DNA of 27,823 nucleotides, taken from positions 1 to 27,823 of the IMG/VR virus record IMGVR_UViG_3300036846_001011. One strand, 5' to 3'. This stretch comes from a virus. The translations under genes were made by a program, and so were the position numbers. Positions 1 through 27,823 of this stretch are shown here, piece by piece. Position 1 is the stretch's first letter. Each line of letters opens with the position of its first letter. The notes beneath the pieces are model-generated. The model ran no database searches. It saw only the letters and a list, made by a program, of their open reading frames with translations, and had not been told where the DNA came from.

Positions 1-1
1 C

Positions 2-217
2 AGCGGCAACGTCTTCAAAGAGGGCGAGCGGTCGTCGTCGCAAGGCACGCTGCCGCCCGACAACCTGCGATTGAGCGCCGACGAATGGGACGCGAGTCTC
101 GACGCCGATCACATGGTGCTGCCCGACTCGCCCGCGGCGGCGGTGAAGACGACCGACGGCCTGTTGCCGGGCGCCGAGGTCGCCGGAGTCGAACGGATCG
201 CGCGCAGGGGCCGATGA
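2..217 (+). CDS. hypothetical protein, C-terminal part (5' end outside window)
   Basis: The reading frame is open from base 2 to a TGA at 215-217, giving 71 visible residues; the start lies to the left of the window. The visible part is polar, with an acidic middle (DEWDASLDADH) and a basic tail ending in ARRGR. I recognise no domain. The stop overlaps the ATG of the next gene (ATGA at 214-217), the arrangement used throughout this block, which supports it as a real gene in the same transcript. Function unknown. Confidence 0.6.
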   Translation, partial: SGNVFKEGERSSSQGTLPPDNLRLSADEWDASLDADHMVLPDSPAAAVKTTDGLLPGAEVAGVERIARRGR

Positions 218-453
218 CCGACCTGCAAACGATGGTCGTGATGTTCGCGCGCGCCGACGTGCCGTACACGATCGCGCCGACGCGCACGGACAACGACGCC
301 TCGGCGAACCTGTCGTCGGTGCCCGAGGGTACGACGATCTCGGCGGTGCCCGCGAGTTCGGAAACCCCGCGGGTGTTCGGGTACTACGGGTTCGTCGTGA
401 CGCTTTATTTCGACGTCGACGGCGCGCTCGTCGGCGTGGGGGCGTGGGAATGA
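214..453 (+). CDS. small hypothetical phage protein (79 aa)
   Basis: A 79-residue soluble protein beginning MTDLQTMVVMF. It has no transmembrane segment or cysteine pair. The C-terminal part (G-Y-Y-G-F-V-V, then L-Y-F-D-V-D-G-A and a final GAWE) resembles short conserved proteins that I have seen in actinophage-type genomes, but I cannot name a function. The ATG was chosen because it overlaps the previous stop as ATGA; its own stop overlaps the next ATG in the same way. Translational coupling is likely. Confidence 0.65.
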   Translation: MTDLQTMVVMFARADVPYTIAPTRTDNDASANLSSVPEGTTISAVPASSETPRVFGYYGFVVTLYFDVDGALVGVGAWE

Positions 454-593
454 CAGATCAGGAACTCAACGAAGTGAAGGCCGATATGTTCTACGCGTTG
501 ACGCAACTCCTGAAGGCGCTCGCCGCGATCGCGACCACCGCGCACGAGCAGGTCGTCGCCGCGGCCGTGGCTGAAGGGCGCAAGGCGCGATGA
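450..593 (+). CDS. small hypothetical protein (47 aa)
   Basis: A 47-codon gene that starts at the ATG overlapping the upstream stop (ATGA at 450-453) and ends at a TGA overlapping the next ATG (590-593). The product is one alanine-rich amphipathic helix (LTQLLKALAAIATTAHEQVV) with charged ends. No domain is recognised. It is kept because both ends fit the start/stop overlap pattern and the codon use (strong third-position G/C) matches its neighbours. Confidence 0.55.
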   Translation: MTDQELNEVKADMFYALTQLLKALAAIATTAHEQVVAAAVAEGRKAR

Positions 594-796
594 CGCTCGA
601 CGATCTCATCGAACGGTTGATCGGGATCCGGCGCGCGTGCCCGGCCGCGGGGTCGGCGACCTGCGTCGGGTTCGCGATCGATTGCCCCCGCTACGAAATG
701 GGCGAGGTGCGGTTCGGCAACTACGATCCCGATTCTTGCGACCTGATCGAGATCGACGTGCCGCGCGCGCCGACGCCCCCGGAGACGCTGCATTGA
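590..796 (+). CDS. small hypothetical protein (68 aa)
   Basis: A 68-residue soluble protein starting MTLDDLIERLIGIRR. The middle carries two cysteines (C17, C25) and a mostly beta C-terminal half (GEVRFGNYDPDSCDLIEIDV). No family is recognised with confidence. The ATG overlaps the previous stop and its TGA overlaps the start of the RusA-like gene, so it belongs to the same coupled run. Function unknown. Confidence 0.6.
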   Translation: MTLDDLIERLIGIRRACPAAGSATCVGFAIDCPRYEMGEVRFGNYDPDSCDLIEIDVPRAPTPPETLH

Positions 797-1281
797 TGCT
801 CGCCTTCACGGTGTACGGCGTGCCGCTCTCGAAGGGAAACCACAAGGCGGTGACCCCGAAAGGGATGAAGTTTCCCGTCATCACCGAGAGCAATCGCAAC
901 GTGAAGAGTTGGCAACAACTCGTCGCCGAGGGCGCGAGCCGCGCGATCAATGAACGGCCGCTCGCCGATCGCGCGCTGCTCGTGTCGGGCGTGCGCGCCA
1001 CGATCGCGTTCTACCTGCCGCGGCCGAAAAAGTTTCACAAACGCGGCGTCTTCGTGCACCACCTCACGGCGCCCGACGCCGACAAACTCACCCGCGCGAT
1101 CCTCGACGCCCTGCAAGCGATCGCGTATCACGACGACAAACAGGTCACCGAGATGATCGTGGGGAAGTACTACGCGGCCGTCGACGCCCCGGCGCACGTC
1201 GACATCGCGATCGAACCCGCGCCGCCGTGCCCGGTCCGCGCGATGGTCGCCGACCTGCCACTCTTCGAGGTCACCCTATGA
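796..1281 (+). CDS. rusA: RusA-type Holliday junction resolvase
   Basis: The 161-residue product fits the RusA endonuclease family in length and in its signature: P93-D94-A-D96-K97-L, then L103-D104-A-L, then a D113-D114-K115-Q-V motif. In RusA these aspartates bind the metal and the lysine is essential; the enzyme cuts four-way DNA junctions as a dimer. The N-terminal half (VYGVPLSKGNHKA, FYLPRPKK) also matches the family's first strands. In phages RusA resolves branched replication and recombination intermediates before packaging. The ATG overlaps the upstream TGA, and the stop overlaps the next ATG. The family call is firm; the role in this phage is inferred. Confidence 0.9.
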   Translation: MLAFTVYGVPLSKGNHKAVTPKGMKFPVITESNRNVKSWQQLVAEGASRAINERPLADRALLVSGVRATIAFYLPRPKKFHKRGVFVHHLTAPDADKLTRAILDALQAIAYHDDKQVTEMIVGKYYAAVDAPAHVDIAIEPAPPCPVRAMVADLPLFEVTL

Positions 1282-1574
1282 CGAGCGCGTTTGAACCGAC
1301 GCCGTACGAACCACCACCGTCGATGCGCGAGTTCGTGCGCATCCTGCAAGGGTCGACGCCCGAGGACGCCGCCGATGTGCTGCGCCTCGCGTTCGCGAAT
1401 GCGGCGGCGACCGCGGTGCTCGAAGAGTTGCACGTGCGCAACGCGGCGCCCGCGCTGCTCGCGGCCTGCATGGCGTGCCTGCGCGCCGTCGAGGCCCGCG
1501 AACCCCTCGACTGGCAGATCCTCACCGACGCCGTCGCGAAGGCGCAGCATCTCGCCGAGGTCGCGCGTGCGTGA
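1278..1574 (+). CDS. hypothetical helical protein (98 aa)
   Basis: A 98-residue, Ala/Leu-rich, mostly helical protein (DAADVLRLAFANAAATAVLE; ALLAACMACLRAVEA). It has two cysteines, no membrane segment long enough to be convincing, and a Pro-rich N-terminus (FEPTPYEPPPSM). It starts at the ATG overlapping the rusA stop and overlaps the start of the next gene by 8 bases. No function is recognised. Confidence 0.6.
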   Translation: MTSAFEPTPYEPPPSMREFVRILQGSTPEDAADVLRLAFANAAATAVLEELHVRNAAPALLAACMACLRAVEAREPLDWQILTDAVAKAQHLAEVARA

Positions 1575-2064
1575 ACGCGTCGTCGTGTTGACCGACGCCG
1601 AGCAGCGCATCGCGACGTGGGTCGCGAAGGTGAGGCAGGACACGAACCGCGCGGCGGGCGTGCAGGAACAGAAGGTCGGCCCGCAGTCGGCGATGGCGAT
1701 CAACGTGAACGGCGTCGGCGCCGAGATCGCGTTCTGCAAATTGTTCAACCTGTACCCGGACCTCGACACCCGCCCGCGGCGCGGGTCGGCCGACTGTGAA
1801 CGGTTCGGTGAAACAATCGACGTCAAGGCCACCGAGTACGCCCACGGCGAGTTGCTCGCGGTGCGCGGGAAATCGGTGTTGGCCGCCGACGTCTACGCGT
1901 TGTTCGTCGTGCGGTGGCCGCGGTTTCAGTTCGCGGGGTTCGCCCGCGGCGACGACCTGCTGCGCCCTGAGCGACTCACCGACAAGGGCCACGGGCCGAC
2001 CTTCGCGATCGCGCAGGGCGACCTCACCGCCGATCAAATTCCGTGGGGGCGCGGCCATGCCTGA
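1567..2064 (+). CDS. PD-(D/E)XK-like nuclease candidate
   Basis: A 165-residue soluble protein with GTG start at 1567, overlapping the upstream gene by 8 bases; GTG 1585 is a possible alternative. The core has a helix with a conserved-looking Glu (V-G-A-E-I-A-F-C-K), then a Gly/Arg-rich turn with D-C-E-R-F, then E-T-I-D-V-K-A-T. That order (helix Glu, Asp, hydrophobic strand ending D-x-K) is the arrangement of PD-(D/E)XK nucleases, here as the I-D-V-K variant. What is seen is the motif order; nuclease activity is inference. Its place between RusA and other DNA-handling genes fits. It could also be a structural relative without catalysis. Confidence 0.5.
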   Translation: MRERVVVLTDAEQRIATWVAKVRQDTNRAAGVQEQKVGPQSAMAINVNGVGAEIAFCKLFNLYPDLDTRPRRGSADCERFGETIDVKATEYAHGELLAVRGKSVLAADVYALFVVRWPRFQFAGFARGDDLLRPERLTDKGHGPTFAIAQGDLTADQIPWGRGHA

Positions 2065-2752
2065 AACCTACAAAGACGGCGTCGGCGTTGTTCGCTGCAC
2101 CGAGTGCCTGCGCGTTCACCCGTGCGATTGCATGATCTACCGCGGTCGCCTTTTCACCACGAGGAAAACCACGATGAGATTCTTCGACGACGACAAGATC
2201 GGCTGTTACCTCGACGACATTGGGCACCGCGTCGAAAAAACCAAAGACGGCAAAGAGATTCGGATGGTCGACCTCACGTTGCGCGTGCAACCGTTGACCG
2301 TCGACCTCGCGCAATCGCTCGACGGCGACGTGCGATCGCTGCTCTACAACCTCGGCGACGCGCTGCCCAAGGGCAAGGTGAAGGCGATCCACTTCGATCT
2401 GTCGGTGCCGCGACAGGCGCTCACCGTGCGACTGGTGCCCGAGTCGGACGACGCCGCGCTGCTCATCCCCGACGTCGAGATCGGCGGCGTGCGCGCGCGC
2501 GTCGAGAAGGGCGTCGACGGATTCGCGCTCGTGTTCTACGGGAGTTTCGGCCCGGTGGGCGCGCGCGATCTCGAATACCTCTGCACGTGGCACACCCAAC
2601 AGCGGTTCGTCACGTTCCACCCGCAGGAACCGGCGTTGAACTTCGACGGGGCGACGCCCGCCGAGGGTGAGGACACGAGCGCGCCCGCGGCGCCACGTCG
2701 AGGCCCGCGGCGGGTCGCACCCGAGGCGCCAGCAACACCGGCCACGCACTGA
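2057..2752 (+). CDS. conserved phage hypothetical protein, internal start possible at 2174
   Basis: From the ATG at 2057 the product is 231 residues. An N-terminal Cys cluster (C-T-E-C-L-R-V-H-P-C-D-C) precedes a second in-frame ATG at 2174, which has a good Shine-Dalgarno sequence (GAGGAAA at 2161-2167) 7 bases upstream. From 2174 the product is 192 residues, beginning MRFFDDDKIG. The main body (DLTLRVQPLT, LSVPRQALTVRLVPE, GSFGPVGARDLEYL, QQRFVTFHPQE) resembles a common prophage protein of unknown function. The C-terminus is Pro/Ala-rich and disordered. Either two proteins are made from one frame or 2174 is the true start. Confidence 0.65.
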   Translation: MPETYKDGVGVVRCTECLRVHPCDCMIYRGRLFTTRKTTMRFFDDDKIGCYLDDIGHRVEKTKDGKEIRMVDLTLRVQPLTVDLAQSLDGDVRSLLYNLGDALPKGKVKAIHFDLSVPRQALTVRLVPESDDAALLIPDVEIGGVRARVEKGVDGFALVFYGSFGPVGARDLEYLCTWHTQQRFVTFHPQEPALNFDGATPAEGEDTSAPAAPRRGPRRVAPEAPATPATH

Positions 2753-3045
2753 TGTTGCGCCACCTATGCGATCGCTGCGGGGCCGACACCACCGGCAAAA
2801 AATCGGCGGCGGTGTCGATCGTCGGCGACGCGGATATCCACGGCAACGGCTCGGTGACGCGTAGCGCCGATCTCTGCATCCCGTGCCGCGACGCGCTCGA
2901 CGCGTGGCTCACCGCGAGCGCGCTGCTGCACGAGGTCGACAAACCGGTCGTCGGGCGCGTGCTCGTCGACAAAAAAGATCTCCACAAGCGCCACGGCAAA
3001 AAGTACCCGCCGAACGTCGAGCGCGTGCACCGCCGCAAACACTGA
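2752..3045 (+). CDS. zinc-ribbon-like protein (97 aa)
   Basis: A 97-residue protein with two CxxC pairs, C6/C9 (CDRC) and C42/C45 (CIPC), 33 residues apart, as in small treble-clef or zinc-ribbon proteins. The C-terminal third is strongly basic (DKKDLHKRHGKK and HRRKH), suitable for nucleic acid binding. The start overlaps the previous TGA. Metal binding is inferred from the cysteine spacing; the target is unknown. Confidence 0.65.
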   Translation: MLRHLCDRCGADTTGKKSAAVSIVGDADIHGNGSVTRSADLCIPCRDALDAWLTASALLHEVDKPVVGRVLVDKKDLHKRHGKKYPPNVERVHRRKH

Positions 3046-3152
3046 CACCCATGACCGATCTTCACGTGCACCACGATCGCGATCTCTTCGAGCGACTACA
3101 GAGGGCGACAGGTGCGCGCCGTCAGTTGCTCATTTTGAAAGGGAGAACACTG

Positions 3153-3443
3153 ATGCCCGCCACCTATCGATTTCTGATCACCGACACCGTGCCCGCGCTC
3201 GTCGCCTGCTCGTATGAACCGTCGGCCGCCAACCCCGGAAAAACGATCTGCATGAACGAAGACGGCAGCGCGCTCGTCGTCGAGCCGTTGAGCGCGGGCG
3301 GGAAGATCCGCAACACGCGGCCCGACGAGAGCGCCGACACGCCGTGGTGTTGGGCCGACGCGTGCGGCGATCTGCTCGTCTATCGCGTCGACCCCGACAA
3401 CGAACCCGATCGGATCGTCGCGTTTCGCATGGTGCAGTCGTGA
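3153..3443 (+). CDS. hypothetical protein (96 aa; possible longer form from 3051)
   Basis: The ATG at 3153 has a strong ribosome site (AAAGGGAG at 3138-3145) and gives 96 residues starting MPATYRFLITD. The same frame is open back to an ATG at 3051, just after the previous gene's stop, which would add 34 residues (MTDLHVHHDRD...). The mature part is mixed alpha/beta with three scattered cysteines and no recognised domain. The stop overlaps the GTG of the next gene (GTGA). Function unknown. Confidence 0.6.
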   Translation: MPATYRFLITDTVPALVACSYEPSAANPGKTICMNEDGSALVVEPLSAGGKIRNTRPDESADTPWCWADACGDLLVYRVDPDNEPDRIVAFRMVQS

Positions 3444-4492
3444 ACGCCGGATCGGTCATTCTGCTCGGCAGCAGCTACACCGAGGCGGGCGACGTGCCGC
3501 CGATCGTGCGCACGTTCCCCACGCCGCCGCCCGGCACCTACGATCACGTGTTGCCGTGGGTGCCGCCGCAGTCGCGCGATTACCTGCGCGGCGATTTTTG
3601 GGCGGTGCCGTGTCCCGGTTTGCCCGCGGTGCCCGGTGGGCCGAGTGGTGGATCGAGCGAACACCCCGACCGCGTCATCACCGGCCTCGATTACAAACAG
3701 GATCGCAAAGTGTGGTGGCCGCAGATGGTCGATCGCCAACGCGAACGCGGCTACACGCACTGGCTCCGGTGGTCGAGCAACGCGCTCTACGACGGCCCCG
3801 AGTTCGGCGGCAACCCGTCGATCAATAAGTTCGTCGACGATTGCGGCCTGCTGCACCACCTCGGGATGAAATACGTGATCGTGTCGCTCACCTCGAAGGT
3901 CTTCGATCCGCGCGATCCCACGTTGCAGCAATACCAAGATCGCGTCGGTCCGCTGCTCACCGCGCTGCTCGCGGCGCGCGTGGTCGACGAGGTGATCCCC
4001 GGTTTCGAGTTCGATGCGTTCAACGTGCCCGGCGCACCCACGATCGACATCCACAAGTGGGTCGGGCAACAGGTGCACCCGCACGGCGTCTCGAACTGGT
4101 GCCACTTCTACCCGGAGCACACCTCGTGGTTCGCCGACGGCGATCCGCGCGGCCGGTGGGGGTTTTGGGAAGACCTTGGTGCCGACGTCGACGGCCTCGA
4201 CTATCAGGGCGACGCGTCGTGGGACGTGCCGATGCTGCAAGCCAAGATCGTTGACACTCTCAAGCAATTCGGCGAGCAGGGCAACGTGCACAAGATTCGG
4301 CTCTGTGAAGATCAGGCCATTCGACAGTTCTCGGGGGAACCGTGGGGATCTGGTTCGGAGCATCCCAACGAAGACGACGGCAGCGCGCGCGGGTTCTACG
4401 CCTGCTGCACGATCGACAACGTCGGCCACACCGATGCCCTCGTGTGGGGCGCAGGCAACGGCCTGATGAACGACGACGGCGGGTGGGTGTAG
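3440..4492 (+). CDS. putative TIM-barrel glycoside-hydrolase-like protein
   Basis: A 350-residue protein with GTG start overlapping the upstream stop. It is rich in Trp, Tyr, His and Asp, like carbohydrate-active enzymes. Segments resembling barrel strands end in acidic residues: E-V-I-P-G-F-E190-F-D-A-F, then V-D-G-L-D-Y-Q-G-D around 250-258, then K-I-R-L-C-E290-D-Q. The spacing of about 100 residues between E190 and E290 resembles the acid/base and nucleophile pair of clan-A glycoside hydrolases. The N-terminus (GSVILLGSSY) is not a clear signal peptide. It sits among DNA-metabolism genes, not with the tail, which is odd. Alternatives: a virion-associated depolymerase, a lysis enzyme, or a non-catalytic barrel. 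The fold assignment is inference. Confidence 0.4.
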   Translation: MNAGSVILLGSSYTEAGDVPPIVRTFPTPPPGTYDHVLPWVPPQSRDYLRGDFWAVPCPGLPAVPGGPSGGSSEHPDRVITGLDYKQDRKVWWPQMVDRQRERGYTHWLRWSSNALYDGPEFGGNPSINKFVDDCGLLHHLGMKYVIVSLTSKVFDPRDPTLQQYQDRVGPLLTALLAARVVDEVIPGFEFDAFNVPGAPTIDIHKWVGQQVHPHGVSNWCHFYPEHTSWFADGDPRGRWGFWEDLGADVDGLDYQGDASWDVPMLQAKIVDTLKQFGEQGNVHKIRLCEDQAIRQFSGEPWGSGSEHPNEDDGSARGFYACCTIDNVGHTDALVWGAGNGLMNDDGGWV

Positions 4493-4508
4493 GTGGGCCG
4501 GTGCTGAC

Positions 4509-4844
4509 ATGGGAACCGCGGCCCCGCGACCGTGCACCGCGTGCGGGCGCCTCGTCTACGATGGCAGCGGGCGCTGCGCGCGGCACCGTCGCCCCACCGC
4601 GCACGCCCGCGGCTACCTCACCCCATGGGCCGCGTATGCCCGCGCATGGTTGGTGCGGTACCCGTGGTGCGGGCAGCGACTCGACGGGCAGCAACACCCC
4701 GAGCATTCGTGGTGCACACGTCGCGGGGTGCGGGCGCGCGCGCGCGTCGTCGATCACATTCGATCGCTCGGGGCCGGTGGTGCGTTGCTCGACCCGACCA
4801 ACCACCAGTCGCTCTGTTCCTCGTGTAATCGGCGCAAATCCTGA
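4509..4844 (+). CDS. HNH-family endonuclease (HNN variant)
   Basis: The 111-residue product has the small phage HNH plan: Cys pairs (C9/C12 near the start, C103/C106 near the end), then V-V-D-H83-I, N99-H-Q-S-L-C, and C-S-S-C-N-R-R-K-S at the C-terminus. In this family the third catalytic residue is usually a His after the last Cys; here it is Asn (N107), so the motif reads HNN, a variant known in other active members. HNH proteins next to terminases help DNA cleavage during packaging in HK97-like phages; here about 4 kb of other genes lie between them. The ATG at 4509 follows the previous stop by 16 bases. Confidence 0.8.
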   Translation: MGTAAPRPCTACGRLVYDGSGRCARHRRPTAHARGYLTPWAAYARAWLVRYPWCGQRLDGQQHPEHSWCTRRGVRARARVVDHIRSLGAGGALLDPTNHQSLCSSCNRRKS

Positions 4845-5045
4845 GCGCCTCGATCGGTCGATCGGGCGGGGGGGCCGACAATCACTGTGCCAACAAGTAG
4901 TCCCGAAACCCTCCGGGTCCGACTCAACCCCCCGCGAGTTCGCGTCAGGGGTATCCGGCGCCGGGGGGTGCAAGGGGCCGGGCCGGGCGCCGTTCGGGCC
5001 GCCTGCGGGCCGCCTGCGGCCGGGCGGTGGCGTTGGGGGCAAGGC
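4845..5045 (+). other. GC-rich intergenic region with repeats and inverted repeats
   Basis: About 200 bases between the HNH and DpdA-like genes. A tandem TCGATCGG pair lies at 4850-4865. A 7-bp inverted repeat (CCCCCCG at 4928-4934, CGGGGGG at 4962-4968) is followed by a tandem 11-bp repeat CGGGCCGCCTG (4995-5016) and a small hairpin (CCGCC 5010-5014, GGCGG 5023-5027). No T-run follows. It could hold an attenuator or leader for the modification genes. A GTG at 4887 keeps the downstream frame open, but the encoded stretch is low-complexity and does not look like protein. Confidence 0.4.
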
Positions 5046-5654
5046 GTGATCCTGCTGGTTTCCGGGGCCACGGTGACGGTCCGCAGGCATTCGAGCGTCG
5101 GCGAGTTGATCGAACCCCGCGGCGGGCACGACCCCGACTGTTTGAAACTCATCCCCGGTGCGTGGGCGATGGACAACGGCGGGTACTCGGGGTTCGAGGC
5201 CGAGCGGTTCGTGGCGATGCTCGAAAAGTTTCACGGGCGCCGCGGGTGCCGGTTCGTCGCCTCGCCCGACGTGGTCGCCGACGCGCACGCGACGCTCACG
5301 CGGTGGCCGTTTTGGTCGGCGGTGATCCGCGGCGTCGGGTTCCCGCCCGCGCTCGTGTTGCAGGATGGGATGACGGCCGCCGATGTGCCGTGGCGCGAGG
5401 TCGCCGCGGTATTCGTTGGCGGCAGCACCGAATGGAAACTCGGCCCGGTCGCGAGCAACCTCGTCGCGATCGCGAAGGGCCGCGGGTTGTGGGTGCACTA
5501 CGGGCGCGTCAACTCGGCGAAGCGGATCTGGTGGATCGCACGCAACGGCGCCGACTCATTCGACGGGTCGAGGAACTCGTGGTTCCCTGATATCAAGATC
5601 CCGCACTCGATCGCCTCGATCGACGCGACGACACAACAAGGGGTGCTGCTATGA
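5046..5654 (+). CDS. DpdA-family 7-deazaguanine DNA modification protein (TGT-like)
   Basis: From the GTG at 5046 (GGGGG 5 bases upstream) the product is 202 residues. It shows the motifs of phage DpdA-like, tRNA-guanine-transglycosylase-related proteins: W-A-M-D43-N-G-G-Y-S-G-F, A-S-P-D75-V-V, V-L-Q106-D-G, F-V-G-G-S-T-E-W-K-L, W-V-H-Y-G-R-V-N-S, and a final D-S-F-D173-G-S. By analogy with tRNA transglycosylases, Q-D-G and G-G line the base pocket and the last Asp is the likely nucleophile. DpdA enzymes exchange guanine in DNA for preQ0-type bases, often shielding phage DNA from restriction. No queuosine-precursor genes (folE, queC, queD, queE) lie in the window, so precursors would come from the host or from genes elsewhere. 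Coupled to the next gene by ATGA. Confidence 0.75.
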   Translation: MILLVSGATVTVRRHSSVGELIEPRGGHDPDCLKLIPGAWAMDNGGYSGFEAERFVAMLEKFHGRRGCRFVASPDVVADAHATLTRWPFWSAVIRGVGFPPALVLQDGMTAADVPWREVAAVFVGGSTEWKLGPVASNLVAIAKGRGLWVHYGRVNSAKRIWWIARNGADSFDGSRNSWFPDIKIPHSIASIDATTQQGVLL

Positions 5655-5845
5655 CCTCGGCCGAGCGGGCGCGCCGCGCGATGTTGCCCGACTACGCGGC
5701 GAAGGCGGGCCGGGCGTCGGTGGCGTCGGCGCGTCATCATCGCCTGTCGCCGATCGATCGCCGTCGGCGCGCGTTGCCGCGGCGAGCCGTCGCCGTGGTG
5801 CGCCGCGGATCGTGGACCGTGTTGATCGAGGTCGCCCGCCCATGA
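5651..5845 (+). CDS. small Arg-rich hypothetical protein (64 aa)
   Basis: A 64-residue, very basic protein (clusters SAERARRA, RHHRLSPIDRRRRALPRR) ending in a short hydrophobic strand (SWTVLIEVARP). No domain is recognised. Its ATG overlaps the DpdA-like stop and its TGA overlaps the methyltransferase ATG, so it is translated between two DNA-modification enzymes and could be a DNA-binding accessory. That role is inference only. Confidence 0.5.
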   Translation: MTSAERARRAMLPDYAAKAGRASVASARHHRLSPIDRRRRALPRRAVAVVRRGSWTVLIEVARP

Positions 5846-7383
5846 GTGATCCCACCACCGTCGACGCCCTCGTGCCCGACCCGCACAACCGGCGCAAGCG
5901 CACGCCGCGCAACCTCGACATGATCGCCGCGTCGCTGCGCGAGGTCGGCGCCGCGCGCTCGATCGTGATCGACGAGCACAACGAGATCCTCGCGGGCAAC
6001 GGCGTCGTCGAGAGCGCCGCGGCGGCCGGGATCTCGAAGGTGCAGGTCGTCGACGCCGACGGCGACACCGTGATCGCGGTGCGACGGATCGGCCTCACCC
6101 CCGAGCAAAAACGCGCGCTCGCGATCTTCGATAACCGGACCGGCGAGTTGGCCGAGTGGAACGTCGAGCAACTCGCCGCCGACGAGGTCGCGGGCCTCAC
6201 CTTCGAGCCATTCTTTTTTGAAGAGGAACTCCGCGCGCTGCTGCCACCGGGCGGCCGCCGCGGGCACACCGATCCCGATGCGATCCCTGAGCCGGTCGCG
6301 ACGTCGATCAAGGTGGGCGACGTGTTCGCGCTCGACGACCACCGGGTGTTCTGCGGCGACACCACCGACCCCGCGGCGATCGCGCGCCTCGTGGGCGACG
6401 TGCCGTGTGCGCTGCTGCACGCCGACCCGCCGTACGGCATGGGCAAAGAGGCCGAGGGGATCGCGAACGACAACCTGCGCCGCGAGCACCTCGACGCGTT
6501 TCAGATGCAATGGTGGGGCGCGTGGTCGGCGGCGCTCGCCGAGAACGGCAGCGCGTACGTGTGGGGCACGGCGCCGGATCTCTGGCGGCTCTGGTACTGC
6601 GGCGGCCTCGGCGACGTGCCGGGCCTGATGGTGCGCAACGAGATCGTGTGGGATAAGGGCGCCGCGTTCGGCATGGCGTCGGACCTGCACCACTCGTATC
6701 CAGTCGGGACCGAGCGGTGCTTGTTCGTCATGCGCGGCCAACAGTTCCTCGGCAACCAAAACATCGCCGACTATTGGGACGGCTACGAACCGTTGCGCCT
6801 CTGGCTCGAAGGCGAACGCGATCGCGCGGGGTGGAAGAACAGCGACGTCAACCGGATCACCAACACGAACATGGCGGGCCACTGGTTGACGAAATCGCAG
6901 TTTCACCCGATCCCCGAGCGGCAGTACAACGTCCTCGCCGCCGCCGCCGAGGGCCGCGCGTTCACCGAGCCGTATGCCGATCTGTTCGCGCGGTTGTTTC
7001 CCGACCTGCGCGGCGACGGCAACGCCTACCGGCGCGAGTTGTCCGCGCAGCTACGCGAGGCCCGCACGTTTTTCGACAACGCGCACGAGACGATGACCGA
7101 CGTGTGGAAGTTTCCGCGCGTGCACGGTGAGGAACGGTTCGGCCACGCGACACCGAAACCGGTGGCGATGGTGATGCGCGCGTTGCGGTCGTCGAGTGAA
7201 CCGGGCGACGTGGTCGGCGTGCCGTTCGGCGGCACCGGCCCCGAACTGATCGCGGCCGAGCAACTCGGCGCCCGGCGCGTCGTCGTCGCCGAGATCGAAC
7301 CGCAGTACTGCCAGATCATCATCTCGCGGTGGGAAGCGTTCACGGGGGCGAAGGCGGCGAAGGTGGGCGAGTATGGCGGGTGA
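5842..7383 (+). CDS. ParB-like domain / DNA methyltransferase fusion
   Basis: A 513-residue protein. Residues about 5-110 form a ParB/sulfiredoxin-type domain (VDALVPDPHNRRKR, then D-E-H-N-E-I-L-A-G-N-G-V-V), common in phage methylase fusions. The catalytic domain has D195-P-P-Y, the motif IV of N6-adenine/N4-cytosine methyltransferases, and near the C-terminus P-F-G-G-T-G followed by A-A-E-Q-L-G-A-R-R-V-V-V-A-E-I-E-P, the AdoMet-binding motif I region. Motif IV before motif I indicates the beta-class order. The usual Asp in D-P-F-x-G-x-G is replaced by Val (G-V-P-F-G-G-T-G). An unusually long insert separates the motifs. It likely methylates phage DNA against restriction; the target sequence cannot be read from the gene. 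ATGA-coupled to its upstream neighbour. Confidence 0.88.
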   Translation: MSDPTTVDALVPDPHNRRKRTPRNLDMIAASLREVGAARSIVIDEHNEILAGNGVVESAAAAGISKVQVVDADGDTVIAVRRIGLTPEQKRALAIFDNRTGELAEWNVEQLAADEVAGLTFEPFFFEEELRALLPPGGRRGHTDPDAIPEPVATSIKVGDVFALDDHRVFCGDTTDPAAIARLVGDVPCALLHADPPYGMGKEAEGIANDNLRREHLDAFQMQWWGAWSAALAENGSAYVWGTAPDLWRLWYCGGLGDVPGLMVRNEIVWDKGAAFGMASDLHHSYPVGTERCLFVMRGQQFLGNQNIADYWDGYEPLRLWLEGERDRAGWKNSDVNRITNTNMAGHWLTKSQFHPIPERQYNVLAAAAEGRAFTEPYADLFARLFPDLRGDGNAYRRELSAQLREARTFFDNAHETMTDVWKFPRVHGEERFGHATPKPVAMVMRALRSSSEPGDVVGVPFGGTGPELIAAEQLGARRVVVAEIEPQYCQIIISRWEAFTGAKAAKVGEYGG

Positions 7384-7386
7384 GGG

Positions 7387-7414
7387 GGCGGCGCGACTGG
7401 TGGGCCGCGCCGCC
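7387..7414. terminator. candidate hairpin terminator between convergent genes
   Basis: A perfect 9-bp inverted repeat, GGCGGCGCG (7387-7395) and CGCGCCGCC (7406-7414), encloses a 10-base loop. It lies exactly in the 37-base gap between the plus-strand methyltransferase stop (7383) and the minus-strand stop at 7421, so it could end transcription from both sides. There is no T-run on either strand, so intrinsic termination is not assured. Confidence 0.55.
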
Positions 7415-7420
7415 GTCGGT

Positions 7421-7798
7421 CTATCGGTCGGTGCGGCCGGTCGAGCGGATCACGGTGCGCAGGGCGGCGAACGCGCGCCGCTCGTCACCCGTCTCGCGCC
7501 ACGTGCGCAGGGTCGCGGCGATCTTGTCGAGGGCGCGGCGCTCGACGCTCACGGGCGCCGGGTGGTCGACGCCTGCGCGTTCCCACCGCCACCCGTGCGC
7601 CCCGCACGACTCGTCGAGCGACCGATCGGCGTGGCCGCCGACGACGGGTTGCGCGCAGTGGACGCACACGCGCCGCGGGCGCCCGGCGTTCTGCGCGGCG
7701 GCCTGCCGCTGTTGGCGCTGCGCCGCGGTGTTGGCGCGGCCCCCGAGGCGGCCGAGGGCCTGCGCGGCGGGGTTCTTCGTGGGTTCGGTGTTCATCAT
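7421..7798 (-). CDS. hypothetical protein with Cys/His cluster (125 aa)
   Basis: Last gene of the minus-strand cassette. The start chosen is the ATG at 7798, which overlaps the upstream gene's TGA (ATGA on the minus strand); a second ATG follows at once. The N-terminal part has NPAAQALGRLGGRA and a Gln-rich helix (AAQRQQRQAAAQ), a pattern common in short basic proteins. Then comes C-V-H-C, further on D-E-S-C-G-A-H-G-W-R-W, which could bind zinc. The C-terminal third is helical and basic. No function is recognised; nucleic acid binding is possible. Confidence 0.6.
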   Translation of the reverse strand: MMNTEPTKNPAAQALGRLGGRANTAAQRQQRQAAAQNAGRPRRVCVHCAQPVVGGHADRSLDESCGAHGWRWERAGVDHPAPVSVERRALDKIAATLRTWRETGDERRAFAALRTVIRSTGRTDR

Positions 7799-8181
7799 CG
7801 GCCTCGGTTCTCTTCGGGCATGGCGACCTCGATCGAGTCGCCGCCGTTGATGTTGCCGTTGCGTACGACCTGCCCGAGCGCCTGCCAATCCCACCGCGGC
7901 GCGCAATCGAGCACCTCGCAATCGGTGACCTTGCCCGCGTCGAGCGTGATCACCACGTGCACGTCGGCGGGGAAGCGGGGGCACTCCCATGCGGGGATGT
8001 CCTCGTCGACGTGGTCGGGCAGTTCGTCGATCAGGTCGTCGAGCGTGGGCATCTCACCTTCGCTGATGGCGCCGCCCTCGCGCCCGTCGTCGTGCAGGTT
8101 GCCGATCATGGCGTCGACCGCGGCGTGCAGCAGGGCGCGCGCGCGTTCGAGTTCCGCCTCGCGTTGTGGGGTGAGGGCCAT
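7795..8181 (-). CDS. acidic hypothetical protein (128 aa)
   Basis: A 128-residue acidic protein: an N-terminal helix (PQREAELERARALLHAAVDA), a very acidic centre (TLDDLIDELPDHVDEDI) and a beta-rich C-terminal part (ADVHVVITLDAGKVTDCEV). The ribosome site on the minus strand is AAGGGGG just upstream of the ATG at 8181. Acidic small proteins in phage accessory cassettes are sometimes DNA mimics or inhibitors, but nothing here proves that. Overlaps the next gene by the ATGA pattern. Confidence 0.6.
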   Translation of the reverse strand: MALTPQREAELERARALLHAAVDAMIGNLHDDGREGGAISEGEMPTLDDLIDELPDHVDEDIPAWECPRFPADVHVVITLDAGKVTDCEVLDCAPRWDWQALGQVVRNGNINGGDSIEVAMPEENRGR

Positions 8182-8182
8182 G

Positions 8183-8476
8183 TTACCGGCCCCCCTTCGC
8201 GCGGGCGTCGAGGTCGGGCAGCGACGCGACGATCTTGCGGGCGCGGGCGAGGTCGTCGGCGACGTCCTCGAACACGTCGCCGAACCCCTCGGCGAGCGGG
8301 TCGAGATCCTGCAATTCGACCGCGAGCGAGGCGATCGATTGCAGCATGGCGCGCAGGCGCACGCGCGCGGCGGCGGCGTCGTCGGCCGCGGCGACGCGCA
8401 GGGCGGCCTTGATGGCGGCGTCCGACGGAATGACGTCGGCCGGGGTGTTGGTGTTCTTCGTGGTGTCGTTCGTCAT
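8183..8476 (-). CDS. helical hypothetical protein (97 aa)
   Basis: A 97-residue, Ala/Asp-rich, almost entirely helical protein with likely coiled-coil character (AAARVRLRAMLQSIASLAVE; DVFEDVADDLARARKIVASL). The N-terminus (MTNDTTKNTNTP) is polar and disordered. It has a clear AAGGA ribosome site upstream of the ATG at 8476 on the minus strand. The next gene starts one base after its stop, so the two are co-transcribed. No known family is recognised. Confidence 0.6.
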   Translation of the reverse strand: MTNDTTKNTNTPADVIPSDAAIKAALRVAAADDAAAARVRLRAMLQSIASLAVELQDLDPLAEGFGDVFEDVADDLARARKIVASLPDLDARAKGGR

Positions 8477-8512
8477 GTTCGTGTCCTTCGTGTTGGTTGT
8501 TGGGTTTCCGGT

Positions 8513-8839
8513 TCAGTCGTTGGGGATGGTGACGAACACGCGCTCGCCGTTCGCGTTGAACGTGGGCGCCTGCTCGGCGAGGCGCCGCGCCTCGGGGAAC
8601 CCGACCCACTTGCCCGCGCGGTTCAGGCCGCGGTTGCCGAGTTCGGCGCGCGCGATCGTGTTGAGGTCGAGATCCCCGCGGGCCGCCGCGGCGAGGATCT
8701 CGGTGGGGATCGTCTGCAACCACTCGGCGGCGCGGTCGCTGCGCCGCATTTCATCGGCGAGGCCGCCCGTGTACGTCTTACCGTCGCGCGCCGTGTAGTC
8801 GCTGCCGTTGTCGTCGTGTGTCGTGTTGGTGTTGTTCAT
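8513..8839 (-). CDS. first gene of minus-strand cassette, hypothetical (108 aa)
   Basis: A 108-residue soluble protein with a disordered Asn/Thr-rich start (MNNTNTTHDDNGSDY), a central helical part (EMRRSDRAAEWLQTIPTEIL) and G-L-N-R-A-G-K-W-V-G-F-P-E-A-R-R, ending in a beta strand (GERVFVTIPND). No ribosome site is visible upstream of the ATG at 8839, but a promoter-like pair stands 7 bases before it, so a leaderless message is possible. No function is recognised. A 36-base gap separates it from the next cassette gene. Confidence 0.6.
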   Translation of the reverse strand: MNNTNTTHDDNGSDYTARDGKTYTGGLADEMRRSDRAAEWLQTIPTEILAAAARGDLDLNTIARAELGNRGLNRAGKWVGFPEARRLAEQAPTFNANGERVFVTIPND

Positions 8840-8846
8840 GGGTAAG

Positions 8847-8876
8847 AGTGTAAATCGTAGCGGTCCGATAAATCAA
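8847..8876 (-). promoter_or_regulatory. candidate leaderless promoter of the minus-strand cassette
   Basis: On the minus strand, TTGATT (8876-8871) and TACACT (8852-8847) are separated by 18 bases, each matching 4 of 6 sigma-70 consensus positions. The -10 box ends 7 bases before the ATG at 8839, so transcription would begin at or next to the start codon. The surrounding 8840-8885 stretch is AT-rich compared with the genome. The 93-base divergent region also leads into the terminase genes on the plus strand, where AGGCAGGAAAA precedes the ATG at 8933. Confidence 0.4.
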
Positions 8877-8932
8877 GTAAATAGGGACGCCGTAACCCTC
8901 ACCGAACGGGCGGGTTATAGGCAGGAAAACGC

Positions 8933-9463
8933 ATGAAACCGGGCACCAAACCCCAACCCACCGCCGCGCGCGTGCTCGCGGGCAACCCCGGCCACCGCGC
9001 GATCAACCTCGACGAACCCCGCCCGCCCGAGGTCGGCGACGCATTCGACGACCCGCCGCCCGAACTCGACGGCCTCGCGGTGGCGTCGGCGTACTGGTGC
9101 GACCTCGCGCCGAAATTGCGACGCTGTCGACAGATCACCGCCGTCGATCGCGGCGCCCTGATCGCGTTGTGCATTGAGTGGGATCGGTACCTTGAGGCGC
9201 GCGAGAAGGCCGCGGTCGCGCGCGTGGTGAAGGCGCCGAGCGGGTACGCCATGCCGAACCCGTGGTTGGCCATTCAGACGAAGGCGCTCGCGATGTGTTT
9301 GAAACTCTGGCCCGAACTCGGCCTCACGCCGTCGAGTCGCTCGCGCGTGATCACCGAGGGGGCAGGGCCGGATGGTGACGCCTTCTCCGAGTTCGATTCG
9401 CCCGTGCCGCTCGGGCCGCTCGACGAACCCGAGGACGACGACGCGCCGCCGACGGCGCACTGA
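8933..9463 (+). CDS. terS: terminase small subunit (P27 family)
   Basis: A 176-residue protein with the P27-type small terminase plan: start MKPGTKPQPTAARVLAGNPG followed by D-E-P-R-P-P, a helical middle (AYWCDLAPKLRRC, TAVDRGALIALCIEW) and the family-typical N-P-W-L-A-I-Q-T-K-A-L-A-M-C-L-K-L and E-L-G-L-T-P-S-S-R-S-R. The small subunit recognises phage DNA and presents it to the large subunit. The acidic tail (PLDEPEDDDAPP) is less conserved in the family. The ribosome site AGGAAAA precedes the ATG. It heads the packaging and head block. Confidence 0.92.
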   Translation: MKPGTKPQPTAARVLAGNPGHRAINLDEPRPPEVGDAFDDPPPELDGLAVASAYWCDLAPKLRRCRQITAVDRGALIALCIEWDRYLEAREKAAVARVVKAPSGYAMPNPWLAIQTKALAMCLKLWPELGLTPSSRSRVITEGAGPDGDAFSEFDSPVPLGPLDEPEDDDAPPTAH

Positions 9464-9498
9464 AAATGAAAAGGGGCCGCGCATGGCCGCGCGACCCC
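9461..9498 (-). terminator. minus-strand rho-independent-like terminator
   Basis: GGGGCCGCGC (9473-9482) and GCGCGACCCC (9489-9498) pair at 9 of 10 positions around a 6-base loop. Read on the minus strand the hairpin is followed at once by TTTTCATTTT (complement of 9463-9472), the layout of an intrinsic terminator. On the plus strand no T-run follows. It would stop leftward transcription before it reaches the minus-strand cassette promoter. The loop also holds ATG 9483, an alternative start of the large terminase. Confidence 0.5.
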
Positions 9499-9554
9499 GA
9501 CGATGGAGAAAGGCCACCCGTGGCAAAGCGGGGGCGATCGGCAGTATACGCCCG

Positions 9555-11231
9555 ATGCCCCAACACCCGATCGACGCGTACGCCCATGACGTGATCGCGC
9601 GCCTCGTGCCCGCGGGCAAGTTTCATCGCCTCGCGTGCGTGCGGCACGTGCGGGATCGCGCGCGGGAAGCGACGCCGGGGTTTCCGTACCGGCTCGACTA
9701 CGCGCGCGCCGATCGGTTCGTGCGGTTCGCCGCGAACCTGCGGCACTACCAAGGCGAGTGGGCCGGGGCGTTCATCCACCTGCAACCGCATCAGGTGTTC
9801 CGGTTCGGATCGTTCTTCGGGTGGGTGCACGTCGACACCGGCCTGCGCCGGTTTCGCACCGCCTACAACGAGATCCCCCGGAAGAACGGCAAATCCCTTG
9901 AGGCCGCGATCGTCGCGCTCTACGTCACGTTCTTCGACGGCGAACCGGGCGCCGAGGGGTACTGCATTGCGACGAAACGCGAGCAGGCCAAGATCGTCTT
10001 CAACGATTGCAAAAAACTCGTGCAGTCGTCGGGCCTGCGGTCGCGGATCGCGGTGCTCATGGCGAACCTGCACCGCGAGGACACCGCCTCGAAACTGCAA
10101 CCGCTCGGCGCCGACGCCGACTCCACCGACGGCCTCAACCCGCATCTCCTGATCGTCGACGAGTTTCACAAACACAAAACGCGCGACCTGATCGACGTGA
10201 TGGAAACCGCGACCGGTGCCCGGCGTCAACCCGTGAACTTCCAGATCACCACCGCGGGCAACGATCCGATCTCGCCCTGCGGCGACCAGCACGATTACGC
10301 GCGCCGCATTCTCGAACGCGCGCTCGTCGACGAGTCGTTCTTCGCGTTCATCGCGCACGCCGATCCCGAGGACGACTGGACCGCCGAGGCCACGTGGGCC
10401 AAAGCGAATCCGAACTACGGCGTGTCGGTGCGCCCCGACGACCTGCGCGCGTTGGCGCTCAAAGCGATCAACATGCCGACCGCCGCGCCCACGTTCCGAC
10501 AAAAGCGATTGAACATTTGGGAGAACACGATCGCGCCGTGGTTGTCGCTCGACGGGTGGCGCCGCGGGCAAACGACATGGGCGGCCGAGGACATGCGCGG
10601 GCAGGCGTGTTGGATCGGCGTCGACCTGTCATCGAAGATCGATCTCACCGCCGTCGTGTTCCTCTTCGCGCCGACTGAGGAACGGCGCACGTGGCGCGTC
10701 CTCGCGATCTGCCTCACCCCGGCCGACACCCTCGACGAGCGCGCCCGCCGCGACCGGGCGCCGTACGGCGAATGGGTGAACCTGAAGCACCTGCGCACCA
10801 ACCCCGGCAACCGGATCGATCAAGACGTGGTGCGCGCGATCATCACCGACACCGTCGAGCACTACGACCTCACGGTGCAGGGGATCGGCGTCGACCCGTG
10901 GAACGCGGGCAACCTGATCGACGACCTACAGGACGATGGGTTCCTCGTCGTCGAGGTGCCGCAGAACAAAAAGCAATTGAGCGACACCGCCAAAGAGTTC
11001 GAGGCCGACGTGCTCGACGGCCGCGTCGACGGCGGCGGCAATCCGTTGTTGACGTGGTGTATCGGGAACGCGGTGGCGCCGGTCGACGATCAGGGGAACG
11101 TGCTGCCGTCGAAACGCCGCAGTCGCAACCACCGGATCGACCCGCTGATGGCGACCCTCAACGCGCGGAAACTGGCGATGGGGCCGGGCGACGAACCGGC
11201 CGACGATCCCGACCTCGTGGTGGCCGCATGA
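9555..11231 (+). CDS. terL: terminase large subunit
   Basis: A 558-residue packaging ATPase and nuclease. The ATPase domain has the P-loop-like R109-K-N-G-K-S114 (family form RKNGKS), a Walker B L-L-I-V-D202-E203-F-H-K-H-K, and A-T-A-G/T-T-A-G-N coupling-type motifs. The nuclease domain has G-V-D357-L-S-S-K-I-D-L-T-A and a final H-R-I-D-P-L-M-A-T-L-N-A. It pumps DNA into the prohead through the portal and cuts the concatemer. I chose ATG 9555 because M-P-Q-H-P-I-D-A-Y-A starts like relatives; ATG 9483, preceded by AAGGGG but inside a hairpin, would add 24 basic residues. Its stop overlaps an upstream in-frame ATG of the next gene. Confidence 0.94.
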   Translation: MPQHPIDAYAHDVIARLVPAGKFHRLACVRHVRDRAREATPGFPYRLDYARADRFVRFAANLRHYQGEWAGAFIHLQPHQVFRFGSFFGWVHVDTGLRRFRTAYNEIPRKNGKSLEAAIVALYVTFFDGEPGAEGYCIATKREQAKIVFNDCKKLVQSSGLRSRIAVLMANLHREDTASKLQPLGADADSTDGLNPHLLIVDEFHKHKTRDLIDVMETATGARRQPVNFQITTAGNDPISPCGDQHDYARRILERALVDESFFAFIAHADPEDDWTAEATWAKANPNYGVSVRPDDLRALALKAINMPTAAPTFRQKRLNIWENTIAPWLSLDGWRRGQTTWAAEDMRGQACWIGVDLSSKIDLTAVVFLFAPTEERRTWRVLAICLTPADTLDERARRDRAPYGEWVNLKHLRTNPGNRIDQDVVRAIITDTVEHYDLTVQGIGVDPWNAGNLIDDLQDDGFLVVEVPQNKKQLSDTAKEFEADVLDGRVDGGGNPLLTWCIGNAVAPVDDQGNVLPSKRRSRNHRIDPLMATLNARKLAMGPGDEPADDPDLVVAA

Positions 11232-11251
11232 CGCGGCGAAAGGAGCGGGGG

Positions 11252-11431
11252 ATGCGCGATCCAAAACCGAACGGCCGCCCGCCGTTGGTGCCCGGCGACA
11301 CGCCTGCGCGGGTGCAGGTCACCCTGCCGTCGCGCGTGTACGACAAGGCCGACGCGATCGCGAAACGCGACGGCGTGTCGATCCCCGAGGTGTTGCGGCG
11401 CGGCCTCGCGCACGTGATCCGCAGGGGGTAA
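11252..11431 (+). CDS. ribbon-helix-helix DNA-binding protein (59 aa)
   Basis: From the ATG at 11252, which has AAAGGAG at 11239-11245, the product is 59 residues. The sequence A-R-V-Q-V-T-L-P-S-R-V-Y-D-K-A-D-A-I-A-K followed by G-V-S-I-P-E-V-L-R-R-G-L is the beta-strand, helix, turn, helix plan of CopG/Arc repressors. These dimers bind short operators and are usually autoregulatory. An earlier in-frame ATG at 11228 overlaps the terL stop and would add 8 basic residues. Its place between terminase and portal is unusual for a regulator. Confidence 0.75.
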   Translation: MRDPKPNGRPPLVPGDTPARVQVTLPSRVYDKADAIAKRDGVSIPEVLRRGLAHVIRRG

Positions 11432-11482
11432 ACGACACAAAAACCTCGACGGGCGCGATCGCTCGCCATACTGCTCGGCACC

Positions 11483-11707
11483 GTGATCCGTTGGTGGTGG
11501 CAACCGCCGTGCCTGTTGCGCGTCGTCATCGTCAACCTCAAAGACGATCCCACGACCGCGATCAAGGGCGCGCTCTGGTCGACCGACGGCCCGTGGCTCA
11601 CCTTGCGGACCGCCGCGTTGCTCAAACACGGCGCGAAGGACACCCCGCTCGACGGCGACGCCCTCGTGCACACCGGCAACATCTCGTTCGTGCAGGTGCT
11701 TCCCTAA
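11483..11707 (+). CDS. Sm-like small protein upstream of portal (74 aa)
   Basis: A 74-residue protein from GTG 11483 whose stop (TAA 11705-11707) overlaps the portal ATG. It is all-beta in appearance: V-V-I-V-N-L-K-D, A-I-K-G-A-L-W-S-T-D-G-P-W-L-T-L-R-T-A, then G-D-A-L-V-H-T-G-N-I-S-F-V-Q-V-L-P. The alternation of strands with K-G-x-L and L-x-L-x-x-A is like Sm/LSm folds. Similar short proteins precede portals in some actinophage-like genomes; their role is not known to me. The Trp-rich start (MIRWWWQPP) may not be translated, since no strong ribosome site is visible. Confidence 0.6.
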   Translation: MIRWWWQPPCLLRVVIVNLKDDPTTAIKGALWSTDGPWLTLRTAALLKHGAKDTPLDGDALVHTGNISFVQVLP

Positions 11708-13254
11708 TGCCGATCGTCCAAAGTGCGGGCGCGTTGCGGTCGTTCGTCGACGTGCCGACCCTGCAAACGTCGGCGGCGAGCGTGGGCAACTCGCCGTGGC
11801 TGATGGTGACCTACGGCTACATTTACGCGCGCCAACAGAACATCCGCACCTGCGTCGATTTTCTCTCGCGCAACATCGCCCAATTGGGGATCGGCGTGTT
11901 CCGGCGCGTGTCGGACACCGACCGCGAGCACCTGCCCGATCACGACGTCGCGCGATGGTTGTCACACCCCAACGGCGCCACGACGCGGTACCGGTTGATC
12001 GAAAGTTTGATCGCCGACCTCGGGATCTACTTCAACGCCTACTGGTACAAGGTCCGCACGATCGAGCAGGGCCGGTTGCGCGTGCGCCTCGTGCGCCTGC
12101 CCCCGGCCGAGATGCGGGTGTTCGGCGGCCTGTTGCCGAGTGGGTATCGGTGGTCGGGGGTGGGCCGCGAGCCGCTCGACATCGTGCCCGACGACCTCGT
12201 CACGTTCGGCGGGTACAACCCGTTCGATCCCAAGTGCGGCCTCTCGCCGATCGACACGCTGCGCCCGCTACTCGAAGAGGACGCCGCCGCGACCACGTAC
12301 CGCGAGGCGTTTTGGCGCAACGCCGCGCGCATGGAAGGCGTGATCGAGCGGCCGAAGGACGCCCCGAAGTGGACGCCCGCGCAAAAACAGGAGTGGCGCA
12401 AACAGTGGATGGATCGGTTCGCCGGTCCCGAGAACGCGGGCATGATCCCGGTCCTCGAAGACGGCATGGCGTGGAAGAACACCTCGCACAACGCCGTCGA
12501 TTCCGAGTACGCCGAGGCGCGCAAGCTGTCGCGCGAAGACTGCGCGCGCGCGTACCACATCCCGCTGCCGCTCGTCGGGATCCTCGATCACGCGACCTTC
12601 TCGAATATCAAAGAGCAGCACAAACAACTCTATAGCGACACCCTCGGCCCGTGGCTCGAAATGGTGCAGGCCGAGATCGAGATGTCGATCGTGCCCGAGT
12701 CGCCCGACAACGCCGACATCTACGTCGAGTTCAACATCGCCGAAAAACTGAAGGGTAGTTTCGAGGAACAGGCGGCGGCGCTGCAAGCGTCGGTCGGGCG
12801 GCCGATCATGACCGCGAACGAAGGCCGCGCCCGGCTCAACCTGCCGTCGATCAAAGACGACCCGACGGCCGACGAACTCGCGGCCCAACAGGGCGGCCCG
12901 TCCATGTCGCTGCTGCCCGCCTCGCCCTCGACGCCGCCGCCCCGTGCGCTGATGGGTGAAGTGATCGACGTGCCCGCGATCAGCACGCCGACCACCGCGA
13001 TCGCGGCCGCCGTGCGCGACACGTGGCAGCGGCAGAAAAGCCGGTTGGGTCGCGTCGCCGCGGCCGACCGGGCCGAGGCGCTCGACTACGGCCGCGGGAT
13101 GCGCGAACTCGCCGCCGCGTTGACGCCGCTGCTCGGCCCGACCCGCGCGTGCACCTACGCGTCGAGCGTCACCCTGCACACCTACGCACTGCTGAAACAG
13201 GGCGCGGATCCGTTCACCGCTGCCCGCGAGGTACCGCCATGTCCGATCGAGTAA
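11707..13254 (+). CDS. portal protein (HK97 family)
   Basis: A 515-residue portal, the usual length range for HK97-type portals (about 400-520). Family features: C-V-D-F-L-S-R-N-I-A-Q-L near residue 50, a wing region (RLVRLPPAEMRVF), Y-R-E-A-F-W-R-N-A-A-R-M-E-G-V-I-E, F-A-G-P-E-N-A-G, and Y-H-I-P-L-P-L-V-G-I followed by a stem/crown helix. The C-terminal 100 residues are Pro/Ala-rich then helical. Twelve copies form the channel through which the terminase drives DNA. The ATG overlaps the preceding stop, and the end overlaps the protease gene by 16 bases. Confidence 0.93.
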   Translation: MPIVQSAGALRSFVDVPTLQTSAASVGNSPWLMVTYGYIYARQQNIRTCVDFLSRNIAQLGIGVFRRVSDTDREHLPDHDVARWLSHPNGATTRYRLIESLIADLGIYFNAYWYKVRTIEQGRLRVRLVRLPPAEMRVFGGLLPSGYRWSGVGREPLDIVPDDLVTFGGYNPFDPKCGLSPIDTLRPLLEEDAAATTYREAFWRNAARMEGVIERPKDAPKWTPAQKQEWRKQWMDRFAGPENAGMIPVLEDGMAWKNTSHNAVDSEYAEARKLSREDCARAYHIPLPLVGILDHATFSNIKEQHKQLYSDTLGPWLEMVQAEIEMSIVPESPDNADIYVEFNIAEKLKGSFEEQAAALQASVGRPIMTANEGRARLNLPSIKDDPTADELAAQQGGPSMSLLPASPSTPPPRALMGEVIDVPAISTPTTAIAAAVRDTWQRQKSRLGRVAAADRAEALDYGRGMRELAAALTPLLGPTRACTYASSVTLHTYALLKQGADPFTAAREVPPCPIE

Positions 13255-14216
13255 ACACCATCGATCGCGTGATCGCGTTCGTGCTCGAACATCCGTGGGC
13301 GCTCACCGACGAAGCGCGCGTGGTCGTCGCCGAGGTGCTCGCGCGCCGGATCGCCGGTGAGCGCGCCGACGGCGAGGATATCGCGGCCGCGGTCGCGGCC
13401 CGTCGACCGACGACCACCGCGACCGGGGGCGTCGAGGTGATCCCGGTGCACGGCATGATCGCGCCGCGCGCGAACCTGTTGAGCGACATCTCGGGTGGCA
13501 CGACGTTCGAGGGGTTGAGCGACACGCTGCGCGCCGCCGTCGCCGCCCGGCCGCGGGCGATCGTCCTCGATATCAATTCGCCGGGGGGCAACGTCGCCGG
13601 GGCGCACGAGTTCGCACGCGAGGTGCTCGCGGCCCGCGCGCAGGTGCCGATCGTGGCGCAGGCGCATCACCTGATGGGATCGGCGGCCTACTGGATCGGC
13701 TCGGCCGCCACCGAGATCGTCGCGTCGCCCTCGTCGCTGGTCGGCGGGATCGGCGTCTACACGCTCTACTCCGACATCTCGGCGGCCCTCGAACGGCGCG
13801 GCGTGAAACAAACGCTGATCGCCGGGGGCGGCGAATACAAGGGCGAGGGCGCCGACGGCGGCCCGCTCAGTGATTCGGCGCTCGCGCACCGCAAGGCCGT
13901 CGTCGACGGATTCGCCATGCAGTTCCTCACCGACGTCGCCGCAGGCCGCGGCGTCGACGTCGCCACGGTGCGCGACACGTTCGGGAAGGGCCGCGTCATG
14001 CGCGCCCCCGACGCGTTGCAGGCCGGGATGGTGAACCGCGTCGCCACGCTCTACGACACGATCGCTCGCCTCGGGGGCAACGTCACCGCACCGGCCTCCG
14101 CAGTTGCTCTCGGCACCGCCGCCGCCACGGCCCACGAGCCACAAGCCACGGCCCACGAGCGCGCCGCATTCATCGCCGAACAACTGGATCTCGCGGCACT
14201 CGAAGCGGAGTTGTAA
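13239..14216 (+). CDS. S49-family head maturation protease (SppA-like)
   Basis: A 325-residue S49 (signal-peptide-peptidase A-like) serine protease of the phage capsid type. Oxyanion region D-I-N-S-P-G-G-N-V (about 111-119), nucleophile in H-L-M-G-S148-A-A-Y-W, and the general base Lys in G-G-G-E-Y-K201-G-E-G. This Ser/Lys dyad is the family's catalytic pair. It cleaves the delta/scaffold part of the capsid protein and often itself during prohead maturation. The C-terminal Ala-rich region (AAATAHEPQATAHERAA) may act as scaffold. The ATG overlaps the portal 3' end. A start at GTG 13257 is unlikely, since MSDRVNTIDRVI fits well. Confidence 0.92.
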   Translation: MSDRVNTIDRVIAFVLEHPWALTDEARVVVAEVLARRIAGERADGEDIAAAVAARRPTTTATGGVEVIPVHGMIAPRANLLSDISGGTTFEGLSDTLRAAVAARPRAIVLDINSPGGNVAGAHEFAREVLAARAQVPIVAQAHHLMGSAAYWIGSAATEIVASPSSLVGGIGVYTLYSDISAALERRGVKQTLIAGGGEYKGEGADGGPLSDSALAHRKAVVDGFAMQFLTDVAAGRGVDVATVRDTFGKGRVMRAPDALQAGMVNRVATLYDTIARLGGNVTAPASAVALGTAAATAHEPQATAHERAAFIAEQLDLAALEAEL

Positions 14217-14220
14217 GCCA

Positions 14221-15534
14221 ATGAACATCGCACAGTTGGAAACCGATCTGCGGCAGAAAAAGCAAACCCTGCGCTCGCTCGTCGAGAACACGGCGCACAC
14301 GTGCCAAGACCACGTCGTGACGCCTGCCACCGCCACCGCGCCCGCAGTCACCGGGCGCCTGATGACGGCCGACGAGAAGGCCGCGATCAAGGCGTTGCAG
14401 GATGAATGCGCCGCGATCCAAGGGCGCATCGAAGGCGCGCAGGGCGACGCCGCGCTCGTGCGACTCGTGCAAGGCATGACCGCCGACGGCGGCAACGGCG
14501 TGAGCGGCGGCGTGCCCGGCCTCGCGACCGCCTCGCGGCGCAGCATCGGGCAGCAGTTCGTCGGCGACGAGGGCGTGCGCGCGTTCCTCGCCGCAGGCGG
14601 CCACCGCCGCAACGGCGCGTGGGCCTCGCCGCCCGTCGAGTGCTTCGGGCCGCTGATGCCCCTGCACGCGACGACGCTCACCGAGGATCCCGCCTCGGGC
14701 GGCAAGCTGGTCGTGCCGCAGTACCTACCGGGGATCCAGTCGATCCTGTTCAAGCGGCTCATGGTCGCGGATCTCATGGCGTCGGGCACGGCGACGTCCA
14801 ACGCGATCATCTACATGATCGAAACGGCGTTCACCAACGCCGCGGCGCCGACCGCCGAGGGTACCGCCAAGCCAGAATCCGCCCTGACATTTGATCAGCA
14901 CACCGACCCCGTCTCGAAGATCGCGCACTGGTTGCCGGTCACCGAAGAACTCTTGGAAGACGTGTCGGCGATCCAGTCGTACATCGATGCGCGGTTGACG
15001 CTCGGCGTGCAACTCGCCGAGGAAGATCAACTCTTAAATGGAAACGGCACGCCGCCGAACCTGATGGGCGTGATGAACCGCGCGGGCCTCGCGGCGCCCG
15101 TCGTCCGCAACGGCGCGGCGACGCCACCGGAAACGAACGTCGATGCGATCCTGCGGCAGATCACCGCGATCGCCACGACGGCCTTCGTGTATCCCGATGG
15201 TGTCGTGATGAACCCGGCGAACTGGTTCACGATCGCGACGTCGAAATCGACCACGGGCGAGTACCTCGGGGGCGGCCCGTTCTCGTCGCTGCCGACCGCG
15301 TCGGTGTGGGGCACGCCCGTTGCGGTGACGCCCTCGATCGTCGCCAACACCGCGCTCGTCGGCGCGTTCGGCACCATGTCGCAGGTGTTCCGCAAGGGCG
15401 GGATTCGCGTGGAAGCAAGCAACAGCCACCAAGATTTTTTCATCAAAAACTTGGTCGCGATCCGCGCCGAGGAACGGCTCGCGCTCGCCGTCTATCGTCC
15501 CGGTGCGTTCGGCAAGGTCACCGGTCTGATCTGA
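14221..15534 (+). CDS. major capsid protein (HK97 fold) with N-terminal delta domain
   Basis: A 437-residue HK97-type major capsid protein. Residues 1 to about 110 are helical and charged (TDLRQKKQTLRSLVEN; AALVRLVQGM) and likely form the delta domain that scaffolds assembly and is removed by the S49 protease. The mature part holds the family pattern T-E-D-P-A-S-G-G-K-L-V-V-P, A-H-W-L-P-V-T-E-E-L-L-E-D, then Y-I-D-A-R-L-T-L-G-V, E-E-D-Q-L-L-N-G-N-G and, near the end, F-I-K-N-L-V-A-I-R-A-E-E-R-L-A. No separate scaffold gene is seen, consistent with the fused delta domain. The lysine needed for HK97-like cross-linking is not identifiable by eye. Confidence 0.94.
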   Translation: MNIAQLETDLRQKKQTLRSLVENTAHTCQDHVVTPATATAPAVTGRLMTADEKAAIKALQDECAAIQGRIEGAQGDAALVRLVQGMTADGGNGVSGGVPGLATASRRSIGQQFVGDEGVRAFLAAGGHRRNGAWASPPVECFGPLMPLHATTLTEDPASGGKLVVPQYLPGIQSILFKRLMVADLMASGTATSNAIIYMIETAFTNAAAPTAEGTAKPESALTFDQHTDPVSKIAHWLPVTEELLEDVSAIQSYIDARLTLGVQLAEEDQLLNGNGTPPNLMGVMNRAGLAAPVVRNGAATPPETNVDAILRQITAIATTAFVYPDGVVMNPANWFTIATSKSTTGEYLGGGPFSSLPTASVWGTPVAVTPSIVANTALVGAFGTMSQVFRKGGIRVEASNSHQDFFIKNLVAIRAEERLALAVYRPGAFGKVTGLI

Positions 15535-15551
15535 TCGATCAACGACTCGTC

Positions 15552-15582
15552 GCGGTGCGCTCGTGCCGTGTGGGCGCACCGC
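15552..15582 (+). terminator. hairpin after the major capsid gene
   Basis: A perfect 9-bp inverted repeat, GCGGTGCGC (15552-15560) and GCGCACCGC (15574-15582), with a 13-base loop, fills the gap between the capsid stop (15534) and the ribosome site AAGGAGA of the next gene (15590-15596). There is no T-run after it. It may be a weak terminator or a 3' structure that stabilises the capsid message. Confidence 0.5.
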
Positions 15583-15601
15583 ACTCACCAAGGAGACGGA
15601 C

Positions 15602-15937
15602 ATGGACGAAGAAACAGCACTCGCGGCGGCGCCGCCACCGGGATGGAGCAACGCGCCCCCGGATGACGGGATCTCGTCGATCGAAGGGCCGCCGACGCCG
15701 ATCGATACGACGGTGCCGGGATGGAGCAACAACGGGCCGAACGCGACCGGCGCCACCGCGGGCACGCCGGGCACGTGGACGCCTGCGGGTTCAGAGGCGG
15801 CCGACGAGTTCACCAAGATGGACGCCGTGACGGCGGTGCCGCAGACGGCGTGGACGACCGGCCAGTACGTCACCCTCGGCGACGGCAGCGAGGCCAATTG
15901 GGGCGGCACGGCGTGGGTGTCGGGGCGGGCCGCGTGA
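15602..15937 (+). CDS. putative head decoration / virion surface protein (111 aa)
   Basis: A 111-residue protein with a very good ribosome site (AAGGAGA) and a Pro/Gly-rich, disordered N-terminal half containing P-G-W-S-N twice (residues about 13-17 and 39-43). The C-terminal half (GTPGTWTPAGSEAADEF, then A-W-T-T-G-Q-Y-V-T-L-G-D-G and W-G-G-T-A-W-V-S-G) matches a small beta domain recurring in phage capsid or tail-associated surface proteins. Its position directly after the capsid gene supports decoration of the head. The function is inferred from position and resemblance. Confidence 0.55.
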   Translation: MDEETALAAAPPPGWSNAPPDDGISSIEGPPTPIDTTVPGWSNNGPNATGATAGTPGTWTPAGSEAADEFTKMDAVTAVPQTAWTTGQYVTLGDGSEANWGGTAWVSGRAA

Positions 15938-16170
15938 TCATGTGGGGCGATCCGGGGCCGTGCCCGGTCGACGACGCGCCGCATACCACGTGCACGAGCG
16001 CCGACTATCCGGGCGCGAAGCGGATCGTGATCGTGCAACTCCCGGCGCGGGATGCGCAGGCCGCCGCGGCGCGGCCTGCGATCACCGTGGCGCCCGTCGT
16101 CACGTTGCAACCGGGTGAGTTCACGACGGCCAGCTATCGCGGATCGCGGCCGCGGCGAGGGCGCGTATGA
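15934..16170 (+). CDS. hypothetical head-region protein (78 aa)
   Basis: A 78-residue protein from GTG 15934, overlapping the upstream TGA (GTGA); ATG 15940 is an alternative start two residues later. It begins with a Cys-bearing stretch (GDPGPCPVDD, TTCTSADYPG), then a beta strand KRIVIVQLPAR, and ends in a basic tail (SYRGSRPRRGRV). Its stop overlaps the connector ATG. Short proteins of this sort sit between capsid and connector genes in many siphoviruses; no function is recognised. Confidence 0.55.
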   Translation: MIMWGDPGPCPVDDAPHTTCTSADYPGAKRIVIVQLPARDAQAAAARPAITVAPVVTLQPGEFTTASYRGSRPRRGRV

Positions 16171-16796
16171 CGTGGCCGCCGACCGGCCTGTCGACGTGGC
16201 CGTCGGTGCTCGCGCCGTGGGTGCGCGTCGTCGAGGCCGCACCGACCGACGAGCCGCTCACGCTCGACGAGGCGAAGCTGCGCGCGGGCCTCGATTGGAC
16301 GGTGGGCGATCCGATGGACGCGTTGATGGGATCGTTCATCAGTGCGGCGCGGGCGTACGTCGAGCAGCGCATCGCCCGCGCGATCCCGGTGCAGACCCAC
16401 GAGGTGTTTTACGACGGGGCGGGCGTCGTCGTGGGCACGCTGCTCGTGGTGCCGGGCACCTCGCAACCGCTCGCGAGCGTCGAGGCCGTCACGAGCACCG
16501 ACAGCGCAGGCACCGAGCACGCGCTCGACCCGGCCGCGTATGTCGTGCAGCGCGGCCGCGGCCTGATTCAACTCGTGGGGCCGCTGCCCACCGACGTGCA
16601 GGCGATCGAAGGGTGGCGCGTCGATCTCACGTGCGGCGCCGCCACGATCGACCCCGAGTTGTTGCAGGTCGTCGGCCTGTTGGTGGCGCACTACGCGACG
16701 CTCGGGCGTGATCTGGCGAGCATCACGCCCGCCATGCAAATCCCGCAAGGGTTCGAAGAGGCGATCACGCCCTTCCTGCCGACGGTGATCCCGTGA
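16167..16796 (+). CDS. head-tail connector (gp6-like adaptor)
   Basis: A 209-residue protein with the pattern of HK97 gp6/SPP1 gp15 adaptors: L-T-L-D-E-A-K-L-R-A-G-L near residue 30, D-A-L-M-G-S-F-I-S-A-A-R-A-Y-V-E-Q-R, a beta region (LLVVPGTSQPLASVEAVTS) and a C-terminal helical part (PELLQVVGLLVAHYATLG). These proteins form a ring under the portal. Position after the capsid genes and before head closure is exactly as expected. ATGA overlap on the 5' side. Confidence 0.85.
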   Translation: MTWPPTGLSTWPSVLAPWVRVVEAAPTDEPLTLDEAKLRAGLDWTVGDPMDALMGSFISAARAYVEQRIARAIPVQTHEVFYDGAGVVVGTLLVVPGTSQPLASVEAVTSTDSAGTEHALDPAAYVVQRGRGLIQLVGPLPTDVQAIEGWRVDLTCGAATIDPELLQVVGLLVAHYATLGRDLASITPAMQIPQGFEEAITPFLPTVIP

Positions 16797-17143
16797 CGAT
16801 GATCGCGCCGCACACCTCGATCGCCGACCGGCCGCACCGGGGCATGTTTCAGAACCCCGGCCCCCCGGTACCCGTCGGCACCGGGTTCACGCAGTCGTGG
16901 GTCGATCTGCCGCCGTCGGCGTTCGCGAAAATCTCGCCCGCCACCGCGCGCACGCTCGAACAGGTCGCCGCGGGCACCGTGTTGTCGCAGGCGACGCACG
17001 TGGTGACCGTGCCGTACCGCACGGGCCTCACAACCAAATCCCGATTCATCGTCGACGGCCGCACGCTCAACGTCATCGGGATCAACGACCCCGACGAGCG
17101 GCACGTCGAACTCGTGTTGTCGTGCGCCGAGGTGATCAAGTGA
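16793..17143 (+). CDS. head closure / head-tail joining protein (SPP1 gp16-like)
   Basis: A 116-residue protein from GTG 16793 (ATG 16799 is an alternative). The second half carries the family's typical phrase: T-H-V-V-T-V-P-Y-R-T-G-L-T-T-K-S-R-F, D-G-R-T-L-N-V-I-G-I-N-D-P-D-E-R and V-E-L-V-L-S-C-A-E-V. This is the small beta-barrel head-tail joining family that closes the portal channel after packaging. Its GTG overlaps the connector stop, and its own TGA overlaps the next GTG. Confidence 0.88.
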   Translation: MTMIAPHTSIADRPHRGMFQNPGPPVPVGTGFTQSWVDLPPSAFAKISPATARTLEQVAAGTVLSQATHVVTVPYRTGLTTKSRFIVDGRTLNVIGINDPDERHVELVLSCAEVIK

Positions 17144-17553
17144 GCGTGTCGTTCAAGTGGCAGGGCGTCGCCGAACAACTCGCGGCCTTCGCGACGCTGC
17201 CCGAGGATCTCACTGCCGCCTCGTCGCCCGAGGTGCACGCCGCCACCGAGGCCGCGGCCGAGGCGATCCGCGGCGCCTATCCGCCCGGCCAACTGCGCGC
17301 CGGGGTGCAAACCGTGATGAACCGCGACCGCGAGAAGGTGTTCGGCGTGGTGATTAACACCTCGCCGCTCGCGGCGCTGTACGAGTACGGATCGCAAACG
17401 GTGCGACACACGGCGAGCGGCGCGAACCGCGGGTCGATGCCTGCGCACCCGGTGTTCGTGCCCACCATGATCCGCGAACGGCGTGCGCTGCTCGACGGGC
17501 CGATCCCCGCGGTCATGGTCGACGCGGGCCTCAAGGTGACCGGCCGTGGCTGA
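17140..17553 (+). CDS. HK97 gp10-like neck/tail completion protein
   Basis: A 137-residue protein from GTG 17140 (overlapping TGA 17141-17143). Family features: an N-terminal strand (VSFKWQGVAEQLAAFATL), the helix EAAAEAIRGAYP, V-F-G-V-V-I-N-T-S-P-L-A-A-L-Y-E-Y-G-S, and M-P-A-H-P-V-F-V-P-T. This is the layout of HK97 gp10, found between head closure and tail terminator genes. It helps join or complete head and tail. It overlaps the next gene by 8 bases. Confidence 0.85.
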   Translation: MSVSFKWQGVAEQLAAFATLPEDLTAASSPEVHAATEAAAEAIRGAYPPGQLRAGVQTVMNRDREKVFGVVINTSPLAALYEYGSQTVRHTASGANRGSMPAHPVFVPTMIRERRALLDGPIPAVMVDAGLKVTGRG

Positions 17554-17989
17554 TGTGTCCCGGTTGACCGCGTCGCAGGTGACGATCGCGATCCTGTCGC
17601 TGTTGCAGAACGACGCGCCGCTGATCGCGCTGCTGCCCGATGGGACGTGGTTCGCCGAGGCGCCGCCCGGATCGACCCGGTTCGTGATCGTGCAGTTGCT
17701 CTCGTCGCTGGTCGCGCCCATGTTCAGCGGCCCCGCGTACAAGGACGCCGTGTATCTGGTCGAGGCGCGCGCGTTGTCGACGAGCGGGGGCGACGTCGAG
17801 GGCGCGTACGCGCGGATCGTCGAGGTGCTCACCGACGCCGCGCTGCCGTCGCTCACCGGCTACGGGCCGATGCTCGTGCAATTCGAAGAGGACGTCGAGA
17901 TGGTCGAGGTCGACAACGTCGATCCCTCGATCCGTTGGAACCGGTGCGGCGGGCATCTGCACGTGATGATCGCGCCCGCGAGTACGTAA
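17546..17989 (+). CDS. tail terminator / tail completion protein (DUF3168-like)
   Basis: A 147-residue protein with GTG start at 17546. It shows L-T-A-S-Q-V-T-I-A-I-L-S-L-L-Q-N, L-L-P-D-G-T-W-F-A-E-A-P-P-G-S-T-R-F-V-I-V-Q, a tail-terminator-like pattern seen in DUF3168-type proteins, and a C-terminal beta part. These proteins cap the tail tube at its head-proximal end. It lies immediately before the tail tube gene, as usual. AAGGTG upstream may serve as its ribosome site. Confidence 0.75.
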   Translation: MADVSRLTASQVTIAILSLLQNDAPLIALLPDGTWFAEAPPGSTRFVIVQLLSSLVAPMFSGPAYKDAVYLVEARALSTSGGDVEGAYARIVEVLTDAALPSLTGYGPMLVQFEEDVEMVEVDNVDPSIRWNRCGGHLHVMIAPAST

Positions 17990-18016
17990 ACCCGCAACCG
18001 TCGAGAGGAACAACGC

Positions 18017-18439
18017 ATGGCAGCATCAGATCGTCTTCATGGCAAATCGGGCGCGATCAAAATGGATCCGACGGGCGTGGGCGGAGCGACCGCGGTCGTC
18101 GTCGCGTCGCTCAACAAGTGGGATCTCGATCTCGCCAAAGACCACGTGAAGGTCACCTGTTTCGGCGACACGAATCAGGTTTACGTCGACGGGTTGCCCG
18201 ACATCAAAGGCACCTACGGCGGGATGTACGACCCGGCCGACGGCCTCGTGATCTTCGATGTGATCGGCGGCAGCGTGGCGCCGTACCTCGAAATGATCCC
18301 GAACATCGCCGACCCGACGCTCATGTTCGCGGGCAAGGGCCTGATGGACGGCAAGATCACCGTCGACGCCAACGGCGCGATCACGATCGGCGGATCGTTT
18401 GTCGCCAACGGGCCGTGGGTGCTGCCGACAGCGGCGTAG
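18017..18439 (+). CDS. major tail (tube) protein
   Basis: A 140-residue protein, on the short side for a siphovirus tube subunit. Typical phrases are L-N-K-W-D-L-D-L-A-K-D-H-V-K-V-T-C-F-G-D-T-N, then G-L-P-D-I-K-G-T-Y-G-G, followed by a long beta-rich part ending in A-N-G-A-I-T-I-G-G-S-F. The order of strands and the position between tail terminator and tail chaperone support the call. GAGAGGAA precedes the ATG. Stacked rings of this protein would form the tail tube. Confidence 0.85.
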   Translation: MAASDRLHGKSGAIKMDPTGVGGATAVVVASLNKWDLDLAKDHVKVTCFGDTNQVYVDGLPDIKGTYGGMYDPADGLVIFDVIGGSVAPYLEMIPNIADPTLMFAGKGLMDGKITVDANGAITIGGSFVANGPWVLPTAA

Positions 18440-18443
18440 CGCG

Positions 18444-18725
18444 ATGGTGTCGGGCGTCGTCGGGGCGATCAAGTGGGGCCACTACACGGCCGCCGCGATT
18501 AACGGCTACACGGTGACGCCGACGAGCAAGGCGCGCACCGAGTGGTCGTTGCGCGCGACGGTCGTGCTCGCCGACGCGTTCAAGATGACGCAGTCGCCGC
18601 TCGTCTTCGTCGCGAAACACCGACGGGGCGAGTGGCGGTTTCCGATCGTGGGGATGGAGCGCCGCCGCGACGGGTTGTACCAAGGGCCGTTCTCGGCGCG
18701 GCTCGGGCCGCCGATCAACCAGTGA
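18444..18725 (+). CDS. hypothetical tail-region protein (93 aa)
   Basis: A 93-residue protein from ATG 18444, four bases after the tail tube stop. It is beta-rich (HYTAAAINGYTVTPTSKA; EWSLRATVVLADAFKM) with a basic middle (KHRRGEWRFPIVGMERRRDG). I recognise no family. Conserved placement between tail tube and tail chaperone suggests a minor tail role, but this is inference. No strong ribosome site is visible, so it may be coupled to the tube gene. Confidence 0.6.
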   Translation: MVSGVVGAIKWGHYTAAAINGYTVTPTSKARTEWSLRATVVLADAFKMTQSPLVFVAKHRRGEWRFPIVGMERRRDGLYQGPFSARLGPPINQ

Positions 18726-18735
18726 AGGATTCCGC

Positions 18736-19107
18736 ATGGGCCGCTGTCGCGTCGTCACTCCCAAGATCGATCGGATCCCGCTGTCGGACGGCGACTACCT
18801 CGACGTGACCCACGAACTCAACGCCGGGCAGTACGTCGACATGCTGCGCCAACTCGCCGATCGCGTGTCGTTCGCCAAACCGATCGCCTACATCGTCGGG
18901 TGGTCGCTGGTCGGCGCCGACGATCAACCCCTTCCCTACGATCTCGATCTGCCCGAGCCGGTGCGCCGCCAAACCCTCGGCGCCCTCGACAAAGCGACGA
19001 TGCGCGAGATCGCCGCCGCGCTCGACAAGCACGAGGCCGCCGAGGCCGCCGCGGTCGAGGCAAAAAAAAAGACGAGCGATTCGTTGCTCGTGTCGTCAGC
19101 ACCATGA
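18736..19107 (+). CDS. tail assembly chaperone, zero-frame product (gpG-like)
   Basis: A 123-residue, mostly helical protein placed just before the tape measure gene, the classic site of tail assembly chaperones. It starts at ATG 18736 with AAGGA upstream. Residues 1-100 hold the folded part (DYLDVTHELNAGQYVDMLRQ, YIVGWSLVGADD). The C-terminus is Ala/Glu-rich (DKHEAAEAAAVEAKKK) and then reads into SDSLLVSSAP, the zero-frame tail. The A9 run in codons 109-112 is the likely slip site for the longer product. Confidence 0.85.
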   Translation: MGRCRVVTPKIDRIPLSDGDYLDVTHELNAGQYVDMLRQLADRVSFAKPIAYIVGWSLVGADDQPLPYDLDLPEPVRRQTLGALDKATMREIAAALDKHEAAEAAAVEAKKKTSDSLLVSSAP

Positions 19108-19208
19108 ACATCTGCCGCGCGATGGGTGGGTGGCGGTTCGAGTGGGTCGACGCGCTGCCGCGCAGCGTCTACGACGTGATGGTCGCCGAACTCAATCGGA
19201 AGGATTGA
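18736..19208 (+). CDS. tail assembly chaperone, -1 frameshift fusion (gpGT-like)
   Basis: If ribosomes slip back one base on the A-run at 19062-19070, translation continues through the overlapping frame to TGA 19206-19208, making about 157 residues. The added tail reads KDERFVARVVSTMNICRAMG and then WRFEWVDALPRSVYDVMVAE. This mirrors lambda gpG/gpGT and many siphoviruses, where the long form binds the tape measure and the short form coats it. An ATG at 19104 overlaps the zero-frame stop (ATGA), so a separate 34-residue product by coupling is an alternative. Confidence 0.7.
19062..19070 (+). promoter_or_regulatory. programmed -1 ribosomal frameshift site (A9 run)
   Basis: Nine adenines in a GC-rich gene, read in zero frame as GCA AAA AAA AAG. 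The heptamer A AAA AAA is a canonical slippery sequence. The -1 frame is open across it from before the run to 19208, and lies between chaperone and tape measure genes. No stimulatory hairpin was evident by eye within the next 60 bases. Confidence 0.75.
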
Positions 19209-19212
19209 CGCA

Positions 19213-21462
19213 ATGGCGATGACCGGCGTCATGCTCGCCGACTTTTCCGCGTTCCGCAAGGAAGCGGATTCCTCGACGGCCTCACTGAAACAACTCGAAT
19301 CGGGCGGCGACGCGGCGGCGGCGAAGCTGCAAAAAATCGGCGAGGGCCTCGGGGCGAACATCAAACAGGCGCTCACCGACCCGGTCGGCGCGGCGGCCGA
19401 CGCCACCAAAGGATTGAGCAGCGCGCTCGTGACGGTGGCGACGCCTGCCTCGTTGGCGGCGGCGGGCCTGCTCGGCCTCGGCACCGCGGCGCTCGGCCTC
19501 GCGACGAGTGCGGCGAAGGTCGTCGCCGAGTTCGATGACCTGCACGACAAAACCGACATCAGTGTGCCGACGCTCTCGCGGCTCTCGAACGCGGCGCAGG
19601 TGGTCGGCGCCGACATGGGCACGCTCACCAACGTCGTCTTCAAACTCGAAGAGGGGATGGGCAACAACACCGACGCGTTCCAAAAGGGCCTCGCGCAGAT
19701 GGGCCTGTCGACCGACGCGCTCAAATCGGCGGGGCCGGATCGGTATCTCGAACTGATCACCGCGGGCCTGCAAAGCATCCCCGACGCGAGCACGCGCGCC
19801 GCCGCGGGCACGGCGGTGATGGGCAAACAGTACCGCGACGTCGCCGCCACGCTCAACGATCTCGCCACCGGCCTGAAACTCACCGCCGACATCACGCCCT
19901 TCACCGCGCAGGAAGCGGCCGACGCCGAGGCGTTCCAGTTCCAGATCGCGAGCATGAAGACGCACATGTCGGCGTTGACCACCGAACTCGGCACGGCGCT
20001 GATCCCCGCGGTGAGCGGCACCCTCACGGTCCTCGGGCGCATGGGCGAGGCGATGGTGCACGTGGCCGATCTCGGCGGCCTCGTGTCGACCGCATGGAAG
20101 GGGATCAAGCTGTCGCTCGGTGAGGCGGATCTCGCCGCGCAAACCGCCAACGCGACGGCGGCGACGACGAATCAGTTGTTCGCCGAGCAGGGCGCGACCG
20201 CGTCGTCGGTCGCCGAAAAAATGTTGGAGATGGGGTACTCCGAAAAAACCGTCGCCGAGCAGACGGGCCTCACCGCCGAACAGGTGCGATCGCTCAACAC
20301 CGCGCTCACCGCCACCAAGGGCGCCGCCGAGGCGTACGCGGCGACGTGGGACCGCGTGAACGGATTGCTGGCGCAGGGGAAACCCACGCTCGATGGCGTG
20401 TCGGAGAGCACGAAGGGCCTCGCGCTCGACATGCAAGAGGCCGGGGTGGCGATGAAAGACATCACGGCGACCACCGGCCTCACCGCGGGGCAGATGGCGC
20501 TGCTGAAGAAAAACACCGACGAGGCCACGAAAAGTTTCACCGAGTGGAAAACCGCCACCGCCAACGTCGACGCGGCGATGGTGCCGTGGACCGAAACCCT
20601 CAACAGCATGAGCGGTGCGGTCGTCGAGGCGATCAAGTACGCGCTCTCGATGGGCGTGTCGCAAAGTGATCTCCAGAAATCGTTCGGCGTCACCGCTCTG
20701 CAGATCAAGGCGGTGCAGATCGCGCTCGAAGAAGAATCGGCCGCGATGGCGACCGAGGCCGACCTCGCGATCGAGATGGCGAAACGCCGCGTCGAGATCA
20801 CGCAGCAACTCACGAAGGCGACCAACGACGCCGTCGTCGCGAAACTGAAACAGCAGCAGGCCGAGGAAAACTTTCTCGCCGAGCAACTCAAAGACGCGCA
20901 GGCGCAGGATGCGATTCAGCAGGGGATCAAGACGACGGCCGACACCGCGGCCGCGGCGGGGCCGGTGATCCAGTCGGCGTTCGAGCGGTCATTCGCGCAG
21001 TCGGCGGCGTCGTTCGATCAGTTCAAGGGTGTCGTCGTCGCGGGCACGCAACAGATGGGCGACGCGATCGCCTCGTTTAATGCGTCCACCGACCCCGGCG
21101 CGTACGTCGAACTGCAACGAAAAATCCGCGACGCGCAGAACGCGCGCGGCGGGTTCTATGTCGACACCGGGTTCGCGCCGCCGCCGATTCAAACGCGCGA
21201 TGTCGGGGGGCCGGTGGTCGCGGGCCAGTCGTATTTGATCGGCGGCGGCAACGCCCCCGAGTTGTTCACGCCCGGCGCCACGGGGTTCGTCACCCCGACA
21301 AAGGCCACCGCGTTCGGCGGCGCCGGGGGCGGCGGGGGCGGTGTCGTCAACCATTTCTACATTACGCAACCGCTCGGCACTCCCGACGCGATCGCGCGCG
21401 CCGTCAATGACGCGCAGGTCGCCGCCGCGAAGGGGCAAGGCGTGCGCCTGCCATACGCATGA
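19213..21462 (+). CDS. tape measure protein (749 aa)
   Basis: The second-longest gene in the window, in the tape-measure position. The product is helical and Ala-rich, with a hydrophobic stretch around residues 70-105 (LAAAGLLGLGTAALGLATSA). Around 337, 404 and 476 come three degenerate helix-turn-helix-like repeats (G-Y-S-E-K-T-V-A-E-Q-T-G-L-T-A-E-Q; M-K-D-I-T-A-T-T-G-L-T-A-G-Q; S-Q-S-D-L-Q-K-S-F-G-V-T-A-L-Q). A coiled coil follows (VAKLKQQQAEENFLAEQLKD). The end has the family-typical G-G-P-V-V-A-G-Q-S-Y-L-I-G-G-G-N-A-P-E-L-F. At about 1.5 angstrom per residue the tail would be about 110 nm (inference). GGAAGGA precedes the ATG. Confidence 0.93.
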   Translation: MAMTGVMLADFSAFRKEADSSTASLKQLESGGDAAAAKLQKIGEGLGANIKQALTDPVGAAADATKGLSSALVTVATPASLAAAGLLGLGTAALGLATSAAKVVAEFDDLHDKTDISVPTLSRLSNAAQVVGADMGTLTNVVFKLEEGMGNNTDAFQKGLAQMGLSTDALKSAGPDRYLELITAGLQSIPDASTRAAAGTAVMGKQYRDVAATLNDLATGLKLTADITPFTAQEAADAEAFQFQIASMKTHMSALTTELGTALIPAVSGTLTVLGRMGEAMVHVADLGGLVSTAWKGIKLSLGEADLAAQTANATAATTNQLFAEQGATASSVAEKMLEMGYSEKTVAEQTGLTAEQVRSLNTALTATKGAAEAYAATWDRVNGLLAQGKPTLDGVSESTKGLALDMQEAGVAMKDITATTGLTAGQMALLKKNTDEATKSFTEWKTATANVDAAMVPWTETLNSMSGAVVEAIKYALSMGVSQSDLQKSFGVTALQIKAVQIALEEESAAMATEADLAIEMAKRRVEITQQLTKATNDAVVAKLKQQQAEENFLAEQLKDAQAQDAIQQGIKTTADTAAAAGPVIQSAFERSFAQSAASFDQFKGVVVAGTQQMGDAIASFNASTDPGAYVELQRKIRDAQNARGGFYVDTGFAPPPIQTRDVGGPVVAGQSYLIGGGNAPELFTPGATGFVTPTKATAFGGAGGGGGGVVNHFYITQPLGTPDAIARAVNDAQVAAAKGQGVRLPYA

Positions 21463-24400
21463 TCCTCACCAAAGCCGTCTCGGGATTGGCGCGCTCGGGC
21501 GCGACGCGCTCGGGGTTTCCGATCCTGCGCGGCACGCAGTCGAAACTCTTCGCGATCTCGAACATCGCGCGATCGGGGGCGACGCGCTCGAACTATCACA
21601 GCACCAAACCGTTCATCACGATCAACGGCGTGCCGATCGCGTGGGGCAGTCATCACACGCCCGACGACCCCGGCATCCTCGCCGAGTCGCTCACGATCCA
21701 GTTGGCCGTCAACGCGACGCCCGCGACCCTCAGCATGATCGCGCGGCAGTACGTCCCGATCGAAGGCGCCGACGTGGTGCTCACGCTCGGATCGCCGAAC
21801 AACCTGCGGCGCGAGTTCGGCGGCACGATCCTCAGCACGCGGCACCGCTACGTCGGCGACAAACCGGTCGCGGCCAACATGATGTACGACGTCGCCTGCA
21901 TCGATTGGATGTGGGGGTTGGGTCGGCGCAAGGTGTCGGGCGAGTACACCGCCACCACCGTCGCCGCGATCGCCGCGTCGCTGATGACGTACGCGCCCAC
22001 CGGCTACACGTTGTGGGTCGAACCCGATATCGGCGCCGAGGTGATCGACGAAATCTCGTTCACCGAAACGACGCTCGCCAACGCGTTCTCGCAACTCACC
22101 AAGCGGGTCGGCGGCGATTTTCAGTGTGACTTTTTGAAGGTCGTGAAACTGTTCTTCACCGATTCGACGATCACGCAACCCGGCATCGTCAACGCGACGC
22201 ACCCGACCATGAACTCGATCGCGTGGGTGCGCGATCTGTCGCAAGTGATCACGCGGTGCCTCGGCGAGTTCGGCGGATCGACGGCGCTCGAACAGATCGC
22301 GCCCGCCTCGACGCTGCTGCCAGTCGACACCGCCGCGTGGTACCTCGCCGCGGGCGGCGTCGTGCTCGTGAACCAACAGCGCGTCACGTACGGCGGCCTC
22401 GTGGTGGGCGGCGGCGGATCGCTGGTGGGGCCGGGCGCCGCGCCAACCGGCGCGCCCAACGTGGTCCTCGCGACGGGTGCAGGCGTCGACCTCGGCGCCC
22501 ACGACTACGCGGTCACGTTCCGCACGGCGTCGGGTGAGTCGATCCCCGGTCCGCGCGTGTCGGTCGTCGTCGGGTCGTTCCTGCCGCCCACGAGTGCGCC
22601 GGTTGCGGGCACGCGGCAAGGTGGCCCCGGCCCCGATCCCGGCACCCACGATTACGCGGTGACCTTCATTGTGTCGGGCGGCGAGACGGTGCCCGGCCCG
22701 CGGGTGACGGTCGCCCCGACCCTCGTCGACGCCCCGCCGACGGGGCCGACGCCCGATAGCGTGTCGCCGGGTGCAGGCCCCGATGCGGGCGCGCACGACT
22801 ACGCGTGTTCGTTCCTCACGGCGACCGGCGAAACCCCGGTGGGGCCGATCGGGTCGCAAATCACCACCGGGCCGATGACGCCGCCGACCGGGGCGCCCGG
22901 CGTCGGCGCGATGTTGCCGGGGCCGACGGTGTCGGCGCTGCCGCCCGCGCGGTACGACTACGCCCTGTCGTTTCAGATCGCGAGCGGCGAGACGACGTGC
23001 GGCCCGCTCGGGTTGATCGACACCACGCGACAGGCCCCGCTCACGCCGCCCGGCCCGCTCGTGATCGATCAACACATGGACAGCACGCAGTGGGTCGTGA
23101 CCAACGCGAGCGGGCACGCCGGGGATCGCGTGCGGTACTGCTATTCGTACAGCACGACCTATCAGTGGAACGACATGCAACAGGAGTCGGCCTTGTCGCC
23201 GCCGTCGGCCGAGATCATGGTGCTGGTCGGCGTCCCTCTATCGAATTACGAGACGGTCCAGTACCGCGCCGTCTCACAACCGATCGCCGGGCCGCTGGAT
23301 TCGCGCATTCAGAATCAGCACATCTGGATCAGCATCAACGGCGCGCAGTGGGCGTTGTACGCGACGATCCCGGCGAGCAACGTGCAATTCACGCTACAGG
23401 TGAACGCCTCGTTTGAGAACAGCGGCGGCCTTCCGGGGCAGCGGCCGCCGCCCGCCGCCGTCTATGGGCCGAGCGGGACGGTGCCGTTGTCGTGGGCGAG
23501 TGGCGGCAATGCGAGCGTGGCGTTCCGCCTCTATCGCCGCGTGAGCGGATCGGGCACGTTGCAACTCGTGCGACAGTTCACCAACGCCGTCGGCCAGTTC
23601 GGGATCCTCGCGCCGACGACGGCCCCGCAAGCGTACGTCAGCGGCTCCGGGCAAGGCCCGCTCAGTGTCGGATGGTATTCGTGGCGCGTCACCTTCGTGA
23701 CCGCCGAGGGGGAAACCGAACCCGGCCCCACAACGAACCTCGTGCAGTTCACGAACCCGGCGGTGTCGGGCCGCGCGGATCTGTACACCATCCCGACCGG
23801 CGCGGCCGACGCGGGCGTGACCGCGCGCAGAATTTACCGCACGACCGCAGGCGGATCGGTGTTCAAGCTGGTCGCGACGCTCAACGACAACACGACGACG
23901 TTCTACACCGACTTCATCGCCGATGCGAGTCTCGGCGCCGTCGCGCCGAACGCGAACACCACGGGCGATCGCGTGCTCGCCGGAAACCTCGGCCCCGCGG
24001 CGCCGGGCACCAACACCGCCGTCATCAATACGGTGCATGTGTCGAGCATCCCGCGCGGCGCCGCAGGCATCACCGGTCGCCGCCTCTATCGGCGCTCGGG
24101 TGGGGCGGGCCTGCGGTTCCTCGCGACGCTCGCCGACAACAGCACGAGCGCCTACACCGACACGACGGCGAACGCCGGATTGGGCGCGGCCCCGCCCGCG
24201 GGCAACTCGGCGTACCTGCTGCAACTCCCGCTCACCAACATCGCGATCGGGAGTGCACTGGTGACGGGGCGCAAACTCTATCGCACCGCGGCGAACGCCT
24301 CGCAATTGAAATTGTTGGCGACGCTCGCCGACAACGTGACCACCACCTACACCGACGCGACGGCCGACAGCGGCCTCGGGGCGAACGCGCCGACGGTGAG

Positions 24401-25301
24401 CACCGCGCAGGCGGCGCAGGTGCAGTTGAGCGCGATCCCGATCGGCGCCGCCGCGGTCACCGCGCGCGTGATCTATCGCACGAAGGCGGGCCTCGCCCAA
24501 TTGCAGTTGCTCACGGTGATCGCCGACAACGTGACCGCGACGTGGATCGACACCGCGCTCGATGCGACGCTCGGCGCCAACGTGCCGACGAGTGACACCT
24601 CGCTCCTGCAGCAACCGAGCGGCAACGTGCAGGCCGGATCGGCGCTGCTGCCGTGCGCGAGCATCGCGGCGTTCCGATCGACGGGCGGGTGGGCGATCGC
24701 CGGATCGCAGAACATCCGGTACACCGGGATCACCGGATCAAACCTCTCGGGCATCCCGGCGACCGGCCCCGGCGCGATCACCGCGACGCTCACGTTCAAC
24801 AGCACGGTCGTCGCGGCGGCGATGCTCACCGCGATCCCCGCGAGCGGCGTCGGCGCGATCAAGTACCCGATTCTCAAAGGCGACCCGGTGAACATCTTCG
24901 TGCAGGAAGACGACCTCGACGCGCAGGCCGCGGTGCGCGCGCAGATCCCCGGCAGCGACGGGATCATCGAAGACGAACTCCAAGACGGCCGGTTGTCGTA
25001 CACCGAGGGGAAAGCGCGCTGCCGCGCCCGGCTCGACATGCTCGGGGCGCGCGACGCCGACGGCAAGGTGGGGATCATCACCGCGAACTACGTGTGCCGC
25101 GATATCAACTCGATCGCGGGCGCCACCGTCACGATCAACATCGGGCCGCCGATTAACCTGCGCGGCGACTACTTGATCCAACGGGTGACCGTCGGACAAT
25201 TCTTCGTGCCCAATTTGAATCCGACGTACACCGTCGAGGCGTCGAGCGTGCGGTTCTCGGCCGAGGCGTTCCTGCGCGCGGTCCGCGAGGCGCTCACGTA
25301 A
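21459..25301 (+). CDS. tail hub/tip protein with inserted tandem repeats (1280 aa)
   Basis: The ATG overlaps the tape measure stop. Residues about 50-260 resemble tail-hub domains of the gp27/gpD kind (PFITINGVPIAWG; E-T-T-L-A-N-A-F-S-Q-L-T-K-R-V-G-G-D-F-Q-C-D; K-L-F-F-T-D-S). Residues about 1150-1280 look like the hub's last part (EDDLDAQAAVRAQI, R-G-D-Y-L-I-Q-R-V-T-V-G-Q). Between them lie two repeat sets: a D-Y-A-V-T-F...S-G-E-S-x-P-G-P motif starting near 347, 395, 445 and 498 with a fifth near 737, and four copies of a G-x-x-x-V-T-A-R-x-I-Y-R-T...D-N-x-T-T-x-Y-T-D unit near 785, 868, 933 and 999. The repeats look like immunoglobulin or fibronectin-like beta modules. ARSGATRS occurs twice in the first 45 residues. 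Host-binding tail tip is inferred. Confidence 0.8.
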   Translation: MILTKAVSGLARSGATRSGFPILRGTQSKLFAISNIARSGATRSNYHSTKPFITINGVPIAWGSHHTPDDPGILAESLTIQLAVNATPATLSMIARQYVPIEGADVVLTLGSPNNLRREFGGTILSTRHRYVGDKPVAANMMYDVACIDWMWGLGRRKVSGEYTATTVAAIAASLMTYAPTGYTLWVEPDIGAEVIDEISFTETTLANAFSQLTKRVGGDFQCDFLKVVKLFFTDSTITQPGIVNATHPTMNSIAWVRDLSQVITRCLGEFGGSTALEQIAPASTLLPVDTAAWYLAAGGVVLVNQQRVTYGGLVVGGGGSLVGPGAAPTGAPNVVLATGAGVDLGAHDYAVTFRTASGESIPGPRVSVVVGSFLPPTSAPVAGTRQGGPGPDPGTHDYAVTFIVSGGETVPGPRVTVAPTLVDAPPTGPTPDSVSPGAGPDAGAHDYACSFLTATGETPVGPIGSQITTGPMTPPTGAPGVGAMLPGPTVSALPPARYDYALSFQIASGETTCGPLGLIDTTRQAPLTPPGPLVIDQHMDSTQWVVTNASGHAGDRVRYCYSYSTTYQWNDMQQESALSPPSAEIMVLVGVPLSNYETVQYRAVSQPIAGPLDSRIQNQHIWISINGAQWALYATIPASNVQFTLQVNASFENSGGLPGQRPPPAAVYGPSGTVPLSWASGGNASVAFRLYRRVSGSGTLQLVRQFTNAVGQFGILAPTTAPQAYVSGSGQGPLSVGWYSWRVTFVTAEGETEPGPTTNLVQFTNPAVSGRADLYTIPTGAADAGVTARRIYRTTAGGSVFKLVATLNDNTTTFYTDFIADASLGAVAPNANTTGDRVLAGNLGPAAPGTNTAVINTVHVSSIPRGAAGITGRRLYRRSGGAGLRFLATLADNSTSAYTDTTANAGLGAAPPAGNSAYLLQLPLTNIAIGSALVTGRKLYRTAANASQLKLLATLADNVTTTYTDATADSGLGANAPTVSTAQAAQVQLSAIPIGAAAVTARVIYRTKAGLAQLQLLTVIADNVTATWIDTALDATLGANVPTSDTSLLQQPSGNVQAGSALLPCASIAAFRSTGGWAIAGSQNIRYTGITGSNLSGIPATGPGAITATLTFNSTVVAAAMLTAIPASGVGAIKYPILKGDPVNIFVQEDDLDAQAAVRAQIPGSDGIIEDELQDGRLSYTEGKARCRARLDMLGARDADGKVGIITANYVCRDINSIAGATVTINIGPPINLRGDYLIQRVTVGQFFVPNLNPTYTVEASSVRFSAEAFLRAVREALT
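22497..23040 (+). repeat. four tandem FN3/Ig-like motif repeats inside the tail hub gene
   Basis: At 22497, 22642, 22791 and 22950 the gene encodes H/Y-D-Y-A followed by a beta strand and S/T-G-E-x-x-x-G-P, with 48 to 53 residues between copies. A fifth, more diverged copy (G-W-Y-S-W-R-V-T-F-V-T-A-E-G-E-T-E-P-G-P) begins near 23668. At DNA level the copies share short identical runs (for example ACGACTACGCG) but have drifted. Confidence 0.7.
23812..24600 (+). repeat. four ~65-residue repeats in the tail hub gene
   Basis: Copies start near 23812, 24062, 24255 and 24453. Each encodes V/I-T-A/G-R, then Y-R, a short turn, L-x-L-L-A-T-L-A-D-N, T-T-x-Y-T-D and an L-G-A-x-x-P linker. The last copy has W-I-D in place of Y-T-D. 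The spacing is about 64 to 83 residues. The order strand, turn, strand, D-N, Y-T-D suggests a small beta domain repeated in tandem. Confidence 0.7.
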
Positions 25302-25316
25302 ACCAAGGAGCCGGTT

Positions 25317-26321
25317 ATGCCTGTCACCATCACGCGCACCCCGTGGATCGACGACGACGGCACCGGCACGACCGGCACCGTGATCAACAACGCGGTCAAG
25401 ACCGATCTCTACAACCAAATCGATCAAGCGTTGGCGAAGGTGCCGATGCTCACGGGCGCGAACACGTTCACGGGCACGAACACGTTCACGGGCAACCAAT
25501 TTATCAATGGTGTGCTCACCGTGACGGGCCTTTTCACGCATGCCTTCACGGGAAGCGGTGCCGGTCTGCTGGTCGTGAACCTGCGGAACACGTCGGCCGG
25601 ATCAGCCAATGCGACCCAACTGTCGATTGGCAATGACGCGGATCCGAACATCTTTGCCTTCATCGCCTATGCCTCGAACTACGGAACCTCGGTGGTGCCG
25701 GGCGGCTATCCCAACGGTGCCGTGATGTATTGCGCGGGGACAGCGGGTCTGAGTCTCAACGCGAATAGCGCGAGCGGTAAGATCGAATTGTGGACGGCGA
25801 GCGTGAAGCGGTGGACCCTCGACAACAACGGGAATTTTTACAACGGCCTGCCGGTCGTGACGGCTCCCTATTCCTATTTCACGTCGCCGAATGCTTCGCT
25901 CTCGTTGGGCAATCCCGGCACGGCGACGGTGTCGGTCTGCGTGTTCGCGAACGGCAACGGGCCAGTCGGATTTATTCAGACCTTCGCGTCGCAGACGGCG
26001 TTCGTGACGAGTTCCGACGGGCGCTTGAAACGAGATCGCGGGATCGCGCGCGACACGTCAGTCCTTGAACGCACCGAGATCCACGACTACGACTGGATCG
26101 TGGACGGCGCGCCCGGACGCGGCGTGTTCTCGCAGGACGCGCACAAAGTCAAACCGGACGCCAACATGCCCGGCACCGACGAGCGCGACGACGATGGGCG
26201 CCTCGTGCGCCCGTGGTCGACTGACTACTCGAAGTACGTGCCCGACTTGATTGTCGGATGGCAGCAACACCGCGCGGAACTCGCCGCGCTGCGCGCCGAA
26301 CTCGCTTCGCTGAAAGGATGA
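25317..26321 (+). CDS. tail fibre with C-terminal S74 intramolecular chaperone
   Basis: A 334-residue protein with AAGGAG upstream. The N-terminus (PVTITRTPWIDDDG) probably attaches to the tail. Then come short triple-repeat-like turns (TGANTF, TGTNTF, TGN) typical of trimeric beta structures. The C-terminal part is a Peptidase_S74/endosialidase chaperone: T-S-S-D-G-R-L-K-R-D-R near residue 232-242, G-V-F-S-Q-D-A-H-K-V, then D-Y-S-K-Y-V-P-D-L-I and a helix (QHRAELAALRAELASLK). In this family the chaperone trimerises the fibre and cuts itself off at the Ser before Asp. The middle third has visibly more A/T and less biased codons than the neighbours, suggesting transfer. Confidence 0.88.
   Translation: MPVTITRTPWIDDDGTGTTGTVINNAVKTDLYNQIDQALAKVPMLTGANTFTGTNTFTGNQFINGVLTVTGLFTHAFTGSGAGLLVVNLRNTSAGSANATQLSIGNDADPNIFAFIAYASNYGTSVVPGGYPNGAVMYCAGTAGLSLNANSASGKIELWTASVKRWTLDNNGNFYNGLPVVTAPYSYFTSPNASLSLGNPGTATVSVCVFANGNGPVGFIQTFASQTAFVTSSDGRLKRDRGIARDTSVLERTEIHDYDWIVDGAPGRGVFSQDAHKVKPDANMPGTDERDDDGRLVRPWSTDYSKYVPDLIVGWQQHRAELAALRAELASLKG
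25452..25487 (+). repeat. two tandem 18-bp repeats in the tail fibre gene
   Basis: Two copies of ACGGGCRCGAACACGTTC (25452-25469 and 25470-25487), differing at one base, encode T-G-A/T-N-T-F. A third, partial copy follows (ACGGGCAAC). This is the turn region of the fibre shaft and a likely site for slippage-driven length change. Confidence 0.8.
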
Positions 26322-26327
26322 TCCCGA

Positions 26328-26669
26328 ATGGCCAACGACGCCTACACCCAACAAGCACTCGCCGCTGATCGCCGGTTCCAACAGCGGCTCGAAAACGCGC
26401 TCGGCAAGGTGGCGTGGGAAGTGCTCAACGAAGATCCCGCCGCGCTGCACCACACCGAGCGCGCGCAGTACGCGAACCGCGTGATCAACGCGCCGCAACA
26501 GACGGCCTCGCAACTGGCCTCGTCGTTCGTGGGGCGGCCGAATATTTTTAACTTCGAAACCAGCTACAACTTCACCGTCGGCGGCACCATCACCGCCGCG
26601 GGCGATGCCGATATCGAATCGCAACTCCACACCGATTGGAACTTCTTGGCGGGCGTGATCACGCCATGA
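26328..26669 (+). CDS. hypothetical protein after tail fibre (113 aa)
   Basis: A 113-residue protein starting MANDAYTQQALAADRRFQQR, with an alpha-helical N-terminal half and a C-terminal half with beta strands (FNFETSYNFTVGGTITAAGD). It has no signal peptide or membrane segment. AAGGA lies upstream, at the end of the fibre gene. Proteins in this place can be minor virion or fibre-assembly proteins; I do not recognise this one. Confidence 0.6.
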   Translation: MANDAYTQQALAADRRFQQRLENALGKVAWEVLNEDPAALHHTERAQYANRVINAPQQTASQLASSFVGRPNIFNFETSYNFTVGGTITAAGDADIESQLHTDWNFLAGVITP

Positions 26670-26887
26670 CGCGCACGCTCGACGCCGCGGCGTTTTGGAA
26701 ACTGCGCGCGATCTGCGCCGACGCCCAACGGTGGGCGGTCGCCGCCGCCGCGGCGCGCGACGCCCTGCTCGCGGCCGATCAGCGACAGGCGGCGTACCTG
26801 CGCGAGATCGGGATCGACCCGAAGACGCCGACGTTCCAACTCGACGAAGAGGCGCTCACCGTGACGATTCCGGATCCGCCACCGTGA
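26666..26887 (+). CDS. hypothetical helical protein (73 aa)
   Basis: A 73-residue protein from ATG 26666 (overlaps the previous TGA). It is Ala-rich and helical (AQRWAVAAAAARDALLAADQ), then R-E-I-G-I-D-P-K-T-P-T-F-Q-L and an acidic end with Pro. No signal or membrane segment. The stop overlaps the GTG of the lipoprotein gene. Function unknown. Confidence 0.55.
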   Translation: MTRTLDAAAFWKLRAICADAQRWAVAAAAARDALLAADQRQAAYLREIGIDPKTPTFQLDEEALTVTIPDPPP

Positions 26888-27063
26888 CGAGGGCCGCCGC
26901 GGTCGTCGTCCTCGCGCTCGTGTCGTCGGCCTGCGGCGTGCACGTGCACCTCGTTCCGGCGCGCGTGTGTCAAGACGGCCTCCCCTCGCGCGTGCTCGTC
27001 GACGTCGCGTGCCGCGATGGGATCTGCGGGATCACCTGCGCGCCGAACCGTTGGAAGGAGTGA
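26884..27063 (+). CDS. small lipoprotein (59 aa)
   Basis: GTG start overlapping the previous stop. The product has a short N-terminus (MTRAAAVVVLALVSSACG): basic residue, hydrophobic core of about 12, then S-S-A-C, a lipobox-like site (C17) where signal peptidase II could cut. The mature part has five further cysteines (C29, C43, C48, C52 and one at the junction region), which may form disulfides. Rz1-like spanins are small lipoproteins, but there is no Pro-rich body or Rz partner here. A lysis or membrane role is possible, not shown. Confidence 0.6.
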   Translation: MTRAAAVVVLALVSSACGVHVHLVPARVCQDGLPSRVLVDVACRDGICGITCAPNRWKE

Positions 27064-27065
27064 CC

Positions 27066-27203
27066 ATGTTTACCGTTGCGCTGTTGCTCGCGCTCGCGGC
27101 CTTCGTCGTGACGATCGCGGCGGCGACGAGTCGGGCGCCGTTGTGGGTCGCCGTGCTGTTGCTGTCGGTGGCGCTGTTGCTGCAATCGCTGCCGCTGCAC
27201 TGA
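27066..27203 (+). CDS. small membrane protein, two segments (45 aa)
   Basis: A 45-residue, very hydrophobic protein with ribosome site AAGGAG just before the ATG at 27066. Two predicted membrane segments: residues about 3-21 (TVALLLALAAFVVTIAAAT) and 26-42 (LWVAVLLLSVALLLQSL), separated by a short S-R-A-P loop. A two-segment hydrophobic peptide near the end of a phage late region recalls class II holins, but no endolysin lies beside it and the length is short. Function uncertain. Confidence 0.55.
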   Translation: MFTVALLLALAAFVVTIAAATSRAPLWVAVLLLSVALLLQSLPLH

Positions 27204-27325
27204 GCCGGTCGACGGGGTCGGCGGCCGAGGACGAGGGGATCGTCGCATCGCGGCAATTCAGTCGCGGCGGCGGGTGTGCGTTGCGGTCCGTCGGCCTCGT
27301 CGCTGGAATCGGGGGCCTCGTGGGT

Positions 27326-27472
27326 GTGCTCGAACTGTTGATCGCGCTCGTGCTGGTCGTTTGGGTGCTCGGCGTGGTCGTGGTGCGGGTGCCCGAGGTG
27401 CACGTGCTGCTCGTCGTCGTGCTGCTGCTCGTCGTCATCCGGTGGGTGCGCAACACGCCGGGGCCGTGGTGA
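27326..27472 (+). CDS. small membrane protein (about 48 aa)
   Basis: The frame is open further upstream, but the upstream part reads as low-complexity. I place the start at GTG 27326 (GTG 27320 is close) after a GGGGG run. The product has two membrane stretches (LLIALVLVVWVLGVVVV and HVLLVVVLLLVVIRWV) with a short hydrophilic loop and a basic end, resembling very short stress-induced or phage membrane proteins of the Lmo0937 type. A spurious reading in Val/Leu-rich sequence is possible, so confidence is moderate. Confidence 0.45.
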   Translation: MLELLIALVLVVWVLGVVVVRVPEVHVLLVVVLLLVVIRWVRNTPGPW

Positions 27473-27486
27473 CCGCCCGGCGCCGA

Positions 27487-27734
27487 TTTGCGGAGTGTTT
27501 TTGCGTAGTCGCTGTAAGTAGTGGGCGCTGCTGGACTTGAACCGGCGGCCTCGTGCGTGTGAACGACACGATCCAAGGGCCGCTTCTTCGCGTGTTTCCT
27601 CAATAAAACCGCCACAAATCGCCGATCTCGACCCGCCGCACTACGCAAATCCTCGCCACGGAAAGCCACGTTTTACCGAATGAATCCACACCTTGCCGGA
27701 TCGATTTGGGGAGTGGTTTTGGGGAGTGGTTTTT
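27487..27734 (+). repeat. three 16-bp repeats flanking the att core (putative integrase arm sites)
   Basis: TTTGCGGAGTGTTTTT at 27487-27502, TTTGGGGAGTGGTTTT at 27705-27720 and again at 27718-27733, all in the same orientation. One copy lies 20 bases left of the tRNA core and two, overlapping by 3 bases, about 140 bases to its right. Tyrosine integrases bind such arm-type repeats on both sides of the core in attP. The integrase gene itself is not in the window. Confidence 0.6.
27522..27563 (-). tRNA. truncated tRNA-Val(CAC) 3' half, candidate att core
   Basis: On the minus strand the sequence reads anticodon loop TTCACAC (anticodon CAC, Val), 3' anticodon stem GCACG, variable loop AGGCC, T arm GCCGG-TTCAAGT-CCAGC with one C.A mismatch, acceptor strand AGCGCCC and discriminator A. 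All lengths fit tRNA. The next bases upstream (TGTCG instead of CGTGC) do not continue the anticodon stem, and no D arm or GGGCGCT 5' strand follows, so this is a 3' fragment, not a working tRNA. Temperate phages carry such fragments to restore the host tRNA after integration. Confidence 0.7.
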
Positions 27735-27823
27735 CGAGAGGTGGCGCGCGGTCGAGGTTTTAATCCGAGCACCGGGCCATAGGCCAAGCACGAGGTCGTA
27801 GGGGGCCGCAGGGCGGGCGAGCG

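Follow-up and report, generated by a model that had tools for sequence, protein, structure and literature searches.

A variable accessory cassette with a conserved operator-like dyad and a candidate autorepressor gene between the methyltransferase and terminase genes of uncultured phages

Uncultured phages, among them the soil phage analysed here, carry, between the genes for a DNA methyltransferase and for the terminase small subunit (TerS), a cassette that is present in some relatives and absent from others, and whose gene content changes from one phage to the next. Two components of the cassette recur together: (i) a 16-bp operator-like dyad; and (ii) a small gene, here called D. Since a conserved operator-like dyad and D travel together, the cassette would be a regulated, probably autoregulated, operon and not merely an insulated moron. 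The interpretation that we somewhat favour is that of a self-regulated accessory operon at this variable methyltransferase-terminase locus, in which D would be a DNA-binding autorepressor that resembles the Aca proteins and has no recognised HTH.

The window, i.e. the whole stretch of DNA analysed here, is a linear virus record of 27,823 bases. When its genes were scored by codon usage, with nine other plus-strand genes as training set, exactly four of them proved to lie on the minus strand, in agreement with the original prediction of four compact minus-strand genes, and all the remaining called genes on the plus strand. These four genes are, from first to last: (i) gene A (8516..8839; 108 aa); (ii) gene B (8186..8476; 97 aa); (iii) gene C (7798..8181; 128 aa, with 28 acidic and 10 basic residues); and (iv) gene D (7424..7798; start at 7798 or 7795, 124-125 aa). 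With their stop codons, they span 8513-8839, 8183-8476, 7795-8181 and 7421-7798, respectively, with a gap of 36 nt between A and B, a gap of 1 nt between B and C, and an overlap of 4 nt between C and D. On the left, the cassette is flanked by a plus-strand gene for a DNA methyltransferase with a ParB-like N-terminal part (5842..7383; PF01555, E 2e-19; phrog_498 and ParB-like PHROGs) and, on the right, by the plus-strand TerS gene (8933..9463; PF05119, E 2e-17; phrog_83).

A TerL search provided 40 related viral loci, and a later alignment search added more. TerS was located in 64 distinct loci, several of the records being fragments and the gene starts being predicted. Its neighbour is a minus-strand gene in 24 of the 57 loci in which TerS was called and an upstream gene is present. 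Across uncultured relatives, the number of minus-strand genes at this locus ranges from 0 to about 11 (the longest leftward operons are those of L022 and L041), and the genes are mostly mutually unrelated. Loci L003 and L004 have flanks that are about 92% identical on either side, and the 1,541 bp of L003 that hold the cassette and its operator (1719-3259) correspond to 2 bp in L004. As in L004, the methyltransferase adjoins TerS directly in L007 and L008, so that all three keep both flanking genes and lack the block. Given this absence, the swapped content and the conservation of the promoter (described below), the predicted accessory unit (moron) with a promoter of its own is supported; the same four genes do not recur in all relatives as a fixed module that serves the virion or replication. 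The orientation varies since, among the matches listed, D lies on the TerS strand in L048-L055 and L063. By eye, one related record, G037, contains a serine-recombinase-like gene and another, G016, integrase-like and repressor-like genes.

The cargo of these cassettes is diverse. The window, L003 and L017 have only D and the promoter in common; L002 and L003 have promoter DNA that is 92.6% identical, and their first genes are different. Clustering of 129 proteins from 24 minus-strand operons (the window among them; L065, a near-duplicate, was left out) resulted in few shared families, among which are: (i) D; (ii) a von Willebrand-like protein (weak match to PF13519, E 0.02); (iii) a protein with an HELGH motif; (iv) DUF3768 (E 1e-24); and (v) an ATP-dependent DNA ligase (E 3e-22). 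For the window genes A, B and C, no homologue turned up among these 129 proteins, and neither A alone nor C alone, used as queries, retrieved relatives from viral contigs. Gene A matches phrog_22970 (function unknown) with an E value of 5e-10, and its domain of about 50 aa is also found in hypothetical proteins of Leptolyngbya phage Lsp-JY19 and Flavobacterium phage FPSV-S2. For genes B and C, no match obtained from PHROGs, Pfam, PADLOC or NCBIfam was reliable, and none of these four resources assigned a function to any of A-D. Within the window, the cassette cargo matched no known anti-defence or defence family (PADLOC covering defence genes), and no known acr gene was recognised in it.

The cassette promoter (minus strand, 8847..8876) stands directly before A and consists of a -35 element TTGATT (8876-8871), an 18-nt spacer and a -10 element TACACT (8852-8847). 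The promoter-like pair anticipated at this place is thus present and conserved in relatives but weak, with 8 of 12 consensus matches, and a sigma-70 consensus scan at 9/12 found no promoter. Because the region is conserved in relatives, we consider the predicted promoter convincing in spite of its weakness. The ATG of gene A is placed 7 nt downstream of the -10 element and, in 9 of the 15 cassette promoters examined, the first ATG occurs 6-8 nt past it; in consequence, leaderless transcripts are predicted and the cassette transcript is probably leaderless.

A 16-bp dyad, ATCNGASCGSTCNGAT, which was first seen by reading minus-strand promoter regions, recurs between the -35 and -10 elements of the cassettes or directly before D. 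In the window, it reads ATCGGACCGCTACGAT and lies inside the spacer (8854..8869, minus strand). A Gibbs search of 23 minus-strand promoter regions returned the dyad with a score of 281, versus 189-192 in four shuffled sets that were given one start and fewer rounds than the real set, and a clear site could be seen by eye in 16 of the 23. A PWM was then made of 13 clear sites, chosen from the Gibbs output after seeing the data. With its own site left out of this PWM, the window has its best score, 25.7, at 8848-8869, and the operator is found at this one place only; in 100 random windows, the maximum averaged 11.8 and the highest value was 19.9. The centre of the dyad is mostly asymmetric (CCGC or GCGG). 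A single consensus promoter-operator pattern had no match in viral contigs, but its gap range was too narrow, excluding even L072, so that this result carries no weight with regard to the operator. Two other roles for the dyad were considered and rejected: (i) a TerS- or cos-binding site, since the sites of G046 and G073 adjoin D, kilobases from TerS, and no site is present at the TerS junction of L004; and (ii) for the cassette dyad, an RNA hairpin element, since it lies upstream of the -10 element and its RNA folds poorly (-2.9 kcal/mol). Where the site touches the D start codon, it may have a role at the RNA level; Aca2 binds RNA as well as DNA.

According to the mechanism that we propose, the host RNA polymerase would initiate at the sigma-70-like promoter just before the first gene and produce an mRNA that is probably leaderless. 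D, encoded last in the operon, would then bind the 16-bp dyad between the -35 and -10 elements and shut the promoter off, with an early burst of cassette expression followed by silence. The cargo behind this switch would be freely exchanged among phages, most likely for use in countering host defences or in early host takeover.

The distribution of the sites within records bears on how far such a switch could reach. In G037, one site, at 24278 (17.8 bits), falls on the 5' end of the large serine-recombinase-like call, another (22647) within the 3' part of this call, upstream of the gene that follows, and further ones before three leftward genes; hence, the regulon can exceed the cassette. This, together with the poor -35 elements of several promoters (2-3 of 6), as in activator-dependent promoters, would fit a broader phage switch (lysis-lysogeny or early-late) for which the dyad is the operator, D a general early regulator, possibly an activator, and the cassette one of several targets. 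Such a broader switch is nevertheless unlikely: in G016, in spite of its integrase-like and repressor-like genes, sites above 13 bits occur only at the cassette promoter, the window has its site at one place only, and relatives whose genes are otherwise similar lack both D and the operator.

Across records, the operator is associated with D. Among 24 records of 27-44 kb, a site above 16 bits and outside called genes is present in all nine records with D versus 2 of the 15 without it (Fisher p 4e-5), where the rule was fixed after seeing the scores and related records are not independent, so that p values should be read as indications. Of the two exceptions, G074 has its site directly upstream of a gene that encodes a D-like N-terminal module; the other, G067, is without D proper and has a 16.3-bit intergenic site, as well as a GGRPR protein elsewhere in the record. 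Under a symmetric 16-bp PWM, the association is weaker (9 versus 15 records, p 0.0017), and G075, G019 and G021 fall at background. In the empty-site records G003 (L004) and G007 (L008), which are without an operator, the best scores are 9.6 and 12.9, respectively. When the PWM was built from cassette promoters only, sites above 6 bits were found by the start of 16 of 22 D genes versus 42 of 481 other genes (MWU p 3.5e-8), statistics that are indicative, since many of the 42 are cassette first genes or TerS, in regions that hold training sites, and some D genes and TerS starts share training sites. The 22 D genes derive from 62 hits, collapsed to 25 by merging identical cores, three of which were dropped because the anchor motif was missing.

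At the level of single loci, the D genes of the window, L003 and L017 have no site of their own but belong to an operator-headed operon. In the later-found L317 and L320, the D start carries a site (16.0 and 9.3 bits, respectively, with the symmetric PWM), which three other places outscore in L320; in L057, L055 and L205, D is present and no good site was found at its start. The D-less minus-strand operons of G045/L172 and G018/L019 have no promoter-proximal operator and, among the loci that carry the gene A domain, 12 of 15 lack a 15-bit site (L333, L338 and L340 have sites of about 15 bits). Those D genes at which a good site is missing, along with the lack of a recognised DNA-binding fold in D, are what might be expected if D were a passenger and the operator were the target of a host factor or of some other protein of the phage. 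In any case, the operator co-occurs with D and sits at the D start, and related phages without D are mostly without the site, which makes a passenger role quite unlikely.

D is a small, basic protein (net charge +10), and eight of the 40 TerL relatives encode homologues that are 45-72% identical to it. Its N-terminal module can be written as LGRLGG..NT..Q..R....(A)GRPRRV, and it is followed by a zinc-binding-like CxxC/H/C pattern (C44, C47, H55 and C64), from which zinc binding is predicted; the four residues are among the 20 invariant columns of an alignment of 24 members. In the AlphaFold2 model (pLDDT 80, pTM 0.43), a pair of N-terminal helices precedes a short strand region in which the cysteines lie, and a helical hairpin forms the C-terminal part. 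A fold search of PDB and BFVD returned no match with an E value below 0.001, and no HTH is among the eight Pfam families listed for 24 D proteins at E<=0.5. By tblastn, neither the window D nor that of L049 matched any of 50,697 phage records, nor did the L049 D match any of 72,556 plasmid records; D was found in 0 of the 9 cellular genomes searched. Literature searches on GGRPR-type motifs, and on zinc or palindromic-operator anti-defence operons, returned nothing relevant, and D has no established name.

The closest parallels are acr-aca operons (Aca1-Aca12). According to two reports, the core promoter of Aca operons contains an inverted repeat, with a conserved small regulator encoded among diverse genes (PMC9410906), and each of the 12 known Aca families has a match in the Pfam HTH clan (PMC9765179). 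Likewise, in the cassettes a single promoter precedes small genes that vary, together with a small regulator-like gene that is conserved; the window dyad (8854-8869) is within the core promoter; and D, with its 124-125 aa, stays below 150 aa in an operon of small variable genes. They differ from acr-aca operons in that D has no HTH-clan match, the window cassette has no recognised acr gene, and repression by D is a prediction. Since it lacks that HTH match, D is not filed here as an Aca, and it probably works like one. A further-reaching and rather doubtful proposal is that D founds a class of Aca-like autorepressors without HTH, in which a CG-centred dyad would be read by a GGRPR module, joined in D to a zinc-binding knuckle, and that D would mark an anti-defence hotspot in uncultured soil phages.

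As to the cargo, a comparison can be made with the distant phage ctQWt234 (MW202801.1), in which an operon comprises ArdC (PF08401, PF18818), two unknown genes and, in last place, the gene for a D-like GGKP-module protein. Its head, TTGACA-TAACCTAAGCGATTAGGT-TAATCT, includes a 20-bp palindrome (8-bp arms, 4-nt centre) that, like the window dyad, lies between the -35 and -10 elements; the site scores only 14.3 with the PWM. The ctQWt234 module protein differs from D in its N-terminal part and lacks the CxxC/H/C pattern, and the window has no ArdC. An ArdC operon with a D-like module and a similar palindrome makes anti-defence cargo in the cassette plausible by analogy. In vir555, a weaker dyad was seen by eye before a two-gene operon that ends in the module (a palindrome script reported none). 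For archaeal viruses, a report argues that unrelated accessory genes under one regulatory sequence are likely anti-defence genes (PMC11065993). Those early anti-defence regulons resemble the cassettes in having diverse accessory genes, unconserved among close relatives, under one regulatory sequence; as described there, they have strong early promoters, whereas bacterial-type promoters, a spacer dyad and a co-travelling D are found here. Anti-defence genes are hard to find, having no sequence in common, and D plus its 16-bp operator offers a handle for listing candidate genes in phages without cultured relatives. If the autorepressor reading is true, the Aca logic was reached with a different protein and, if D also marks an anti-defence hotspot, D-plus-operator searches would systematically find undescribed anti-defence genes.

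The cassette could also be an ordinary moron, that is, an acquired transcription unit without special regulation. As in phage morons, an independent unit sits between core genes and is absent from close relatives; this one has its own promoter (by comparison) and a hairpin at its end. Nevertheless, here the cargo is continually replaced behind a fixed putative switch, and some blocks have about 11 genes or run in the TerS direction; an ordinary moron, which leaves both the recurrent D and the conserved operator across cassettes of unrelated genes unexplained, is therefore very unlikely. Type II antitoxins autoregulate via palindromes. The cassette might accordingly be a module for addiction or abortive infection, of toxin-antitoxin type, in which D would be the autoregulating antitoxin. 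On plasmid pSHINM1, a D-like GGRPR tail is found on a DUF2442 protein adjoining DUF4160 (no palindrome was found at this locus), and a DUF4160/DUF2442 pair is tabulated as a putative toxin-antitoxin system, dhiTA (PMC8198452). Such a module is nevertheless highly improbable, given that D has no constant partner or fixed toxin beside it, its neighbours differing in most relatives, and that PADLOC gave no credible match for A-D.

With respect to the ends of the cassette, a strong hairpin had been predicted at its 3' end and is indeed found there (7387-7414, minus strand; -24.7 kcal/mol, z -4.4), with a folding energy that beats all 200 shuffles; having no T-run, it is not a canonical intrinsic terminator. 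L003 has a 3'-end counterpart of different sequence (-24.5, z -6.3). A hairpin with a T-run at 9473-9498 (minus strand; -23.7, z -4.5) likewise beats all 200 shuffles, the region having three terminator-like sites versus 2.6 from shuffles. This hairpin had been taken for an upstream insulating terminator of the cassette, an assignment that we reject because it also follows TerS in the cassette-less L004, as well as in L002 and L017, and is missing from the cassette-bearing L003; judging from this distribution, it is an element of the TerS-TerL junction. Its supposed function of blocking read-through from the right is moot, since the window has no minus-strand gene to the right of it. A second inverted repeat, TAACCC-13 nt-GGGTTA, was read from the sequence in the interval between operator and TerS (8893..8917); the L004 junction, without a cassette, has no such repeat, and similar ones are found in L002, L003 and L017 (imperfect in the latter). 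Finally, in a comparison of TerL with 84,980 species genomes, the best match, at 61% identity, is located on a 5-kb contig of an Actinomycetales MAG.

Ahead of the gene for the terminase small subunit (TerS), the window carries an inverted repeat (TAACCC, 13 nt, GGGTTA; 8893-8917), which has counterparts in the related viral loci L002, L003 and L017. Since this repeat ends at about the point where the sequence of the cassette-less locus L004 picks up again, the right-hand edge of the block may lie there. Immediately 3' of the TerS stop, there is a strong hairpin (9473-9498), accompanied by a minus-strand T-run; according to the locus comparison, it is kept in L002, L004 and L017, while in L003 a small ORF takes its place.

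Sites resembling the operator (the dyad between the -35 and -10 elements of the cassette promoter, a candidate binding site for the cassette protein D) also occur outside the typical cassette. In L072 (4980-5282 and 5370-5822), from another phage type, a TTGACA-operator-TATACT arrangement heads an operon containing a gene with a C-terminal LGKLGG...GGRPR module. In the long record G037 (L250-L252), an operator-like site lies at the 5' end of a gene for a serine-recombinase-like protein (22528-24303), with more such sites close by; the recombinase may be part of the operator regulon of this phage.

In L048-L055 and L063, D and TerS share one strand, and in several of these loci D is followed by a protein with TIIAWT....NPWRGC or a similar sequence, presumably of the phage Gp37/Gp68-like (DUF5131) family.

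Regarding exchangeable cargo, minus-strand operons adjoining TerS encode a Ku-like protein in L019 (4192-5294) and likewise in L200 (recognised by eye); Ku is a DNA end-joining protein that some phages carry. The leftward operon of L073 encodes a protein (L073_7) with an ATP-dependent DNA ligase domain (PF01068), preceded by a cysteine-rich, SWIM-like N-terminus. In the window itself, protein C (7798-8181) could, purely as a guess, be a DNA mimic; it is strongly acidic (28 acidic versus 10 basic among 128 residues).

Follow-up and report, generated by a model that had tools for sequence, protein, structure and literature searches.

The window analysed here is the whole of the linear IMG/VR record IMGVR_UViG_3300036846_001011, 27,823 bases from an uncultivated phage. 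Its genes for a terminase, portal, head maturation protease, major head protein, head-tail adaptor, head closure protein, major tail protein, tape measure and tail fibre all lie on the plus strand. Small ORFs follow the tail fibre region to ~27.47 kb, and directly after them, on the minus strand, lies a 42-nt tRNA-like segment (hereafter the core). The head and tail genes thus reach right up to the site, and the record ends 260 bp beyond the core. Left of the terminase are genes for a RusA-like Holliday junction resolvase and an HNH endonuclease (637-1281 and 4509-4844). A single ORF at 5383-7383 has matches to both ParB-like nuclease and DNA methyltransferase families, a fused ParB-methyltransferase protein. 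The tail region also includes a 1280-aa ORF (21459-25301) with internal repeat motifs, such as RxIYRT and LADNxTTxYTD, for which PHROGs returned no match. Searches of the INPHARED phages and PLSDB plasmids found no similar DNA.

The core (27522-27563, minus strand) corresponds to the 3′ half of tRNA-Val(CAC) (TTCACACGCACGAGG...AGCGCCCA), as a preliminary description of the locus had proposed. Read on the minus strand, it consists of an anticodon loop with anticodon CAC (TTCACAC), a 5-nt stem strand (GCACG), a 5-nt variable loop (AGGCC), the T arm (GCCGG, TTCAAGT and CCAGC), an acceptor strand (AGCGCCC) and the discriminator (A), with segment lengths of 7+5+5+5+7+5+7+1 nt. One pair of the T stem is a C-A mismatch, and the discriminator is followed by CTA, not CCA. 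The pattern of such a half tRNA occurs once in the window, where Markov resampling gives an expectation of 0.01. The fragment runs to the tRNA 3′ end and lacks the 5′ half: there is no acceptor or D-arm strand on that side of the core, and ARAGORN called no full tRNA gene in the window. Rfam returned no tRNA match for the core, as may be expected of half a tRNA. The bases before the loop had been described as unpaired, which holds for the two closing pairs of the anticodon stem and for the missing remainder of the 5′ half; however, the five bases preceding the loop (TGTCG) form the three outer pairs with GCACG, a partial complementarity that would be in keeping with a core-type inverted repeat of imperfect form.

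Repeated sequences flank the core. The 16-bp motif noted earlier, TTTGSGGAGTGKTTTT, starts at 27487, 27705 and 27718 and nowhere else in the window, and 16-bp repeats of this kind on both sides of a core arose in 1 of 60 resampled sequences. The presence of the motif on both sides is borne out, but the repeats are better described in register as a 13-bp unit, with two tandem copies per side. On the tRNA-3′ side the pair consists of ACTACGCAAAAAC and ACTCCGCAAATCG (27484-27509, minus strand; 27484-27496 and 27497-27509) and begins 12 bp past the 3′ end of the core. On the opposite side, where an integrase gene would be expected, it consists of ACTCCCCAAAACC and ACTCCCCAAATCG (27702-27727, minus strand; 27702-27714 and 27715-27727) and begins 164 bp before the 5′ end of the core. 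Paired tandem repeats on both flanks were seen in none of 2000 Markov sequences. Arm-type direct repeats thus stand on both sides of the core, as in the attP of tRNA-targeting phages. A scan for viral contigs carrying the tandem arm repeat of the window returned none.

The window, which stops 260 bp past the core, contains no tyrosine integrase. An ORF on the minus strand is open at the contig end (27600-27821), with its stop codon 36 bp before the core, a position akin to that seen in the contigs L099, L085 and L089. Homology searches with the rightmost minus-strand ORFs, this one included, gave no convincing integrase match; from its place, it may be the C-terminal tail of an integrase, but this is a guess.

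The site could in principle be a prophage junction, attL or attR, with host DNA on one side, and the contig is indeed linear and ends close to the core. In an integrated prophage, however, the full tRNA gene is restored at whichever junction has the phage DNA on its tRNA-3′ side (PMC4383910). A hybrid site with phage genes on this side, as here, would need a complete tRNA, and ARAGORN detects none; arm sites of the same sequence also occur on both sides of the core. The tRNA-3′ side holds 27 kb of phage genes, including the tail module. The opposite side bears phage arm sites and is devoid of an acceptor or D-arm strand. Host DNA is thus found on neither side. The preliminary description had argued for an intact attP from the arm repeats. 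Its conclusion is upheld on stronger ground than the repeats alone, since an integrated hybrid site would carry the 5′ half of the host tRNA, and we consider a prophage junction very improbable.

We then compared the core with others of its type. A degenerate scan of IMG/VR for Val(CAC) halves of the core type returned 13 contigs, 12 of which encode an integrase with a PF00589 match. The exception, L101, carries a complete tRNA-Val(CAC) with a GGGCGCT/AGCGCCC acceptor stem, demonstrating that such tRNA genes exist; its 3′ half is identical to the core at 32 of 42 positions and its acceptor strand is the same. L097, L104 and L108, called as full tRNAs by ARAGORN, were not accepted as such, since they have no GGGCGCT acceptor strand before the loop. 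Scans for viral contigs with the exact core 35-mer, and with the full anticodon stem including GCACG, found none.

The nearest cores are those of L099 (3300045119_000482) and L106 (3300047408_000092). The core of the window is identical to that of L099 at 38 of 42 positions, the L106 core being the same as that of L099, and the match extends over 52 bp at 90.4% identity, with the base that opens the anticodon loop as its exact end point. That phage DNA should resemble half a tRNA by chance might be entertained for a stretch of 42 bases to which Rfam assigns no tRNA, but the expected frequency of the pattern is low, and this match to two integrase-adjoining sites refutes it in practice, leaving a chance resemblance a negligible probability. 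The L099/L106 sites share with the window the anticodon stem strand GCACG, the sequence CACYACTTACAG after the acceptor strand, and the layout of the arms: tandem pairs with a period of 13 bp begin 12-13 bp beyond the core on one side and some 150-175 bp ahead of it on the other, the L099/L106 distances being put at 13 bp and about 160-175 bp. In both contigs the tyrosine integrase is encoded on the strand of the core and reads toward it, running through the arm pair to a stop codon 53 bp before the core. The arm sequences themselves differ, with the repeat CTACCAGACAC in L099/L106 and ACTCCSCAAAWC in the window, and because of this the arm-binding part is probably not alike in the two kinds of integrase. 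The L099 integrase used as a query matched only L099 and L106 themselves.

This comparison also bears on whether the core is a decayed tRNA remnant of an earlier recombination that is no longer used. The C-A mismatch in the T stem, taken as decay, and the CTA after the discriminator could both be read in this way. Yet CTA follows the discriminator in five other Val-type attP loci as well, and the arm pairs keep the L099/L106 spacing despite their differing sequence, which suggests a maintained site. Decay therefore seems to us a slight possibility.

Given the anatomy of the site, its recurrence beside integrases in relatives and the lack of any tRNA 5′ half, we are confident that a temperate tailed phage has its intact attP here, with a presumed tyrosine integrase just beyond the right contig end and tRNA-Val(CAC) as its presumed host target. 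The points against are that the window includes no integrase, that exact scans of genome_contigs found no host tRNA, that Rfam gave no tRNA match for the half alone, and that the T stem is mismatched. Most likely, the phage inserts at this site into a bacterial valine tRNA gene. The integrase, whose gene is most likely on the minus strand, would bind the core and the 13-bp arm pairs to either side of it, and the anticodon-loop region of the core would recombine with the same region of a tRNA-Val(CAC) gene in the host. The displaced host half would then give way to the 3′ half brought by the phage, and the tRNA gene would stay complete. We place the crossover in the anticodon loop (27557-27563, minus strand), the presumed region of strand exchange, by inference from the point at which tRNA similarity starts and from the known anticodon-loop subsite (PMC4383910). 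The attP indicates a temperate lineage and marks the point at which the genome opens for integration.

The tRNA-Val 3′ half can also be used to search for the host. Such a search, suggested in the preliminary description, was run as exact pattern scans of genome_contigs covering 84,980 species and gave no match, which is weak evidence either way: the patterns demanded a GCYGG T stem and would miss hosts with another one, such as the GCAGG of L099.

The terminase of the window has 48 relatives in IMG/VR, and a PF00589 match was found in 11 of the 26 records searched among them. In seven of these relatives, ~20-350 bp separate the integrase stop codon from a tRNA 3′ half whose T stem is paired throughout. 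By our own reading of the loops, rather than a tool call, the halves are of Met(CAT), Glu(TTC) (twice), probable Gly(CCC), Ala(CGC), Arg(CCG) and, in G006, Val(CAC). In five of the seven the half lies on the integrase strand just past the stop codon, the layout expected for the window. An eighth half, of Met, occurs in L082 near the other end of the record, with the integrase match at the contig end. In L082 and L083 (G003), the record seems to have its ends in or close to the integrase gene, with an integrase match at one end and the tRNA-Met half near the opposite one; no terminal repeat was found in this record. Three relatives with an integrase (G011, G012 and G022) have no tRNA half near its stop codon, so by this test not all members of the group use a tRNA.

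Across L081, L085, L086, L089, L093, L094 and L095, phages with related terminases, the attP halves derive from six or more different tRNAs and stand beside different integrases, which points to exchange of integrase-attP modules. We tentatively suggest, with somewhat less than even confidence, that these phages combine a common head-and-packaging module (terminases 57-72% identical to that of the window) with interchangeable integrase-attP cassettes for at least six tRNA genes, and that the cassette of the window is of the Val(CAC) type, its arm sequence having diverged from that of L099/L106 with no change in core or spacing. If so, recognition of the arms would evolve independently of that of the core. 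The relatives aimed at six tRNAs would form a set for testing target switching by integrase modules.

The kind of site described here is well known, and that of the window is a further example, in itself ordinary. In lambda-type attP, as in the window, arm-type sites stand to either side of the core, but the lambda core is not in a tRNA gene, and the number and spacing of the arms are different. Another parallel among known systems is the attP of tyrosine-integrase phages and genomic islands that target tRNA genes at the anticodon-loop subsite (Islander class A, PMC4383910, which cites Williams 2002): as in the window, it contains the part of the tRNA gene that runs from the anticodon loop to the 3′ end. 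Integration at class A sites restores the tRNA gene, as would be the case here. The window differs from the class A sites in that the integrase, which adjoins the site in its relatives, is missing from the contig, and in that the host tRNA is presumed from the phage-borne half.
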